Of a stretch of 64,000 bases of DNA, positions 1-64,000 are shown in pieces (within the stretch, counting starts at the first letter, position 1; each line of letters begins with the position of its first letter). Source of the stretch: Dawidia soli (GTDB lineage: Bacteria; Bacteroidota; Bacteroidia; Cytophagales; Cyclobacteriaceae); contig NZ_JAHESC010000001.1 in NCBI RefSeq assembly GCF_018598185.1, positions 186,001 to 250,000 of the forward strand. Direction: 5' to 3'. The position numbers and the translations under genes were made by a program. The notes under the pieces are model-generated. The model was not told where the DNA came from. It ran no database searches and was given only the letters and a program-made list of their open reading frames with translations.

Positions 1-410
1 ACGAAGATCTTGTTTCCGACGTCGGCCAGGGCGGCCATTGCCAGCGGGCCTTGTCCGCTATACTCCATGATGAACGGAAAACAGGAAAGGCCCGGTGCCA
101 GGGAGGGGATGAGCATGATCAAGGTGCGATATTGATTTACCGGAATGTTGAATACCGGTCGGAGCGGCAGCTTGTCGATGAGCAGGTGCATGATGATGTT
201 AAAGCCCAGGGATAGAATGGGGATGACGACGAGATCGGATTTAAAGTCGATCTGGAGCAGGGCGATGAAGATGGTGGCCGGCAGGGCCAGGCTCAGGATC
301 AGGGTTCTGATGCCGTCGCGCTGATCTTTACTCCTGATCTTGTTTCGGAACAGGTAGCCGATGAGGATCAACAGCAGTAACGATATGGTCTTGGTGGTGG
401 CAGTGCTCAT
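1..410 (-). CDS. AEC-family (auxin efflux carrier-like) permease, C-terminal part cut by window edge
   Basis: Read on the minus strand from the ATG at 410, the reading frame stays open to the window edge (about 136 residues). It starts MSTATTKTISLLLLILIGYL and continues with hydrophobic segments, a short basic RNKIRSK loop and LALPATIFIALL, the Pro-Ala pattern near the first helices of AEC-type permeases. It would be an inner-membrane carrier; the substrate cannot be told. It lies 124 bp downstream of the exported aminotransferase gene on the same strand, so it may be the last gene of the receptor/lipoprotein/aminotransferase operon. The family call rests on the N-terminal third only; the rest is outside the window. 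Confidence 0.7.
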   Translation of the reverse strand, partial: MSTATTKTISLLLLILIGYLFRNKIRSKDQRDGIRTLILSLALPATIFIALLQIDFKSDLVVIPILSLGFNIIMHLLIDKLPLRPVFNIPVNQYRTLIMLIPSLAPGLSCFPFIMEYSGQGPLAMAALADVGNKIF

Positions 411-534
411 GCGTAAAGTCTTCTCGGAATAGTGATGGAAATAGATAGACAGGGCGACGGTTATTACCGCCGCCGCCCTTTACCGGAGACGATCCGCTCC
501 GGTTGGATCGTGCCCCGGCCGTGCAGCTTTTTTG

Positions 535-1719
535 TTAGCTGACGATTTCGTTGAGTGTTTTGACAAAGAGCTTGAGCTCGTCCATCGTGCCGACGCTCAC
601 ACGCCCGTACGGCTTGCCGTGAATGTCATAGCCCCGTATGCCCACGCCTTTGGCCAGCATGCCATCCATCATTTGCCTGACGGGCATTTGCAGCGGGAAC
701 AATACAAAGCTGGTATACGACGGAATGGGATTGAGCCCGGCTTTCTTCAGCTCCTGGAATACATACTCGCGGTTCTTTTTATTGTTCGCGCGGGTGAAGA
801 GCTGAAACTCGGTGTCTTGCAAGCTGGCCAGCGCGCCTTCGAGCGATGTTACGCTGATGCCCATTTCGGTGCGGACCAGGTCCTGGATCATCTTGACACG
901 CTCGGGCTTGGCGATCATATAACCAATGCGCAGGCCCGCCATGCCGTGGATCTTGGAGAATGTACGGCTGATGATCACATCGTGCCCTTCTTTGACCAGG
1001 TTTACGGCGGTTTGAGATTCGGGTACATCGAGCAGCTCGAGGTAGGCTTCGTCGATGAAGACCGGCGCCTTAGGGGCTACCTGGCGGCAGAAGGTCTGGA
1101 TCTCGGCAATCGGCGTGAGCGTACCCGTGGGATTGTTAGGATTGCAAATATAGACCAGCTTCGTCTGCGCATCGACAGCGCCCGCCATGGCGGTCAGGTC
1201 GTGCGCATAGTCGGCCCGCAGGGGTATATTCTTCCAGGTGGCGCCGATGGAGGTGGCCGTGTTGACGAGCGACATATAGGAAGGGTCTGCGGAGATGACG
1301 TTGCCGCCGGTGCGACAAAGGGCAAAGGCCACTTTCTCCAGCACATCGGTCGATCCCGGCGCCAGCAGAATGTTCTCCTTTGCGACGCCTTCTTTTTCGG
1401 CGACGATCTCGATCATCTTCAGACAGCTGCTGTATACATACCGATTGCCCTTGGCGGCGGCGAGCCCGATCGCCGCGACGGCTTTCTTGGAAGGGCCCCA
1501 GGGATTCTCATTAGCCAGCAAGCGGGCCTTGAGGTTTTCCATATCGGGCGGTGCTACGTGATATTGTTCGAGTAGATGATAGCTTCCTTTGAGCGGCGCC
1601 ATACCGAAGGCGGGCTTTGCCAGGAGCGATTCGGAGAGGGCCACGCCTGTGAGGATACCGCCGGCCGTTACGGTGCTGCGTTTCAACCATGTTCTTCTGC
1701 TGATACCGGAGTTTTTCAT
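535..1719 (-). CDS. Tat-exported HisC-like PLP-dependent aminotransferase
   Basis: 394-residue fold-type I aminotransferase related to histidinol-phosphate aminotransferase. The start at 1719 (MKNSGISRRTWLKR) puts a twin-arginine motif, SRRTWLK, at the N terminus, followed by a hydrophobic stretch, so the folded, PLP-loaded enzyme is probably exported by Tat. A start at 1752 would add 11 residues before the signal and is less likely. Conserved parts include LLANENPWGPS, the CNPNNPTG substrate loop, the FIDEAYLE segment and SRTFSKIHGMAGLRIGY with the Schiff-base lysine. It is not the biosynthetic HisC: a separate cytoplasmic hisC lies in the his operon at 38716-39765. Natural substrate unknown. 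It sits 45 bp after a lipoprotein gene in a receptor operon. Confidence 0.85.
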   Translation of the reverse strand: MKNSGISRRTWLKRSTVTAGGILTGVALSESLLAKPAFGMAPLKGSYHLLEQYHVAPPDMENLKARLLANENPWGPSKKAVAAIGLAAAKGNRYVYSSCLKMIEIVAEKEGVAKENILLAPGSTDVLEKVAFALCRTGGNVISADPSYMSLVNTATSIGATWKNIPLRADYAHDLTAMAGAVDAQTKLVYICNPNNPTGTLTPIAEIQTFCRQVAPKAPVFIDEAYLELLDVPESQTAVNLVKEGHDVIISRTFSKIHGMAGLRIGYMIAKPERVKMIQDLVRTEMGISVTSLEGALASLQDTEFQLFTRANNKKNREYVFQELKKAGLNPIPSYTSFVLFPLQMPVRQMMDGMLAKGVGIRGYDIHGKPYGRVSVGTMDELKLFVKTLNEIVS

Positions 1720-1764
1720 GTTTTGTTCTTTTTGGTGGATGTAGGATGTCATGTTCTGGGTACG

Positions 1765-2271
1765 TTACTCGCCGATGGCGACAGGATCTGCATTCACGCC
1801 GACGTCGCCCGTCGCGATGATGTCATCATCCAATAGCACACTCACGTGCGCATCGTAGGTGTCGAGCGATTCGAAGAATTCTTTATCACTTATGATATAG
1901 AATTTGGATGTGTTGAAAGATCCCGTGGCGCCGTCGATGTCGTACAGCGGCTCGAGCTTGATAGTGGATGCTTCCGCCACGGCGCCGTCGAATATAGCAG
2001 AGGGGTACGACGTACCCTCATCTGTATTGGTGAGTGACAGCTGTATAAGCGTATGGCCGGCGTTATCCTGCCAGAAAACAATCCGGCCATGTACTTCGCT
2101 GCCGGGAGCGGCATCGATTGTATAGGCCTTGTAGGTGGAGATAGTGCCACCGCCCGGGGCGGCATTCATCTCAGGCTCAAGTTCTTCCTGCTCGCAGGAA
2201 GTGATCAGGGTAACGACCAGGCAGAGACCAAGCAGGGTCAGGATCGATTGTTTGATATAGATAGATTTCAT
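1765..2271 (-). CDS. Small surface lipoprotein, possibly CHRD-like
   Basis: 168-residue protein starting MKSIYIKQS, chosen because it gives a lipoprotein signal ending at ITSC (Cys26) and lies 13 bp after the TonB receptor stop. The cysteine is followed by EQEELE, an acidic run typical of Bacteroidota lipoproteins sent to the cell surface. The mature part is a single all-beta-looking domain (VHGRIVFWQDNAGHTLIQLSL, then AHVSVLLDDDIIATGDVG) that resembles CHRD-type domains, but I am not certain of that family. It probably works with the receptor encoded just upstream. Confidence 0.75.
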   Translation of the reverse strand: MKSIYIKQSILTLLGLCLVVTLITSCEQEELEPEMNAAPGGGTISTYKAYTIDAAPGSEVHGRIVFWQDNAGHTLIQLSLTNTDEGTSYPSAIFDGAVAEASTIKLEPLYDIDGATGSFNTSKFYIISDKEFFESLDTYDAHVSVLLDDDIIATGDVGVNADPVAIGE

Positions 2272-2284
2272 AGCGGTATACACA

Positions 2285-5221
2285 TTAGAAGTTAAACATG
2301 ATACGACCATAATAATACGCCCCGCTGGATCCCTGCTGATTGTTGGAATACAGGTAGAATCCTCTGTTCTCCACACGCATAATATCGGGATAAGTATCGA
2401 GTATATTATTACCGCCAATGGATAATTTTATATTGGGGCTCAGGTCATAGTTAAAGCTGAGATCAAATATAGTTTGTGCCGAAAACGTTTGATCCCAGTA
2501 ATTTCCGGCACCATCATCGTCGATCGAGAGCTCGGTAACTTTTCCGAAATATGTTCCGCGTGCCATCGTGGAAAGTTTACCGATGCGATAGTTTACCGAT
2601 CCGATGATCTTGGTGCGGGGTGTACCGGTCTCGAATTGACCCATTACCTGGCGGTTCAGGTATTTCTCAACCAACTCTTCGTCGGTCAGATTGTCGACAT
2701 CGAGGTCGAGGATCTTGCGCCTGGTAATTTCATTTTTGCTCAGGATCGCTGCGAGGCTGAATGAGATCTGTGACGTGCCGGTCAGGCTGGTAGTATAGGT
2801 GCCGACCATTTCGATACCTTTCGAGCGAACGTTCGCGCCATTGACGAAGAACTGCGCTTCGCTGCCGGCGCCGATCACCTCTTCGTAGTTGTGGCCCACC
2901 TCGGTGGCGTTAAACGTGTTCGTGCGGAAGATCCGGTCGCGCACGTCGATCTGATAGGCATCTACCGTAAGCTCAAATCCCATGGTGGGTTGGAAAGTCA
3001 ATCCTACACCGTAGCTGGTGGAACGTTCTTCCGACAGTTCCCGGATACCGATGGCGCGGGCGGCAGTGCTGTTGGTCGGGAACGTGGTGTTGTCGACCGG
3101 TTGCGGAACACCGTTTGCATCGGGAAGAAACGCCGTGGCGGTATGGGTATAATTTAATTCCTGTAAGGATGGCGCGCGGAACCCGGAAGATACCGAAGCA
3201 CGGACGGCCAGGTTTTTCATCACCGTATACCGCGCGGCGATTTTGCCGGTCACGACACTACCGAAGTCGGAGTAATTTTCAACCCGGGTGGCACCGGCCA
3301 CCAGCAGATCTTCGGTCAGGTCTAATTCTGCGTCGACATACGCCGCCAGCATCGTGCGATATTCATCACGCTCGTTTTTAGGGCCGAACCCGGCAAAGCA
3401 CTGGCAGTTGGAGGCAAAATTCTTAACAACGATCTCGTCGCCGCGTTGAACCCAGAGCGGGTCGCCATTGGCATCTACGATCGGCTCCCCTTTTTCATTC
3501 TGGAGAGGTTTGCCATCGGGTCCTACGAGATAGCCGTCTTCCGTAATTTTTAATACGCCGGCATCACCAAAGGCAAAGCTTTCATCCTGGCCTTTCATGA
3601 TCTTGTAATTCTCGACGCGCATTTCTGCGCCAAATGCAATGTTGAGACCGTTGGCGATATCTTTGAAGTTGTGAGAGAAGTCGAGGTTGGTGGAGTTCTG
3701 TGTGAACTGGTGCGTGCCCAGGTTCATTTCCACCGGCGAGTTGGAACCAATAGACGCGTTAAACGTATTGACCATGCCGATGCGCATCTTATTGCGACCG
3801 AACGTATTGCTGAAGTCCATATTGAACAGGCCTGTCTTACTGCGGATGCCGACCGTATTAGAGAAGTCGGCGGTGTTCGAGGTCATCTGCGGACGGAAGC
3901 CGTTGGGATACAGCAGGTAATTGAATCGGTCTGTTTGCGCGGGCCGGCGGAAATAACAGGAGTATCCTTCCAGGAATTTATACGACATGCCGCCGAAGGT
4001 ATAGAAGGTGGTATGGGGGCCGATGGCGTATTCGGAGTTATAGAACAAGCTGCCGAGTGTAATGGCGGGCATGCCGGCATAGACGGCATAGTCGTCCCAC
4101 GACAGACCACGGGCGTTCATCAACCCCTCTTGTGTGAGGAGGGATGAGGCGAGTGCCTCGTTTCCCGAAGCCTGTGCTGAAATGAGTTCCGGGTTTGTAA
4201 TGATCGGATTGCCGTTTTTATCCGTGCGGGTGTTGCCCAGGTAAGAAGCATCGTATACCTCCCAATCGTTTACGAAGGGGCGTAGGGTCGCACGGCGTTG
4301 GGTGATTTCGCCCGACAAATTGATAAAGCCTTTTGTACCGAGTGAGAAGCCGTAGTTTGCGGTCATCTGGTAGTTATAGCCGTCGGGATCGCCGCTCCTG
4401 GTCAACGGACCCGCATCACCGCCGGAGTTCAGGTAGCCGCCGCCGGTAAAGCTGCCGGTAAGCTTGTCGGTGCCTTTCTTAAGCACGATGTTGATCACCC
4501 CGGCCACCGCGTCTGAACCATACTGCGCGGCGGCGCCGTCGCGCAGGATCTCGACCTTCTCGATGGCCGATGCAGGAATGGTCATCAGGTCGACAGAGGT
4601 GGAGGGACTTCCGACGGCGGTCGACGTGATCAGCAGCGCGGACGTGTGACGACGCTTGCCGTTGACGAGCACCAGGGTCTGGTTCGGCGCGAGGTTGCGC
4701 AGCTGCGCGGGATCGACGTGCGAGTCGAGGTCACCACCTTGCGAACGAACGGCGTTAAAGCTCGGGGCCAGGGTCGCCAGCATCTGGCCCAGGTCGATCT
4801 GGGGGAGCTCACCCATGATATCCTGGATCGGAATAACGTCGACCGGTACCGGTGTTTCCAGCACCGTACGCCCCACGCTGCGGGTACCCGTCACGACGAT
4901 CTCGGTGAGCTCGTTCAGCGACTCTTCCATCGGCGCGTCGATCGTCGAGCCCGCGCCCACCACGATCTCCTTCGACTTCAGGCCGATAAAAGAAAAGACC
5001 AGCACATCGTCAGGCGTGGCTTCCAGTGTATAAAGTCCCTGTGCATCCGTCAGCGTGCCCTTGCCGGCGCTTCCCTTAATGATGACACTCACCCCGGGCA
5101 GAGGGGTGCCATCGGTGGAATATACTTTACCGGTAATGGTCTTTGTCTGCGCAAGCCCGGGAAGGGCTGCAGCCGACAGCAGGAGTGTACATATAAAGGG
5201 TATAAATAATTTCATCTTCAT
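2285..5221 (-). CDS. TonB-dependent outer-membrane receptor
   Basis: 978-residue receptor. The start at 5221 (MKMKLFIPF) gives a clean signal peptide ending near GLAQ; the longer frame upstream has no signal and is discarded. After the signal come a carboxypeptidase-like regulatory domain (ITGKVYSTDGTPLPGVSVIIKG, roughly residues 27-105), a plug domain (about 115-235, with QTLVLVNGKRRHTSALL) and a 22-strand barrel ending in RIMFNF with the terminal aromatic residue. No SusD partner follows; instead a small lipoprotein gene starts 13 bp later, then an exported aminotransferase and a permease. The substrate is unknown; lack of SusD and the vitamin/metal-receptor-like plug argue against a classical polysaccharide system. 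Confidence 0.9.
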   Translation of the reverse strand: MKMKLFIPFICTLLLSAAALPGLAQTKTITGKVYSTDGTPLPGVSVIIKGSAGKGTLTDAQGLYTLEATPDDVLVFSFIGLKSKEIVVGAGSTIDAPMEESLNELTEIVVTGTRSVGRTVLETPVPVDVIPIQDIMGELPQIDLGQMLATLAPSFNAVRSQGGDLDSHVDPAQLRNLAPNQTLVLVNGKRRHTSALLITSTAVGSPSTSVDLMTIPASAIEKVEILRDGAAAQYGSDAVAGVINIVLKKGTDKLTGSFTGGGYLNSGGDAGPLTRSGDPDGYNYQMTANYGFSLGTKGFINLSGEITQRRATLRPFVNDWEVYDASYLGNTRTDKNGNPIITNPELISAQASGNEALASSLLTQEGLMNARGLSWDDYAVYAGMPAITLGSLFYNSEYAIGPHTTFYTFGGMSYKFLEGYSCYFRRPAQTDRFNYLLYPNGFRPQMTSNTADFSNTVGIRSKTGLFNMDFSNTFGRNKMRIGMVNTFNASIGSNSPVEMNLGTHQFTQNSTNLDFSHNFKDIANGLNIAFGAEMRVENYKIMKGQDESFAFGDAGVLKITEDGYLVGPDGKPLQNEKGEPIVDANGDPLWVQRGDEIVVKNFASNCQCFAGFGPKNERDEYRTMLAAYVDAELDLTEDLLVAGATRVENYSDFGSVVTGKIAARYTVMKNLAVRASVSSGFRAPSLQELNYTHTATAFLPDANGVPQPVDNTTFPTNSTAARAIGIRELSEERSTSYGVGLTFQPTMGFELTVDAYQIDVRDRIFRTNTFNATEVGHNYEEVIGAGSEAQFFVNGANVRSKGIEMVGTYTTSLTGTSQISFSLAAILSKNEITRRKILDLDVDNLTDEELVEKYLNRQVMGQFETGTPRTKIIGSVNYRIGKLSTMARGTYFGKVTELSIDDDGAGNYWDQTFSAQTIFDLSFNYDLSPNIKLSIGGNNILDTYPDIMRVENRGFYLYSNNQQGSSGAYYYGRIMFNF

Positions 5222-5409
5222 GTTGGGATGGGGTATACTTTTTAAACAATACGATCTCGCTTCACCCCACGCGGGTGAATGTTCCTTACAAAAAAGAAAA
5301 TAGGATACGATCAGGCGGCCTGAAAGGCAACCGACGCGCCGGGCAAACAAAGAGGATCCGTTAGATCTTAAACATGGACTGCCTGCTTAGAGGCGCAGCG
5401 GGTGAAATA

Positions 5410-5442
5410 TAGGTTTCATATATAGCATGGATTTAGGTTTCA
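5410..5442. repeat. Direct repeat TAGGTTTCA, two copies 24 bp apart
   Basis: TAGGTTTCA occurs at 5410-5418 and 5434-5442, about 190 bp upstream of the TonB receptor start. Read on the minus strand (the direction of the receptor) it is TGAAACCTA, which could be a regulator site or an ECF-type -35 element. Function is inferred from position only. Confidence 0.4.
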
Positions 5443-5632
5443 GAATAGTTTTTTTGCTATAGTAAGGTAACACCGACCCTACGATCGAATCAATCCGCAT
5501 TTTTACCTAGGCCGCGCTGGAAAAAATACGGAGGTTTGTGTCGGTAGTGAGAAGGGAAATTGGGATTGGGGTTTTTTCGATCGTTAGCGTTGAGATAAGA
5601 TAGAAAAGCTGGCTGTATCTGGCCGGTGTCAA

Positions 5633-5654
5633 CCCTGCCTGCCGGCAGGCAGGG
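5633..5654. repeat. Perfect 22-bp palindrome CCTGCCTGCCGGCAGGCAGG type
   Basis: The 22 bases are their own reverse complement, with core CTGCCTGCCGGCAGGCAG. A 19/22-identical version lies at 42174-42195 upstream of the his operon. Both are intergenic, suggesting a dispersed REP-like element rather than a gene-specific site. Confidence 0.65.
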
Positions 5655-5770
5655 CCGAGTGAAGCATCGGTCTCCCGAGATGGGCTAAATGCCGGCGCCA
5701 GGTATAGTTAATACGAAATTATTAATCCACTACCTGAATCTTATGACAACACCTCGTGCCAAATGTATAT

Positions 5771-5896
5771 ATAAGGTTGGGATAACGTTGGTATGGCTTA
5801 TCCCTGGCTGATGTATGGCTTTGGTATGGCTGAATATCGCTATAAGGTCGCTATAAGGTCACTGTAAGGTCGCTGTAAGGTCGCGATAATCTCGTG
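5771..5896. repeat. 11-bp direct-repeat array, about 11 degenerate units
   Basis: The clearest units are ATAAGGTCGCT (5842), ATAAGGTCACT (5853), GTAAGGTCGCT (5864), GTAAGGTCGCG (5875) and ATAATCTCGTG (5886), exactly 11 bp apart. To the left, TATGGCT occurs at 5792, 5814 and 5825, also spaced in multiples of 11. The array sits just beyond the 3' end of the response-regulator gene. A related array lies at 44020-44109. Confidence 0.75.
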
Positions 5897-5938
5897 GGCT
5901 TGCTATTGTTGTACAACGAATCACTGATCGAAGCGAAT

Positions 5939-6571
5939 TTACAACCGGATCTTTTGTTCTGCAATGCGTGTGATCAATTCGGTGGTGTTCTTGAGATTAA
6001 ATTTACCGAGGATGTTGGCGCGGTGGGTGTCGATCGTGCGGGGACTGACATCCAGCAGGGCGGCGATTTCTTTGCTGGAGTAGCCTTCCATGATATAACG
6101 GATGATCTCTTTCTCTTTGCTGGTCAGGAAGGGGTGGCCGCGGTAATTTTTCTTGGCCAGGTTGCCGATGAGGAGGTTGGAGACTTCGCGCGAAAAGAAT
6201 TTCTCGCCTTCGAGCACCCGGTTGATGCCTAATAGCAATTCCTCGGGCTCTGCGTCTTTGTGGATGTAGCCGTCGATGCCTGTTTCTACGGCGTTGAGAA
6301 TGTGAAATTCCTCTTTGTGGAAGGTGAGGATGATGACCTTGATATCCTGTCGCAGCTGTTTGACATAGGTGGCGACATCTTCGCCGTCACCTTCACGGTT
6401 CAGGGAAATATCGATGATGACCAGGTCGGCCGCAAGGGTGGGTACGAGCGGACGCACGGCATGGAAGCTCTTATACTCGCCCGTCAGCTCGAACCGCGCA
6501 TCCTGTTGAAGAAGCGCTACCAGACCGATCCTGGAGAGGGCGTGCTGATCGACAACGACTATCTTTACCAT
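5939..6571 (-). CDS. NarL/LuxR-family response regulator
   Basis: 210-residue two-component regulator. The N-terminal receiver domain (about 1-120) has the acidic residue D8, the phospho-acceptor D54 in VIIDIS, T83 in ILTFHK and K105 in YIHKD. The C-terminal LuxR-type helix-turn-helix (about 145-210) reads LTSKEKEIIRYIMEGYSSKE and then DVSPRTIDTHRANIL. It should bind DNA when phosphorylated and control transcription. No histidine kinase is adjacent, so the partner is unknown. It stands alone on the minus strand; its 3' side carries the 11-bp repeat array. Confidence 0.92.
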   Translation of the reverse strand: MVKIVVVDQHALSRIGLVALLQQDARFELTGEYKSFHAVRPLVPTLAADLVIIDISLNREGDGEDVATYVKQLRQDIKVIILTFHKEEFHILNAVETGIDGYIHKDAEPEELLLGINRVLEGEKFFSREVSNLLIGNLAKKNYRGHPFLTSKEKEIIRYIMEGYSSKEIAALLDVSPRTIDTHRANILGKFNLKNTTELITRIAEQKIRL

Positions 6572-6778
6572 GTTACGTTAAATATACTTTATTCAAACAA
6601 GGAAGAAAAGGCGTCGCTGGTGCCGATAAGTTTACCGGGATCACCACAATCGTTTGAATGATTTCATAGGGTGCGCCGGCGTGTTAAAATTTCTTTAAAA
6701 GTTTTATCCCGTCGTTAAACGAGGTGGCTATACTCTGTAATATATACCTGAGTTATGGGGTGTTGTATGGTGGCTTGG

Positions 6779-6816
6779 TGGCACAAGTTCCGCGCTCCGC
6801 GCTTAAACTTGCGCCA
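6779..6816. repeat. Long imperfect inverted repeat, REP-like, downstream of the DUF2911 gene
   Basis: On the minus strand the arms GGCGCAAGTT and AACTTGTGCC enclose GCGC/GCGC, giving a nested stem of about 16 pairs with one G-T pair. It begins 11 bp after the DUF2911 stop. No T-run follows, so it looks more like a REP-type element or mRNA 3'-end stabiliser than a standard terminator. Confidence 0.6.
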
Positions 6817-6827
6817 GCATTAGTGTT

Positions 6828-7670
6828 TTAGTGGTTCAATTGTTCCTCAAATAGTCCAATGGTCCGTTGCCAGCCTTCCGGCTTTGTTTCCTTTAGAAAG
6901 GCCACAGCTTCTTTTACCGTCTTCTGCAGGTCTGCCGGTCGTCCCTGGCGGCTATAGATATCTGTTTTCAGTCGATACAGCCAGGCACTTTTCTCAATTG
7001 CCAGTGCGCGGTCGACTAATTGCAACTGCCGGGGCATGTCCTTGTTGTAATGGAGCGCCATGTATTCCACCGCCTGGCCCAGGAGGTCGGGATTGTCGGG
7101 AGATTGTTTCAATGCTGTTTCCAACCGGGCGGTTGCCACACTGTCGCTATGGGTCTGTATGCCGAATCGGATCTGTGTATTTTCCCAGGCCAGGGTGAGC
7201 TCGGCGTCGTATCGTGTCACGTCGAGCATCAGGCTCAGCGACTCGTAGTATCGTGCGGTCTTTTCGGGCGTGACGTCGAAGCGGTACAATTCTGTTGTTG
7301 TACGATAGTCGTCTGGTCGCCCGTAGACTTTTGTTGTGTCGCTATTGAGGATAACGGTCCAGCGGTTTGTATTGGGCATTGTCAATAGTGCATAGGCCCC
7401 GGCCGGGATATTCCGTCCGCCGATCGTCACGGAGGCGTCAAATTGCACGATGGTGCAGCGGCCGGCGCCGGTACGCCATACTTTGCCGTAGGGAACCAGG
7501 GCTCCGAAGATCTTTCGGTTACGGGCGGCAGGGCGACCATAGCGGAGGTTGATGCGGGTATAGCCTACGTGTTGTGAGAATGAGGCTTCGGGGCTGGGGT
7601 CGGGGAGCTCTACCTGGGCGGAGGCGATGTGGCAGAGTATGATCAGGCAGAGGGTATAGAATGATTTCAT
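6828..7670 (-). CDS. Secreted DUF2911 protein
   Basis: 280 residues. The start at 7670 (MKSFYTLCLIILCHIASAQ) gives a signal peptide cut after SAQ; the upstream extension is not plausible. Residues about 20-165 match the DUF2911 family: YTRINLRYGRPAARNRKIFG, VPYGKVWRTGAG and the IPAGAYALLTMP segment. The remaining 110 residues are helical and TPR-like (DNPDLLGQAVEYMALHYNKD). The family is common in Bacteroidota and has no established function. The protein probably acts in the periplasm. It is a single gene with a REP-like repeat downstream. Confidence 0.85.
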   Translation of the reverse strand: MKSFYTLCLIILCHIASAQVELPDPSPEASFSQHVGYTRINLRYGRPAARNRKIFGALVPYGKVWRTGAGRCTIVQFDASVTIGGRNIPAGAYALLTMPNTNRWTVILNSDTTKVYGRPDDYRTTTELYRFDVTPEKTARYYESLSLMLDVTRYDAELTLAWENTQIRFGIQTHSDSVATARLETALKQSPDNPDLLGQAVEYMALHYNKDMPRQLQLVDRALAIEKSAWLYRLKTDIYSRQGRPADLQKTVKEAVAFLKETKPEGWQRTIGLFEEQLNH

Positions 7671-7775
7671 GGGGTTGAGTTTGTGTGGGCTAATATCGTT
7701 TGATTTGTGACGTGATGTCGTTAATGAGATGTTAAAGGCAGGGGGGAGCGTTGTCGATGTATGGTGACACATAAC

Positions 7776-7809
7776 AAAAAAGCCCTCACTGGTTTCCAGC
7801 AAGGGCTTT
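7776..7809 (-). terminator. Rho-independent terminator after the FKBP gene
   Basis: Minus-strand stem AAAGCCCT..CTGG/CCAG..AGGGCTTT followed by TTTTTG, 34 bp beyond the FKBP stop codon. It lies upstream of the DUF2911 gene and separates the two units. Confidence 0.85.
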
Positions 7810-7842
7810 AGCGTCGCCGTCGGGCGATGTATAGTATACTTG

Positions 7843-8574
7843 TTAGTTTACTTTGATCAGCTCAACTTCGAAGACGAGGGTGGCGAAGGGGGGGATTTGG
7901 CCGCCGGCGCCGCGCTCGCCATAGGCGAGGTCATAGGGGATGTAGAGTTCCCATTTGTCGCCTTCGTGCATCAGTTGGAGGGCTTCCGTCCAGCCGCCGA
8001 TAACGTCGCTTACGCCGAAGGAAGCCGGTTCGCCGCGCTCGACGGAGCTATCGAATACGGTGCCGTCCAGCAGTTTGCCGGTGTAGTGTACGGTCACGTT
8101 GGAGGTGGCGCTCGGGGCTTTGCCTTTGCCGGTGGTCAGCACTTTGTATTGCAGGCCGCTGGCGGTGGTGACGACGCCGGGCTTGGTCTTGTTGCCTTCG
8201 TGGAAGGCCTGGCCTTCAGCCTTCAGCACAGCCGTTTTGCGTTCCATGGCCGCTTGCATATATTCCTGTACGATCGTCAGCGCTTCCTGTTTCTCGATCT
8301 TCAGCGTCTTGCCTTGAAATACATCGCGGAAGGCGATGTTGATCGCTTCCACGTCGAGCGAGTCTGCACCTTGCGTTTTGATGTTGGCGGCCATCAGCAC
8401 ACCCAGGCCGTAGCTGGCCTTCTTATGCTTGTCGGTCAGTTCGACATCTTTGGGCTTCTTCAATTCGGTGATTTCGGCTTTCAGCTTGGTGACTTCGGCC
8501 TGAAGCTCTTTTTTAGATTGGGCATGCAAGACAGTTCCGGTCAAGACAGCGGCGCAGAGAACGAGTACTTTCAT
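7843..8574 (-). CDS. FKBP-type peptidyl-prolyl cis-trans isomerase, Mip/FkpA-like
   Basis: 243 residues. The start at 8574 (MKVLVLCAAVLTGTVLHAQ) supplies a signal peptide; the frame upstream of it is non-coding in character. Residues 20-40 are a Lys/Glu-rich coiled segment, 45-135 match the FKBP N-terminal dimerisation region (KASYGLGVLMAANI), and 135-243 are the FKBP catalytic domain with VHYTGKLLDGTVFDSS, the VIGGWTEALQLM motif and YGERGAGGQIPPFATLVFEV. It should help fold proteins in the periplasm. It lies 79 bp downstream of an EamA transporter gene and ends at a strong terminator. Confidence 0.93.
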   Translation of the reverse strand: MKVLVLCAAVLTGTVLHAQSKKELQAEVTKLKAEITELKKPKDVELTDKHKKASYGLGVLMAANIKTQGADSLDVEAINIAFRDVFQGKTLKIEKQEALTIVQEYMQAAMERKTAVLKAEGQAFHEGNKTKPGVVTTASGLQYKVLTTGKGKAPSATSNVTVHYTGKLLDGTVFDSSVERGEPASFGVSDVIGGWTEALQLMHEGDKWELYIPYDLAYGERGAGGQIPPFATLVFEVELIKVN

Positions 8575-8653
8575 AGATACTTTTTTATTAAACCGCAAAG
8601 AAAGGCAAATATTGTCAAATGTGCAGCCGAAAGCGGCAGGATGTAGCCTGGGG

Positions 8654-9526
8654 CTATTGCTGCTGTTTTTGCTGGCCCAGGTACAGGGCCAGCAGCACCA
8701 GGGCCGTACCGGCAAGTGTAAAAAGTGTCAGCGGCTCGTGTAGCAGGACGGCCGCATACAGGAAGCCGAACACCGGGCAGAGGTACAGCCAGAGCGAGGC
8801 CCGCACGGCGTCTGTCTTGAGCAGCCGCAGCCAGAGCTGCACGGCTCCGATCGATACGGGCACAATAAGCCAGGCAAGCGAAAGCCAGAAGGTAAGATCG
8901 AACCGGCTGGGCACCTTGTGCAACAGCCCGGCAAAGGGCGCAATCAGGATGCCGCCCAGGAATACCTGCCAGGCGTTGATCGTGGTGCGGGAAAGCTGCC
9001 AGTCCACGCCGGCATAATACACGGCGCCATACGAGTAGGCAACCATGCTGGCGGCCAGCAAGAGCATGCCCGTGGTGGTAGCCTGGCTGTCGCGCAGCAG
9101 CGGATAGGCCGCGATGATCACGCCCGCTACACCCAATGCAATGCTGAGCCACTCGATGCCTTTCACCCGGCGCTTCATCAGCAACGCCGACATGATACTA
9201 ATGAACAAAGGATTCAGGGCGATCGCCAATGTCGTGATACCGGGGGTGACGTGCTGCAAAGCCACGATAAAGAGGCCCAGGTATAAGGTGGTGTTCAGCG
9301 TGCCAAAAATGGTGAGCTGTACCCATTCCCGGCCTGCGGGCAGCCGGCTCTTCTCCACCAGGGATACATACGCCAGCAGAAGGGCTCCCGCCAGCAGAAA
9401 ACGCAGGGTGAAGAAAACGAGCGGCTCTGCGCCTTTCAGGCCAAACTTGCCGGCCACGGAGGCCGACGCCCATAACATCGAGAAAAGTAACCCGGTAAGA
9501 AGATAACGACGATCTGATGTACCCAT
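8654..9526 (-). CDS. EamA/DMT-family inner-membrane transporter
   Basis: 290 residues from MGTSDRRYLLTG; the extra 14 residues upstream are rich in Arg/Ser and poorly placed before a first helix. About ten hydrophobic helices in two EamA repeats: first repeat GLLFSMLWASASVAGKFGLK through the PGITTLAIALNPLF segment, second repeat LLLAASMVAYSYGAVYY to ALVLLALYLG, with the conserved EPLT near the end (LLHEPLTLFTL). Such proteins export or exchange metabolites; the substrate is unknown. It precedes the FKBP gene on the same strand. Confidence 0.9.
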   Translation of the reverse strand: MGTSDRRYLLTGLLFSMLWASASVAGKFGLKGAEPLVFFTLRFLLAGALLLAYVSLVEKSRLPAGREWVQLTIFGTLNTTLYLGLFIVALQHVTPGITTLAIALNPLFISIMSALLMKRRVKGIEWLSIALGVAGVIIAAYPLLRDSQATTTGMLLLAASMVAYSYGAVYYAGVDWQLSRTTINAWQVFLGGILIAPFAGLLHKVPSRFDLTFWLSLAWLIVPVSIGAVQLWLRLLKTDAVRASLWLYLCPVFGFLYAAVLLHEPLTLFTLAGTALVLLALYLGQQKQQQ

Positions 9527-9576
9527 ACTGCAAGAACCCCGCGGCGTCCGCATCGATAATGCGCGCAAGGTAAAAC

Positions 9577-9610
9577 AAAAAGTCCCGCTGGAAAACCTTC
9601 CGGCGGGACT
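9577..9610 (-). terminator. Rho-independent terminator after the Gfo/Idh/MocA gene
   Basis: Minus-strand stem AGTCCCGCCGGAAGG..CCAGCGGGACT followed by TTTTTG, about 35 bp beyond the oxidoreductase stop codon and before the EamA gene. Confidence 0.85.
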
Positions 9611-9644
9611 CTCCTATAGATTAGTCGCTGTTGGCGGGGCGCTT

Positions 9645-11105
9645 TCAGGCGCCCAGTTTCCAGCCCTGGCGGTATTCGCGTTTTACGAACTGGTTGGCAG
9701 CGTCGAAGTTAGTGATCTTCATGTTGGCGCCATCCCAGAGCAACTTGATGTTCCGGCCCGGGAAGTCGAACTGGTCGGGCTTGTCGGCCTTTGGCACGCG
9801 CACGTCGAAGCTGCGGATGGCGAGGTTGCCCATCAGTACCGTTTCGGTCAACGGACCGGCAATTTCAAACGGCGAGCTCACTTCCATCTTGCCGTAACCG
9901 GCCAGACAGGCTTCGACCCACTGTGCATAGTGGCCTTCGGCACCACCGGGTACGCGCTTGATGGTCTGCGGGGTTTTGTCTTCTTTATTCCGCGAGGTCG
10001 GCAGCAGCTTCGGGTCTGCACCGTACGTGCCGCACATCATCTTGCCTTTGCTGCCGATGAAGATCACGCCGTTGCCACCGTCGCCCATGATCTCGTTCGC
10101 GCCAAGCTCTTCGGGGCGCTCGGGTTGAATGCCACCGTCCATCCAGTGCATTTTTACCGTCTTGCCGTTCTTGCCGGGGAAGGTCAATACGGTATAGGAT
10201 GACGGCGGGCAGCTGTCGGGGAAATAGCCGCGTTTAAATTCATCGACGTAGACGCTTCCTACGCTGGCGGTTACGTCGGTAGGATATTGGAGGCCGAGTA
10301 CACGGAAGGGGGGTTCTACAATGTGGCAACCCATGTCGCCCAGGGCGCCCGTGCCGTAGTCCCACCAGCCGCGCCAGTTGAAGGGTACGAGCTTTTCAAC
10401 GTACTCCTTATACGGCGCTGTGCCCAGCCACAGGTCCCAGTCGAGGTCAGCGGGCACGGCGGTTTTTTTATCCGACCAGGCAATGCCTTGCGGCCATACG
10501 GGGCGGTTGGTCCAGCAGTACACCTCGTTGACTTCACCGATCAGGCCGGCCTGGTACCACTCCATCAGCTTGCGCACCCCGTCGCCGGACGCACCCTGGT
10601 TGCCCATCTGTGTTACCACCTTATATTTTTTGGCGGCTTCGGTCAGCATCCGGGCTTCGTAGATGTCGTGCGTCAGCGGCTTTTGTACATATACGTGTTT
10701 GCCCAGCTGCATGGCGGCCATGGCTTGCACGGCGTGGTTGTGGTCGGGTGTCGATACCGATACGGCGTCGATATGCTTGTGCTCTTTGTCGAGCATCTTG
10801 CGGAAGTCTTTATAGTATACGGCCTTCGGGAAAGCCTTCACCGAGTTGGCGGCGCGGCTGTCGTGCACGTCGCACAGATACGCGATCTCTGCTTTACCGC
10901 TTTTGGCGAAGCTGGCAATATCGCTTTGACCTTTGCCGCCCACACCGATGCCGGCGATGTAGAGCTTGTCGCTGGGCGCGCGATAACCTTGTCCACCCAA
11001 TACAAAACGGGGAACGATGGTAAACGCGGCGGCCGTCATACCGGCTGTTTTGATAAAGCTTCTCCGCGAGATAGCGGACGGGGGTGTTGACTTTTTCAGG
11101 GGCAT
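9645..11105 (-). CDS. Tat-exported Gfo/Idh/MocA-family oxidoreductase
   Basis: 486 residues from the start at 11105 (MPLKKSTPPSAISRRSFIK). The twin-arginine motif SRRSFIK and the hydrophobic stretch AGMTAAAFTIVP mark Tat export, common for this family in Bacteroidota. A Rossmann fold follows (IAGIGVGGKGQSDIAS), then DAVSVSTPDHNHA and VYVQKPLTHDIYEA, where QKP replaces the usual EKP. The C-terminal part carries GALGDMGCHIVEPP and GHYAQWVEACLAG. It probably oxidises or reduces a sugar or cyclitol with tightly bound NAD(P), in the periplasm. It is a single gene with its own terminator. The frame open further upstream overlaps yidD and is not coding. Confidence 0.9.
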   Translation of the reverse strand: MPLKKSTPPSAISRRSFIKTAGMTAAAFTIVPRFVLGGQGYRAPSDKLYIAGIGVGGKGQSDIASFAKSGKAEIAYLCDVHDSRAANSVKAFPKAVYYKDFRKMLDKEHKHIDAVSVSTPDHNHAVQAMAAMQLGKHVYVQKPLTHDIYEARMLTEAAKKYKVVTQMGNQGASGDGVRKLMEWYQAGLIGEVNEVYCWTNRPVWPQGIAWSDKKTAVPADLDWDLWLGTAPYKEYVEKLVPFNWRGWWDYGTGALGDMGCHIVEPPFRVLGLQYPTDVTASVGSVYVDEFKRGYFPDSCPPSSYTVLTFPGKNGKTVKMHWMDGGIQPERPEELGANEIMGDGGNGVIFIGSKGKMMCGTYGADPKLLPTSRNKEDKTPQTIKRVPGGAEGHYAQWVEACLAGYGKMEVSSPFEIAGPLTETVLMGNLAIRSFDVRVPKADKPDQFDFPGRNIKLLWDGANMKITNFDAANQFVKREYRQGWKLGA

Positions 11106-11226
11106 GATAATATCGTGATGGTTGTTTACAAAAAGAATTAACAGAACGATGATACGCCAAAAACGGGAGGGAGGCAAATTGAATTTGACCAACGGTACGA
11201 TCAACGGCCACGATGCCGGTGTCGCC

Positions 11227-11460
11227 TTACTGTGCTTCGTGGTTTTTCCGGGGCACCGGATCGTACCCGCTCGTGCCCCATGGGTGACACCGCGCAATGC
11301 GACGCAACCCCAGCCACACGCCTTTGAACACTCCCCACTCGCGAATGGCCTCGATGGCATACTGCGAACAGGTTGGCGTGTGCCGGCAGTTCGATCCCAA
11401 CAACGGGGATATAAAAAGCTGGTAGAACCGTATGGGCAATATAAAAAGCTTGCGCAGCAT
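11227..11460 (-). CDS. yidD: Membrane protein insertion efficiency factor YidD
   Basis: 77 residues from the ATG at 11460 ([14 protein letters not shown]); a TTG at 11469 would add three residues. Family hallmarks are the amphipathic N-terminal helix, [39 protein letters not shown] and GYDPVPRK, covering the whole protein. YidD is a small membrane-bound helper of YidC-dependent protein insertion. It is placed after cysS on the same strand, with the cysS terminator T-run overlapping its start, so expression probably depends on read-through or an own promoter. A 93-residue frame on the same strand in another phase is a shadow. Confidence 0.9.
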
Positions 11461-11467
11461 GGCCTTC

Positions 11468-11511
11468 AAAAAGAGAAAGCACAGCGGTAACGCCAGGCGT
11501 CGCCGCTGTGC
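11468..11511 (-). terminator. Rho-independent terminator after cysS, abutting yidD start
   Basis: Minus-strand stem GCACAGCGG / CCGCTGTGC (9 bp) with loop CGACGCCTGGCGTTA, followed by TTTCTCTTTTT. The T-run ends at the yidD start codon region. Confidence 0.75.
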
Positions 11512-11518
11512 GGTAATA

Positions 11519-13018
11519 TTATTCCAGTGTATAGCTCATCTCGCCTTCCTTGCCGTCCATCAGCTGGACGCCCAGCCTCTTGAGGTCGTCGCGGATGCGG
11601 TCTGACAGGGCATAGTTGCGGTCTTCCCGGGCCTTCTTGCGCAGGTCGATCAGCACGTGGATCACACCCTTCAGCAATTCGTGGTCGTGCTCCTGCTCTT
11701 CGCGCAAACCGAGCACGTCTTCCATGACGGCGGTATAGGTCTTTTTAAATGTTTGGAAGCTTTCTTCCGACACGCTCTTGAGTGACAGGTTGCCCGACTT
11801 CATGTCGTTGATGCGCGACGCCATTTCAAACAGCACGGCCAATGTTTTGGCGGTGTTGAAGTCGTCGCTCATGTTGGTATAGGCGTCGGTCACCAGCTTG
11901 TCGAGGTCGCTGTTGCCGGTCGCGGCACCGCCGCCCGGATGGTTCATCTTTTTGATAATGCCCAGGGCGTTGGATAATTTCCGGAAGCCTTTCTCGGCCG
12001 CGTTGAGCGCTTCGTTCGAGAAGTCCAGCGTGCTGGAGTAATGCGATTGCAGCATGAAGAAGCGCACGGTCATCGGACCGTAGCCACGCTCCAGCATGGG
12101 GTGGTCACCGGTGAACAACTGACGTGGCAGGAACGAGTTGCCGAGGGACTTGCTCATCTTCTGACCGTTTACCGTTAGCATATTGGAGTGCATCCAGTAG
12201 TTGGCGGGAGCCTTGCCGTGGGCGCCGACCGCTTGTGCGATCTCGCATTCGTGGTGGGGGAACTTGAGGTCCATGCCGCCGCCGTGTATATCGAACGTCT
12301 CGCCGAGGTACTTCGTGCTCATCACGGTACATTCGATGTGCCAGCCCGGAAAACCTTCGCCCCACGGGGAGGGCCAGCGCATGATGTGATACGGCGACGC
12401 TTTTTTCCACAGGGCGAAGTCGATCTTGTTACGTTTTTCGTCCTGGCTGTCGAGCTTGCGCCCGCTTTCCATCAGGTCTTCTATGACGCGGCCCGACAAG
12501 ATGCCGTAGTGGTTGTTTTTATCGTAGGCCAGCACGTCAAAATATACCGAGCCATTAACCTCATACGCCAGGCCGAGGTCGATAAGCTTTTGCGTGATCT
12601 GGATCTGTTCGACGATGTGCCCGGTAGCCGACGGTTCGATGCTGGGCGGCAGGATGTTAAACTGGCGCGATACTTCGTGAAAACCCTCGGTATAATGCTT
12701 CACTACTTCCATGGGCTCGAGCTGCTCCAGGCGTGCTTTCTTGGAGATCTTGTCTTCACCTTCGTCGGCGTCGTTCTCCAGGTGGCCGACGTCGGTGATG
12801 TTGCGTACGTAACGCACTTTATAGCCGAGGTGGCGGAAATAGCGGGATACTATATCAAAGGTTAAGAAGGTTCGGACGTTGCCCAGGTGCACATCGTTAT
12901 AGACGGTAGGTCCGCAGACGTACATGCCGACGTGGCCGGGATTGACGGGTGTGAAAAGTTCTTTTTTACCTCCCAGGGAATTCGATAGGTGGACGGGGTA
13001 TTTATCGTAAAGCTCCAT
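11519..13018 (-). CDS. cysS: Cysteinyl-tRNA synthetase
   Basis: 499 residues, full length for the class I enzyme that charges tRNA-Cys. The HIGH-like signature is HLGN (44-47), the zinc-binding Cys35 lies in [10 protein letters not shown], further zinc ligands are in [10 protein letters not shown] and [10 protein letters not shown], and the KMSKS loop is [13 protein letters not shown] near residue 285. The C-terminal DALR-type anticodon region ends in a short tail. Cytoplasmic and essential. Start [13 protein letters not shown] is supported by homology at residue 1. It is the first gene of a short minus-strand unit ending at the terminator next to yidD. Confidence 0.97.
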
Positions 13019-13510
13019 AACTAAAAATCGGCCGAAAATACTTATTTAATATGTAGGTGCCCAATCTGGACATTTGCGGACAGTTATCGCTTACGTTTCC
13101 GGTAATTTTTTGTTGGGAAATGGTTTCTACAGGGGAAAATCTGACACCTGCGGCGGTCTCGTGCTTTTTTGGCTCAATAGAAAGCATTCATGCCGGTATG
13201 TTCGCGTGCACATTATCCATGTTGTCGGAAACGTGCCGATTCTGGCGCAAAACACGGCATTTTATTTCTTAATAGTGGATGTTGTCCCAAATTGAATCAA
13301 TAACCGACTAGCAAACGCTTGCGCAACAACTTTCACAAACGGATTCGGAAACGTTTGTGGTAACGTTTACTAAAGTATTTTTTCGGCTTTTTACTTACAT
13401 GAAAGGTGAAATATTTACTTTCGAAATAGTATGATTTCCGAAACGAAATTCTGGAGCAGGGTTTTGAATCGAAATTTTCACCTAAATCAATTAACCCAAA
13501 CGTAAACCTT
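13019..13510. other. 492-bp regulatory intergenic region between cysS and the susCD locus
   Basis: Holds no credible gene. Its right end carries the 12-bp operator-like array (13311-13370). Weaker ACGTTT-type half sites occur near 13091-13100 and 13227-13237. A possible -7 element TACTTTCG (one mismatch to TAnnTTTG) is at 13416-13423, without a good -33 partner. Confidence 0.6.
13311..13370. promoter_or_regulatory. Array of LacI-type operator-like 12-mers upstream of the susCD locus
   Basis: Four 12-bp units centred on CG: GCAAACGCTTGC (13311-13322), ACAAACGGATTC (13335-13346), GGAAACGTTTGT (13347-13358) and GGTAACGTTTAC (13359-13370). The last three are contiguous and the first is exactly one unit further away, so all share one 12-bp register. 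AAACGTTT-centred palindromes are typical of LacI-family operators. The nearest downstream gene starts 140 bp away on the plus strand. No LacI gene is in the window. Function is inferred. Confidence 0.5.
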
Positions 13511-14821
13511 ATGATGAAAAGATTTACTCCTTTTCTGTTTGCCTGTGCCGCGGCCTTGCTGCTGATCAGGTGCGACGACGACGAGGCATCTTCTCCTCCG
13601 AAAACCACCTTCACGGTGGACAAAACCTCCGGCCTGGCCAATGATACCGAGTTCACTTTTGTGGTGGACGAGGTAAATGCAGGCGACATTTCTCTACTAC
13701 CGTACGGTACCGAACGCCCCAATCTGGGTGGGATCCGCATCACCAACTTTAAGGATGGTAAGGCGACGGTGACGTTCAAGTATGAAGAGGTCGGAACGTT
13801 CGAGGCGGTGGTAGTGACCAACAACCACAGCGCGGATGGAGAAAGTGTCAAATCAACATTTTCGGACCCAAAGACTGTAACGATCACCAGCAATCGTAAT
13901 GAGATCTCTGACTTCTCATTCGAGAAGAGTACAAGCACCGAGATCGATCAGGCTGCGCGGACGATCACAGTCGTGGTGCCATATGGTACGGACGTGACAA
14001 AGCTGAAGGCCAAGTTTACAGCAAGTTCCTTCTCTACCGTGACCGTGGGCGGCACGGCACAAACGAGCGACGGTACGACAAACGATTTCACCAACCCGGT
14101 TGTCTATACTGTCGAAGCCAACGATGGCACTACCGTGAATTACACCGTTACGGTAGATGTCACACCGGTCGAGCAGACGTTTGACGTTAAGGCTGCTACC
14201 GGCAAAGTGCTGGAAGGCGACCTCAAAGACAAAGTGCTGACCGGTGCGGTCGACAACGACAATCACACCATCGTGCTCTATGGTCCGGCCGGCGCACCCG
14301 CCACGGCCTTCGACAAGATCTCCTTGAACTATGAAATGGCCGGCAAATTCTCCTACCTCAAGTTTGCCGATAAAAAGCTCAAGCAGGACACTGAGTTCGA
14401 CCTGAATCCGGACGCAGCTACGGTAGAGGCTTATTCACAAGACTCGCTGGGTACCGGCGGCACACAGGACTATAGGGTCTATGCCACCGACGCACCGAAG
14501 CTGAATTTCCGGTTTCCCAGCCTCGTCCCCCCGGTAGAAGGTACCGTCGAAGACTTTACCGTCACGCTGAAGGTGTTAAAGATCGCCGGCACGGAATTCT
14601 CCACCGAGGCGTGGATTGAAGAACTGCCTGCCGGCGTTACTGCTTCGGCGAATGACCTCGAGTATCAGGATGCCAACGGCAACTGGGTGCCCTTCGCGCA
14701 AGGTGACATGGTAGACTATGCCAAGAACGTAACGTTCCGGCTGCCTGTGACCGACAGTCGTCTGGATGGTGGTGTAACGTATTGGGCCACTTACAAAGTC
14801 AGTGTTCTTTACCTCCAATAA
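13511..14821 (+). CDS. Surface lipoprotein with DUF5018-like beta-sandwich, first gene of susCD locus
   Basis: 436 residues. The N terminus MMKRFTPFLFACAAALLLIRC is a lipoprotein-like signal, but Arg precedes Cys21, an atypical lipobox. The cysteine is followed by DDDE, the acidic surface-export pattern. Residues about 135-225 (IDQAARTITVVVPYGTDVTK, then YTVEANDGTTVNYTVTV) match bacterial surface domains of the DUF5018 type; residues 35-125 look like an Ig/PKD-type domain. It is the first gene before SusC and SusD, 18 bp apart, and probably binds or presents the same ligand at the surface. No enzymatic motif seen. Confidence 0.75.
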   Translation: MMKRFTPFLFACAAALLLIRCDDDEASSPPKTTFTVDKTSGLANDTEFTFVVDEVNAGDISLLPYGTERPNLGGIRITNFKDGKATVTFKYEEVGTFEAVVVTNNHSADGESVKSTFSDPKTVTITSNRNEISDFSFEKSTSTEIDQAARTITVVVPYGTDVTKLKAKFTASSFSTVTVGGTAQTSDGTTNDFTNPVVYTVEANDGTTVNYTVTVDVTPVEQTFDVKAATGKVLEGDLKDKVLTGAVDNDNHTIVLYGPAGAPATAFDKISLNYEMAGKFSYLKFADKKLKQDTEFDLNPDAATVEAYSQDSLGTGGTQDYRVYATDAPKLNFRFPSLVPPVEGTVEDFTVTLKVLKIAGTEFSTEAWIEELPAGVTASANDLEYQDANGNWVPFAQGDMVDYAKNVTFRLPVTDSRLDGGVTYWATYKVSVLYLQ

Positions 14822-14839
14822 CCCAAACCTGAGCGAACG

Positions 14840-17800
14840 ATGAAAAATCTTTATATCTTATGGTTGCGCGTCACCCTGGTGATAGGGTTGATGAGCGCGG
14901 CCGGTGTGCTCTACGCACAGAAGTCGGTCTCCGGAACGATCCTGGATGAGGCCGGCGCCCCGATTCCCGGGGTAAGCATTCTTGAAAAAGGTACAACCAA
15001 CGGTACCACCAGTGACACCGACGGTAAGTATACTTTAACCTTGCGCACGGACAATCCCGTGCTGACGTTCTCCTTCATCGGTTATCAATCACAGGAGGTA
15101 TCGGTCGATAACCGCACGTCGATTGCGATCTCCATGAATCCCGATGTAGCGTCCCTCGAAGAAGTCGTGGTGACGGGTTATACAACGGAACGGAAGCAGG
15201 ATATCGTCGCCGCCGTATCGACACTGTCGAATAAGAACACAACAGCGATTCCGATCCCGAACGTGGAGCAGGCGATCCAGGGACGCGTGGCCGGTGTGCA
15301 AGTGATCACCTCGGGTCAGCCCGGTGCTACCAGCCAGGTGCGTATTCGCGGCTATGGTTCGTTCACAAACAATACGCCGCTGTATATCGTAGACGGTGTA
15401 CCCACCTTTAACGTCGACAACCTGAACCCGAACGACATCGAGTCTACTACGGTGTTGAAAGACGCAGGTGCGGCCTCCATCTATGGTGCGCGTGCTGCGT
15501 CGGGCGTTGTGGTGTATACGACCAAGCATGGCAAGCCTGACGGCACCATTAAGGTGAGCTACGACATGAGCGTCGGTTTGAACTTTCCCGGCAAGGGTAT
15601 TGAGCTGCTCAACCCGCAGCAAACCGCTGAAAAGACCTGGGAGGCGTTCCGCAATGCAGGCCAGGATACCAAGCACCCGCAATATGGCGACGGCGCTACG
15701 CCTGTGCTGCCGGACTATATCAACGTTGCCGTGCAAGATGATAAAGGCAACTGGTCTGTGGCTGCCGGAGTGAACGAAGGTGACCCGCGCATTGCCATTG
15801 CCCGTGAAAACTACAACGTGGATTTCGACAAAGGTTCGATCAGACAAGTCGTGCGTGCGAACAAGGAAGGTACCGACTGGTACGACGAAATGACCCGCGT
15901 GGCCCCCGTTACGCGCCATTCCCTCGGCTTGTCGGGTGGCAACGAACGCAGCCACTATTACATGGGGCTCGGCTATTACAACCAGCAGGGTATTGCCATC
16001 AACCAATACCTCAAACGCTATACTGCTCGTTTTAACTCGGAGTTCAAACCGGCGTCTATCATACGCATCGGCGAAAACCTGCAGGTAACGTATCGCGATA
16101 ACCCGCAGATCGGTGACCCGCAAAGCGAGAACCAGCTGAACATGGCATACCGGATGAATCCGATCATCCCGGTCTACGACGAGTTTGGTGGATGGGCCGG
16201 CACGGCCGCGCCAGGCTTGAACAACCCGGCCAACCCCGTGGCCAGCTTGAAACGCCTGAGCAAAGATTACAACCAGCAAACGGCCTGGGGCCTGTTCGGC
16301 AATGCTTACGCCGAAGTAGATGTATTGAAGAACCTGACGGTGCGTACATCGTTTGGTGGTTCGCTGGCGAGCGGCTATGCCATGCAGTTCGGTTTCCGCA
16401 CGTATGAGAACTCCGAAAACAACGGTGCGTACTCGATCAACGAGGCTGGTTTCTATGGTGCCAACTGGATCTGGACCAATACGGTGAATTACAACCTGAA
16501 GCTCGACGAGCACAGCTTCAAAGTGCTCGTGGGGTATGAAGCGATCAAAGATCCGGCCCGTGGCCGTTTCATCAACGGTGTAGGTCTGAACCCGTTCAGT
16601 ATCGACCCGAACTACATCAGCATTTCGAACTCGTCGTCTACCGGTCGCCAGGTGAACAGCGGCCCGCAAGGCACTTCGCGTACCCTGGTGTCTGAGTTCG
16701 GTAAACTGGACTACAACTTCCAGGAGAAATACTATGCCAGCTTCACGCTGCGTCACGACGGCTCGTCGGCCTTTGGTAGCGAAAAACGCTTTGGTTACTT
16801 CCCCTCTATCACGGCTGCGTGGCGGATCTCGCAAGAAAGCTTTATGCAGGGTCTCACATTCCTGGACGACCTGAAAATACGCGGTGGCTGGGGTATCATG
16901 GGTAACCAGAACATCAATCCTACCAACCAGTATACGCTGTATGGTGGTAACCCTTCGGTGGGTTACGACATCAACGGTGCCAACAGCTCGGTATCACCGG
17001 GTATTATACCGCTGCAGATCGGTAACCCTACCGGTAAGTGGGAGAAAAACATCACCACCAACGTCGGCCTGGATGCAACCCTCATGAAAGGTACCCTCGA
17101 AATCGTGTTGGACGTATGGCGCAAGAAAACCGAAGACCTGCTGTATAACCCAGCCTTTGCGGCGACCGGCGGTGTGTTCTCGCAATATCCTTTCGTGAAC
17201 GTAGGTAGTATCGACAACCGCGGTGTGGATCTGCAGATCATCAAACGCCAGCGTGTGAATACCGACCTCGACTTCGTGGTGGAAGGTAATATCGGCTTTA
17301 TCCACAACGAGATCAAAACCATTGCCGACGGCCTCGACTTCTTCGACAACGGTACGTACCGGAACCTGACCTTCGTGCGCAACGCGGTAGGTCAGAGCTT
17401 GTCGTCTTTCTATGGTTATAAAACCATCGGGTTCTTCCAGGACGCCGAAGACGTGGCGAATTCGCCGAAGCAGGATGGTGCCGGCCCGGGCCGCTTTAAG
17501 TTTGCCGACATCAACGGCGACAACCGCATCGATCCCAACGACCGGGTATACATGGGCACGCCGATCCCTAAATTCACCTACGGTCTGAACATCATGGCAA
17601 ACTACAAGGCTTTCACCCTGGAAGCGTTCTTCTACGGTAAAGCGGGTAACGACATCGTAAACTTCTCGAAGTGGTTCACCGATTTCTATCCTTCTTTCTC
17701 GGGTGCTGCCATCGGAGAGCGCACACTCGGCTCGTGGACGCCGGAGAACAGAGGTGCCGACACGCCGATCTTCGAAAACGTCTCGAACTTCAGTACCAAC

Positions 17801-18070
17801 ACCCAGGCTAACTCCTGGTACGTGGAAAGCGGTGCGTATATGCGGATGAAGAACCTGCAGCTGACCTACAACGTGCCGCTGCAGCTGCTCGACCGTGCCC
17901 GCATCAAACAACTGAAGGTATACCTGCAGGCCGTGAACCTGTTTACGATCACCAAGTATCAGGGCAAAGATCCTGAGATCGCTTCCAGTGTCGACACGAC
18001 CCTGGGTATCGACGTGGGTAACTACCCAGCTACGCGGATCTATTCTCTGGGCATCAACCTGGGGCTTTAA
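14840..18070 (+). CDS. SusC/RagA-family TonB-linked outer-membrane transporter
   Basis: 1076 residues. Signal peptide to VLYAQ, carboxypeptidase-like domain KSVSGTILDEAGAPIPGVSI (about 28-105), then the SusC signature SLEEVVVTGY, plug domain with PNVEQAIQGRVAGVQVI and VRIRGYGSFTNNTPLYIVDG, and DAGAASIYGARAASGVV. The barrel runs to the C terminus, ending SLGINLGL. With the following SusD it forms the lidded importer that takes up glycans or peptides with energy from TonB-ExbBD. It starts 18 bp after the lipoprotein gene and 28 bp before susD, so one operon. The ligand cannot be named: no glycoside hydrolase is nearby. Confidence 0.95.
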   Translation: MKNLYILWLRVTLVIGLMSAAGVLYAQKSVSGTILDEAGAPIPGVSILEKGTTNGTTSDTDGKYTLTLRTDNPVLTFSFIGYQSQEVSVDNRTSIAISMNPDVASLEEVVVTGYTTERKQDIVAAVSTLSNKNTTAIPIPNVEQAIQGRVAGVQVITSGQPGATSQVRIRGYGSFTNNTPLYIVDGVPTFNVDNLNPNDIESTTVLKDAGAASIYGARAASGVVVYTTKHGKPDGTIKVSYDMSVGLNFPGKGIELLNPQQTAEKTWEAFRNAGQDTKHPQYGDGATPVLPDYINVAVQDDKGNWSVAAGVNEGDPRIAIARENYNVDFDKGSIRQVVRANKEGTDWYDEMTRVAPVTRHSLGLSGGNERSHYYMGLGYYNQQGIAINQYLKRYTARFNSEFKPASIIRIGENLQVTYRDNPQIGDPQSENQLNMAYRMNPIIPVYDEFGGWAGTAAPGLNNPANPVASLKRLSKDYNQQTAWGLFGNAYAEVDVLKNLTVRTSFGGSLASGYAMQFGFRTYENSENNGAYSINEAGFYGANWIWTNTVNYNLKLDEHSFKVLVGYEAIKDPARGRFINGVGLNPFSIDPNYISISNSSSTGRQVNSGPQGTSRTLVSEFGKLDYNFQEKYYASFTLRHDGSSAFGSEKRFGYFPSITAAWRISQESFMQGLTFLDDLKIRGGWGIMGNQNINPTNQYTLYGGNPSVGYDINGANSSVSPGIIPLQIGNPTGKWEKNITTNVGLDATLMKGTLEIVLDVWRKKTEDLLYNPAFAATGGVFSQYPFVNVGSIDNRGVDLQIIKRQRVNTDLDFVVEGNIGFIHNEIKTIADGLDFFDNGTYRNLTFVRNAVGQSLSSFYGYKTIGFFQDAEDVANSPKQDGAGPGRFKFADINGDNRIDPNDRVYMGTPIPKFTYGLNIMANYKAFTLEAFFYGKAGNDIVNFSKWFTDFYPSFSGAAIGERTLGSWTPENRGADTPIFENVSNFSTNTQANSWYVESGAYMRMKNLQLTYNVPLQLLDRARIKQLKVYLQAVNLFTITKYQGKDPEIASSVDTTLGIDVGNYPATRIYSLGINLGL

Positions 18071-18098
18071 TTGACAGACGACTTTAACAGAAATTGCT

Positions 18099-19931
18099 AT
18101 GAATAAGAATATAATCATCAAGACCATAGCCTGGATGTTTCCGGCGGCGCTCATGGTTGCCTATTCGTGCAACGACAGCTTCCTGGAGCAGCCGCAAAAG
18201 GGTGCGTTGGGCGACGAGCTCGTGATCACGAAGAAAGGTGCCGAGCAAAGCCTGATCGGTGCCTATGCCGCCCTGAAGGGTACCCAAGGCAACTACAACG
18301 GTGCAAATACCGGTTGGGTATTTGGCAGTATCGTCGGTGGCGACGCCCACAAGGGGTCTGACGCCGGTGACCAGTCGGATATCAACCCGATTGCCAACTT
18401 TACGGCAACGTCGACCAACAGCTATTTCAATGCGAAGTGGATCACGAACTACGACGGTATCAACCGTGCGAACTCGACGATCAAGATCCTCGACAAGCTG
18501 GATGCCAGCGAGATCTCCGACGCCGACAAAACCACGCTGCGTGCGGAGGCCCGTTTCCTGCGCGGTTTCTATCACATGGAAGTGAAGAAGATGTGGAACA
18601 TGGTGCCGTATGTAGACGAGAAGATCGACTACCTGCTGGGCAACTACAAAGTTCCGAACGACCGGGACATCTGGGCCGACATCGAAGCGGACTTCAAGTT
18701 CGGCTACGACAACCTGGCTGGCAGCGGCATGGCCGCGGGCCGCGCAAACAAATGGGCTGCGGGAGCGTTTCTGGCCAAAGCCTATATGTTCCAGCGTAAG
18801 TTCACGGAGGCCAAAGCGGTGCTGGATGCCATCATTGCCGAAGGCACGACGCCCGGCGGCGCACGCTACGGCCTGATGGATAAGTTCCACGACAACTTCG
18901 AGATGAAGAACGACAACAACAAGGAATCTGTGTTCGCTTACCAGGCATCGATCAACGACGGTTCCGGCGGTAACAACTCGAACTTCTCCGAGATCCTGAA
19001 CTGGCCCTATAACAACGGTCCCGGTGGTTGCTGCGGTTTCTTCCAGCCGTCGTTCGACCTGGCTAATTCATACCGAACGGACGGTGCCGGTCTGCCGCTG
19101 CTCAACGCGACGTACAACACCACAGAACAGTTGAAAGACGACATGGGCATTGCGGTAGACGACGCTTCGTTTTCACCGGACGCCGGCAACCTCGATCCGC
19201 GCATCGACTGGACGATCGGCCGCCGCGGTGTGCCGTACCTGGACTGGGGTACACACCCGGGTGCATCCTGGGTACGTCTGCAATCCAATGGTGGACCGTA
19301 CTCGCCTAAGAAACATGCTTATGCCAAAGCCGACGAATCGTCTGTGACCGACGGCAGCTCGTGGACGAAAGGTCTGACCGGTATCAACGTGCAGTTCATT
19401 CGTTACGCGGACGTACTGCTGTGGGCGGCCGAAGCCGAAGCCGAGCTGGTGAAAGCCGGCACGGGTGGCGACCTGGTGAAAGCCCGCGAATATGTCAATA
19501 TGATCCGTCGCAGAGCCGCCAACCCGGCAGGCTTTGTAAAGGTGAGCGTGCAGAACGGCAAGACCGACTGGGACGCTTACCTGGACGGAACGGTAGCGTC
19601 TCAGCCTGCTGCGCGATATGTTATCGCCGAGTATCCTTCTTTCCCCGACGCTACTTATGCGCTGCGCGCCATTCACTTCGAGCGCAAGCTCGAGCTCGGC
19701 ATGGAAGGCCACCGTTTCTTTGACCTGGTACGGTGGGGTGAAACCACCAGCGCCAGTGGCAACCCGGTGAACCTGCAGGCCTACCTGGATTACGAAGGTA
19801 CACGCCTTGGCATTTACAGAGGTGTAACCTTTGTTGTAAACAAGCACGAGTACTACCCGCTGCCGCAAAACCAGATCGACCTCGAGCAGACCGGCGGCGA
19901 ATCGGCGCTGACGCAAAACCCCGGGTATTAA
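18099..19931 (+). CDS. SusD/RagB-family surface nutrient-binding lipoprotein
   Basis: 610 residues. The signal ends at YSC with Cys24, followed by NDSFLEQPQKG, the conserved start of SusD proteins. The TPR-like helical core includes AEQSLIGAYAALKG, LRAEARFLRGFYHMEVKKMW and KWAAGAFLAKAYMF. The C-terminal part has VQFIRYADVLLWAAEAEAEL, YVNMIRRRAANP and the family motif AIHFERKLELGMEGHRFFDLVRWG. It caps the SusC barrel at the cell surface and captures ligand. A strong terminator 22 bp downstream ends the operon. Confidence 0.95.
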   Translation: MNKNIIIKTIAWMFPAALMVAYSCNDSFLEQPQKGALGDELVITKKGAEQSLIGAYAALKGTQGNYNGANTGWVFGSIVGGDAHKGSDAGDQSDINPIANFTATSTNSYFNAKWITNYDGINRANSTIKILDKLDASEISDADKTTLRAEARFLRGFYHMEVKKMWNMVPYVDEKIDYLLGNYKVPNDRDIWADIEADFKFGYDNLAGSGMAAGRANKWAAGAFLAKAYMFQRKFTEAKAVLDAIIAEGTTPGGARYGLMDKFHDNFEMKNDNNKESVFAYQASINDGSGGNNSNFSEILNWPYNNGPGGCCGFFQPSFDLANSYRTDGAGLPLLNATYNTTEQLKDDMGIAVDDASFSPDAGNLDPRIDWTIGRRGVPYLDWGTHPGASWVRLQSNGGPYSPKKHAYAKADESSVTDGSSWTKGLTGINVQFIRYADVLLWAAEAEAELVKAGTGGDLVKAREYVNMIRRRAANPAGFVKVSVQNGKTDWDAYLDGTVASQPAARYVIAEYPSFPDATYALRAIHFERKLELGMEGHRFFDLVRWGETTSASGNPVNLQAYLDYEGTRLGIYRGVTFVVNKHEYYPLPQNQIDLEQTGGESALTQNPGY

Positions 19932-19952
19932 GATTCCGATAATACTTTCAAG

Positions 19953-19990
19953 AAAGGCAAGACCAGTTTATATTGGTCTTGCCTTTTTAT
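19953..19990 (+). terminator. Rho-independent terminator after susD
   Basis: Stem AAAGGCAAGACCA / TGGTCTTGCCTTT with loop GTTTATAT, then TTTTTATT. The next gene starts 18 bp later, so it either has read-through or its own promoter inside the hairpin region. Confidence 0.88.
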
Positions 19991-20007
19991 TAGCCTGACC
20001 TGTATCC

Positions 20008-23000
20008 ATGTATAAAGCATCCTTATTTTCGCTTGCATTGGTTGCCTTCCTGGCGTGCTCGTGCGACAAACCCTCGAATACGCTTTTCCGGCGGCTGTCT
20101 GCCGACCAGACCGGTATAGATTTTGAGAATACCATACAAGAGAGCGACTCCTTTAACATCCTGACGCAAGAGTATATCTACAACGGCGGCGGGGTAGGGG
20201 TGGCCGACTTTAACAACGACGGCCTACAAGACATTTTCTTCGCCGGCAATGCCGTGCCCAACCGGTTGTACCTCAATCGCGGTGATCTCTCGTTTGAGGA
20301 TGTTACCGAGACAGCAAAGGTAAATATACCCGGCCGGTGGAACTCCGGCGTGGCCATCGCTGATGTCAACCAGGACGGCAAGATGGATATCTATGTCTGT
20401 GCTACCATGAAAGCCGACTCGGCCGATCGCCAGAACATGTTGTTCATCAACAAAGGCCTTGACGACAAAGGGGTGCCTGTCTTTGCCGACGAGGCCAGGG
20501 CCTATGGTGTTACCGATGGTGGCTATAGTGTTACGGCTGCTTTCCTGGATTACGACCGCGATGGTGATCTCGACCTCTTTGTGCTGATCAACCAGCGCAT
20601 GGATCACCTGCCGACCAACTACCGGCCCAAGATCGCCGATGGCACGGCGCTGAACAACGACCGCCTCTATCGCAACAATGGCAACGGCACCTTTACCGAT
20701 GTGTCTGTCGCGGCCGGAATCACACTGGAAGGTTTCGGCCTGGGCCTCTCGGTCGCCGACCTGAACCTCGACGGCTGGCCGGACCTCTATATCTCGAACG
20801 ACTACCTGTCGAACGATGTGTTATACATCAACCAGCACGACGGCACATTCCGCAATCAGATTGCCGAATACATCGGCCACCAAAGCCAGTTCTCCATGGG
20901 CAACGACGCTGGCGACATCAACAACGATGGTCGTCCGGATATCATTACCGCCGACATGCTGCCGGAGAACAACGATCGCAAGAAAACCACGATCAGCAAC
21001 AAATCGTACCTGAACTACATCCACAACGAAAAGTACGGATACGAATATCAGTATGTGCGCAACATGCTGCATTTGAACAACGGACTGGAGAAGGGTATCA
21101 AGTTTAGCGAGATCGGCCAGCTGGCGGGGGTATTTCAGACGGAGTGGAGCTGGTCGCCATTGTTTGCCGATGTCGATAACGACGGCTACAAAGACTTGCT
21201 TGTTACCAACGGTTTTCCGAAGGACGTAACCGATAAAGATTTTTCCAACTATCGCAACGACGTGGGTAAAGTGGCCAGTGCTGCGCAGCTCATCGACTCG
21301 ATCCCGGTCGTGCGCATACCGAACTATGCTTTCCGCAACAATGGCGACCTCACCTTTACGGATGCCACCCGATCGTGGGGCCTCGACGTACCGTCGTTCT
21401 CCAACGGCGCTGCCTACGCGGACTTTGACAACGACGGCGACCTGGACTATGTCGTGAACGACATCAACGAAGCCGCGCTGTTCTTTGAAAATACATTGTA
21501 TACCAATGGGAGTGACGCACCGCGCGCGACAAACTTCCTGCGTGTGCGGTTCCCGCAAGGTGCCGCGGCGGTGGGCGCGAAAGTGTGGCTGCGCGACGGA
21601 AACCGTACGCAGTACCAGGAGTATTATCCCAGCCGTGGTTTCCTGTCTACGGTCGAGCCGGTGCTGCACTTCGGTTTAGGGGCTTCCCGTCAGGCAGACA
21701 CGGTGTGGATCGCGTGGCCGGACGGCAAGCTGCAGCAGTTGGTGCAGGTAGCAGCCAACCAGGTGGTGGATGCGAAGCCGGCGGCGGACGCACGGCCGGC
21801 GTCACGGCCGGCCTGGATGGACAATCCCACGGTCCCGCTAGTGATGCCCGCGACCGAAGGGCTTGTGTACCGCCACCAGGAAGAGGATAAGATCGACTTC
21901 AACCTGCAGCGTACCTTGCCGCACAAATTTTCACAGGCGGGGCCCGCGCTGTGCAGCGGCGATGTCAACGGCGATGGCCTCGAGGATGTGATCATCGGCG
22001 CCTCGGCGAACCAGGAGCCAGTGGTATTCCTGCAAAAGAAGGGCGGCACCTTTCAACGCCAACCCCAGGCACTTACGTCGGACGACAACGAACGCGAGAT
22101 GGCCGGCCTGCTGCTGTTTGACGCAGACCTGGACGGTGACCTCGACCTGTATGTCGCGGCCGGAAGTGTCGAGAACGCCACGCCCGAACGGTATCGCCAC
22201 AGCCTGTACATCAACAACGGCAAAGGCAAGTTTGCAGCGGCGCCCGATAGGCTCCCGGTTGTACAGACCAGCGGCGCCTGTGTACGGGCGGCGGATTATG
22301 ACGCCGACGGCGACCTGGACCTGTTTGTCGGGGGACGTGTCATCCCCGGCAGCTATCCGCTGCCACCCGACAGCTACCTGCTGCAAAACAAGGACGGCCG
22401 GTTCACCGATGTGACCGACGCCGTGGCCCCCGGGTTGCGCCGCGCCGGTATGATCACGGATGCGCTCTGGTCCGACATCGACAACGACGGCCAGACCGAC
22501 CTTGTCATCGCGGGTGAGTTTATGCCCGTTACGTTCTTCCGGAATCAAGCCGGCAAGCTGCAACGCCTGGGGCAGACGGGTGTTGAAACATCGGTAGGAT
22601 GGTGGAACAGCCTGGTAGCCGGCGACTTCGACGAAGACGGCGACACGGATTATATCGCCGGCAACCTGGGCGATAACAACGGCTTCCAGGTAACCAGGGA
22701 ATATCCCTTACGCCTTACCGCCAAGGACGTTGACGGCAACGGCAGCATCGACCCTGTGCTGGCTTGCTACATGAAGACGTCTATGACAGACGATACCAAG
22801 CGCTTGTTCCCCGTACACTTCTGGGATGAGCTAAACTCACAAAGCCCAAAGTTCCGGAACAAGTACGCACGCTACAAGCAATACAGCAAGGTGACGATGG
22901 AAAGCCTTCTTTCGTCTGAGGATCTGAAAGACGCTGTGGTGCTCGAAGCGAACCAGATGCGCTCGGCCTATATTGAAAACAAAGGAGGAGGTACGTTTGC

Positions 23001-23523
23001 CCTGCATGCCTTGCCGATGGCCGTACAGGTAGCTCCTGTCAACGGCATGGTGACAGCCGACATCAATCACGACGGCCACCAGGACGTGCTGCTTGTCGGT
23101 AATGACTATGGCAACGAGGTGTTTGCGGGCCGGTACGACGCCTTTACCGGGTTGGTATTGCTGGGCGATGGAAAGGGGCGCTTTAGTGTGGTATCGTCAG
23201 AACAAAGCGGTTTCTATGTGCCGGGCGACGCCAAGGCGCTGGTGCGCGTGGCGACGCCGACCGGCGAGCTATTCCTGGCGTCACAAAACCGCGATAGTCT
23301 GAAGGTGTTCCAGGCGCCGATACCGGCCGGGAGCCGCCGGATCACACCGGGGCCGCTCGACTGCAGGCTGGAGGTAGTATATACAGACGGCCGGAAACAG
23401 CGTGTGGAATTATTCTACGGGGCGGGCTACCTGTCGCAGCCTTCGCGGCAGCTCGTGCTGCCCGCTGCCGTACAGGAGGCCACACTTTATACCTTCGGCG
23501 GGGTAGGGCGTAAGGCCCTTTGA
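20008..23523 (+). CDS. FG-GAP/VCBS repeat lipoprotein with ASPIC/UnbV domain
   Basis: 1171 residues. Signal MYKASLFSLALVAFLACSC with a lipidation cysteine at 17 or 19. The body consists of many FG-GAP/VCBS repeats with calcium-binding-like DxDxDG loops: GVGVADFNNDGLQDIFFAGN, ADVNQDGKMDIYVC, DYDRDGDLDLFV, ADFDNDGDLDYVVNDIN, DADLDGDLDLYVAAG, ADINHDGHQDVLLV. An ASPIC/UnbV-type segment sits near residues 515-590 (RVRFPQGAAAVGAKVWLRDG, then YYPSRGFLSTVEPVLHFGLG). Such proteins often follow SusCD pairs in Bacteroidota; probably a surface beta-propeller-like binding protein. Function unknown. It follows susD closely but behind a terminator. Confidence 0.9.
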   Translation: MYKASLFSLALVAFLACSCDKPSNTLFRRLSADQTGIDFENTIQESDSFNILTQEYIYNGGGVGVADFNNDGLQDIFFAGNAVPNRLYLNRGDLSFEDVTETAKVNIPGRWNSGVAIADVNQDGKMDIYVCATMKADSADRQNMLFINKGLDDKGVPVFADEARAYGVTDGGYSVTAAFLDYDRDGDLDLFVLINQRMDHLPTNYRPKIADGTALNNDRLYRNNGNGTFTDVSVAAGITLEGFGLGLSVADLNLDGWPDLYISNDYLSNDVLYINQHDGTFRNQIAEYIGHQSQFSMGNDAGDINNDGRPDIITADMLPENNDRKKTTISNKSYLNYIHNEKYGYEYQYVRNMLHLNNGLEKGIKFSEIGQLAGVFQTEWSWSPLFADVDNDGYKDLLVTNGFPKDVTDKDFSNYRNDVGKVASAAQLIDSIPVVRIPNYAFRNNGDLTFTDATRSWGLDVPSFSNGAAYADFDNDGDLDYVVNDINEAALFFENTLYTNGSDAPRATNFLRVRFPQGAAAVGAKVWLRDGNRTQYQEYYPSRGFLSTVEPVLHFGLGASRQADTVWIAWPDGKLQQLVQVAANQVVDAKPAADARPASRPAWMDNPTVPLVMPATEGLVYRHQEEDKIDFNLQRTLPHKFSQAGPALCSGDVNGDGLEDVIIGASANQEPVVFLQKKGGTFQRQPQALTSDDNEREMAGLLLFDADLDGDLDLYVAAGSVENATPERYRHSLYINNGKGKFAAAPDRLPVVQTSGACVRAADYDADGDLDLFVGGRVIPGSYPLPPDSYLLQNKDGRFTDVTDAVAPGLRRAGMITDALWSDIDNDGQTDLVIAGEFMPVTFFRNQAGKLQRLGQTGVETSVGWWNSLVAGDFDEDGDTDYIAGNLGDNNGFQVTREYPLRLTAKDVDGNGSIDPVLACYMKTSMTDDTKRLFPVHFWDELNSQSPKFRNKYARYKQYSKVTMESLLSSEDLKDAVVLEANQMRSAYIENKGGGTFALHALPMAVQVAPVNGMVTADINHDGHQDVLLVGNDYGNEVFAGRYDAFTGLVLLGDGKGRFSVVSSEQSGFYVPGDAKALVRVATPTGELFLASQNRDSLKVFQAPIPAGSRRITPGPLDCRLEVVYTDGRKQRVELFYGAGYLSQPSRQLVLPAAVQEATLYTFGGVGRKAL

Positions 23524-23564
23524 TGGTGAAAAAACTGTAAAGTGGTCACATTTCTGTCATGTTC

Positions 23565-23595
23565 ATTGACTTTTTTGCGGTAATGGATATCTTTC
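23565..23595 (+). promoter_or_regulatory. Bacteroidota-type promoter for the TM2/M48 cluster
   Basis: ATTG at 23565-23568, a 19-bp spacer, then TATCTTTC at 23588-23595: 3/4 and 7/8 matches to the TTTG / TAnnTTTG consensus. It ends 36 bp upstream of the TM2 gene start. Confidence 0.5.
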
Positions 23596-23631
23596 ACGAA
23601 AATTCACCATTCTAACCTTTCCTTAATAATC

Positions 23632-23967
23632 ATGGATTCATCTAAGATTGACATGTACCTGATGACGAACGCCAAGTTCTTCGACGGTAACAAAGTTGCC
23701 CTGATACGCGAACGCCTCGTGGCGTTGGACGAAAGCCGTTTTACACAACTCCACGCTGTAAATTTGAAGGACCCTACTACTATCCTGATCGTTTCTATCC
23801 TGGCCGGTGGTCTTGGTATCGACCGTTTCATGATTGGCGACACAGGTCTTGGCATTGCAAAGCTTCTCACGTGCGGTGGCCTCGGTATCTGGACCATTGT
23901 TGACTGGTTCATGATCCAATCACGCACGCGCGAAGTGAACTTCGAACGTCTGCTGCAAGTGGTATAA
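23632..23967 (+). CDS. TM2 domain membrane protein
   Basis: 111 residues. A 50-residue polar N-terminal part is followed by a TM2 domain: TILIVSILAGGLGIDRFMIG as first helix plus the conserved DRF motif, then GIAKLLTCGGLGIWTIVDWF as second helix, and a short basic cytoplasmic tail. TM2 proteins are small inner-membrane proteins of unclear function. First gene of a four-gene cluster (TM2, DUF2752, DUF4870, M48 protease) with gaps of 22, 2 and 4 bp, so almost certainly co-transcribed. Confidence 0.9.
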   Translation: MDSSKIDMYLMTNAKFFDGNKVALIRERLVALDESRFTQLHAVNLKDPTTILIVSILAGGLGIDRFMIGDTGLGIAKLLTCGGLGIWTIVDWFMIQSRTREVNFERLLQVV

Positions 23968-23989
23968 ACCATTTACCGGAATCCGATCT

Positions 23990-24406
23990 ATGGCACGCAG
24001 TAACCGCAGTGTTTATGGTTTGATCGTATTCTTGTCTGGGGCCGGGTATGCCTGGCTGGGATATCACTTCTTCGGAGGTGACGACCATGCCCACGTTACG
24101 CTGTGCGTGTTCAAGCACATGACAGGTGTACCGTGTCCGTCGTGTGGTGTTACCCGGTCCCTTCTTTCTCTCCTGCATGGAAATATTCAGGAAGCGTTGT
24201 GGATCAATCCCCTCGGCCTTGTGGCCGCCATCCTGTTGACAATCCTGCCAGCCTGGGCGTTGTATGACGGCGTACAGCGCAAGGGTACGCTGCCCGCAGC
24301 CTACCGTTGGGCGGAGCTTCGCCTGCAGCAACACAAGCTGTTATATGTACCGCTAATCGCCCTTGTCCTCGTGAACTGGGGTTGGAACATCCTAAAAGAT
24401 CTTTAA
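23990..24406 (+). CDS. DUF2752 membrane protein
   Basis: 138 residues. The DUF2752 hallmark is FKHMTGVPCPSCGVTRSLLS, with the Cys-Pro-x-Cys-Gly pair, followed by LLHGNIQEALWINPLG and a hydrophobic helix AAILLTILPAWALY; a helix near each end suggests three transmembrane segments. The CxxC pair may bind metal or be redox-active, but no function is established for the family. Second gene of the TM2 cluster. Confidence 0.9.
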   Translation: MARSNRSVYGLIVFLSGAGYAWLGYHFFGGDDHAHVTLCVFKHMTGVPCPSCGVTRSLLSLLHGNIQEALWINPLGLVAAILLTILPAWALYDGVQRKGTLPAAYRWAELRLQQHKLLYVPLIALVLVNWGWNILKDL

Positions 24407-24408
24407 CC

Positions 24409-24840
24409 ATGGCTCAAGTATCGGAATTTGTATACCGCCCCGATGACTACGAAAGTGAAAAGGCATCGAACAGCTATCTCATGTCTGTGGTAGCGGTGAT
24501 CGCCGGCCTGCCACTCCCCATTATCAACCTGCTTGCTACGCTATTCTTTTACTTCGGCAATCGCAAGGGTACCTTCTTTGTGCGCTGGCATTGTACACAG
24601 GCCTTGCTTTCGCAGGTTACCGTGCTGTGTATGAACAGCGCCGGGTTTGCCTGGACGATATCCATTATCTTCCGCGACGCCACGGTGACGAACACCTACG
24701 TTGCTTATATGATCACGGTGGTGTTGTTCAACATCGGCGAGTTTATTGCGACGGTATACGCCGCGATTGTTACCCGTAAGGGACAACATGTGTCATTTTG
24801 GTTCTTCGGGCCGTTAACCGCCCTCATCTGTAAAGACTGA
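24409..24840 (+). CDS. DUF4870-type membrane protein
   Basis: 143 residues from the ATG at 24409, 2 bp after the previous stop; a longer frame starting at 24307 would overlap the DUF2752 gene by about 100 bp and is rejected. Three to four hydrophobic segments: YLMSVVAVIAGLPLPIINLL, FVRWHCTQALLSQVTVLCM, YMITVVLFNIGEFIATVYAA and SFWFFGPLTALI. The RWHCTQALL element corresponds to the FHARQAL motif usual in DUF4870 proteins. Function unknown. Third gene of the TM2 cluster. Confidence 0.8.
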   Translation: MAQVSEFVYRPDDYESEKASNSYLMSVVAVIAGLPLPIINLLATLFFYFGNRKGTFFVRWHCTQALLSQVTVLCMNSAGFAWTISIIFRDATVTNTYVAYMITVVLFNIGEFIATVYAAIVTRKGQHVSFWFFGPLTALICKD

Positions 24841-24844
24841 TATC

Positions 24845-25738
24845 ATGGAAAAAATACTGATCCAGTTTGCTGTACTGGTCATCTCTTTCTTCGGTCTGTG
24901 GTTTCTCCTCAGCCGCATCGACTTTGTTGATCGTGACCAGGTGGAGAAATTCGCCGCGGAGAGCGAACAAAAGCTTGGCGAGGTCATTCTTGAAAGCATT
25001 ACACTGACCAGTGAAGAGGTGAACAACAAAAAGCTGCAGGCGATGCTTGATTCCATTAAGGTGCGTCTGTGCGAAGGAAAACAATTGGACTGCAGTAAGA
25101 TCAAGTTGCACCTGGTGCGTAACAGCGAGGTAAATGCTTTTGCGTTGCCGGACGACCACCTGGTGGTGTTTACGGGGTTGCTGGAGTATGCCGAGAATGC
25201 CGAAGAAGTGGCGGGTGTCATGGCCCATGAGATCGGGCATATAGAAAAGAACCACGTTATGAAAAAGCTTACCAAAGATATCGGCCTGTCGATGCTCTTC
25301 TCCATTGCCGGTGGTGAAGCTGGCGGTAAGATCGCCCGGGAAACGGCCAGGACGCTATCGTCATCGGCCTTTGACCGCGACAAGGAAGCCGAAGCGGATG
25401 CGTTTGCCGTGGAAGCGCTGTCGGCTGCGAATATTGACCCGCAGCACCTCAGCGACTTTTTCTTCCGCCTTGCGCGCAAGCATGATCAGCCCGAGGAGCT
25501 TGTCTGGATCAGCACACACCCCGATACGGATGAGCGCGCAGAGAAGATCATCCAGCTGAAGAAGAACTATACGATAAAACCGGAACCCATTTTCCATACC
25601 GACTGGAAAGAGATCCAGCGATTGGTATTCAGCTACGAGGAAGACGATAACGACGACCTTGGCGACTATGATGCCGAAGCCGACTCGGTCGTGGATATGA
25701 CCGAAGAAGTAGGCGCCGACACGGTTGCGGTACAATAG
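24845..25738 (+). CDS. M48-family membrane-anchored metalloprotease
   Basis: 297 residues. An N-terminal anchor helix (LIQFAVLVISFFGLWFLL, 5-22) is followed by a peptidase M48 domain. The zinc motif HEIGH lies at 128-132 in VMAHEIGHIEKNHV, and the third ligand is Glu181 in DKEAEADAFAVEAL. VNAFALPDDHLVVFTGLLEY is the conserved strand before the helix and STHPDTDERAEKI is the conserved C-terminal segment. A very acidic tail (EEDDNDDLGDYDAEAD) follows. Likely a periplasm- or membrane-facing quality-control protease. Last gene of the TM2 cluster, converging with the DUF72 gene 1 bp away. Confidence 0.93.
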   Translation: MEKILIQFAVLVISFFGLWFLLSRIDFVDRDQVEKFAAESEQKLGEVILESITLTSEEVNNKKLQAMLDSIKVRLCEGKQLDCSKIKLHLVRNSEVNAFALPDDHLVVFTGLLEYAENAEEVAGVMAHEIGHIEKNHVMKKLTKDIGLSMLFSIAGGEAGGKIARETARTLSSSAFDRDKEAEADAFAVEALSAANIDPQHLSDFFFRLARKHDQPEELVWISTHPDTDERAEKIIQLKKNYTIKPEPIFHTDWKEIQRLVFSYEEDDNDDLGDYDAEADSVVDMTEEVGADTVAVQ

Positions 25739-25739
25739 C

Positions 25740-26696
25740 TCAGGATCTTCGTGAGGGTCTTCGCCTGGCGGGGGCGCTCGCCGGCGGCAGATCGAACAAC
25801 GTGCTTTGCTGAGGAATAAACGCGGGCTCCCGAACCTGCGTGCCGCAATGTCTGTTCAGCTCGGCGATGAAGTATTTTATCAGCTCGGGTGAGTGGAGCT
25901 CGTCGTGCTGGTGCATAAAGAAGTATATCTTGCGAATGCCATACCCCGTCCATTGTTTGATACGCAGGACCCACTCGTCGATGCGCGTGTAGTCGGTGGG
26001 ATGAAGGCCATTGCCCACAAACCGGATGAAAGCCTCGGGCGTCGTCAGCCGCATATGTACGCAATCGCGCCGCCCCGAGGCATCGGAAATAACTGTACCG
26101 CGATGGTTTTGCGCTAACATATCAAACACGGACCCGAACGCCTGCGCGTCGCTGAACCAACCCGGGTTCCGGAATTCTACGAAGACATCGAGGTTGCGCG
26201 GCAAGGTTTCCAAAAAGGCAGCGAGAACATCCTGCGTCTCCGGCCCCATGTTGGGATGTGGCATCAGGAAGATAGGTCCCAGGTTATTTTGGAAGCCGGC
26301 GATACCTTCCAGGAAACGATCGGTTAGCTCCTGTACATCTTTCAACCGCTTTATGTGGGTGATCTCTTCCGTAAACTTGGGGCAGAACTTAAAGTCCGGT
26401 CCCACCTTTTCACGCCAGCTATTGGTTTGACGTACCGTCGGCATGCCATAAAACGTAGCATTCATTTCAATACAGTTGAAATGCCGCGCGTAGTGTTCCA
26501 GGAAGTCCGACTCCTTTGTGCCGGGCGGATAGATCTTGCCGATCCAGTCTTTACGTCCCCACTTGGCACACCCCACAAAGATCTCGGGCCTGGCATGGTT
26601 CGTCGCCTGCAGGATCGCCAGGGTCTCGGTCGGGTCTGCGGGGAGCGTAAAGTCGATAGTGTCGAGCATGGCCGGATCGACCTTTCCAAATTCCAT
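25740..26696 (-). CDS. DUF72 family protein
   Basis: 318 residues. TIM-barrel DUF72 signatures: IFVGCAKWGRKDWIGKIYPP, FNCIEMNATFYGMP, DFKFCPKFTEEITHIKRLKD, LDVFVEFRNPGWF and the KIYFFMHQHDELHSPELIKY segment. The function of DUF72 proteins is not established. The first 40 residues and a basic Pro/Arg-rich tail (PARRRPSRRS) are outside the core. It converges with the M48 gene, the two stop codons being 1 bp apart with no hairpin between them. Confidence 0.9.
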   Translation of the reverse strand: MEFGKVDPAMLDTIDFTLPADPTETLAILQATNHARPEIFVGCAKWGRKDWIGKIYPPGTKESDFLEHYARHFNCIEMNATFYGMPTVRQTNSWREKVGPDFKFCPKFTEEITHIKRLKDVQELTDRFLEGIAGFQNNLGPIFLMPHPNMGPETQDVLAAFLETLPRNLDVFVEFRNPGWFSDAQAFGSVFDMLAQNHRGTVISDASGRRDCVHMRLTTPEAFIRFVGNGLHPTDYTRIDEWVLRIKQWTGYGIRKIYFFMHQHDELHSPELIKYFIAELNRHCGTQVREPAFIPQQSTLFDLPPASAPARRRPSRRS

Positions 26697-26749
26697 AGCG
26701 GTATTGATGTGTAAAACGTGCTGGCGGTAAAACTAGCACATTCAGAACA

Positions 26750-27295
26750 CTAATCGACCCGTGTCAGGTTCATTTCGATGAAGGGTGACCAGGTGGTGCC
26801 ATCGGCGGAGAACTCGCCGGTCTCATGCCAGGTCTTTTTTGCCGGGTCGATGGTGATGGAGTAGCGGGTTTTGCCACGATTGGGAATATCAAAGCCCCAT
26901 TGAAAGGCGTTGTCGCCGGTAGGCTTCACCCAGGCCTCGGTGGCGCGGCCGTCTTTCAGGTATGTTTTGAATTTGTACTCTTTGGTGTTCAGGTCGTACG
27001 ACAAGACTCCGAAGGCATGGTGTACCACCGTCTCTTGCTGGGTAGCGGCATTTACCGCTTTGCCTACGCCTTCGACGACAATGATGGTGCCTTCGAGCTT
27101 TGATTCCACGCGCTCGTCCATGCGCGCAGTACGGGCGGGGCCGTTGCCCATCTTCATGGAGCTTTCGCCTTGCCAGTGGCCGATCCAGGCAGCAAAAGGT
27201 TTGAGATTGTCGGTGCCGGCATCTTGTGCGGATACGGCCGTGCTGAACAGCAGGTGCATGCCCAGCATCAGGAGGAGGATCAATGTGTTCTTCAT
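26750..27295 (-). CDS. Secreted DUF1579-like protein
   Basis: 181 residues with signal peptide MKNTLILLLMLGMHLLFSTAVSA. The mature part looks like a lipocalin-type beta-barrel: FAAWIGHWQGESSMKMGN, GTIIVVEGVGKAV, FGVLSYDLNTKEYKFKTYLK and WHETGEFSADGTTW. This matches DUF1579-type proteins, which have no assigned role. Its ATG overlaps the stop of the regulator gene upstream (ATGA), so translation is coupled. Confidence 0.8.
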   Translation of the reverse strand: MKNTLILLLMLGMHLLFSTAVSAQDAGTDNLKPFAAWIGHWQGESSMKMGNGPARTARMDERVESKLEGTIIVVEGVGKAVNAATQQETVVHHAFGVLSYDLNTKEYKFKTYLKDGRATEAWVKPTGDNAFQWGFDIPNRGKTRYSITIDPAKKTWHETGEFSADGTTWSPFIEMNLTRVD

Positions 27296-27585
27296 AAGGG
27301 GTTATGATTTAAGTATTGTTTGAGGTCGTTCACATATTGCTCGAAGGCCGCTACACCCTTGGGTGTGATGCGGCAGGTCGTCAGCGGTTTCTTGCCGCGA
27401 AAGGTTTTTTCGAGCGAGATATACCCTGCCTCGGCAAGCTTGTCGAGCTGTACGCTGAGGTTGCCGGCCGTGCTGTTCGTCTTCTCCTTCAAAAATGTAA
27501 ACTCGGCCGACTCCAGACTCATGAGCAGCGACATGACGGCCAGGCGCAACTGCGCATGTAACAGCGGGTCGAGGTCCTTAAACAT
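27292..27585 (-). CDS. Winged-helix transcriptional regulator (MarR/ArsR-like)
   Basis: 97 residues from MFKDLDPLLHAQLRLAVMSL. The helix-turn-helix is EFTFLKEKTNSTAGNLSVQL and the wing is YISLEKTFRGKKPLTTCRIT, followed by KGVAAFEQYV. This is the short winged-helix type often encoded with a small membrane protein. A longer frame to 27717 lies inside the upstream gene in another phase and is discarded. It overlaps the membrane-protein gene by 8 bp and the DUF1579 gene by 4 bp. A palindrome at 28186-28204 upstream of the operon is a candidate autoregulatory site. Confidence 0.88.
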   Translation of the reverse strand: MFKDLDPLLHAQLRLAVMSLLMSLESAEFTFLKEKTNSTAGNLSVQLDKLAEAGYISLEKTFRGKKPLTTCRITPKGVAAFEQYVNDLKQYLNHNPL

Positions 27586-28156
27586 TATTCGATCTATTGC
27601 GCAGCATATACCCGGGCACGAGATAACCCGATACGATCGCCACAAGGCCTGCCAGGTGCTGCCACGAGGCCGGTAGCAGGAAACTGGCAATGCCGCACAG
27701 CCAGAAACAAACGCCACCCCACACCAGCGGTTTGAACCGCAGGATCACGCCCGTAACGCTTGTCGGCAGCGCACACACCAGCAGAATGACGGCGTTGAGC
27801 TGAAAGTTGATTTTATACCCAAAGGCGATCAAGGTAAAAATGCAGATGCCAAAGCCGATCCAAAGCGCCCAATTGATGTGATCGAAATGCGATACGATGC
27901 GGGCGGTACGGTCCTGCCGCCACGACTTGTAAAACGTGACGAGCCAGGCCGGGATGGTGATCAACCAGACCAGGTACGGCCGGGGGTAGTTCAGCAAGAT
28001 CAGGAGGTAGGCGCCGGCATGGGCTAGGCCCACTACCCAGCCCCAGAGCAGGAAATAGAAGCTGCTTTGCCGCACATTGTGCTGAGCCTGGCGGATCATG
28101 CGCGTGATGAGGTCCAGACTTTCCTGGGCGGTCATGGGGTTAGCGGTAGGTTCCAT
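27578..28156 (-). CDS. Multi-pass membrane protein, partner of winged-helix regulator
   Basis: 192 residues. After a 30-residue polar N-terminal helix (AQESLDLITRMIRQAQHNVR) come about five hydrophobic segments: SFYFLLWGWVVGLAHAGAYL, LVWLITIPAWLVTFY, WALWIGFGICIFTLIAFGY, AVILLVCALPTSVTGVIL and HLAGLVAIVSGYLVPGYML. I do not recognise a named family. The 8-bp overlap with the regulator gene shows they are made together; the membrane protein may sense a signal or control the regulator. Confidence 0.82.
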   Translation of the reverse strand: MEPTANPMTAQESLDLITRMIRQAQHNVRQSSFYFLLWGWVVGLAHAGAYLLILLNYPRPYLVWLITIPAWLVTFYKSWRQDRTARIVSHFDHINWALWIGFGICIFTLIAFGYKINFQLNAVILLVCALPTSVTGVILRFKPLVWGGVCFWLCGIASFLLPASWQHLAGLVAIVSGYLVPGYMLRNRSNNV

Positions 28157-28185
28157 AGTGGGTGAATGTTTATATGAATGTAAAG

Positions 28186-28204
28186 TGGTTTATTTTATAA
28201 ACCA
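28186..28204. promoter_or_regulatory. Operator-like palindrome in the divergent promoter region
   Basis: TGGTTTAT-TTT-ATAAACCA is a perfect 8-bp inverted repeat with a 3-bp spacer, 30 bp upstream of the membrane protein/regulator operon and 42 bp upstream of ribE. A further GTTTAT half site follows at 28210-28215. The nearby winged-helix protein is the obvious candidate ligand, but this is inference. Confidence 0.45.
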
Positions 28205-28246
28205 AAATAGTTTATCATAAGGGCCTGGAAAACGCTATTTTGGAGC

Positions 28247-28831
28247 ATGTTTACAGGGATCATTGAAGCCGCCGGTCGTGTAGAGGCCGTGCGCCAGGAG
28301 GGAAGCAATCGCCGTTTTACCATCAACAGCGCCCTTAGCCAGGAATTGAAGATAGACCAAAGTGTTTCGCATAACGGTGTCTGTCTGACGGTTGTCGAGA
28401 CGGCACCGGACCGGTACCAGGTTGTAGCCATCGATGAAACCCTCCAGAAATCCAACCTGGGGGCGTTGCAGCCGGGCGACGTCGTAAACCTGGAGCGCTG
28501 CATGCTCAACAACGGGCGTTTTGACGGTCACGTTGTACAGGGGCATGTAGACCAAACCGGCGTGGTAACGCGCGTCACCGAGCAAGACGGCAGCTGGTTA
28601 TTCGATTTTGAATACGACCCCGGCAAAGGCAATGTAACGGTCGAGAAAGGTTCGATCGCCGTGAACGGCGTCAGCCTCACTTGCTTTAATAGCCGCGATA
28701 ACGGCTTTACCGTGGCGATCATTCCCTACACCTACGAGCACACCAATTTCCACCAGCTAAAGACCGGCGACACGGTCAATCTCGAGTTTGATATTATCGG
28801 CAAGTATGTAAAGCGGCTGCTGGGCAAGTAG
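28247..28831 (+). CDS. ribE: Riboflavin synthase, alpha chain
   Basis: 194 residues, full length. Two tandem lumazine-binding barrels: the first starts MFTGIIEAAGRVEAV and contains SVSHNGVCLTVVE; the second (from about residue 97) contains GHVVQGHVDQTGVVTRV, GSIAVNGVSLTC and HTNFHQLKTGDTVNLEFDII. It converts two molecules of 6,7-dimethyl-8-ribityllumazine to riboflavin and a pyrimidinedione. Cytoplasmic. No other rib gene is adjacent and no FMN riboswitch is visible upstream. Confidence 0.96.
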   Translation: MFTGIIEAAGRVEAVRQEGSNRRFTINSALSQELKIDQSVSHNGVCLTVVETAPDRYQVVAIDETLQKSNLGALQPGDVVNLERCMLNNGRFDGHVVQGHVDQTGVVTRVTEQDGSWLFDFEYDPGKGNVTVEKGSIAVNGVSLTCFNSRDNGFTVAIIPYTYEHTNFHQLKTGDTVNLEFDIIGKYVKRLLGK

Positions 28832-28851
28832 CACCTCCGGCTTTCCAGGTG

Positions 28852-29436
28852 TTAGACGGCCGAGGTGGGGCGCCGGCCGTGAATGGCCTTCTTCAGCAGG
28901 CGGCAGGTCCTATGACCGGCGTACGCTGCAAGCATGCCTATCAGGGCGCCTACGATCACATCGCCCGGATAATGCACGCCGAGATAGATGCGTGTATAGG
29001 CCACGATCGCGGCCCACGGGAATAATATCCACGTCCACTTCCAGATCCGGTGGTAACGCAGCACAAAGAACATTGCCAGGCCAAACGTGTTGCCGGCGTG
29101 GCTGGATGCAAACCCATAGTGACCACCGCGGTAGCCGTCAACGATGTGTACCAGGCCGTCGAGCGACGGCTCGTGCGACGGGCGAAGCCGGGCAAAGAGG
29201 GGCTTTAGCAGGCTGCTGCATACCTGGTCGGCCAACAGGATGGTAAGGGCAATGCCGACAACGGGAATCCAGCTTTCCCGGCCGTGGCGCCGTATGATGA
29301 ATACCAGCAACATCAGGTATAGCGGTACCCACGTCAGCCGGTGCGATAGCACCATCATGATCGGGTCCAGCCAGGATGTATGCTGGCCGTTGAGGTATAA
29401 AAAAAACGCTTTATCCCATTCGACAAGTTGCTCCAT
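28852..29436 (-). CDS. PAP2-family membrane phosphatase
   Basis: 194 residues, about five to six transmembrane helices. The three phosphatase motifs are present: KPLFARLRPS, GFASSHAGNTFG (in place of the PSGH core, SSH retained) and YTRIYLGVHYPGDVIVGA with catalytic His and Asp. Likely a lipid phosphatase such as an undecaprenyl-pyrophosphate or phosphatidylglycerophosphate phosphatase acting at the outer face of the inner membrane; the exact substrate cannot be told. It converges with ribE (20 bp). Confidence 0.92.
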   Translation of the reverse strand: MEQLVEWDKAFFLYLNGQHTSWLDPIMMVLSHRLTWVPLYLMLLVFIIRRHGRESWIPVVGIALTILLADQVCSSLLKPLFARLRPSHEPSLDGLVHIVDGYRGGHYGFASSHAGNTFGLAMFFVLRYHRIWKWTWILFPWAAIVAYTRIYLGVHYPGDVIVGALIGMLAAYAGHRTCRLLKKAIHGRRPTSAV

Positions 29437-29448
29437 GCGGTAAAAGTA

Positions 29449-29479
29449 AAAAAGCCGTGGCGTTATGCCATGGCTTTTT
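29449..29479. terminator. Terminator between the lipoprotein and PAP2 genes
   Basis: Stem AAAAGCCGTGGC / GCCATGGCTTTT with a 5-base loop and A/T runs on both sides. It serves the minus-strand lipoprotein gene ending at 29536 and lies just upstream of the PAP2 start. Confidence 0.85.
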
Positions 29480-29535
29480 ATGGTTAAAACCGCATGTTGG
29501 GAAATATATGCGTAGCTGGTTCGTATTCCGCCCTA

Positions 29536-31128
29536 CTATTTTCGCTTTGTATCCTCGGGCTGTATGTATTTTCGTTGGCGTAAGCGTCCGGTTGCATCCG
29601 GATTCAATGCCACGTCGTACCGTTTATAGGCAGCACCAAAGTTTTCGGCGAAGTGAGAGCCATAGTCCGACGACTGGATATATTCCAGGAAAGCGTCGTA
29701 GCCATCGAAATCAAAGCTGTGGATGGCGGCTGCGCTGGATACACGCCCGGTACTTTCCAGTGAAACAAATGCGAGAATGTCGTCCGGCAGATCGGGAAGC
29801 GTAAAGTCGATCGTGCCGCCCGGTGAAAAAATATACCACTCTGTATGGTTATCGTAACCGATGCGGAATTCCGTAAAATCAATGTCGTCGCCGGTGATGG
29901 TGCCCGTGAAGGTATTGTTATGCAGGTGCACGTCGATCGCACAATCCAGGGGTTCTACGTCGGGCAGACCGTTGACATAGTTGTGAATAGAATATCCGTC
30001 GCCGTAAAGGTCGGCGCGGGAGTAGTACGCCGCGAACGCTTCGCCGGGGTAACGATACCGGATGTGATCATCTTCCACGTAACTGTCTGATACCCCATAT
30101 TTATTCAGGTAATCGCCGGCGGTCACGTGGCCGGTAATGTGCAGGTTACCCTCGTGGAAGCCATGCATACTGAGATCCTTGTTCCCGATCGTCAACGCGT
30201 TGCTGACCTGGCCCAGATCGATCGCGTCGTTACCGGCATTTTCGCCGATGGCCACCGGTGCGGTGAGCAGGTAGTGCGTCATGTATTCGTCCGGGTCGTT
30301 CTCGCTGCGGGTAATGTAAAGTTTCCCATCTTCCCGCTGTAGATCCAGGGAGGCGGTCGGGAGATCGCTTTGCACGAAGGTGGCTTCGACGTCGGATGTA
30401 ACGACGTAAGTAACGTCGGGTAGTGCGTTGGTGAAGTTGAGGTATGCCGTGCCGGCCGGCGGTGGGGTGACGCCAAACTGGATATCGCCACGGCGCGGCG
30501 CCCAGGTATCGCCGCGTTGGATGTGGGTGTAGGTGCGGAGCTCCTGGTAATTGTCGCCCTCGTCGATATATACTTCGGTCAGGTAAAATTCTCCGCCGTT
30601 AAAGGCGGCGTTCCGGATGCGCAGGGTGTCGCCGTTCTGGTACGTGCGGCTTGCGAGTACCTGGCCCGCATCGTCTGATAGAAGGACAAACCCTTTTTTG
30701 CCGGCGCCCGGAAAATCCTCCGGCACGTCGATCGAGACCAGCGTATTCTGTACGAAAAAGGTATACGGTTGTGTTTTGGTGTTGTCCGCTCCGTCGGTCA
30801 CGAGCAGGGTCAATGTATGCCGGCCGTCTGCCAGGTCCTTCGTGTCGAGCTCATAGGTAAAGGATTGATCCATGCTTGTGAGGACGGTGGCGTTATCCAC
30901 CTGGATCTCTACCTGTTTTACCGACTCGTTATCGCCGGCTTCGATGGTGAGGGTAATAGTGTTCCAGACACGCGCATCATTGGAAAGACCGGTGACGGAA
31001 ACGGTGGGCTGCTCGGCATCCGGCCTGGTTTCCGGGGCGTCGTCGTCGCTGCAGGCAGTCAGAAATATGATATAGCTATAAACCGCCAGGGCGCGGCCCC
31101 AGGAGAAGCGGGCATTTTTCGAAAACAT
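29536..31128 (-). CDS. Surface lipoprotein with N-terminal Ig-like domain
   Basis: 530 residues. Lipoprotein signal ending FLTAC (Cys26) followed by SDDD, the acidic surface-export pattern. Residues about 40-125 are an Ig-like domain (PTVSVTGLSNDARVWNTITL to KTQPYTFFVQN). The remaining 400 residues look beta-rich and Asp/Tyr-rich, with no motif I recognise. Function unknown. It is a single gene between a histidine kinase and a PAP2 phosphatase gene with its own terminator. Confidence 0.78.
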   Translation of the reverse strand: MFSKNARFSWGRALAVYSYIIFLTACSDDDAPETRPDAEQPTVSVTGLSNDARVWNTITLTIEAGDNESVKQVEIQVDNATVLTSMDQSFTYELDTKDLADGRHTLTLLVTDGADNTKTQPYTFFVQNTLVSIDVPEDFPGAGKKGFVLLSDDAGQVLASRTYQNGDTLRIRNAAFNGGEFYLTEVYIDEGDNYQELRTYTHIQRGDTWAPRRGDIQFGVTPPPAGTAYLNFTNALPDVTYVVTSDVEATFVQSDLPTASLDLQREDGKLYITRSENDPDEYMTHYLLTAPVAIGENAGNDAIDLGQVSNALTIGNKDLSMHGFHEGNLHITGHVTAGDYLNKYGVSDSYVEDDHIRYRYPGEAFAAYYSRADLYGDGYSIHNYVNGLPDVEPLDCAIDVHLHNNTFTGTITGDDIDFTEFRIGYDNHTEWYIFSPGGTIDFTLPDLPDDILAFVSLESTGRVSSAAAIHSFDFDGYDAFLEYIQSSDYGSHFAENFGAAYKRYDVALNPDATGRLRQRKYIQPEDTKRK

Positions 31129-31232
31129 CGTCTACACGGGTTTGATGGAAGGGTAAGTTACCACAATAATAACGATATACCAGCCCGGCCTTCTTGTAAT
31201 TGTACTGGCACGGGGCTGTTGCTGATCGAGCG

Positions 31233-33221
31233 CTACGGTTTTTTTACCGGTGCGTTCTTCAGCACCAACTGTTCATTTTCCTGTTCAAGCCAAAGTGTGG
31301 CTTCCTGGAACGTGCGGAAATACCGGCTGACGATGTTCAGTGTCCGGAGCTGCTCTGCGATGCGCCGTATGTATTCCTGTACATGTTCGTCTTCGGCGTC
31401 ATGTCGTATCGTCGCGATACGACGCAGACCGTTGCGCGCGGCTTCGGGTAGGATGGAGTCGAGCATCCACTGCAGCTCGTTGTCTTCGATGTGGCCCTGT
31501 TGCGAAATGTCGGCGATATAGTTGGGAGAATTGTACGTCTTGACAAAGTCCAGGCACTTGCGATAGGCGAGGCGGTATTGCTCGTCGGTGACCGGGCCGG
31601 ACCAAATGACTCCCGTGGCGTTCAGGCGGGCATCGAAGAATATCTCTGCGTAGGATTCTTTATAGAGTATCTGGCGCTCGACGTCGTCGGGTTTTCGCAG
31701 GTATACTTTAAACGTTGTAAACCGGTTTAGCTCGCTTTCAACGTCCACCGTACCGCCCAGCGCCTCGGCCTGGAGCTTGACCAGGTACAAGCCCAGGCCC
31801 TTGCCTTCGGTGTGGAAATGAAAACGCTTGTAGAGCTTAAAGAGATTGTCCTTGTGCTGCTTCAGGTCCATGCCCATGCCGTTGTCGCGTACTTCCAGCA
31901 CGGTGTAGCGGTCGCTTTCGCGGGCGCTGACCTCGATGACGGGAGCACGCTCGGGCGAGCGGTACTTAATGGCATTGCTCAGCAGGTTGTACAGAATGCT
32001 ATGCACCATCGGCTTGACGGAATAGATATAGGGGCACGCCGTGAAGTTTGTGCGGATCTCGATGTGGTGCTGGTGAATATCCTTTTGCAGTAGCTGTACC
32101 GTATCGTGTACCTCGTTTTGAAGAATGATCTTCTGGCGGATCTTGAAGATGTCGTGGCGAATGTCGATGATCTTCGTAAGGTCTTTGATGATCGTGTCGA
32201 GGTTTTCGGCGGAAATGCGAATGTGCTGCATCACCTCGGCATCTTCGGGTCGGAATCGGTCCGGTGGTACCAGGTCTACCAGGCCCAGCAGGCTGGCCAC
32301 CGGTCCGCGCAAGTTGTGCGACACGGTATAGGAGAACTGCCGCAGCTCGTTGTTGTGTTTGATGAGCTCGCTGTTGGTATCGGTGAGGTCTTTGTTTTTC
32401 GCCAGGAGCTCTGTCGAAAGCAGCTGGTTCTTGGAGAACAGCCGTTCCTTTTGTTCTTGTATGATATCGTAGGCGTTGACGAGATCTTTTTGGTTATTCT
32501 GGAGCACGTCGCTCTGGGCCTGCAGCTCTGCGCTTTGCGCTTCGATCTCGGCGTTCTTTTCGGTCAGCAGCTCATTGGCCTGGTGCAATTCTTCGATCAG
32601 CTCCAGGCTGCGCAGCTCGTTCTTCTCGGATATCCATTTTAGAAAGGCCAGTGCGCTGATCAGGATGCAATACGAGATAAAGATTACAATGTTGGTAAAG
32701 TAATACATCTCGATGGTCATGTACGGCTTGTCATAGCCTACACCAAAAGCGGCGTGGAGCGGGTCGAACAGCATCAGGATGCTAAGCCCTGCCAGGGAGC
32801 AGCCGATGAGGTATCGTTTCTCGCGGATGGAAAAGAATATCCAGGGAAAAGAACAGCTGCCCAGGATAATGAACCGGAAGGTGAAGTAATCCAGCTCTTC
32901 CTGCGTGGCGTAATAGATGTGTTTGGAGTAAATAGACAATGCCGTGATGAGGCCGGGGATGAGGACGCAGATCCATATACGGCTGGTGTGCGTGTACCCC
33001 AGGGAGTTTAACAGGATGCTGGCACAGGCCAACAGCCCCACGCAGGGGATGGAGATCGTGACGAAGTTCCAGTCAAACCAGATATAGTAGAATGCGAATA
33101 AGATCAGGCTCAAGCCCAGCAGGCTCAGGCTGATGGCATTGGAGAGAATGACCCCACGCTTGCCCGCGGCCGTGTCGACAAATTTTTGCCCTGCGTATAG
33201 TACGGGATGGATAAGACTCAT
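31233..33221 (-). CDS. Membrane sensor histidine kinase with C-terminal STAS-like domain
   Basis: 662 residues. Six or seven transmembrane helices fill about 25-195, a Gln/Glu-rich coiled coil 200-295. The DHp domain has the phospho-acceptor His302 in SYTVSHNLRGPVASL; the HATPase domain has NLLSNAIKY, EVRDNGMGMD and EGKGLGLYLVK. After residue about 525 is a further domain, YAEIFFDARLNATGVIWSGP with YIADISQQGHIEDNELQWML, resembling the small STAS/SpoIIAA-like proteins common in Bacteroidota. No receiver domain and no adjacent response regulator, so it is an orphan kinase. Signal unknown. Confidence 0.9.
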   Translation of the reverse strand: MSLIHPVLYAGQKFVDTAAGKRGVILSNAISLSLLGLSLILFAFYYIWFDWNFVTISIPCVGLLACASILLNSLGYTHTSRIWICVLIPGLITALSIYSKHIYYATQEELDYFTFRFIILGSCSFPWIFFSIREKRYLIGCSLAGLSILMLFDPLHAAFGVGYDKPYMTIEMYYFTNIVIFISYCILISALAFLKWISEKNELRSLELIEELHQANELLTEKNAEIEAQSAELQAQSDVLQNNQKDLVNAYDIIQEQKERLFSKNQLLSTELLAKNKDLTDTNSELIKHNNELRQFSYTVSHNLRGPVASLLGLVDLVPPDRFRPEDAEVMQHIRISAENLDTIIKDLTKIIDIRHDIFKIRQKIILQNEVHDTVQLLQKDIHQHHIEIRTNFTACPYIYSVKPMVHSILYNLLSNAIKYRSPERAPVIEVSARESDRYTVLEVRDNGMGMDLKQHKDNLFKLYKRFHFHTEGKGLGLYLVKLQAEALGGTVDVESELNRFTTFKVYLRKPDDVERQILYKESYAEIFFDARLNATGVIWSGPVTDEQYRLAYRKCLDFVKTYNSPNYIADISQQGHIEDNELQWMLDSILPEAARNGLRRIATIRHDAEDEHVQEYIRRIAEQLRTLNIVSRYFRTFQEATLWLEQENEQLVLKNAPVKKP

Positions 33222-33391
33222 TCGGCTTGGACCCTGGTGGGTTAGGAGATCAAATCTAAGAATAAATGTACAGAACTATGCGCGGGGTTTTTCACGGTAT
33301 TTAAGAAGAATGATTTTTAGGGTAAATCCCGTTTTGAACCCGCGGGGTAAACCGTATCTTGTGTACAAATCATTGTCTTTTTTGGTTTTTT

Positions 33392-34885
33392 ATGGAAAAA
33401 TATGACCTGGTTGTTATCGGGGCAGGCCCTTCGGGATATGCCGCGGCGATGCGCGCATTGGATTTTAAGAAGAAAGTGCTGCTAATCGAGAAAAACAACG
33501 TTGGCGGTGCAGGTGTTACCAACGGTGCCCTATCGTCAAAGACCTGGTGGGAGCTCTCCCGCGAAACCGCCTCCTTCCGCAAGAACCTGCGGCGCTTTAA
33601 CCTGGAGGTGCCCAGCATCAATTATAAAGAGATACAAGCTGAGGTCGGGCGTGCCGTGGCCGAACGCACGGACATGCTGGAAGAGCATTTGCGACTCATA
33701 CACGATTCGCATTATGCCGGGCTGTTGTCCTTTAAGAAAGGCGTAGCCCGCCTGTTGAGCCAACATGAAGTAGAGATCAGCCATCCGGTGCTTGGCCGCG
33801 AAGTGGTCTGGACGGAAAACATCATCCTGGCGACCGGTAGCCGCCCGCGTTACCTGCCCGAGCTGCCCATCGACGAGAAGTATGTCATGACCAGCGATGG
33901 CGTGGAGACGATGGACGATTTTCCCGAGAGTATGGTGATCGTCGGTGCCGGTGTCATCGGTTGCGAATACGCCACGATCTTTTCCGGCTTCGGCCAGACC
34001 AAAGTACACCTGATCGATAAAGGTGACCGCATCCTGCCATTTGAAGATGAAGACATCGTGCGCGTGATCGAGCGGAATATGGAAAACAGCGGTGTGCTGA
34101 TACACCGTAACTCGCGGTTGGTGCGAATGGAAGTGAAACACGAACGTGTGGAGTATGAGCTGGAGTACGACGACGGCAGTAAAGCCGTGTTTAACGTCGC
34201 CAGGGCGCTGGTGGCGGTCGGGCGTATGCCGAACTATGAAGACCTGTGGGACAGCGGTGTAAATATTACCATTTCCAAGCGCGGTATCGAAGACAACGAT
34301 ACACAAACCAATATTTCCAATATTTATGCCGTGGGCGATATCACGGCCGACATTTCGCTGGTGAACGTCGGTGAGCTGGAAGGGCGGTATGCCGTCGAAA
34401 AGATCTTCGGCAGCCCCGACCGCAAGCTGTTGTATGAGAACATCAGCACGATCATGTTCCTCAATCCCGAGGTAGCGGGCGTAGGGCTGAACGAAACCCA
34501 GGCGCGCGAACGGGGCATCGACTATAAGGTGGTGACGTTGGACTACAGCTGTATACCTCGGGCCATTGCCAAGCGCAATACGCAGGGGTTTATCAAATTG
34601 CTGGTAACGCATGACGACGACATGAAGATCCTCGGCATGAAAGTGATCGGCAATCAAGCCTCCAGCGCGATCCAGGCCGTGGCGTTGCTGATCTCGATGG
34701 ACAAGGGCATCGAAGAGCTGGCGGAATGTGTGCATCCGCACCCGTCCATTACCGAGGGGATACAGGAGTGTGTACGCATGCTGTTGAACAAGTCGTTGTT
34801 CAAGCCTGATGCGCTGAAGGGTCGCCTTTCATGCCGCACCTATTCCGCCGGCGTATATGCCGACATCCGCTTCTGAGCCAGGATC
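33392..34885 (+). CDS. FAD/NAD(P)-dependent oxidoreductase, cysteine-less Lpd/SthA relative
   Basis: 494 residues starting MEKYDLVVIGAGPSGYAAAM; the ORF ends with a TGA near 34876. The fold is that of the pyridine nucleotide-disulfide oxidoreductases: FAD-binding GAGPSG (10-15), NAD(P)-binding VIVGAGVIGCEYATIF, second FAD motif IYAVGDI, dimerisation domain ending HPHPSITEGIQE. The redox-active disulfide CxxxxC is gone: residues 38-50 read GGAGVTNGALSSK, with Gly41 and Ala46 where the cysteines belong. It cannot be a dihydrolipoamide or glutathione reductase; a soluble transhydrogenase (SthA)-like role is the best guess. A short extra C-terminal segment (SCRTYSAGVYADIRF) follows. Single gene, divergent from the kinase, converging with hisIE. 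Confidence 0.9.
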
Positions 34886-34888
34886 GTT

Positions 34889-35494
34889 TTATTTCTGATG
34901 TCTTTTTTTCAGGACGCTCAATACGTCCTCCAGCGTATAGCCTTTGGCCGTCAGCAGTACCAGGTAGTGGTATAGCAGGTCGGATGCTTCGCCCAGGAAC
35001 AAGTCCTTATTGTTGTCCTTGGCTTCGATGATCAGCTCGACAGCTTCTTCTCCCACCTTTTGCGCTACTTTGTTAATGCCCAGGTCAAGCAGGGTGTTGG
35101 TGTACGAACCCTTGCGTGGGTTGGCCTTGCGATCGTGTATGATGGCTTCGAGCGTATGGACGTCGAAAGGATGATCGTTGGTTTCCTGAAAGCACGTGTC
35201 GGCCCCGGTGTGACAGGCCGGGCCTTTGGGCGTTGCCTTGATCAAGACGGTGTCCTGGTCGCAATCGAGCAGGATCTCGTCGAGTTCCAGGAAATTGCCG
35301 GACGTTTCGCCCTTGGTCCAGAGGCGCTGTTTGCTGCGGCTGAAGAATGTCACGCGTTTGTCGCGCACGGTTTTGTCGTAGGCTTCCTGGTTCATAAAGC
35401 CCAGCATCAGTACGCGCCGTGTGCGGGTATCCTGTACGATGCACGGCACGAGGCCGTCGAGTTTGGTAAAGTTTATAGTAGGTCGTGATGCCAT
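34889..35494 (-). CDS. hisIE: Bifunctional phosphoribosyl-AMP cyclohydrolase / phosphoribosyl-ATP pyrophosphatase
   Basis: 201 residues. HisI part (1-110): VLMLGFMNQEAYDKT, FFSRSKQRLWTKGETSGN, the metal-binding LLDCDQDTVLIK and ACHTGADTCF. HisE part (111-201): LLDLGINKVAQKVGEEAVEL with the acidic pyrophosphatase helix, and GEASDLLYHYLVLL. Catalyses steps 2 and 3 of histidine synthesis. Last gene of the his operon, 24 bp after hisF; it ends 3-12 bp from the convergent oxidoreductase gene and no terminator hairpin is seen between them. Confidence 0.96.
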   Translation of the reverse strand: MASRPTINFTKLDGLVPCIVQDTRTRRVLMLGFMNQEAYDKTVRDKRVTFFSRSKQRLWTKGETSGNFLELDEILLDCDQDTVLIKATPKGPACHTGADTCFQETNDHPFDVHTLEAIIHDRKANPRKGSYTNTLLDLGINKVAQKVGEEAVELIIEAKDNNKDLFLGEASDLLYHYLVLLTAKGYTLEDVLSVLKKRHQK

Positions 35495-35518
35495 GGTGTT
35501 GTAACGATCGTGTTGTAT

Positions 35519-36271
35519 TTACCGGATGCTGATGCCACGCTGCCGCAGATAGCCTTTGAGCTCGGGAAGTTTTACTTCGCCGAAGTGAAAGATACTGGCC
35601 GCCAGGGCAGCATCCGCTTGCCCGAGTATAAAGGTATCCATAAAATGTTCAGCTCCACCCGCGCCGCCCGAAGCGATCACCGGTATTTGCAGAAGCGCAT
35701 GCAGTTTACTTAACGCGTCGTTGGCAAAGCCGGCCTTTGTACCGTCGTGGTCCATACTGGTAAAGAGGATCTCGCCGGCACCGCGTTCCTGGCCTTCTTT
35801 GGCCCAGGTGAAAAGTTTTTTATCCGTGGCGTTCTTTCCGCCGTGGGTGTGCACCACCCAGGCGTTGTCTACTTTGCGGGCATCGATTGCCAGGACGATA
35901 CACTGGGCGCCGAAGGCCCGCGACAGCTCATCGATCAGGCCCGGGTTGCGCACGGCGGCCGAGTTGATACTGACCTTGTCGGCGCCCGCTTCGAGCAGGG
36001 GTGCCACGTCGGCAACACTGCTGATGCCACCGCCCACCGTAAAGGGAATGTTGATGTGACGGGCAATGTCGCGCACCAGCGAAGCAAAGGTCTTGCGCTG
36101 CTCGTTGGTGGCGGAGATGTCGAGAAATACCAGCTCGTCGGCGCCCTCTTGGGCATATCGCGCGCCGAGCTCCACCGGGTCACCGGCATCGCGGATGTTG
36201 ACAAAGTTGACACCTTTTACGGTACGACCGTCTTTAATGTCGAGACAGGGGATGATGCGTTTCGTAAGCAC
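35519..36271 (-). CDS. hisF: Imidazole glycerol phosphate synthase, cyclase subunit
   Basis: 250 residues, a complete (beta/alpha)8 barrel. Catalytic Asp11 in [15 protein letters not shown] and the second catalytic Asp in [10 protein letters not shown]; phosphate-binding loops [20 protein letters not shown] and VIASGGAGG. It closes the imidazole ring using ammonia from HisH, with which it forms a dimer; AICAR is released. Located 2 bp after hisA and 24 bp before hisIE. Confidence 0.97.
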
Positions 36272-36273
36272 GG

Positions 36274-36987
36274 TCAGAGCGTTGTTAATTCTGGTAAGGT
36301 AATTCGTCCTTCATAGATGGCTTTGCCGACGATGACGCCGTCGACACCGATCTGCTTCAGCTGCTGCAAGTCTTCGATACAGCTCACCCCGCCGCTGGCG
36401 ATCAGCGCCAACTGCGGAAAATTGAGCAGCAGTCTTTTGTATAGCTCAACGTTAGGGCCCGTCAGCATACCGTCGGTGCGGATGTCGGTACACGTTACAT
36501 ACTCGATGCCGAGCTGCACATAGTTGCGCAGGAATTGCGTGATCGTAATGGGCGCGTTCTCCTGCCAGCCGGCAATGGCGATGCGTTCGTCCTTTACGTC
36601 GGCGCTCAGGATGATGCGCTGTGCGCCAAAGGTTTCGATCCACCCGGCAACCTTCTCGGGTTCTTTTACCGCGATGCTGCCGAGGTTGACCTGTTGTATC
36701 CCCAAGGCAAAGAGGTCGTTTACTTCACGGTCGGTTTTGATGCCGCCGCCGAAGTCTATTTGCAGCGAGGTATTGCGGGTGAGCATTTCGGCCACGTCCC
36801 AGTTGATGACCTTACCGGCCTTGGCGCCGTCGAGGTCGACCAGGTGCAGGTATTGCAGGCCGGCGTCTTCAAACGCGCGCGCGGCGTCGAGTGGATTTTC
36901 GTGGTATATTTTCTTTTGCGCATAATCGCCCTGCGTCAGGCGTACGCATTTACCGTCAATGATGTCGATAGCGGGTATGATTCTCAC
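36274..36987 (-). CDS. hisA: 1-(5-phosphoribosyl)-5-amino-methylideneamino imidazole-4-carboxamide isomerase (ProFAR isomerase)
   Basis: 237 residues, (beta/alpha)8 barrel related to HisF. Catalytic Asp8 in [15 protein letters not shown], phosphate loops [12 protein letters not shown] and LIASGGVSC, and the [14 protein letters not shown] segment with the second acid. Converts ProFAR to PRFAR, the substrate of HisF-HisH. Gap of 13 bp to hisH upstream and 2 bp to hisF downstream. Confidence 0.97.
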
Positions 36988-37000
36988 GGAGTAGGAGGGG

Positions 37001-37588
37001 TTAGGCGTTCAAAAAGCTTTGGAGTACCAGCACGCCGGCTTCCGCCGATTTCTCGGGGTGGAACTGTACGGCATAAAAATTGTCGCGGTGCATGGCCGCG
37101 CTGAACGGCACGGTATATTCCGTGAGGGCGCTGGTGTGTGCATAGACAGGAACATAGTAGCTGTGTACGAAGTAGGCGAACTTATTCTCCAGCGCCGGGT
37201 CGAGCCAGCTGTTGGCGGTCAGCGTGAGGTTGTTCCAGCCCATGTGCGGCACCTTCTTATCGGGCTGCGGCTCGAAGCGTTTCACGGTCTCTTCAAAGAT
37301 GCCCAGGCAGGGTGTATCGTTCTCTTCCGAGTGCCTGCACAAGAGCTGCATGCCGAGGCAAATGCCCAGTACAGGTTGCCGCAAACCGCGAATGACGGCG
37401 TCGAGCTTATGGTCGCGCAAGTATTGCATGGTCGTACTGGCTTCGCCGACGCCCGGAAAGATCACCTTGTCGGCCTGTTGAATGACCTCGGCCTGGTCGG
37501 TGATTGTAAAGTCTACACCGAGCCGCTCAAGGGCAAAAGATACGGACTGGATATTGCCGGCGTTGTATTTAATGATAACAAGCTTCAT
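37001..37588 (-). CDS. hisH: Imidazole glycerol phosphate synthase, glutamine amidotransferase subunit
   Basis: 195 residues, class I glutaminase. Oxyanion strand KVIFPGVGEASTTM, nucleophilic Cys in VLGICLGMQLLCRHSEE, and the His-Glu of the triad in AVQFHPEKSAEAG. It makes ammonia that passes through the HisF barrel. Cytoplasmic. It lies 15 bp after hisB and 13 bp before hisA. Confidence 0.97.
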   Translation of the reverse strand: MKLVIIKYNAGNIQSVSFALERLGVDFTITDQAEVIQQADKVIFPGVGEASTTMQYLRDHKLDAVIRGLRQPVLGICLGMQLLCRHSEENDTPCLGIFEETVKRFEPQPDKKVPHMGWNNLTLTANSWLDPALENKFAYFVHSYYVPVYAHTSALTEYTVPFSAAMHRDNFYAVQFHPEKSAEAGVLVLQSFLNA

Positions 37589-37603
37589 GTTCGGGGCCTG
37601 TGT

Positions 37604-38719
37604 TTACAGTGTTCCTTTTGTTGACGGCAACTGGTTGCCTTCTTTCCTGATCGCCATGCGTATGGCCTTGGCAAAAGCCTTGAAGATCGCTTCGATCTTG
37701 TGGTGCTCGTTGGTTCCTTCCACGCGCACGTTCAGGTTGCTTTTCGATGTATCGGAAAACGACTTGAAAAAGTGGTGGAACATTTCCGTCGGCATCTCGC
37801 CGATCTTCTCGCGCTTGAACTCGGCATCCCACACCATCCAGGGGCGGCCACCAAAGTCGATCGCTACTTGCGCGAGGCAGTCGTCCATGGGCAGGCAGAA
37901 GCCGTAGCGGCCAATGCCGCGTTTGTCGCCGAGCGCCTGCTGGAACGCTTCGCCCAGGGCAAGGGCGGTGTCTTCAATGGTATGGTGCTCGTCGATGTGC
38001 AGGTCACCCTTCACGCGGATCTCCAGATCGATGTTGCCGTGGCGGGCCAGTTGGTCGAGCATGTGGTCGAAGAAGCCGAGGCCCGTATGGATAGACGACT
38101 TGCCGCTGCCGTCGAGGTTGATGGCTATATCGATATCGGTCTCTTTTGTCGTTCGCTTAACGGTCGCCTTACGCGGCGGCGCGGTCAGCAGCGCGTGAAT
38201 ATCTTTCCATGTGGTGGTAACAAGCGCGCAGTGCGGGGCGAGGCCCTGGCTGTCCAGCTTCTCTTGCAGGCTGCCGTTGTTTAGCAAGATGCCTTTGGCG
38301 CCCAGGTTGCGGGCGAGCTCTACGTCCGTGGCGCGGTCGCCGATCACGTAGGAGTTGGCCAGGTCGTACCCGCCGGTCAGGAACTCCGTCAGCATGCCGG
38401 TGCCGGGCTTGCGTGTGGGTTTATTTTCGCGCGCAAAGCTGCGGTCGATAAAGATCTTCGGGAAGACGATCGACTCGTTGGCAAAAGTTTGCAGCATGCG
38501 GTTGTGCGCCGGCCAGAACGTGTCTTCGGGAAAGCTGTTGGTGCCGAGGCCATCCTGGTTGGTGACCATCACCAATTCGTAGTCGCCTTCGGCGGCAATC
38601 TTTCCCAGCCAGGTAAAAACGCCGGGGTAATATTCGAGCTTCTCCAGCGAATCGATCTGCTCGTCGGGTGGTTCGAGTATCAGCGTGCCGTCGCGGTCTA
38701 TAAACAATACTTTTTTCAT
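37604..38719 (-). CDS. hisB: Bifunctional histidinol-phosphatase / imidazoleglycerol-phosphate dehydratase
   Basis: 371 residues, the fused two-domain form. The N-terminal HAD phosphatase (1-165) has [17 protein letters not shown] with the Asp nucleophile, [13 protein letters not shown] and [13 protein letters not shown]. The C-terminal dehydratase (about 180-371) has the manganese-binding motifs [29 protein letters not shown] and [15 protein letters not shown]. It catalyses the dehydratase and phosphatase steps. Its ATG overlaps the hisC stop by 4 bp. Confidence 0.97.
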
Positions 38720-39765
38720 AATTCTTCCAGGGCGTTGATGAGGCGGTCGTTTTCTCCGGCGGTACCGATGGTAATGCGCAAACAGTTATAGCATAATACC
38801 ACGCGCGAGCGGTCACGTACGATGATCTTTTGGTCGAGCAGGTATTTATACGTAGCCGGGGCATCCTGCACACGCACCAGCACAAAGTTGCTGTCGGTGG
38901 GGAACACTTTCTCGGTAATGCGCAACTTCTCCAGGGCTTTGATCACCCGGGTGCGTTGTTGTACGATCTGCTTTACCGCGTCTTCCATCACGTGGCGGTT
39001 CTCGATGGCATCGAGGGCCAGCTCTTGTGTGCGGATGTTGACGTTGTACGGATACTTGATCTTATTGAGCACGTTGATGATCGCTTCCGACGCAAAGCAC
39101 ATACCGAGGCGCAAGCCCGCAAGGCCCCAGGCCTTGGAAAATGTTTGCAGCACGACCAGGTTGGGATATTTGTCGAGCTCCTGCAGGAAGCTTTTGCCTT
39201 TGGCAAAGTCGATGTAGGCTTCGTCGATCACCACCAATCCGTAAAAGCGCTTCAATACCTCCAGGATCTTGTCGCGGCTCAGCAGATTGCCCGTGGGGTT
39301 GTTGGGACTGCAGAGGAAGATCACCTTGGTGGTGGCGTCAAACGTTTTAGGAAAAGCGTCCAGGTCGAGGTCGAAGTCGGGTGTGAGCAATACCTGCTGC
39401 ACGTTCACGGCGTTCACTTCGGCACATACCGAGTACATGCCGTACGTGGGCTCGGTAATGAGGATCGAATCCTGGTTGGGCTCGCAGAACGCGCGGATGA
39501 TGAGGTCGATGGCCTCGTCGCTGCCGTTGCCCAGGAAGATCTGCTCGGGACGGACTTCTCGGACAGCGGCCAGCTCTTCTTTCACACGCCGTTGCAATGG
39601 GTCGGGGTACCGGTTGTAGGGCGACGGGTAGGGGTTTTCGTTGGCGTCCAGGTATATATCGGCTTCGCCCTTAAACTCGTCGCGGGCCGAGGAATAGGGT
39701 TTCATGGTCAGAATGTTCTTCCGCACCAGGGAGTTGATATCGGGAAATGCTTTTTTCTTACTCAT
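38716..39765 (-). CDS. hisC: Histidinol-phosphate aminotransferase (biosynthetic)
   Basis: 349 residues, cytoplasmic. [20 protein letters not shown] at the substrate entrance, [40 protein letters not shown] and [16 protein letters not shown] with the PLP lysine. Transfers the amino group from glutamate to imidazole acetol-phosphate. Unlike the HisC-like protein at 535-1719 it has no signal peptide. 8 bp after hisD and overlapping hisB by 4 bp. Confidence 0.97.
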
Positions 39766-39773
39766 ACAGTAGG

Positions 39774-41066
39774 TCAGGGGTTGGAGGCCAGTTTGTCCAG
39801 GCGTACACGGATGGCCATTTTGTGTGCTTCCAGTTGCTCGGCTTCGGCCATGCGCTCGACCACGGGGCCGAGGGCGCGGATGCCGGCTGCGCTTACTTCC
39901 TGGAAGGTGATATACTTCATAAAGCTTTCGAGCGACACGCCGGCAAAGGCGCGCGCAAAGCCATTGGTCGGCAGGGTGTGGTTGGTGCCGGAGGCATAGT
40001 CGCCCATGGCCTCGGGGGTATAGTTGCCAATGAACACCGAGCCGGCATTGATCACCGCGCCGGCTACGGCGTCGGCCCGTGCAATGTTGAGAATGAGGTG
40101 CTCGGGCGCATAGGTGTTGACGAAGTCGAGGGCCTGCTGGCGGTCGGCCAGCACCACGGCCCGGCTGTTGGCCAGCGCCTTGCGGGCGATGTCGCGGCGG
40201 GGCAGTTGGGTCAGTTGCCTTTCTATTTCAGCTTCGACCGGCGCGAGCAGACGGGCGTCGTTCAGTACGAGCATCACCTGGCTGTCTTCGCCGTGTTCGG
40301 CTTGCGAAAGCAGGTCTGCGGCCACGAAGGCCGGCTCGGCGGTTTCGTCGGCCATGACCAGTACTTCCGAAGGGCCGGCGGGCATGTCGATGGCCAGTCC
40401 TTCTTCCTGCACCAGCTGTTTGGCTTTGGTAACGTACTGGTTTCCGGGACCGAAGATCTTATATACCTTCGGTACGCTCGGCGTGCCGTAGGCCATGGCG
40501 GCGATGGCTTGTGCACCGCCTACCTTGCAGATGCGTTTAATGCCGACGTGCGCGGCCGCAAAGAGTATGGCCGGGTTGATGGCACCGGTCTTGTCCGGCG
40601 GCGAGCAAAGTACTATTTCGCGGCAGCCGGCCAGGCGCGCCGGGATGCCCAGCATCAGTACCGTCGAGAACAGCGGTGCCGATCCGCCCGGTATATAGAT
40701 GCCCACCTTGTCGATGGCGACACCCTTGCGCCAGCAGTGTACCCCCGGCGTGGTCTCGACCTTCAACACATCGCGGCGTTGGGCGGCGTGGAATTTTTCA
40801 ATATTGGCGGCGGCCGTGCGGATAGCGTCTTTCAGGGCTTCGGGCAGTGCGCGGCCGGCGGCTTCGATCTCGGCCGCACCAACCTCCAGGGATGCGAGCT
40901 GTACCTTGTCATATTGGGCTGTCAGCTCGAGCAGCGCTTCGTCGCCGGATTTACGCACGCGGTTCAATACGTTGCGTACGGAGCTTTCCAGGAACTCGAG
41001 CTCGAGCTGAGGACGCTGGCAAAGCTCGGCCCAGGTGTCGGGAGTGGGGTTGGTATACGTCTTCAT
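39774..41066 (-). CDS. hisD: Histidinol dehydrogenase
   Basis: 430 residues. Conserved segments include VGIYIPGGSAPLFSTVLMLG, FGPGNQYVTKAKQLV, DMPAGPSEVLVMAD, LLSQAEHGEDSQVM and YAPEHLILN, with the zinc-site and catalytic His/Glu residues, and the GSVFIGNYTPEAMGDYASGT loop. It oxidises L-histidinol to histidine in two NAD-dependent steps. Its ATG overlaps the hisG stop by 4 bp (ATGA). Confidence 0.97.
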   Translation of the reverse strand: MKTYTNPTPDTWAELCQRPQLELEFLESSVRNVLNRVRKSGDEALLELTAQYDKVQLASLEVGAAEIEAAGRALPEALKDAIRTAAANIEKFHAAQRRDVLKVETTPGVHCWRKGVAIDKVGIYIPGGSAPLFSTVLMLGIPARLAGCREIVLCSPPDKTGAINPAILFAAAHVGIKRICKVGGAQAIAAMAYGTPSVPKVYKIFGPGNQYVTKAKQLVQEEGLAIDMPAGPSEVLVMADETAEPAFVAADLLSQAEHGEDSQVMLVLNDARLLAPVEAEIERQLTQLPRRDIARKALANSRAVVLADRQQALDFVNTYAPEHLILNIARADAVAGAVINAGSVFIGNYTPEAMGDYASGTNHTLPTNGFARAFAGVSLESFMKYITFQEVSAAGIRALGPVVERMAEAEQLEAHKMAIRVRLDKLASNP

Positions 41067-41923
41067 ACAATCATCTTTTCGATCGGTACCACCAAGATGC
41101 CTTCGGCGCCAAACTCGCGCAGTTGGTCGATCCGCTCCCAGAAATCATTTTCGTCTACGACGGAATGCAGCGAGCTCCAGCCCGCACGCGTTAGCGGAAT
41201 GATGGTAGGGCTCTTCATGCCCGGTATCACCTGGGTGATCTTTTCGATCGACTCGTTGGGGCAGTTCAATAATATATATTTGCTGTTCTTGGCTTTCTTC
41301 ACCGCTTCGATGCGGAACAACAGCTTGTCGAGGATCTTTTGTTTTTCGGGCGACAGCGTCGGGCTCGCGATGATCACCGCTTCGGACTGCATGACGATCT
41401 CCACTTCCTGCAGACCGTTGCTGAGCAGCGTGCTGCCCGTGCTGACGATATCGCAGATGGCGTCGGCCAGGCCGATGCCCGGTGCAATTTCTACCGAGCC
41501 GCTGATCTCATGAATGCCCGCTTCCACGTTGTGCTTGGCCAGGAAGCCTTTGACGATGTTGGGGTAGGAGGTAGCGATGTTTTTGCCTTGCAGCCACTGC
41601 ACGCCGGTATAATTTTCGCCCCGGGGCACCGCCATCGATAAGCGGCATTTGGAAAAGTCCAGACGCTTGATCAGGCGATTGTCTTTTTTCTTTTCGGCAA
41701 ATACATTCTCGCCGACGATGCCGATGTCGGCCACCTGGTCTTCGACATATTGCGGAATGTCGTCGTCGCGGAGAAAGAGTACCTCTACCGGGAAGTTACG
41801 AGCCTGCGTTTTCAGCTGGTCTTTGCCGTTGCTGATGGAGAGGCCGCTCTCTTTGAGCAGCTCCAGCGAGCCTTCTTGCAGGCGTCCGGATTTTTGAATG
41901 GCGATGCGAAGTAGCGTATTCAT
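41063..41923 (-). CDS. hisG: ATP phosphoribosyltransferase, long form
   Basis: 286 residues from MNTLLRIAIQKSGRL; ten more codons upstream overlap the attenuator stem and are rejected. The catalytic part has QKSGRLQEGSLELLKESG, VADIGIVGENVF, EIAPGIGLADAICDIVSTGSTL with the PRPP loop; residues about 210-286 form the HisG C-terminal ACT-like domain (VIPGMKSPTIIPL, EGILVVPIEKM) that allows histidine feedback inhibition. It catalyses the first committed step. Expression should also be controlled by the attenuator directly upstream. Confidence 0.96.
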   Translation of the reverse strand: MNTLLRIAIQKSGRLQEGSLELLKESGLSISNGKDQLKTQARNFPVEVLFLRDDDIPQYVEDQVADIGIVGENVFAEKKKDNRLIKRLDFSKCRLSMAVPRGENYTGVQWLQGKNIATSYPNIVKGFLAKHNVEAGIHEISGSVEIAPGIGLADAICDIVSTGSTLLSNGLQEVEIVMQSEAVIIASPTLSPEKQKILDKLLFRIEAVKKAKNSKYILLNCPNESIEKITQVIPGMKSPTIIPLTRAGWSSLHSVVDENDFWERIDQLREFGAEGILVVPIEKMIV

Positions 41924-41931
41924 ACGTGTTA

Positions 41932-41968
41932 GTAAATAAAAAAGGCTTGTCACATCGTGACAAGCCTT
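41932..41968 (-). terminator. Attenuator terminator of the his operon
   Basis: Minus-strand AAGGCTTGTCAC-GAT-GTGACAAGCCTT, a perfect 12-bp stem with a 3-base loop, followed by TTTTTTATTT. It lies between the leader peptide stop (41995) and the hisG start (41923), 8 bp before hisG, the position of a classical attenuator. Confidence 0.92.
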
Positions 41969-41994
41969 GTATCTTTTGTATTCTTAGATAATCA

Positions 41995-42069
41995 CTAATA
42001 GGCCATGCCACGCACCGTGTGGAGTACATGATGGTGGTGGTGGAAGCCGATGGTGATCGTGTTAATCAT
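41995..42069 (-). CDS. hisL: Histidine operon leader peptide, 24 residues
   Basis: From the ATG at 42069 the frame reads MINTITIG, then FHHHHHVLH, then TVRGMAY and TAG at 41995-41997. Codons 10-14 are five consecutive His (CAC CAC CAC CAT CAT) and codon 17 is a sixth. Together with the terminator stem 26 bp later and hisG after it, this is the expected layout of a ribosome-sensing his leader. The peptide itself is unlikely to have another function. Gene name by analogy to enterobacterial hisL. Confidence 0.92.
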   Translation of the reverse strand: MINTITIGFHHHHHVLHTVRGMAY

Positions 42070-42173
42070 AATATTGTGATGCGAATAACACGAATAGAGT
42101 TGATAAGTCAAAGCCGTGCCGCAAATTTTTTGAGCCTTACAAGTGTTGTATGCGTATACAGCGTCCTGGCAAA

Positions 42174-42195
42174 GCCTGCCTGCCGTTAGGCAGGG
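42174..42195. repeat. Second copy of the CCTGCCTGCC palindrome, imperfect
   Basis: Differs from the perfect palindrome at 5633-5654 in 3 of 22 bases (first base and two central bases, TT for GC). Located about 105 bp upstream of the his leader and 120 bp upstream of the TPR gene, in their shared divergent region. Confidence 0.6.
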
Positions 42196-42315
42196 TCTTC
42201 CTGGTGCTTGTTTGGTAGCCCCATGGGCAGGTTTGTCCGCTGGCCGGTTGGCTGAAGTTTACAGATTTTGATTAACATTGGCGACTGCTACAAAGAGCAG
42301 TCTATATTAGAGACT

Positions 42316-43341
42316 ATGAGACAGTTTGTTTGGTGTGTTTGGGGAGTTTGGTTACTGGCAGGGTGCAGCGACAGCCGCGAGACGCGCATGCAGCGGCACC
42401 TGCTGCAGGGCAACGAGATGGTGACGCTGCAGAACATGGAAGAGGCCGAACGTCATTTTCGCGAGGCTGTCAAATTAGATTCGTGTTATGCCGATGCCTG
42501 GAATAACCTGGGCAGCCTGTATTACCAACAACGAAAATATACCGAAGCGCTCGACGCCTATGATGAGGCGCTGCGCTGCCGTCCGGGCTACTGGGAGGCA
42601 TACCTGAACCGAGCCAACGCGGCCTATGAAGTGCAGGAATATTATCGCGCGTTAGAAGATCTGTCGCATGTCGAGCGGGTAAAGCCCGACACCGTGGCAC
42701 TACACGTCGTACGGGGATTGATCTATACCAAGTTGCGGAAGTTCGATGACGCCATGAGGTCGTTCCGGCGTGCGCGTGCGCTCGATGCGCAGGATGTAGA
42801 GATCCAGGTGAACCTCGGCACGTTGTATTACTACAAGAAAGAATATGACAGCGCCGGCCAGATCTTTGATGCCGTGCTGGCAGTAAAACCCCAGGAAGCC
42901 AACGTCTTCAACGCCCAGGCCATGGTGGCCGCCGACCAGGGCCGCTACGACGAAGCCAGGGGATTGGTGGAGAAAGCCCTGCGGCTGAAGGCTGACGACG
43001 CCTATTTTCTCAACAACCGCGGCTATATATTGCTCATGACCGGCGATCTCGAAGCCGGCCGCGCCGACATCGACGCCAGCATCGGCATCGACCCCTATAA
43101 CGGCTGGGCCTATCGCAACAAAGGCATTTACTTCCTGCTTAAAAAGCAACCCGCCGACGCATTACGGTTGCTGGAGCGGGCGGTGAAAGCCGATCCCTTC
43201 ATCGAAAAGGTGCACTATTATTTAGGCGAAGCCTATCACCAACAAGGCAACACCGGCGCTGCGTGCAAAGAATACAGGCAGGCGGCCGAACGCGGTGAAT
43301 TGCCAGGAGGTACGCTGCCGGATTACTGTAAGACGAAATGA
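42316..43341 (+). CDS. TPR-repeat lipoprotein
   Basis: 341 residues from MRQFVWCVWGVWLLAGC, a lipoprotein signal with Cys17; the 16 residues upstream in frame are not used. Seven or more TPR units follow: EEAERHFREAVKLDSCYADA, AWNNLGSLYYQQRKYTEALD, IQVNLGTLYYYKKEYDSAGQ, FLNNRGYILLMTGDLEAGRA, WAYRNKGIYFLLKKQPADAL, VHYYLGEAYHQQGNTGAACK. An assembly or scaffold role at a membrane is likely; partners unknown. Its stop overlaps the Nudix start (ATGA), so the two are coupled. Confidence 0.9.
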   Translation: MRQFVWCVWGVWLLAGCSDSRETRMQRHLLQGNEMVTLQNMEEAERHFREAVKLDSCYADAWNNLGSLYYQQRKYTEALDAYDEALRCRPGYWEAYLNRANAAYEVQEYYRALEDLSHVERVKPDTVALHVVRGLIYTKLRKFDDAMRSFRRARALDAQDVEIQVNLGTLYYYKKEYDSAGQIFDAVLAVKPQEANVFNAQAMVAADQGRYDEARGLVEKALRLKADDAYFLNNRGYILLMTGDLEAGRADIDASIGIDPYNGWAYRNKGIYFLLKKQPADALRLLERAVKADPFIEKVHYYLGEAYHQQGNTGAACKEYRQAAERGELPGGTLPDYCKTK

Positions 43342-43976
43342 ACTTCGATCACTTTCTGAACGACCTTCGCACGCGGCTACAGCTACCGTTACCGGGTCAT
43401 GCCGCGCACGACCTGATGAAGGCCGAGCCCATCGGCCACTGGCGTCCCAAACTGGACCACAGCAACCCGGCGCGACCGGGGGCGGTGCTGATCCTGCTGT
43501 ATCCGGAAGCCGGCATTGTAAAGCTGCCGCTGATCAAACGGGCAACGTATGCCGGCGCGCACAGCGGGCAGATCAGCCTGCCGGGTGGCAAGGCCGAGGC
43601 GGGGGAGACGGCCGTAGACACGGCGTTGCGCGAGGCCGAGGAGGAGATAGGGCTGGACCGCAGCCGGGTAGAGGTATTGGGGATGCTGACGGAGTTGTTT
43701 GTGATCGCCAGCAACTTCACGGTAACACCCGTCGTGGCGGCCATGCACGGGCCGATTGTGTTCAAGCCGGATCCGTATGAAACGGCCGGGATGATCTATG
43801 GCGACTTATTTGATCTGTTGCGGGAAGAATCGGTGCTGAAAAAGGAGATATTAGCAGCCGGGCAATATCGCATGATGGCGCCGCATTTCGAGATTGAAGG
43901 AGAGGTTGTCTGGGGCGCGACGGCGATGATGCTGAATGAATTGCGCGTTATTTTGAAGGATGTGAGCCGGGATTAG
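43338..43976 (+). CDS. Nudix hydrolase, CoA-pyrophosphatase type
   Basis: 212 residues. The Nudix box G84..GxETAVDTALREAEEEIGL is intact, and just before it is HSGQISLPGGKAE, the UPF0035-like signature seen in CoA pyrophosphatases (NudL/NUDT7 type). ELFVIASNFTVTPVVAAM is typical of the same subfamily. It probably cleaves CoA or acyl-CoA to phosphopantetheine and 3',5'-ADP. Cytoplasmic. The 4-bp overlap with the TPR lipoprotein gene indicates one operon, though their functions are not obviously linked. Confidence 0.9.
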   Translation: MNFDHFLNDLRTRLQLPLPGHAAHDLMKAEPIGHWRPKLDHSNPARPGAVLILLYPEAGIVKLPLIKRATYAGAHSGQISLPGGKAEAGETAVDTALREAEEEIGLDRSRVEVLGMLTELFVIASNFTVTPVVAAMHGPIVFKPDPYETAGMIYGDLFDLLREESVLKKEILAAGQYRMMAPHFEIEGEVVWGATAMMLNELRVILKDVSRD

Positions 43977-44019
43977 ATAATGAATGGAGAGCGCCGGCAA
44001 GCTTCGCAACTTTCATTTT

Positions 44020-44109
44020 ACTATACTCATACTAAGCTTACAATAAGGTATCCATATGTTTGCTATAAGCATGCTATATGCATGCCTATAAGTATGCTAT
44101 ATGCATACC
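44020..44109. repeat. 11-bp direct-repeat array, eight units
   Basis: Units include ATAAGGTATCC (44043), ATATGTTTGCT (44054), ATAAGCATGCT (44065), ATATGCATGCC (44076), ATAAGTATGCT (44088) and ATATGCATACC (44099): 11-bp steps with one 12-bp step. The right half also reads as a 23-bp unit in two copies with 21/23 identity (44063-44085, 44086-44108). It starts about 45 bp after the Nudix stop and resembles the array at 5771-5896. Confidence 0.75.
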
Positions 44110-44173
44110 CCGGTTCTGTGGCAGAAAGACCAGCGTTGCGCGCCAGATGTGCCGCGCAATGTAAAAAACAGAA

Positions 44174-44212
44174 TATGCAGACGGTGTTGCCTTGCGGCAC
44201 ACCATCTGCATA
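44174..44212. terminator. Hairpin between convergent Nudix and membrane-protein genes
   Basis: TATGCAGA-c-GGTGT-TGCC / GGCA-ACACC-a-TCTGCATA, about 16 paired bases with one mismatch, about 30 bp downstream of the minus-strand gene stop. There is no strong T-run in either direction; AATGATTATA follows on the minus strand. Probable bidirectional transcription end. Confidence 0.6.
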
Positions 44213-44241
44213 TAATCATTAACCTATTCCTAGTATCTATA

Positions 44242-44745
44242 TTAGCGGGCGGTTGCCGGCATCGTAGTTTTAAAGGTGATCTTACGGGTTTCCTCGGCCA
44301 AGAGATCTTTCAGGTTGTCCTCTTCGTCAGAAGTCTTGGCCTTCATTCGTGGGGCGTCGACTTTCTCGGCAAAGAGGTCAGAGAAGAACCAGATGGAACC
44401 GGCCAGCATGGTGCTGATCAGTATGCTGGCAGCCATGCCCGACATTGGCAGTTGCCAGGCCTTATAATATAACAGGTTGGTAGCCAGTGATCCGACTGCG
44501 TAGATCTTCGAGGGAAGACGCTTGCCGTTCAGGATAAACATCAGGATAGCCGACTCGATGGCAATGGCAAAGACGTGCACCCAGTTCGGGGCTGTAATGT
44601 TCTGGCCATTCACTTCGAAGCTAAGGTCAAACACTCTCACTGTTTCAAAGAGGTGCATCGTATGCACTACCTGCGATGTAATGACCGCCAACAGGGTCAA
44701 AAACACGAAGGCTTCGGATCGTAAAAACTCAACCGTTTTTTTCAT
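44242..44745 (-). CDS. Small multi-pass membrane protein, unknown
   Basis: 167 residues from MKKTVEFLRSEAFVFLTLLA. Hydrophobic segments at about 8-28, 55-72 (VHVFAIAIESAILMFIL), 80-95 and 105-125 (AASILISTMLAGSIWFFSDL), then a charged cytoplasmic tail with KTSDEEDNLKDLLAEETRK. I do not recognise a family. It may be monocistronic; the promoter should be in the 430-bp region to its right. Confidence 0.75.
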   Translation of the reverse strand: MKKTVEFLRSEAFVFLTLLAVITSQVVHTMHLFETVRVFDLSFEVNGQNITAPNWVHVFAIAIESAILMFILNGKRLPSKIYAVGSLATNLLYYKAWQLPMSGMAASILISTMLAGSIWFFSDLFAEKVDAPRMKAKTSDEEDNLKDLLAEETRKITFKTTMPATAR

Positions 44746-45174
44746 GGTAGTAATAGATAAAGTATAGGTTCTGGGGTTCAACTCACTTCGTCACACAAGA
44801 TTAACAGCATTTCTCGGGGGTGTATAATGACTCTCCCAAGGCAACATGCAGATGTAAGTTTACTCGTCGAAAATGAAGGATTTTGTGAGTAGAAAAATGG
44901 CGGATCTGTCTGCGTTGTCGCCTAACACCTTCGTTTTGCCGGCGAATGGTAATACCGGTGTTTTATTGACATTTAAATAGGGGAAATGCGGTTCCGAACG
45001 CCTGAAATGTTCGTCGGGTTATTGACGAATATGCCGTTCAAAGCGTAATAGTTTCTTCTGTCATTACACAAACCTGGGGCAGGAGCCCCATTTTTTCGAC
45101 CCTGCGGTCGGCCGTAGCCGGAAAATTAAGGTGTAAGAAAGTCTCTCATTTCGTGACAACATTGACAGCCGGGA
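44746..45174. other. 429-bp intergenic region with an orphan terminator
   Basis: No protein-coding frame of note. It contains a plus-strand terminator-like hairpin at 45075-45096 that follows no known plus-strand gene, plus a GC-rich inverted stretch CGACCCTGCGGTCG/GGCCGTAGCCGG just after it. A small plus-strand RNA is possible. Confidence 0.5.
45075..45096 (+). terminator. Orphan rho-independent terminator
   Basis: TGGGGC-AGGA-GCCCCA followed by TTTTTT on the plus strand. The nearest upstream plus-strand gene (Nudix) ends 1.1 kb away behind another hairpin, so this may end a small RNA; a chance hairpin is possible. Confidence 0.55.
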
Positions 45175-46233
45175 TCAGATAAAATCTATGTCGACATTCA
45201 GGGGGTAGCGCATGAGGTAACGCAAGGCCTGGTGTACGGTCAGGTCTTCAAAAAGCACCTGATACAGCGTGTTGGTGATGGGGGCCCGCACTTTGTAGTA
45301 GTCGGCACATTTCTTCACGATGCGGATGGTGTTGATACCCTCGGCCACCTCGTCCGTTGTCGCCAGGATCTCCTGCAGCGTTTCGCCTTTGGCCAGGCGC
45401 GAGCCGATGGAGAAGTTACGGCTCAACGAGCTGTTGCAGGTGGTGACCAGGTCGCCCACACCGGCCACTCCCAAAAAGGCCTTGGTGTTGCCACCCAGGG
45501 CACGGCCCAGGTAGATCATCTCCACCATGCCGCGGCTGATGAGCAGCCCTTTGGCATTCTCGCCATAGCCCAGGCCGCTCAGGGCGCCGGCAGCAATGGC
45601 GATGATATTCTTTAACACACCGGCAAGTTCTACGCCCACGGTGTCGTTGTTTCCATATACCTGGAAGTGGTCGTTGCGCAGCATGCGTTTGCCCAGCGAG
45701 ATCACTTCGTTGAAGTGGCTGGCAATAACGGTCGCGGCAGGGTGGCCCGCGGCCAGTTCTTTCGACAGGTTTGGTCCTGCCAGGCAGCCCACCCGCACGG
45801 CCACGCTTTCTTCCATGATCACTTCGCTCATGGTCTTTACCTGGCTGCGGTTCAGCTTGGCGGTATTCTCAATGCTCTGCCCATCGGGCAGCGTCAGGTC
45901 AAAGCCCTTGGTGCCGTGGATCAGAATATGATACGGATGCAGGTGCGGCGACAGCTGGCGAATGACCGACCGGAAGTGCTGCGACGGAACGATGGGAAAG
46001 ATCACATCACACGTGTTGGCGATTTCGGCCAGGTCGCTGGTAGCGCGCACGTTGGCGAGCATGGTATGCCCGCGGTTTTCACGATGGGTGTTGATATGCT
46101 CCACGGCCTGGGGATCGCGGGCATAGAGCAGCACCGGGCGGTGTTGTGCCAACAGGTTGGCCACCACACTACCAAAGTTGCCGGCGCCGATCACGCCAAC
46201 CGGTTTATCGTCAGATAAACTTTTCGAGGTCAT
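45175..46233 (-). CDS. gpsA: NAD(P)-dependent glycerol-3-phosphate dehydrogenase
   Basis: 352 residues from the ATG at 46233 (MTSKSLSDDKPVGVIGAGNFG); a TTG 9 bases upstream is possible. N-terminal Rossmann motif VIGAGNFGSVVANLLA, then VGCLAGPNLSKELAAGHPAA with a catalytic Lys, GVELAGVLKNIIAIAAGALSGLGYGENAKG, and GVAGVGDLVTTCNSSLSRNFSIG in the C-terminal helical domain. It makes sn-glycerol-3-phosphate from dihydroxyacetone phosphate for phospholipids. The gene overlaps the upstream acyltransferase gene by 23 bp, so substrate synthesis and use are translated together. Confidence 0.96.
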   Translation of the reverse strand: MTSKSLSDDKPVGVIGAGNFGSVVANLLAQHRPVLLYARDPQAVEHINTHRENRGHTMLANVRATSDLAEIANTCDVIFPIVPSQHFRSVIRQLSPHLHPYHILIHGTKGFDLTLPDGQSIENTAKLNRSQVKTMSEVIMEESVAVRVGCLAGPNLSKELAAGHPAATVIASHFNEVISLGKRMLRNDHFQVYGNNDTVGVELAGVLKNIIAIAAGALSGLGYGENAKGLLISRGMVEMIYLGRALGGNTKAFLGVAGVGDLVTTCNSSLSRNFSIGSRLAKGETLQEILATTDEVAEGINTIRIVKKCADYYKVRAPITNTLYQVLFEDLTVHQALRYLMRYPLNVDIDFI

Positions 46234-47905
46234 AGCCAACAAGCCGGTTGTGATAATAATACAGGGTGTTAAAGTCTTTGGTAATGACGTTGCCCTCTTT
46301 GTTGAGCAACAGCGGCCGCTTCAGGTGGAAGATTCCGACATTGTCGAGGCCGTGGCGGATCACCAGGTCGATATTGCCCTTCAGGTGGGTGGCATGGTAT
46401 ACCTTGCCCTCAGCCTTCAGTGCATAGATCTGTTTGCGCACGCGCTTGCAGGCCTCGCGGAATTCTTCATAGCGTATGACCTGGTCCTCTTCCGGCAGGC
46501 GCAGCAAGCCGAACAGGTCGAGCTTGGCGTGCATCTTCTGCCACATCTCGAATGCCACGAAGGCTACCAGGTGGCTGGCGAACACGCGGTTGATACGGTG
46601 ATACTCCGACACGATCTTCTGGCTGAGCATGCGGGTATATTCGTCTTCGCGTTGTTTGTCGATCGTGATCTGATTGTCGCTGACAAAGTAGTCGCGCGTG
46701 TCGATCACACGGCCCTGCGCGTCAAGGCTGTTGCCGTTGTCGTCTACGTAGTTGCCGATGATGTCGAGGCCGCGGCCGATCGACACCGAAATGTTCGAGC
46801 CCTTGGTAAAGAATTTAAAAAGGAACTGCAGCAACTGCCAGCTGCCATACTTGTCTTGCTCGGGCAGGTAACGCTCCTGGCCTTTTACCGACAGGTAGTC
46901 GTCGATCAGGTCGGGCGCTTCGAGCACGAAGTGGTAGTTCAGCGTGACCGGTACGATAAAGATCTTACGAACGTCTTCGCCCGGCGGTGTTTCCATATAG
47001 AGGCTGCGTTGCGCTTCGACGGTCGAGCTCAGCAAGCCCAGCTTCAATTGTTTTTCCAGCATGCCCGAGCGTGAACGGGTGCCTCCCGGGAAGAACAGGC
47101 TGTGCGCACCTTTCTGGATGGCAAGCGTCGAGTAGAGCTTGAGCGTTTCCAGGTAGGGCAGGTTCTTCTTACGCCGGTCGACCTTGTACGCCCCCAGGCT
47201 GTTCATGAAGTATGCAAAGATCTTGATGTTGAACAGGTTCAGTCCGGCGCCATAAATAAAGGCGGGCAGACCGAGCGAGTGGATCACCCAGCCGATGAGG
47301 ATAGAGTCCAGGTTGCTAAAGTGCGTGGGCACCATGATGACAGTGCCTTTGGAAGCCAGGTTGCGCAGGTGCTTTACCTTGCCCACAATGTGAATCTTGT
47401 CGCGCAGCGTATAGCGGTTGCGGAAGAAGGCCCCGAATTTTTTTACACGGGCGCCGTTCAGCAGGCGCGCGAACCAGAACTTGACGACCTCGCGGGTGAC
47501 CTTATACGAGCTGGCCTTGAAGTTGCCGGCAATTTCTTCGGCATAGCGCATCACGATGCGGCGCAGCAGTTCTTCGGCTTTGGGCTGCGCCTCTTCGGGC
47601 GGTTTGGCGTCGAGGCCCACGAGCTCGTCTTTGACAGAAGCCCAGAAGCGGGGCTCGTCTACAGGGTCTACACGCCAGCGGTTGCGCTTCATGCGCTGCT
47701 GCTCGCGGTACACGGTGGTCTGGAGCTCGTCGAGCAGCTGTTTGGTGGTAGGACGCAATTCCTTGATCTGGGCGATAGACTTCTGGGCCACGCTTTCGAT
47801 AAACTCCTTGCGGTTCTTGCTCAACTGGTATACCGGCCAATCGGGTATATCCTCCAGGATGGGCTTGTATTTCTTATTCTTATTTTTCTTTTCTACGACT
47901 TCCAT
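46211..47905 (-). CDS. Glycerol-3-phosphate acyltransferase, PlsB-like
   Basis: 564 residues. The acyltransferase block I is VPTHFSNLDS with His195-x4-Asp200, block II GAGLNLFNIKIFAYFMNSLG, block III FFPGGTRSRSGML (the usual EGTRS is GGTRS) and block IV IVPVTLNYHFVLEAPDLIDD. The long N-terminal region (1-165) is helical and charged, and the C-terminal 200 residues resemble the PlsB C-terminal domain. Probably transfers the first acyl chain to glycerol-3-phosphate at the inner membrane; it could also be a 1-acyl-G3P acyltransferase. It overlaps gpsA by 23 bp, which fits the first activity. Confidence 0.88.
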   Translation of the reverse strand: MEVVEKKNKNKKYKPILEDIPDWPVYQLSKNRKEFIESVAQKSIAQIKELRPTTKQLLDELQTTVYREQQRMKRNRWRVDPVDEPRFWASVKDELVGLDAKPPEEAQPKAEELLRRIVMRYAEEIAGNFKASSYKVTREVVKFWFARLLNGARVKKFGAFFRNRYTLRDKIHIVGKVKHLRNLASKGTVIMVPTHFSNLDSILIGWVIHSLGLPAFIYGAGLNLFNIKIFAYFMNSLGAYKVDRRKKNLPYLETLKLYSTLAIQKGAHSLFFPGGTRSRSGMLEKQLKLGLLSSTVEAQRSLYMETPPGEDVRKIFIVPVTLNYHFVLEAPDLIDDYLSVKGQERYLPEQDKYGSWQLLQFLFKFFTKGSNISVSIGRGLDIIGNYVDDNGNSLDAQGRVIDTRDYFVSDNQITIDKQREDEYTRMLSQKIVSEYHRINRVFASHLVAFVAFEMWQKMHAKLDLFGLLRLPEEDQVIRYEEFREACKRVRKQIYALKAEGKVYHATHLKGNIDLVIRHGLDNVGIFHLKRPLLLNKEGNVITKDFNTLYYYHNRLVGYDLEKFI

Positions 47906-47965
47906 CGGGGGTGCAAAATAAGTGAAAAGTTCGAGTTGTTGGAACCCCGGGGGGAGGGGATGGTT

Positions 47966-48208
47966 TTAGCCAATAGCTTGCAGCCGGGTACGGAAACTCG
48001 CGTTCATGGCGGCAAAACGGGCCAGCGTGTCCTGTATAAAGGCCTCATCCACCAGCGTATACAGGTCCGACTCCTGCAGGATATCGTATTCGGCCACCTT
48101 GAAGGTCTGCTCCAAAAGGCCGCTCTCAAACTTGATCAGGTACCGGTTATTCCAGGAAAAGATGGTGATTTTGCAATCAGGGTGTGGAATTTCGCCTACT
48201 ACACGCAT
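47966..48208 (-). CDS. Small conserved-looking hypothetical protein, 80 residues
   Basis: Starts MRVVGEIPHPDCKITIFSWN and continues NRYLIKFESGLLEQTFKVAE, SDLYTLVDEAFIQDTLARFA. Composition is that of a real soluble protein: a beta-rich first half and a helical second half. No family recognised. It lies 60 bp upstream of the acyltransferase gene on the same strand and may be the first gene of the lipid-synthesis operon. Confidence 0.75.
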   Translation of the reverse strand: MRVVGEIPHPDCKITIFSWNNRYLIKFESGLLEQTFKVAEYDILQESDLYTLVDEAFIQDTLARFAAMNASFRTRLQAIG

Positions 48209-48338
48209 GGGTCTTACGGATGTTTTATCGGTATGTGGGCCTTTGGCCCGATTGTTTCGGGAGCTGTTGTTTAACGATAAACCTAAAACTTTGAAACCCG
48301 AACTTCAAAGTAAATGTTAAATTGGAAAAAAATATGCC

Positions 48339-49895
48339 ATGCAAAGATACAGCATTTTGTGGGCGGACGATGAGATAGACTTGTTGAAACCGCATATCCT
48401 TTTCTTAGAACAGCGTGGCTACGACATCACCCCGGTGAACAATGCTACCGACGCCGTAGAGAAGTGTGATGAGAAGCATTTTGACGTCGTATTCCTGGAC
48501 GAGCACATGCCGGGCATGTCGGGCCTCGAGGCCCTGGCCCAGATAAAGACCAATAAGCCCAACCTCCCCGTGGTGATGATCACCAAAAACGAAGAGGAGC
48601 ATATCATGGAAGAGGCGATCGGCTCCAAGATCGCCGATTATCTGATAAAACCCCTGAATCCCAGCCAGATACTGCTGTCGGTCAAAAAGATCCTGGACAA
48701 CAAACGCCTCGTGATCGAGAAGACCAACCTGAACTACCAGCAGGAGTTTCGCAAGATCAGCATGGCCTTTATGGATGACATGAACCACGAACAGTGGGCC
48801 GACATCTATAAGAAGCTGGTGCACTGGGAGCTGCAAATGGACCAGCCCGACAACCAGGAGATGGGCGATGTGCTGGACATGCAGAAGACCGAAGCCAATG
48901 CCAACTTCGCCAGGTTCGTCATTCGCCAGTATGAGTCGTGGCTGAACGATACCAAGGCCGAGAAGCCGGTATTGTCGCACCAGCTCATGAAGCGCAAGAT
49001 TTTCCCGGAGCTGGGCAACAAGCCGGTGTTTATGGTGCTGATCGACAATCTGCGCATAGACCAATGGAAGGTGATCGAGCCGGTCATTGCCGAGTATTTT
49101 AATATCGAGAAAGAAGAGCATTATTATTCCATCCTGCCCACCACGACAGGCTATGCCCGGAATGCGATCTTTTCCGGCCAGATGCCCTCGGAGATGGCCA
49201 AGACCAACCCTGACCTGTGGGTAGGCGACGACGAGGAGGAGGGGAAGAACAATTTTGAGCAGGAGTTCCTGGCCAAGCAATTACGCCGGAACAACCTGAA
49301 TATCAAGATGTCCTACCACAAGATCAAAAACATGGAGGAGGGCCGCAGCCTGGCCGACACGGTCAACAATCTCTTCCAGAACGACCTGAACGTGATCGTG
49401 TACAACTTTGTGGATATGCTCTCGCACGCCCGCACCGACATGGCCATGATCCGCGAGCTGGCACCCGACGAATCGGCCTACCGGTCCATCACCAAGTCCT
49501 GGTTATTACATTCGCCTTTGCTGGACATCCTCAAGAAGATCGCCGAACGCGATGTGAAAGTGGTCATTACCACCGACCACGGCACCATCCGCGTAAAGCG
49601 GCCTTTCAAGATCATTGGCGACCGCACGGTGAACACCAATTTGCGCTATAAACAAGGCAAGAACCTGGGCTTTGACGGCGACAAGGTGATGCACGTCACA
49701 CGGCCGGAAAAGCTCTTTCTGCCAAAACTGAATGTTTCTACATCGTATGTCTTTGCGACCGAAGACCAGTTCTTTGCATACCCCAACAACTATAATTATT
49801 ACGTTAATTTCTATAAAGACACCTTCCAGCACGGGGGAATAAGCCTGGAAGAGATGATCATTCCTGTAATTTTCTTAACTTCGAAGAATGTGTGA
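48339..49895 (+). CDS. porX: PorX-type response regulator with PglZ domain
   Basis: 518 residues. Receiver domain (1-125): LWADDEIDLL with the acidic pair, phospho-acceptor Asp54 in VVFLDEHMPGMSG, MITKN and LIKPLNPSQIL. A helical linker leads to a PglZ/alkaline phosphatase-fold domain (about 205-510): VFMVLIDNLRIDQWKVIEP, SILPTTTGYARNAIFSGQMP, YNFVDMLSHARTDMAM and VVITTDHGTIRVKRP supply the metal ligands. PorX together with the kinase PorY regulates type IX secretion in Bacteroidota, and the phosphodiesterase-type domain acts on nucleotide signals. No por structural gene is in the window. Its TGA overlaps the tsaE start (TGATG). Confidence 0.93.
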   Translation: MQRYSILWADDEIDLLKPHILFLEQRGYDITPVNNATDAVEKCDEKHFDVVFLDEHMPGMSGLEALAQIKTNKPNLPVVMITKNEEEHIMEEAIGSKIADYLIKPLNPSQILLSVKKILDNKRLVIEKTNLNYQQEFRKISMAFMDDMNHEQWADIYKKLVHWELQMDQPDNQEMGDVLDMQKTEANANFARFVIRQYESWLNDTKAEKPVLSHQLMKRKIFPELGNKPVFMVLIDNLRIDQWKVIEPVIAEYFNIEKEEHYYSILPTTTGYARNAIFSGQMPSEMAKTNPDLWVGDDEEEGKNNFEQEFLAKQLRRNNLNIKMSYHKIKNMEEGRSLADTVNNLFQNDLNVIVYNFVDMLSHARTDMAMIRELAPDESAYRSITKSWLLHSPLLDILKKIAERDVKVVITTDHGTIRVKRPFKIIGDRTVNTNLRYKQGKNLGFDGDKVMHVTRPEKLFLPKLNVSTSYVFATEDQFFAYPNNYNYYVNFYKDTFQHGGISLEEMIIPVIFLTSKNV

Positions 49896-50356
49896 TGACC
49901 GGAGGGGGTAAGGTTTACCGCCACGTAGACCGGGAAGCATTGAAAGATGTCGGCGCGGCGATCGCCCGGCAAATGGAGCATGTACCGGTCTGGCTGTTTT
50001 ATGGCGAAATGGGGGCGGGGAAGACCACCCTTATAAAAGAGGTGTGCCGGGCACTCGGGGTGGAAGATGCGATGAGCAGTCCGAGCTTTTCGATCGTCAA
50101 CGAATACGCTGCCGGCATCGGCGTGGAAAAGGTCTTCCATTTTGACTTTTACAGGATCCGAAATGAAGCAGAAGCTTTTGATATTGGCGCGGAAGAATAC
50201 TTTTATTCGGGCTATCCCTGTTTGGTGGAGTGGCCCGAAAAGATACCCGGCCTGATACCCCCAAAAGCAGCCTCCGTAACCCTCTCCATTGATAACGAAA
50301 CACAACGTACTATAGCGATTTCTATACATGACCGAGAAGAAGAAAACGGGCTTTGA
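49895..50356 (+). CDS. tsaE: tRNA threonylcarbamoyladenosine biosynthesis ATPase TsaE
   Basis: 153 residues from the ATG at 49895 (a GTG one codon earlier is also possible). P-loop LFYGEMGAGKTTLIKEVCRA, SSPSFSIVNEY switch segment, FHFDFYRIRNEAEAFDIG and CLVEWPEKIPGLIP are all family hallmarks. TsaE works with TsaB and TsaD to make t6A37 in tRNAs reading ANN codons. Its start overlaps porX and its 3' end overlaps ald by 29 bp. Confidence 0.95.
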   Translation: MTGGGKVYRHVDREALKDVGAAIARQMEHVPVWLFYGEMGAGKTTLIKEVCRALGVEDAMSSPSFSIVNEYAAGIGVEKVFHFDFYRIRNEAEAFDIGAEEYFYSGYPCLVEWPEKIPGLIPPKAASVTLSIDNETQRTIAISIHDREEENGL

Positions 50357-51551
50357 AGCGCTTGCCAAGAGCAGCCTGGTTCCGCAGGAGCAGACGCTGG
50401 AAGTCCGGAAGCGCAGACACGCTTTTTTTATTGGCCTGCCCAAAGAAATATCTTTACAAGAGAACCGTATTAGCCTGACGCCCGATGCCGTGGCATTGTT
50501 GGTTGCCAACGGGCACGATGTGTGGGTTGAAACCAAAGCCGGTCTCGGGTCAAAATTCACCGACAAACAGTATAGCGACGCCGGTGCAAAGATCGTCTAT
50601 TCGCCGCAGGAAGTATACCAGGCCGATGTCATTCTCAAGATCGAGCCGCCTACCTCCGAGGAGATCGAGCTGATGCACGCCGGCCAGACATTGATCTCGG
50701 CACTACAGCTCGGGCACCTGCGGGTGGAAAGTCTGCAAGGTCTCCTGAAAAAGAAAGTAACGGCGCTGGCGTACGAATTTATCGAAGACAAGGTAGGGGG
50801 CATGCCCATCATCCGCGCCATGAGCGAGATCGCCGGCAGCACGGTCATGCTCATCGCCTCCGAATACCTTAGCACCAACAACAACGGCAAAGGCATTATC
50901 CTGGGGGGCATCACCGGCGTGCCGCCCACCAAGGTACTGATCATCGGCGCCGGCACCGTGGCCGAATACGCCGCCCGCGCCGCCCTGGGACTCGGTGCGG
51001 AAGTACAGATCTACGACAACCATCTCTACAAGCTGCGCCGCATCAAACACCTGCTGGGCCAGCAAGTATATACCTCTACGATCGATACGTATACGTTGGG
51101 AGACGCCCTGAAGACAGCCGACGTTGTGATCGGCGCCCTGCGCGCAGAAAAAGGCCGCGCCCGGCAAGTCATCACCGAAGAAATGGTGAGCCGCATGAAG
51201 TCCGACTCCCTGATCATCGACCTGAGCATCGATCAGGGAGGGTGCATCGAGACTTCTGAGATCACCACGTTGAGCAAACCGGTATTCCGAAAGCACGATG
51301 TAATTCACTATTGTGTTCCCAACGTAGCGTCACGCGTAGCCCACACGGCCACCAACGCGCTGAGCAATATCTTTACGCCTACCATTTTGCGCGCAGCCGA
51401 GGAAGGCGGCGTGGAGGCCATGATCTTCTCGCACAAATGGTTCATGAAAGGTGTGTACACCTATAAAGGCGGTCTGACAAACGAAAACGTAGCCCGTAAG
51501 TTCGGGTTGAAGTACAAGAACATCGAGCTGTTAATGGCCGCGCGATTTTAA
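50328..51551 (+). CDS. ald: Alanine dehydrogenase
   Basis: 407 residues. After about 32 extra N-terminal residues the family start FFIGLPKEISLQENRISLTP appears, then QLGHLRVESL, ALAYEFIEDKVGGMPIIRAM, the Rossmann motif VLIIGAGTVAEYAARAALG, DLSIDQGGCIETSEITT and HYCVPNVASRVAHTATNALS. It interconverts alanine and pyruvate plus ammonia with NAD. The N-terminal extension is longer than in Bacillus Ald. It overlaps tsaE by 29 bp, so porX, tsaE and ald form one transcription unit ended by a strong terminator. Confidence 0.93.
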   Translation: MTEKKKTGFEALAKSSLVPQEQTLEVRKRRHAFFIGLPKEISLQENRISLTPDAVALLVANGHDVWVETKAGLGSKFTDKQYSDAGAKIVYSPQEVYQADVILKIEPPTSEEIELMHAGQTLISALQLGHLRVESLQGLLKKKVTALAYEFIEDKVGGMPIIRAMSEIAGSTVMLIASEYLSTNNNGKGIILGGITGVPPTKVLIIGAGTVAEYAARAALGLGAEVQIYDNHLYKLRRIKHLLGQQVYTSTIDTYTLGDALKTADVVIGALRAEKGRARQVITEEMVSRMKSDSLIIDLSIDQGGCIETSEITTLSKPVFRKHDVIHYCVPNVASRVAHTATNALSNIFTPTILRAAEEGGVEAMIFSHKWFMKGVYTYKGGLTNENVARKFGLKYKNIELLMAARF

Positions 51552-51569
51552 CGTCAGCGGCCTATAAAA

Positions 51570-51603
51570 CAAAGAAGGGTGTCTATACAGGCACCCTTCT
51601 TTG
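51570..51603. terminator. Bidirectional terminator between ald and the secreted-protein gene
   Basis: Stem AAAGAAGGGTG / CACCCTTCTTT with a 10-base loop, usable by ald (plus) and by the minus-strand gene ending at 51620. Confidence 0.85.
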
Positions 51604-51619
51604 TGAAATGCCTATTCGT

Positions 51620-52402
51620 TTATTCCAATTCTTTCAATGCGTTGTTCAGGGCTTCCTGCAGGTCGGCCTGGGGCAACGACGACTTCAATCCACTCGTCAG
51701 GAAGTTCGGCACTTTCTCGCCACGGGCGATCTTGTTCTTGATCTCTGTGATCATCTCGATCGTGCTTTCCTTACCTTCGAATGCCTGGTAGCTCTTCACC
51801 TTCTCCTCCAATACGTCCCACGAGCTGATCTTCTTTACTTGCTCCACGCGGGTGGCTACGGCCTTCTCGCGGGCCTGTGTACGTTGCTCGATGCACTGGT
51901 TGTATTCATCGATGATCGCGTCCAGGTCTTTCTTGGACAGCATGCCGTTCTCGACTTTGGCCGATACCTCTTCGCAATCGTCCAGGAAGCGGGTCATGAT
52001 CTTTTTAAAGCTCAGGTTGGGGATCTCGGTGCTTTCACCGTCTTTTTTCATCAGGAAGCGGCCGTCGTACGACGTCTGGTTTTCCATCTGGAAAGCGTAC
52101 AGGGTAGCATAGCCGTCTTTCAACACCTTCATAAAGGTGTAGCCTTGGGGGCCCTTTACCGGGCGATAGGTGTCACCTTTGAAGGTGTAGTATTTCACTT
52201 GCAGCAGGGGTACAGTGGTTTTCTTTTTGTCGGGACCTGTCACCTGTATTTTTTTGTCGGGGCCAAAGGCCAGGGGTTTGAGGGTACCGGTAAGGGTTTC
52301 TCCTTTGATGGTCACGACATGGTCGTCCTGGGCGGACAAAAACAGGGACGAAAGCATTAAAAGGAAGAAGAGTACGATGTGGATAATGCCAAATTTGTTC
52401 AT
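51620..52402 (-). CDS. Secreted protein of unknown function
   Basis: 260 residues from MNKFGIIHIVLFFLLMLSSL, signal peptide ending SAQ; the 25 codons upstream in frame are not used. The first half of the mature protein looks beta-rich (VVTIKGETLTGTLKPLAFGP, then TVPLLQVKYYTFKGDTYRPV), the second half helical and Lys/Glu-rich (KKDLDAIIDEYNQCIEQRTQ). The opening part resembles small beta-domains seen in many Bacteroidota exported proteins, but no family can be named. Probably periplasmic. Confidence 0.78.
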   Translation of the reverse strand: MNKFGIIHIVLFFLLMLSSLFLSAQDDHVVTIKGETLTGTLKPLAFGPDKKIQVTGPDKKKTTVPLLQVKYYTFKGDTYRPVKGPQGYTFMKVLKDGYATLYAFQMENQTSYDGRFLMKKDGESTEIPNLSFKKIMTRFLDDCEEVSAKVENGMLSKKDLDAIIDEYNQCIEQRTQAREKAVATRVEQVKKISSWDVLEEKVKSYQAFEGKESTIEMITEIKNKIARGEKVPNFLTSGLKSSLPQADLQEALNNALKELE

Positions 52403-52530
52403 GTGTAGGTTGTTCTGACTTCGAAAGATAGAACGAATTCGGGAAATTACTATTGCCCGGACCGGAGGGCGCCACATTGCAAAAACACATTTCTTAAACG
52501 TTATTGCGGCCGAAATGACGACACACTGTT

Positions 52531-53409
52531 ATGGTCAATTATAACCCGAAAACCTGGTTTAAGCTCATTATTCACTCTTACAGCCGGCATGTACTGAAAA
52601 CCATGCTGCCGGCCCTGCTGTTCCTGACCGGCTTCGCAAGCCTGGTGTGTTACGCCATTTTGGATCATTTCGATCTGAAAGCCAGCCAGTTCCCCGGCAC
52701 TCCGGCCGTCCATTCACTGTTGGGTATCGTGTTGGGTCTGTTCCTGGTGTTCCGCACCAATTCGGCCTACGACCGCTGGTGGGACGGGCGCCGTATGTGG
52801 GGTGGGATCGTAAACAGCACCCGCAACCTGGCGCTGAAGCTCAACGCCTACCTGCCGAAAGAAGAGCACGACGAGCGGGCCTGGTTTGCCAAGATGATCC
52901 CCAACTTTGTCTTTGCCATGAAAGAGAACCTGCGGCAGGGCGTGCAATTTGCCGAGCTGGAAGAGGCCGATGACCGCCTGATCCCCGAACTGAAAAAGTT
53001 CAAGCATAAACCCAATGGCATCTCGGGCATGTTGTATACCCGTATCAATACACTCTATAAAAACGACAAGCTCACGGGCGATCATCTCATCAACCTGGAC
53101 AAAGAGCTCAAAGACTTTATTGACCTGATGGGCGGTTGCGAGCGTATCAAGAACACACCGATACCGTACTCGTATTCGATGTTCATCAAGAAATTTATTT
53201 TTATATACCTCATCACGCTGCCGTTTGGTTTTGTCACAACGCTGGGGTATGTCACCATTCCTACCGTGATGCTCGTGTCCTATGTATTGCTGAGTGTCGA
53301 GCTGATTGCCGAGGAGATTGAAGATCCCTTTGGACGGGACGTCAACGACCTGCCGACCGATGAGCTGGCCAAGCGCATCCGCGATAACATACGGGAAATA
53401 TTGTTATAA
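52531..53409 (+). CDS. Bestrophin-like anion channel family protein
   Basis: 292 residues, four transmembrane regions. Bestrophin/UPF0187 signatures: LPALLFLTGFASLVCY, FRTNSAYDRWWDGRRMWGGI with the conserved NxAYxRWWxxR motif, STRNLALKLNAYL, CERIKNTPIPYSYSMFIK and the ELIAEEIEDPFGRDVNDLP segment. Bacterial members form inner-membrane ion channels. Single gene, divergent from the secreted-protein gene. Confidence 0.93.
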   Translation: MVNYNPKTWFKLIIHSYSRHVLKTMLPALLFLTGFASLVCYAILDHFDLKASQFPGTPAVHSLLGIVLGLFLVFRTNSAYDRWWDGRRMWGGIVNSTRNLALKLNAYLPKEEHDERAWFAKMIPNFVFAMKENLRQGVQFAELEEADDRLIPELKKFKHKPNGISGMLYTRINTLYKNDKLTGDHLINLDKELKDFIDLMGGCERIKNTPIPYSYSMFIKKFIFIYLITLPFGFVTTLGYVTIPTVMLVSYVLLSVELIAEEIEDPFGRDVNDLPTDELAKRIRDNIREILL

Positions 53410-53504
53410 TCTTTTTAATAAGATCAGCCATATCCTTACGCAGCACAGGCACGCGTTACACCTATACATGATTTAGCTGTTCCAACGTGTAATGCAGCAC
53501 ACGC

Positions 53505-53627
53505 TTAGAAGACCGTACTGATAATGAAATACAAGATGATCATCAGGATCAGCGAGGCGTACATAATAAGGTCTACCCGCACATAGGGTTTGTACTGCCG
53601 GTACATATCGCGAAGCTTCCTGAACAT
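53505..53627 (-). CDS. 40-residue membrane microprotein
   Basis: From the ATG at 53627 the minus strand encodes MFRKLRDMYRQYKPYVRVDL followed by IMYASLILMIILYFIISTVF and TAA at 53505. A basic, aromatic N-terminal half (about 20 residues) precedes one clear transmembrane helix, the layout of a small inner-membrane protein with a cytoplasmic positively charged N terminus. It is the only plausible gene in the 415 bp between the bestrophin and receptor genes. A 112-residue frame over the same bases in another phase has no such order. No family recognised. Confidence 0.7.
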   Translation of the reverse strand: MFRKLRDMYRQYKPYVRVDLIMYASLILMIILYFIISTVF

Positions 53628-53824
53628 GATTACAATCGATTGTTTTGCGTGTTAATGAAGGGTCGGTGTAAAAATACCGATAATTATGCTGTATTGCCGG
53701 GCAACAATTTTTTTCTTTTTCCGTCTTAGTACTTTTCGCCCCGTAATCCTGAATAAAAAATTCCGACACACGTAGGGGGCAATCACCGATTGATTGTCTA
53801 ACGCTTAACAAACCTTAATAACAC

Positions 53825-56206
53825 ATGATCCGATTTCTGATTGTTACGATGTTACTCTTTTTAAATGTTGCTGCGTGGTCGCAGGGGAAAGCCACGTTAA
53901 ATGGATACCTGAAGGATGGGGCGAACGGCGAGGTGCTGATCGGAGTGTCTGTTTACATCCCCCAATTAAAGGCAGGAACCACTACCAACCCGTATGGTTT
54001 CTACTCCATCACCGTTCCTCCCGGCACGTACGATGTGGTGTATAGCTTTATCGGTTATAACACCCAAACAGTATCCATTGCGTTAACCGGCGACGTATCG
54101 CGCAGCATTGAAATGGGTGCCGAATCTACCATGATGCAAGAAGTAGAAATCTCCGGAGAGCGTGTAGATGCCAACGTCGTAGGCATTCAGATGAGTAAAA
54201 ACACACTCAACCTGGGGCAAGTGCGCAAGCTGCCGGCCCTGTTCGGTGAAGTGGATATTCTCAAGAGCGTACAAATGCTGCCCGGTGTTATTTCCGCCGG
54301 CGAAGGTACCTCTGCATTCTTTGTGCGTGGGGGTGGCGGCGACCAGAACCTGATCCTCATGGACGAAGCACCGATCTACGACGCGTCGCACCTCGGGGGG
54401 CTGGTGTCCGTCTTCAACGCAGACGTGATCAAAGACTCCGAATTATACAAAGGAGGCATACCGGCACGTTTTGGCGGACGCTTGTCGTCGATCCTCGAAG
54501 TGCGCACCATCGATGGTAACAACAAAAATTTCCAGGTGCAAGGTGGTCTCGGTACCCTGGCCAGCCGCCTGTCGGTACAAGGTCCTATCAAACAAGACAA
54601 GGCTTCTTTTCTGCTATCGGGTCGTGTATCCAATATCGGTGCATACCTGAAAGCAGCCGATGTCGACAACGGCGTGACCTTCTATGACCTGAACGGTAAA
54701 ATAAACCTGAAAGTCAACGACAAGAACCGCTTTTTCATATCGGGATACCTGGGCCGCGACAAGATCACCTTTGACGATGGCGACGCAGGCTTCGGCTGGG
54801 GTAACGCTACTGCCACCTTCCGCTGGAACCACCTGTTCAACGAGCGCCTTTTCTCCAACACTTCGCTCATCGCCAGCCGCTTTGACTACTCCCTCGAGAT
54901 CAACGACCCGGCACAAGGCTTCAAGTGGACATCCGATCTGACGGAAGTAAGCCTGAAGAACGACCTGAGCTATTTTATCAACACCAACAACGAGCTGACC
55001 TTTGGTTATCACCTCACCAGCCGCCGGTTCCAGCCTGCGCGCATTGTGCCCTCGTCGGAAGGATCACTCTTCAAACGCACCGAGTTCGAAAAGATGTATG
55101 CACTCGACCACGCGCTGTTTATCAGCAACGAGCAACGCATAAACGACCAGATCTCCCTGGAATACGGTGTGCGCCTGTCGATCTTCCAGAACGTAGGCCC
55201 CGGCAAAGTGTACTGGTACGAAGACCCCCAGGCTGCTGACAATCCGGTGCGCAGCGACTCGTCAGAGTACAATCGCTGGGAGACGATCAAAGCCTACATC
55301 AACCTCGAGCCGCGTTTAGGTGTCCGTTATGCACTGGGAGAAGACAAATCGATCAAAGCCTCTTACAACCGCATGGTGCAAAATACCCACCAGATGGCCG
55401 CCGGTACTGTGCCGCTGCCGTTCAACAACTGGGCACCGAGCGGTCCGTACCTGAAACCGCAGGTGGCAGACCAGGTAGCCCTGGGATACTTCCAGAACTT
55501 CAAAGACAATATGTATGAAGGATCGGTGGAGGTATACTACAAAGACGTTAACAACGTAACCGATTTCGCCGATAATGCCGAGATCCTCCTGAACGAAGAC
55601 CTGTCTACCGAATATCGCCAGGGTGATTCATGGGCCTACGGCGCCGAGTTCATGATCAACAAAAAGAAAGGCAAGCTTACCGGTATGGCAACATATACCT
55701 GGTCGAAAGTAATGCGCAAGATCGATGGCGTGAACCAGCAGCGCGATGCCGACGGCAATGTGTACGGTAAAACCTACGCCGCCGGTTACGACCGCCGCAA
55801 CGTGGCAAACATCATCGCCGCGTACGACTACAACGACAAGTGGACCTTTGGTGCCAGCTTTACCTACAGCACGGGCCGCCCCATTACGCTGCCTTCCGGC
55901 AAATACGAGCTGGATGGGTACATGCCCAACACCATCTCCGAGCGCAACGGTTACCGCATGCCGGACTTCCACCACCTGGACCTGTCGGTTACGCTCAACC
56001 CGCGCAAGAACGCCACGCGCCGGTTCAAAGGACAGTGGGTATTCTCGGTGTACAACGTGTACAGCCGCAAGAACGCCTTCACGATCTATACCCGCACCAA
56101 GCGTGACGACGATAACCACGTGATCGGCGACGGCACCCAGAAGGAAGCGCGCATGATCTACCTGTTCCCCGTTCTCCCGTCTGTAACCTATAACATCAAA
56201 TTCTAA
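53825..56206 (+). CDS. TonB-dependent receptor, DUF4249-partnered type
   Basis: 793 residues, starting MIRFLIVTMLLFLNVAAWSQ with signal peptide. Carboxypeptidase-like domain (about 25-105: LNGYLKDGANGEVLIGVSVY, FIGYNTQTVSI), plug domain (about 115-225: FGEVDILKSVQMLPGVISAG, TSAFFVRGGGGDQNLILMDE, IPARFGGRLSSILEVRT), then a 22-strand barrel ending YNIKF. This smaller receptor type, without SusD but with a DUF4249 lipoprotein, is common in Bacteroidota; ligand unknown. The next gene starts 14 bp later. Confidence 0.93.
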   Translation: MIRFLIVTMLLFLNVAAWSQGKATLNGYLKDGANGEVLIGVSVYIPQLKAGTTTNPYGFYSITVPPGTYDVVYSFIGYNTQTVSIALTGDVSRSIEMGAESTMMQEVEISGERVDANVVGIQMSKNTLNLGQVRKLPALFGEVDILKSVQMLPGVISAGEGTSAFFVRGGGGDQNLILMDEAPIYDASHLGGLVSVFNADVIKDSELYKGGIPARFGGRLSSILEVRTIDGNNKNFQVQGGLGTLASRLSVQGPIKQDKASFLLSGRVSNIGAYLKAADVDNGVTFYDLNGKINLKVNDKNRFFISGYLGRDKITFDDGDAGFGWGNATATFRWNHLFNERLFSNTSLIASRFDYSLEINDPAQGFKWTSDLTEVSLKNDLSYFINTNNELTFGYHLTSRRFQPARIVPSSEGSLFKRTEFEKMYALDHALFISNEQRINDQISLEYGVRLSIFQNVGPGKVYWYEDPQAADNPVRSDSSEYNRWETIKAYINLEPRLGVRYALGEDKSIKASYNRMVQNTHQMAAGTVPLPFNNWAPSGPYLKPQVADQVALGYFQNFKDNMYEGSVEVYYKDVNNVTDFADNAEILLNEDLSTEYRQGDSWAYGAEFMINKKKGKLTGMATYTWSKVMRKIDGVNQQRDADGNVYGKTYAAGYDRRNVANIIAAYDYNDKWTFGASFTYSTGRPITLPSGKYELDGYMPNTISERNGYRMPDFHHLDLSVTLNPRKNATRRFKGQWVFSVYNVYSRKNAFTIYTRTKRDDDNHVIGDGTQKEARMIYLFPVLPSVTYNIKF

Positions 56207-56220
56207 TCGCAGTCAACAAT

Positions 56221-57093
56221 ATGAACAAGTATATAAAACAAACGGCACTCCTGGCGCTTACCGCGCTGCTCGTAACAGCCTGTGATGAAGAGTATAAGAT
56301 GGACGGCCTGAAAACCCAATCCACCGTGGTCATTGAAGGCCTGGTAACAAACCTGCCGACACGGCAATTTGTAAAGGTCAGCCGCTCGGGAGACTTTTAT
56401 GCCTCCGGCAAGACCGAGCGTATCACCAATGCTACCGTACAGGTAACCGACAACGCCGGTAACACCTACACCTACGTGCACAACCCCAATGGTCACGCAG
56501 ACTCGGTAGGCTACTATAAACCCGCAGTGCCGTTCATCGGGCAGGTAGGCCGCACGTATAACCTGACGGTACAAGCCGACGGCGAGACCTATACCGCGAG
56601 TGATGAGATGTTTCACATCAATCCCATCGAAGAGCTCGAATTCCGGGTGGACGACGACCAGGTAGACGAGCCGGAGGACGAAGATTTCCCCAACCGCATC
56701 TACGAAGTGCTCATGACCGTAGAGGAACCGCAGGAAACCCGCGACTACTACCTGTTCCGTACGTATCGCAACGGCGAGCGTATCTGGGCCGAGAGCTCGG
56801 AAGAAGATCCGGAGATCTACGTAACAGACGACGTGCTGGTCGGTGGGGAGATCAATGACATCGCGATCCCGGGATACTTTGAGAACGGCGAAGTGGCAGG
56901 TGCCGAGATCTACAGCCTCAGCCGTCCGGTATTCATCTACTACCGCGATCTGAGCAAGATCCTGGCCAACGACGGCGGTATGTTCGACCCGCCGCCGGCA
57001 AACCCCCGCTCGAATATTTCTAACAATGCGTACGGCGTGTTCCAGGCCAGCGCGATCTCGTACGACGAGATCCGGATAGAGGCAGCGGAATAA
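56221..57093 (+). CDS. DUF4249 lipoprotein
   Basis: 290 residues. Lipoprotein signal ends LVTAC (Cys21) followed by DEE, the surface-export pattern. DUF4249 features: VVIEGLVTNLPTRQFVKVSR near the start, then NATVQVTDNAGNTYTYVHN and YNLTVQADGETYTASDEM, all Ig-like beta strands. It presumably forms the surface-exposed partner of the receptor encoded 14 bp upstream, in a role like SusD. A strong terminator follows 19 bp later. Confidence 0.92.
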   Translation: MNKYIKQTALLALTALLVTACDEEYKMDGLKTQSTVVIEGLVTNLPTRQFVKVSRSGDFYASGKTERITNATVQVTDNAGNTYTYVHNPNGHADSVGYYKPAVPFIGQVGRTYNLTVQADGETYTASDEMFHINPIEELEFRVDDDQVDEPEDEDFPNRIYEVLMTVEEPQETRDYYLFRTYRNGERIWAESSEEDPEIYVTDDVLVGGEINDIAIPGYFENGEVAGAEIYSLSRPVFIYYRDLSKILANDGGMFDPPPANPRSNISNNAYGVFQASAISYDEIRIEAAE

Positions 57094-57111
57094 ACCAGTC
57101 GCATCTATCTT

Positions 57112-57151
57112 AACCCGGCCGGTGGATAAATACCCCGGCCGGGTTTGCTTT
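57112..57151 (+). terminator. Rho-independent terminator after the DUF4249 gene
   Basis: Stem AACCCGGCCGG / CCGGCCGGGTT, loop TGGATAAATACC, then TGCTTTTG. The next gene starts 43 bp later. Confidence 0.85.
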
Positions 57152-57193
57152 TGTAGCAGGGGAGTTTCATCTTTCATACGGAAATACATTCCG

Positions 57194-60154
57194 ATGAAGA
57201 AGCTACTCCCTTTTTTTGTTGCATGGTACTGCTGTGGCGGAGTGTACGCCCAGGCCGTGCTGGAAAACAACCCTACGGGGCTGCGCTGGTACCAGGTCAA
57301 TACACCCCATTTCCGCGTCTTGTTCCCCGAGGGCTTTGATGCCCAGGGTATACGCGTAGCCAACACGCTGGAGCACATTCACGCGCCCGAGGCCCGTTCG
57401 CTCGGCAGCAGGCCCCGGAAGATCTCGGTGGTGCTGCAAAACCAGTCGTCTGTTTCCAACGGCTTTGTGTCGCAGATCCCCCGGCGGTCTGAGTTTTATA
57501 CCATGCCGCCGCAGGACTATAACTTCGTCGGTACCAACGACTGGCTGGACCTGCTGGCTTCCCACGAGTACCGGCACATTGTTCAATACCAGCATGCCAC
57601 CCGTGGCTTCAACCGGCTGTTCTTTTACCTCTTTGGCTATCCCACGCTGGCGGCCATGGCCCAGGTGTCGGCGCCGCAGTGGTTCTGGGAGGGCGACGCC
57701 GTAGCCACCGAGACGGCCTTTACGCCGAGCGGCCGTGGCAAGATCCCCAACTTCAATTTGCTGTTCCGCACCAACCTGCAGGAGGGGCGGACCTTCAACT
57801 ACCACAAACAATACCTGCGCTCGTTCAAGCACAACATCCCCAATCACTATGTGTTGGGGTATAACATGATCAGCTACCTGCGGCGCAAGACCAACGACCC
57901 CGAGATCTGGGGCAAGATCACGGCGCGGTCGTGGAGCGTACCGTTCATTCCGTTTGCTTTTTCGAATGCCATCAAGAACAAGACCGGCCTGTATGTTACC
58001 GATCTCTTCCGCGAGATGGCCGATACCTATCGGCAGGAGTGGGAAGCCGAAGTAGCATCGCTGACGCCTACGGCGTTCGAACTTGTCAACGACCGCCCGC
58101 CGCGCACATACGTCGACTATGCATACCCTCAGCCACAGGAAGATGGCAGCGTGCTGGTTATGAAAAGTGGCAACAGTCACATCGCACAGTTTGTGAAGGT
58201 CAAAGACTGCGAAGAGGAGAAGGTCTTTACGCCCGGGTTCATCAACGATGCGGGCATGCTTTCAACGGCGTATGACGCCGTCGTGTGGGCGGAGTATGGC
58301 TACGACCCCCGCTGGCGCGCGCGAAGCTACTCGCAGATCAAGGTGTATGACCGGAAGACGCATCAGCGACGCGTGATCGGCAACAAGCATGAACGCTACG
58401 GCGTGGCGGCACTGTCTCCCAAAGGCGACCGCGTGGCGACTATACGCTCGGCCAACGACTACCAAGTGAGCATTGTCATCCTGGAGCTCTTTACCGGCAA
58501 GCCGCTGCACGAATTCCCCAACCCCGAGAACCATTTCTACGCCATGCCGCGCTGGTCGGCCGATGGCCAAAGCCTGTATGTGGTCAAGACGACACGCGCC
58601 GGCAAAACCCTTTGCCGCATCGATGCCGAGACCGGCGTGGCCGAAGATCTTTTGCCCATCCGCCAGGAGAACCTGGGGCACCCGGTGCCGATCGGCCACT
58701 ACCTGCTCTTCAATTCACCGGTGAGCGGCATCGACAACATCTATGCCCTCGACCTGCGCGACGGCAAGCGCTACCAGGTGACGTCCAGCCGGTACGGTGC
58801 GTACAATCCGGCGATCTCGCACGACAGTGTCACGCTGTATTACAACGAGCAATCGCGCGATGGCCTGGACGTCGTCAAGACGCCGTTCACCCCGGCCGCA
58901 TGGAAGCCGTTTGAAGAGAAACAGACAAAACAAGTATACCAGGTGCTGGTAGACCAGGAGGGACACCCCGGCCTGCTCGACAGCGTGCCGGCAACGGCCC
59001 TGGCGGTGAAGCGTTATTCACGATGGAAGGGCATTATCAATCCCTATGCGTGGGGCCTTAACGTTACGAACGATCTGACCCGCATCCAGGCGGGCGTTGC
59101 ATCACAGGATATTCTGAGCACAACGTCTGTTTCCGCGGGCTATGCATACGACATCAACGAGCGAACGGGCTTCTGGCAGGCCGGCGTGAGCTACCAGGGG
59201 TTGTATCCCATCATCGACCTGAGCATTCAGCGCGGCGATCGCAATGACGACGAGCGCGCGTTCGGCAACGACATCGAGTTTGAGTGGACCGAAACGACCG
59301 CCGAAGGCGGACTGACCCTTCCGCTGCTGTTGACACGCTCCAGGTATATCCAGCAACTGTCCCTCAGCGGTGCCGTGGGCATTACGAAAGTGTCGTCGTT
59401 TGAGAATACTATTTCGCGCCGGGGCGAAGTGCTTTACAAAGGCCCCGACCGCGGTGTGCCGGCGTTTGATACCCTGCTATATGTGTACAAAGATCAGCTC
59501 AACAACGGCGACCTGCTCTACAACCACTTCACGCTGTCGTACAACCGCCTGCTGAAGACCAGCTACCGCGACTTTCTGTACCGCTGGGGGCAGACGTTCG
59601 CGGCGGAGCTGTACAACACACCGGGCAGCGGCGACTTTGAAGGACGACTGTGGGCCGTACGCGGAGCGCTGTACTTTCCCGGCATCGGGCGGCATCACTA
59701 CCTGTATGCGCGCGCGGCCTACCAGGAGAGCCTGGAGGGGACCGATGCGCAGTTATATACCTTCCGCAACCGCATAGCCAAGCCGCGGGGCTACAGCTAT
59801 CCCAACAACGAAACGTTCACGACCTTGTCGGTGAACTACGCGTTCCCGTTGTGGTATCCCGACATCGCCCTGGGGCCGATCCTCAACATCCAGCGCGTCA
59901 AGCTCAACCTGTTTTACGACTATGGCCAGGGCACCGGCAAGGAGTACTACTACAACACGGACTCGGGTCGGATCTACCGCTCGCTGACCGATGCGACGTA
60001 TCAATCGGTGGGTGTCGAGACGACCTTTGATTTTAATCTCATGCGTTTCCTACCCCGGTTTGAGCTCGGTTTCCGCACAACCTACCGGAAAGCCAACATT
60101 TACAACACCTCGGGCACCGTGCTGGAATTTATTGTCGGGGCAATCGCGTTTTAA
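57194..60154 (+). CDS. Predicted surface metalloprotease fused to beta-propeller and outer-membrane barrel
   Basis: 986 residues from MKKLLPFFVAWYCCGGVYAQ, with signal peptide; the 24 codons upstream include the terminator region and are rejected. Residues 35-300 form a gluzincin-like peptidase domain: zinc motif HEYRH at 124-128 and, 38 residues on, PQWFWEGDAVATE with Glu166 as third ligand. Residues about 310-600 are WD40/PD40-like propeller blades (RYGVAALSPKGDRVATIRSA, FYAMPRWSADGQSLYVV). From about 615 to the C terminus the sequence is beta-barrel-like with alternating strands (FEGRLWAVRGALYFPG, LSVNYAFPLWYPDIALGPIL), ending in IVGAIAF. Likely an outer-membrane protein; the substrate is unknown. 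Confidence 0.82.
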   Translation: MKKLLPFFVAWYCCGGVYAQAVLENNPTGLRWYQVNTPHFRVLFPEGFDAQGIRVANTLEHIHAPEARSLGSRPRKISVVLQNQSSVSNGFVSQIPRRSEFYTMPPQDYNFVGTNDWLDLLASHEYRHIVQYQHATRGFNRLFFYLFGYPTLAAMAQVSAPQWFWEGDAVATETAFTPSGRGKIPNFNLLFRTNLQEGRTFNYHKQYLRSFKHNIPNHYVLGYNMISYLRRKTNDPEIWGKITARSWSVPFIPFAFSNAIKNKTGLYVTDLFREMADTYRQEWEAEVASLTPTAFELVNDRPPRTYVDYAYPQPQEDGSVLVMKSGNSHIAQFVKVKDCEEEKVFTPGFINDAGMLSTAYDAVVWAEYGYDPRWRARSYSQIKVYDRKTHQRRVIGNKHERYGVAALSPKGDRVATIRSANDYQVSIVILELFTGKPLHEFPNPENHFYAMPRWSADGQSLYVVKTTRAGKTLCRIDAETGVAEDLLPIRQENLGHPVPIGHYLLFNSPVSGIDNIYALDLRDGKRYQVTSSRYGAYNPAISHDSVTLYYNEQSRDGLDVVKTPFTPAAWKPFEEKQTKQVYQVLVDQEGHPGLLDSVPATALAVKRYSRWKGIINPYAWGLNVTNDLTRIQAGVASQDILSTTSVSAGYAYDINERTGFWQAGVSYQGLYPIIDLSIQRGDRNDDERAFGNDIEFEWTETTAEGGLTLPLLLTRSRYIQQLSLSGAVGITKVSSFENTISRRGEVLYKGPDRGVPAFDTLLYVYKDQLNNGDLLYNHFTLSYNRLLKTSYRDFLYRWGQTFAAELYNTPGSGDFEGRLWAVRGALYFPGIGRHHYLYARAAYQESLEGTDAQLYTFRNRIAKPRGYSYPNNETFTTLSVNYAFPLWYPDIALGPILNIQRVKLNLFYDYGQGTGKEYYYNTDSGRIYRSLTDATYQSVGVETTFDFNLMRFLPRFELGFRTTYRKANIYNTSGTVLEFIVGAIAF

Positions 60155-60203
60155 GCATACGCACACACGTTTTCACCCTCCATCCAAACATTTGTATTAC
60201 AAT

Positions 60204-60234
60204 GTTGAAAATCGCCGTTTATACCCTATTTTTG
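60204..60234 (+). promoter_or_regulatory. Bacteroidota-type promoter upstream of the E2 gene
   Basis: GTTG at 60204-60207, exactly 19 bp, then TATTTTTG at 60227-60234, a full match to TAnnTTTG and 3/4 to TTTG. It ends 76 bp upstream of the coding start. This is the best promoter in the window. Confidence 0.65.
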
Positions 60235-60310
60235 GAAGCGAAAATTTGAAAAAGTCCTTCTGCAAAGGTTTGCAAAAGGCGTATGGAAACTCTTAAATCT
60301 ATAATCGAAC

Positions 60311-61954
60311 ATGGCAGAAATAGTACGCATGCCTAAGATGAGCGATACCATGACCGAGGGTGTGGTAGCGAAATGGCATAAGAAAGTGGGGGATACCGTT
60401 AAGTCCGGAGAACTGATGGCCGAGATCGAAACAGACAAGGCTACGATGGATTATGAGTCCTTCAACACGGGTACTGTACTGTACCTGGGCGTGCAGGAGG
60501 GACAGGCGGTGAAGATCGACGACGTGCTGGCCATTGTAGGTAAACCAGGAGAAGATTATTCAGCCCTGCTGTCGGGCGCGTCCAACGCCGCGTCTTCCGG
60601 AGGAGGCCAGGCCAGCGCACCCGCACCCGCTGCCGCTCCGAAAGAAGCTGCTGCCCCGGCAGCAAAGATCGATACGTCTTCCATCAAGGCGGAGATCGTA
60701 CGCATGCCGAAGATGAGCGATACCATGACCGACGGCGTAATTGCCGCCTGGCACAAGAAAGTAGGCGACAGCGTGAAGTCAGGCGAGCTGCTGGCCGAAG
60801 TAGAGACCGACAAGGCGACCATGGAGTACGAATCGTACAACACCGGTACGCTGCTGTACATCGGTGCCGACGCCGGCAAGGCAGTGCCTGTGAACGGCGT
60901 GCTGGCCATCATCGGCGAGAAAGGCGCTGATTGGGAAACCCTGCTGAAAGCAGAACAATCCGGTGCATCCGGTGGCGCAGCGCCTGCCGCCGCTCCCGCC
61001 GCTGAGCAAAAGGCTGCCGCTCCGGCGGCCCCTGCGGCCGAAGCGGTTTCCGCCGACCACGGCTCGAACGGCCGGATCAAAGCTTCGCCGCTGGCCAAGA
61101 AGATGGCAAAAGACAAAGGTTATGACATCGCCAAGATACAGGGTTCCGGCGACCACGGTCGCATTACCCGCCGCGACGTAGAAGAGTACAAACCTGCAGC
61201 AGCGCCGGCATCGGCCCCTGCAAAAGGCGACAAAGCCGCTACACCCATCGTACTGCCGCGTGTAGTAGGCGAAGAAAGCTTCGAAGAGCTGACTGTATCG
61301 CAAATGCGCAAGACCATCGGCAAGCGTTTGTCCGAGAGTCTGTTCACCGCGCCGCACTTCTACCTCACCATGGAGATCAACATGGATAAGGCCATCGAAG
61401 CGCGCAAGAGCATCAACGAGATCAGCCCCGTCAAAGTATCGTTCAACGATATGGTGATCAAGGCCGCCGCCGCGGCGCTCCGTCAGCACCCTGACGTGAA
61501 CAGCAGCTGGAGAGGCGACAAGATCCGTCGCAACCACCACATCCACATCGGTGTGGCCGTAGCGGTAAAAGACGGCTTGCTGGTACCGGTGATCCGCTTT
61601 GCCGACAACAAGTCGCTGTCGCACATCGGCACCGAGGTAAAAGACCTGGCGCAGAAAGCACACGACAAGAAGCTGCAACCTGCGGACTGGGAAGGCAGCA
61701 CCTTTACGATCTCCAACCTGGGTATGTTCGGCATTGACGAGTTCACCGCCATCATCAACACGCCCGATGCCTGCATCATGGCAGTGGGTGGCATCAAGGA
61801 GACCGCGATCGTGAAGAACGGCCAACTGGTGGTCGGCAACATCATGAAGGTGACCCTGTCGTGCGACCACCGCGTGGTAGACGGCGCCGTGGGCGCGGCC
61901 TTCCTGAAGACCTTCAAGGGCCTCCTGGAAGATCCGGTTCGCATCCTGATCTAA
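60311..61954 (+). CDS. pdhC: Pyruvate dehydrogenase E2, dihydrolipoamide acetyltransferase with two lipoyl domains
   Basis: 547 residues. Two nearly identical lipoyl domains: residues 2-78 with the lipoylated Lys43 in ETDKATMDY, and 127-203 with Lys168 in ETDKATMEY, both preceded by [10 protein letters not shown]. Ala/Pro-rich linkers separate them. The peripheral subunit-binding domain (about 256-292) reads [20 protein letters not shown]. The catalytic domain (about 315-547) includes [19 protein letters not shown] and the active-site [15 protein letters not shown]. It carries the acetyl group from E1 to CoA. Whether the substrate is pyruvate or another 2-oxoacid depends on E1, which is not in the window. 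Confidence 0.94.
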
Positions 61955-61976
61955 GCTACACAACGATCTTTATACT

Positions 61977-62010
61977 CCCTCTCCGCCCGGCGGAGGGGGA
62001 TTTTATTTTT
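61977..62010 (+). terminator. Rho-independent terminator after the E2 gene
   Basis: CCCTCTCCG-CCCGG-CGGAGGGGG, a 9-bp stem with one T-G pair, followed by ATTTTATTTTTA. hslV starts 18 bp later, so it needs its own promoter or read-through. Confidence 0.8.
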
Positions 62011-62027
62011 ACGGTATCACAGCAACC

Positions 62028-62564
62028 ATGGAAAAAATTCACGCAACGACCATCCTGGCCGTGCAACACAACGGACAGGTAGCCATCGGGGGCGATGGCC
62101 AGGCGACGATGGGCAACTATGTGGCCAAAAGCAATGTACGCAAGATCCGCAAGCTGCAAGACGGCAAGGTACTGGCGGGCTTTGCGGGCTCTACGGCAGA
62201 TGCCTTTACCCTCATCGAACGATTTGAGGAGAAGCTGAATGCCCACGGCGGAAACATGAAGCGTGCGGCCATCGAGCTGGCCAAGGACTGGCGCATGGAC
62301 CGCTACCTGCGCCGGCTGGAGGCCATGCTGATCACCGTCAACAAAGACGAGCTGCTGGTGCTGTCGGGCACGGGCGACGTACTCGAGCCAGACCATCAGG
62401 TAGCCGCCATCGGCTCGGGCTCCATGTATGCGCAATCGGCCGCGTTAGCGCTCAAAAAACATGCTACACATTTAACGGCCGAGGAGATCGTACGCGAAAG
62501 CCTCAACATCGCGGCCGATATCTGTATCTATACCAACCACAACCTGGTGATCGAAAAGCTCTAG
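62028..62564 (+). CDS. hslV: ATP-dependent protease HslV peptidase subunit
   Basis: 178 residues. Alignment places the catalytic N-terminal Thr as Thr7 of [13 protein letters not shown], so six residues must be removed, unlike E. coli HslV where Thr2 follows the initiator Met. Conserved parts: [75 protein letters not shown] and [13 protein letters not shown]. Together with the HslU ATPase it forms a proteasome-like protease. hslU is not in this window. Confidence 0.95.
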
Positions 62565-62574
62565 CGGTTGGTCG

Positions 62575-63672
62575 CTACGACGGCGTGACAGCAGCCGGGT
62601 CCTCCGGCGTTTGTTCGATGTCGGGGGGAAGCTCTTTCTGGGTGGGAGTATCTTCCAGCAGGATCACAAACGGCTTTAAATGCCGGGTGTATGACAGCAG
62701 GATCTTCAGCAGGCCGATGCCCGGTACCGCCAGGATCATGCCCGCGATGCCCAGCACCTTGCCGCCGATGAGCAAGGCAAGAATCGCCGCCAGCGCGTTG
62801 ATGCTGACCTTCGAGCCCGTAATGCGCGGCGTGATAAAATTGCCTTCCAGGAACTGCACGATCGTAAATACGATCACCACGCCGATGGCGTACCACGCGC
62901 TGTCTTTGGTGATCAGCGCCATCACGATCGGGAAGAGCGCACCGATGATGATGCCCACGTAGGGGATCACGGTGAGAACGCCCGAGAGTATACCGAAGAA
63001 GATCGCATGATCGATGCCCACGATCAGCAGGCCGACCGTATTCAGCGCGGCGATGATCATCGTGACCAGGAACAACCCCGATATATACCCCTGGATAACA
63101 CGCTCCACATCTTTTTTCCAACCGAACTCACGCCCCGGCAGCAGTGCGAGAAAGAATGCCTGGAACTTATCGCGGTAGATCAGCAACAGAAAGATATAGA
63201 TCGGAATCTGGACCAACGCAGAAAGCACATTGGTAGTAGACAAAACGATCGTGGCGAGGAACGTACTGACCGTGCGCATGGCGTCAGCCACCATTTTGTT
63301 CTGGTCGGCCGTGCCGACGCCAAAGTCGCGTAGTGTATTGCTGGCCTGGTTGATAAAAGTCTCGAGCTTGGTCTGCAGGTTAGGAAGGTCGGCCACCAGC
63401 CCCATGATCTGCCCGACCATGAGCCAGATCAGCAACCCCAGGACCACGATCGTCATGAGCAGGACCAGCGAGATGGCCAGCGCCGGCGCGACCCTGCGGG
63501 CCTCCAGTCTTTTCACGAGCGGCATCATAACCACGGAGAGGATACCCGCAAAAGCAAAGGGTATGATGATATCGGCCGCCCAGACCATCGCGATCAGTGC
63601 CAGGGCAATAACAATGAAGAGCTTATAGATGTAGTCGAGGCGGTCGAAACGGCGTGGAGAGGGTTCGTGCAT
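62575..63672 (-). CDS. AI-2E (TqsA/PerM-like) family membrane protein
   Basis: 365 residues from MHEPSPRRFDRLDYIYKLF; the 15 codons upstream overlap the aminotransferase frame and are not used. About seven to eight transmembrane segments, with the family motif PYVGIIIGALFPIVMAL, ILSGVLTVIPYVG and GNFITPRITGSKVSINALAA, and the helix GLLKILLSYTRHLKPFV at the end. The charged C-terminal tail EELPPDIEQTPEDPA is cytoplasmic. Transported substrate unknown; the AI-2 name does not imply that function here. It begins 8 bp after the aminotransferase gene, so both are probably one operon. Confidence 0.92.
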   Translation of the reverse strand: MHEPSPRRFDRLDYIYKLFIVIALALIAMVWAADIIIPFAFAGILSVVMMPLVKRLEARRVAPALAISLVLLMTIVVLGLLIWLMVGQIMGLVADLPNLQTKLETFINQASNTLRDFGVGTADQNKMVADAMRTVSTFLATIVLSTTNVLSALVQIPIYIFLLLIYRDKFQAFFLALLPGREFGWKKDVERVIQGYISGLFLVTMIIAALNTVGLLIVGIDHAIFFGILSGVLTVIPYVGIIIGALFPIVMALITKDSAWYAIGVVIVFTIVQFLEGNFITPRITGSKVSINALAAILALLIGGKVLGIAGMILAVPGIGLLKILLSYTRHLKPFVILLEDTPTQKELPPDIEQTPEDPAAVTPS

Positions 63673-63680
63673 GCCCGAAT

Positions 63681-64000
63681 TTACGGATTCCCGATGGCCT
63701 GCAAAATGGCGTTGCACGATTCTTTGATCTCGGCCTCCGTGATGGTTAGCGGCGGCGCAATGCGAAAGCTATAGGGGTGCGACAGGAACCAGTACGTGAT
63801 CACCCCCAGCTCCTTGCCGCGCAGCACGATCTCCGACACGCGCTCGGCCGAGTCGAAGTCGATGGCGAACATCAACCCGATGCGCCGTACCTCGCGAATA
63901 GCCGGGTGTACCAGCAGCTGCTCGAACAGCTTGCCCTTGGCCTCGACGGACGCCAGCAGGTTTTCATGCTCGATCACTTCCAGGGTGGCCAGGGCCGCCG
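63681..64000 (-). CDS. Class III PLP-dependent aminotransferase, C-terminal part (gene runs off the window)
   Basis: The last ~106 codons of an acetylornithine/ornithine-type aminotransferase: AALATLEVIEHENLLASVEA, IREVRRIGLMFAIDFDS with the conserved RGxGLM-like motif, then YWFLSHPYSFRIAPPLTITE and KESCNAILQAIGNP. The active-site lysine and substrate specificity lie beyond the right edge, so the exact enzyme cannot be named. It precedes the AI-2E gene by 8 bp on the same strand. Confidence 0.85.
   Translation of the reverse strand, partial: AALATLEVIEHENLLASVEAKGKLFEQLLVHPAIREVRRIGLMFAIDFDSAERVSEIVLRGKELGVITYWFLSHPYSFRIAPPLTITEAEIKESCNAILQAIGNP

Follow-up and report, generated by a model that had tools for sequence, protein, structure and literature searches.

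The region upstream of hisG in Dawidia soli, read on the minus strand of the 64,000-nt stretch of DNA analysed here (the window), very probably controls the his operon by ribosome-mediated transcription attenuation, in which, most likely, a shortage of histidine activates the pathway through a His-rich mini-gene and an RNA stop switch. The operon comprises eight genes in the order hisGDCBHAF-IE. We establish here the parts of the element, their positions (Table 1), their conservation and the mutually exclusive pairing between them.

Table 1. Features of the his leader region and operon (positions in the window), and leader sets of relatives referred to in the text.
Feature	Positions	Strand	Details
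Candidate promoter	42082..42112	-	-33-like TTTG at 42112..42109, 19 nt, weak -7-like GTTATTCG
Leader peptide ORF	41995..42069	-	MINTITIGFHHHHHVLHTVRGMAY*; 24 codons, His at codons 10-14 and 17 (translation)
1:2 (protector) hairpin	42008..42040	-	His-codon bases 42040..42033 with 42016..42008; MFE structure
Region 2	42000..42012	-	Alternative partners are the terminator 5' arm (antiterminator) and, in part, the His-codon region
Antiterminator inner 5-bp stem	41970..41990	-	41990..41986 with 41974..41970; fold of 42017..41955
Intrinsic terminator	41938..41968	-	12-bp stem 41968..41957 / 41953..41942, loop GAT, U-run
hisG, ATP phosphoribosyltransferase, first structural gene	41063..41923	-	TIGR00070, E 7.6e-57; TIGR03455
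hisD, hisC, hisB (bifunctional), hisH, hisA, hisF, hisIE	34889..41066	-	NCBIfam matches
Stop-codon-in-loop leaders			his: L017, L023, L029, L041, L044, L144 (other Cytophagales); thrA: L247-L251
Family f34 His leaders			L175-L182, L185, L186, L188-L193; start mostly GTG; no strong terminator detected

Translation of 42069..41995 on the minus strand gave the leader frame just as the first-pass annotation had read it, in both its length and the placement of its His codons; its stop codon (41997..41995) lies 71 nt from the hisG start. When all six frames of the 64-kb window were considered, a density of at least five His in eight codons was found at the leader site only, and the whole 7.48-Mb genome, read in any frame, has runs of five His codons at 6 places, the leader included. 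As expected of a ribosome-mediated attenuator, this putative coding sequence is short and clusters codons for the operon's own amino acid. A chance run of His is ruled out by this window-wide uniqueness together with shuffled hisG upstream regions, which reach four His of eight codons in 2/545 cases and five in none (0/545).

An alignment (A1) was assembled from the window and 55 named Cytophagales loci picked for having both leader and terminator, leaving out one duplicate (L087) and two loci that did not qualify (L078 and L100). The leader ATG column is kept in 52 of these 56 leaders, and all 52 conserved ATGs open an in-frame His leader (17-25 codons, at least 3 His). Across the five His codons, the letters vary at 80/279 third positions, 11/278 first positions and 30/278 second positions, and this third-position variation shows that the protein reading is conserved. 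Upstream of its hisG, L100 has a same-family leader reduced to two adjacent His (NIFRQHHATS) and a retained terminator, perhaps a decayed sensor.

The first-pass annotation had staked its reading on His-rich frames preceding hisG in related genomes, and such frames are indeed present: leader and terminator were found in 7/7 same-genus genomes (a set that includes Ohtaekwangia koreensis, order Cytophagales), and at least four His in eight codons in 71 of 80 named loci, two of the nine misses having less than 100 nt of upstream DNA. For the phylum as a whole, 154 of 178 genomes yielded a hisG, and the upstream regions of 110 of the 154 (30 + 80 loci, over-represented genera being thinned by hand) were examined along with 30 of the 32 matches from another search. 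Compilation of the resulting 137 upstream regions (109 with a closer HisG, 28 with a distant one) revealed that (i) where HisG identity is at least 43%, 88/109 regions reach at least four His in eight codons, 72/109 reach at least five, and 21/109 have no dense His frame, and (ii) where identity is at most 35%, a His-dense frame lies upstream in 0/28. Other residues also reach four of eight in the 109 real regions (Ile 69/109, Ser 53/109, Leu 42/109), the shuffle baseline having been computed for His only, so that support for the His result comes from its own shuffles and from the 0/28 of the distant HisG group. As a negative control, the trpE, ilvD, pheA and thrA upstream regions of the genus were scanned; 2/25 reach at least four His of eight, and both come from reading the Thr/Ile run of thrA leaders out of frame. 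In some relatives at the level of the order (L022, L036 and L144 among them), the His-rich frames lie more than 150 nt upstream of hisG and are separated from it by long gaps or additional hairpins.

No intrinsic terminator could be detected for the His leaders of several relatives, as might be expected if the peptide acted mainly on hisG translation or RNA decay, through re-initiation, and not on termination; re-initiation has been proposed where leader genes lie 10-14 bp from the gene, in Bacteroidetes among others (PMC4833913, which treats leader genes in general). In the window, however, the 71 nt between leader stop and hisG hold a strong terminator, and we consider this alternative very unlikely.

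That terminator has the letters AAGGCTTGTCAC-GAT-GTGACAAGCCTT (41968..41942, then TTTTATTT) and folds at -18.4 kcal/mol; with 12/12 pairs, the perfect stem and U-run previously claimed between leader and hisG are borne out. Its 5' arm has a second partner in region 2, 42012..42000 pairing with 41967..41956 through 12 pairs and one bulge (the 2:3 pairing; -17.1 kcal/mol, equalled by 0/100 shuffles). This is the pairing of 42000-42011 with 41957-41967 noted earlier, except that each strand is one base longer at one side. When the terminator 3' arm is left out of the fold, the antiterminator hairpin has an energy of -16.4 kcal/mol. Region 2 is in turn claimed, in part, by the His-codon region, in a duplex of -22.5 kcal/mol that 2/60 shuffles equal; the earlier list of structures, right as to antiterminator and terminator, had omitted this 1:2 hairpin. 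The fold of 41920-42080 beats 200/200 dinucleotide shuffles (z -3.71). The 1:2, 2:3 and 3:4 pairings are predicted to be mutually exclusive, as in a ribosome-mediated attenuator, and the predicted protector hairpin and a terminator between leader ORF and hisG are likewise features that such an attenuator would have.

The effect of a ribosome was modelled with a footprint extending 15 nt behind the A-site codon and 12 nt ahead of it, dimensions that follow a rule of thumb. With nascent RNA ending at 41954, the 2:3 hairpin is in the best fold when the ribosome stands at codon 10, 12 or 14 (-18 to -21 kcal/mol), is only partly left at codon 17, where the ribosome masks part of region 2, and is blocked at the stop codon. 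The first-pass annotation had proposed folding the region and comparing both structures. Both alternatives were recovered in this way, while the full-length RNA at equilibrium prefers the terminator, with a probability of about 0.98 at every ribosome position tried. Equilibrium folds of the full leader, computed with the ribosome footprints masked, thus do not reveal the switch, and since that equilibrium always favours the terminator, the proposed switch must be kinetic.

Within A1, 99.1% of the cells of the terminator helix are paired, a percentage partly built in because the rows were chosen for a terminator, and 8/10 pairs show changes on both sides, a count that 0/500 shuffles reach. For the 2:3 helix, 83.2% of cells are paired, against 36-53% when the helix is slid; 3 pairs changed on both sides, which 157/500 shuffles reach, and slid helices equal the true one on this count. 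Close-clade covariation thus appears strong for the terminator and weak for the antiterminator. Stronger support for the 2:3 pairing comes from matching between clades: the terminator 5' arm begins GGCTTG in Cytophagales, and reads CCGTTTGAG in Flavobacteria-like leaders and ACCCCGGC in another group, and region 2 changes to match these clade-specific letters. Among 117 leaders that combine a His-dense frame with a terminator that could be detected, seven duplicates having first been removed, the own 2:3 pairing beats shuffled region 2 (p<=0.05) in 98; as near-duplicates remain among them (101 distinct region-2 starts), the set was thinned, giving 50/63. A swap test was modest, the own pairing standing at the median 13th percentile (mean 17th) of swapped pairings. 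The 1:2 pairing beats shuffles in 48/65 Cytophagales-like leaders, 13/20 leaders of the third arm type and 13/32 Flavobacteria-like leaders. Taken with its weak close-clade covariation, the antiterminator is nevertheless predicted and conserved as a mutually exclusive structure that a stalled ribosome would permit.

Intrinsic terminators are common, and this hairpin is equally perfect when read on the plus strand, as would suit a constitutive terminator, or part of another transcript, beside an incidental His run. However, the far-side neighbour (42268..43341, plus strand) is divergent from the his operon, so that no minus-strand gene ends at the hairpin, and leader, terminator and competing pairing co-occur phylum-wide; we give this explanation slightly less credence even than re-initiation. 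As the terminator of the divergent gene, the hairpin is ruled out by the gene's orientation and by the plus strand, where no T-run follows directly 3' of it.

A structured leader with a terminator ahead of a biosynthetic operon would in general also suit a T-box or riboswitch, tRNA-sensing or ligand-binding, with the peptide secondary; this is about as improbable as a constitutive terminator, given that the His codons vary at third positions with the protein reading preserved, that Rfam 15 at gathering thresholds yielded no family in the window and only a tRNA in the loci of 20 relatives, hence no T-box or riboswitch family in either, and that the best sub-threshold match is Thr_leader, itself a leader-peptide attenuator.

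For transcription attenuation, the preferred reading, we infer where the promoter lies, that the peptide is translated, that ribosome and polymerase are coupled, and that the system responds to histidine. RNA polymerase would start near the leader ATG, and a trailing ribosome would translate the His-rich peptide. With charged His-tRNA scarce, the ribosome would stall at His codons 10-14 and cover the His-codon region, leaving region 2 free to pair with the emerging terminator 5' arm; the terminator would be defeated and hisGDCBHAF-IE transcribed. With ample His-tRNA, the ribosome would reach the stop codon and cover region 2, and the terminator would form. If no translation took place, the 1:2 hairpin would sequester region 2, with termination likewise. 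The first-pass annotation had supposed that enterobacterial-type stalling logic applies here; the recurrence of leader, terminator and competing pairing supports it, the dynamics being what we infer.

Bacteroidota promoters have a -33 element besides the -7 box. Among 116 leaders, TT[TC]G is found upstream of the leader ATG at 3-18 nt in 73 and at 33-48 nt in 77, and in the intervening and more distal windows in 29 and 20, respectively, a placement that fits the phylum's -33/-7 promoter. In the window, the -7-like GTTATTCG occupies 42089..42082, 12 nt ahead of the leader ATG, and is a weak match to TAnnTTTG, the -7 element of the phylum (PMC9723704). A sigma-70 promoter scan of the minus strand at the leader gave no match, as expected since the phylum uses another promoter type.

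Other amino-acid operons of the genus have leaders too. Upstream of trpE, a leader with WWW and a terminator was found in 7/7 same-genus genomes, as was a leader with Phe/Tyr runs and a terminator upstream of pheA; thrA is preceded by a leader with Thr/Ile runs in 5/5 same-genus loci, with no intrinsic terminator detected, and no leader was found upstream of ilvD in the 6 same-genus loci searched (L234 could not be placed). In the genome of the window itself, the corresponding leaders are L225 (trpE; WWW), L244 (pheA; FFYFYYYFF) and L250 (thrA; a Thr/Ile run). A different hairpin, whose loop contains the stop codon and which lacks a U-run, is present in six his leaders with a terminal HHSS and in the five thrA leaders (Table 1). 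It beats shuffles (z below -1.64) in 5/6 HHSS his leaders and 5/5 thrA leaders, and the same test gave 3/46 for terminator-type leaders, 2/5 for family f16 and 2/18 for f34/f32, the 'other' group of this test including six duplicate-list loci that do have terminators. The HHSS his and thrA leaders may represent a possible second attenuator layout. In the f34 family, the start codon lies 4-5 nt downstream of an exact TAnnTTTG in 8/16 leaders (2/1600 shuffles) and of a looser -7 box in 14/16 (53/1600 shuffles), and the start codons so placed open frames with 4-11 His; the spacing suggests that the f34 leader mRNA may begin on its own start codon (leaderless).

Overall, we entertain, tentatively and as rather less than an even chance, that leader-peptide control of amino-acid operons in Bacteroidota is old and phylum-wide, on mRNAs that start at or near the start codon without Shine-Dalgarno sequences, and in at least two layouts, one with terminator and antiterminator and the other terminator-less with the stop codon in a loop (HHSS his, thrA). 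Classic attenuation requires a ribosome close behind RNA polymerase, and an attenuator conserved across much of Bacteroidota therefore implies ribosome-polymerase coupling over at least the first 150 nt of these transcripts. Coupling would thus be implied in a phylum without Shine-Dalgarno use (PMC9723704), for which the leaders would offer simple reporters. The findings also give an annotation rule, to look for leader peptides and premature terminators before Bacteroidota his, trp, phe and thr genes, a phylum in which Rfam 15 had no matching model for the window or the 20 relatives' loci scanned.

Attenuation is a classic mechanism, yet it is hardly described in this large bacterial group where it is conserved. 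In a full-text search of the literature, covering the main texts of papers outside subscription, PMC9723704 was the one relevant paper on the phylum. It reports, for Flavobacterium psychrophilum, strong clues to attenuation by leader peptides upstream of amino-acid operons, as well as 5' elements of hisG and pheA that are conserved in Flavobacteriaceae and have no Rfam hits. The first-pass remark that many biosynthetic operons of the phylum are not annotated with leader peptides is qualified by these clues, and together with the conserved hisG element they place the window's attenuator among a known kind. The F. psychrophilum element shares phylum and gene with ours and belongs to a different class; the account in the section on 5' elements of PMC9723704 gives no peptide, pairing scheme or survey beyond Flavobacteriaceae. 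Among our own loci, Flavobacteriaceae relatives such as Mesonia (L126-L130) have His leaders with terminators. In Bacteroides thetaiotaomicron, leader-like short ORFs have been described, his genes not being among them in the available text of PMC7366714.

As to catalogued families, the Rfam His_leader model (presumably RF00514) was absent from the window at gathering and up to E 10, and from the 20 relatives. Membership of any Rfam family is ruled out, the best match in the window being Thr_leader (RF00506) at 17.1 bits against a gathering threshold of 55 (E 1.1); the likeness, aligned end to end, is one of leader-peptide attenuator layout. The his attenuator of E. coli and Salmonella differs from the window's element in the letters of peptide and RNA, ours having no Rfam match, and in that transcription of the window's leader is predicted to start no more than about 10 nt from the ATG. 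The two have in common a short His-rich peptide, the 1:2, 2:3 and 3:4 alternatives, a terminator with a U-run, and hisG as the first gene.
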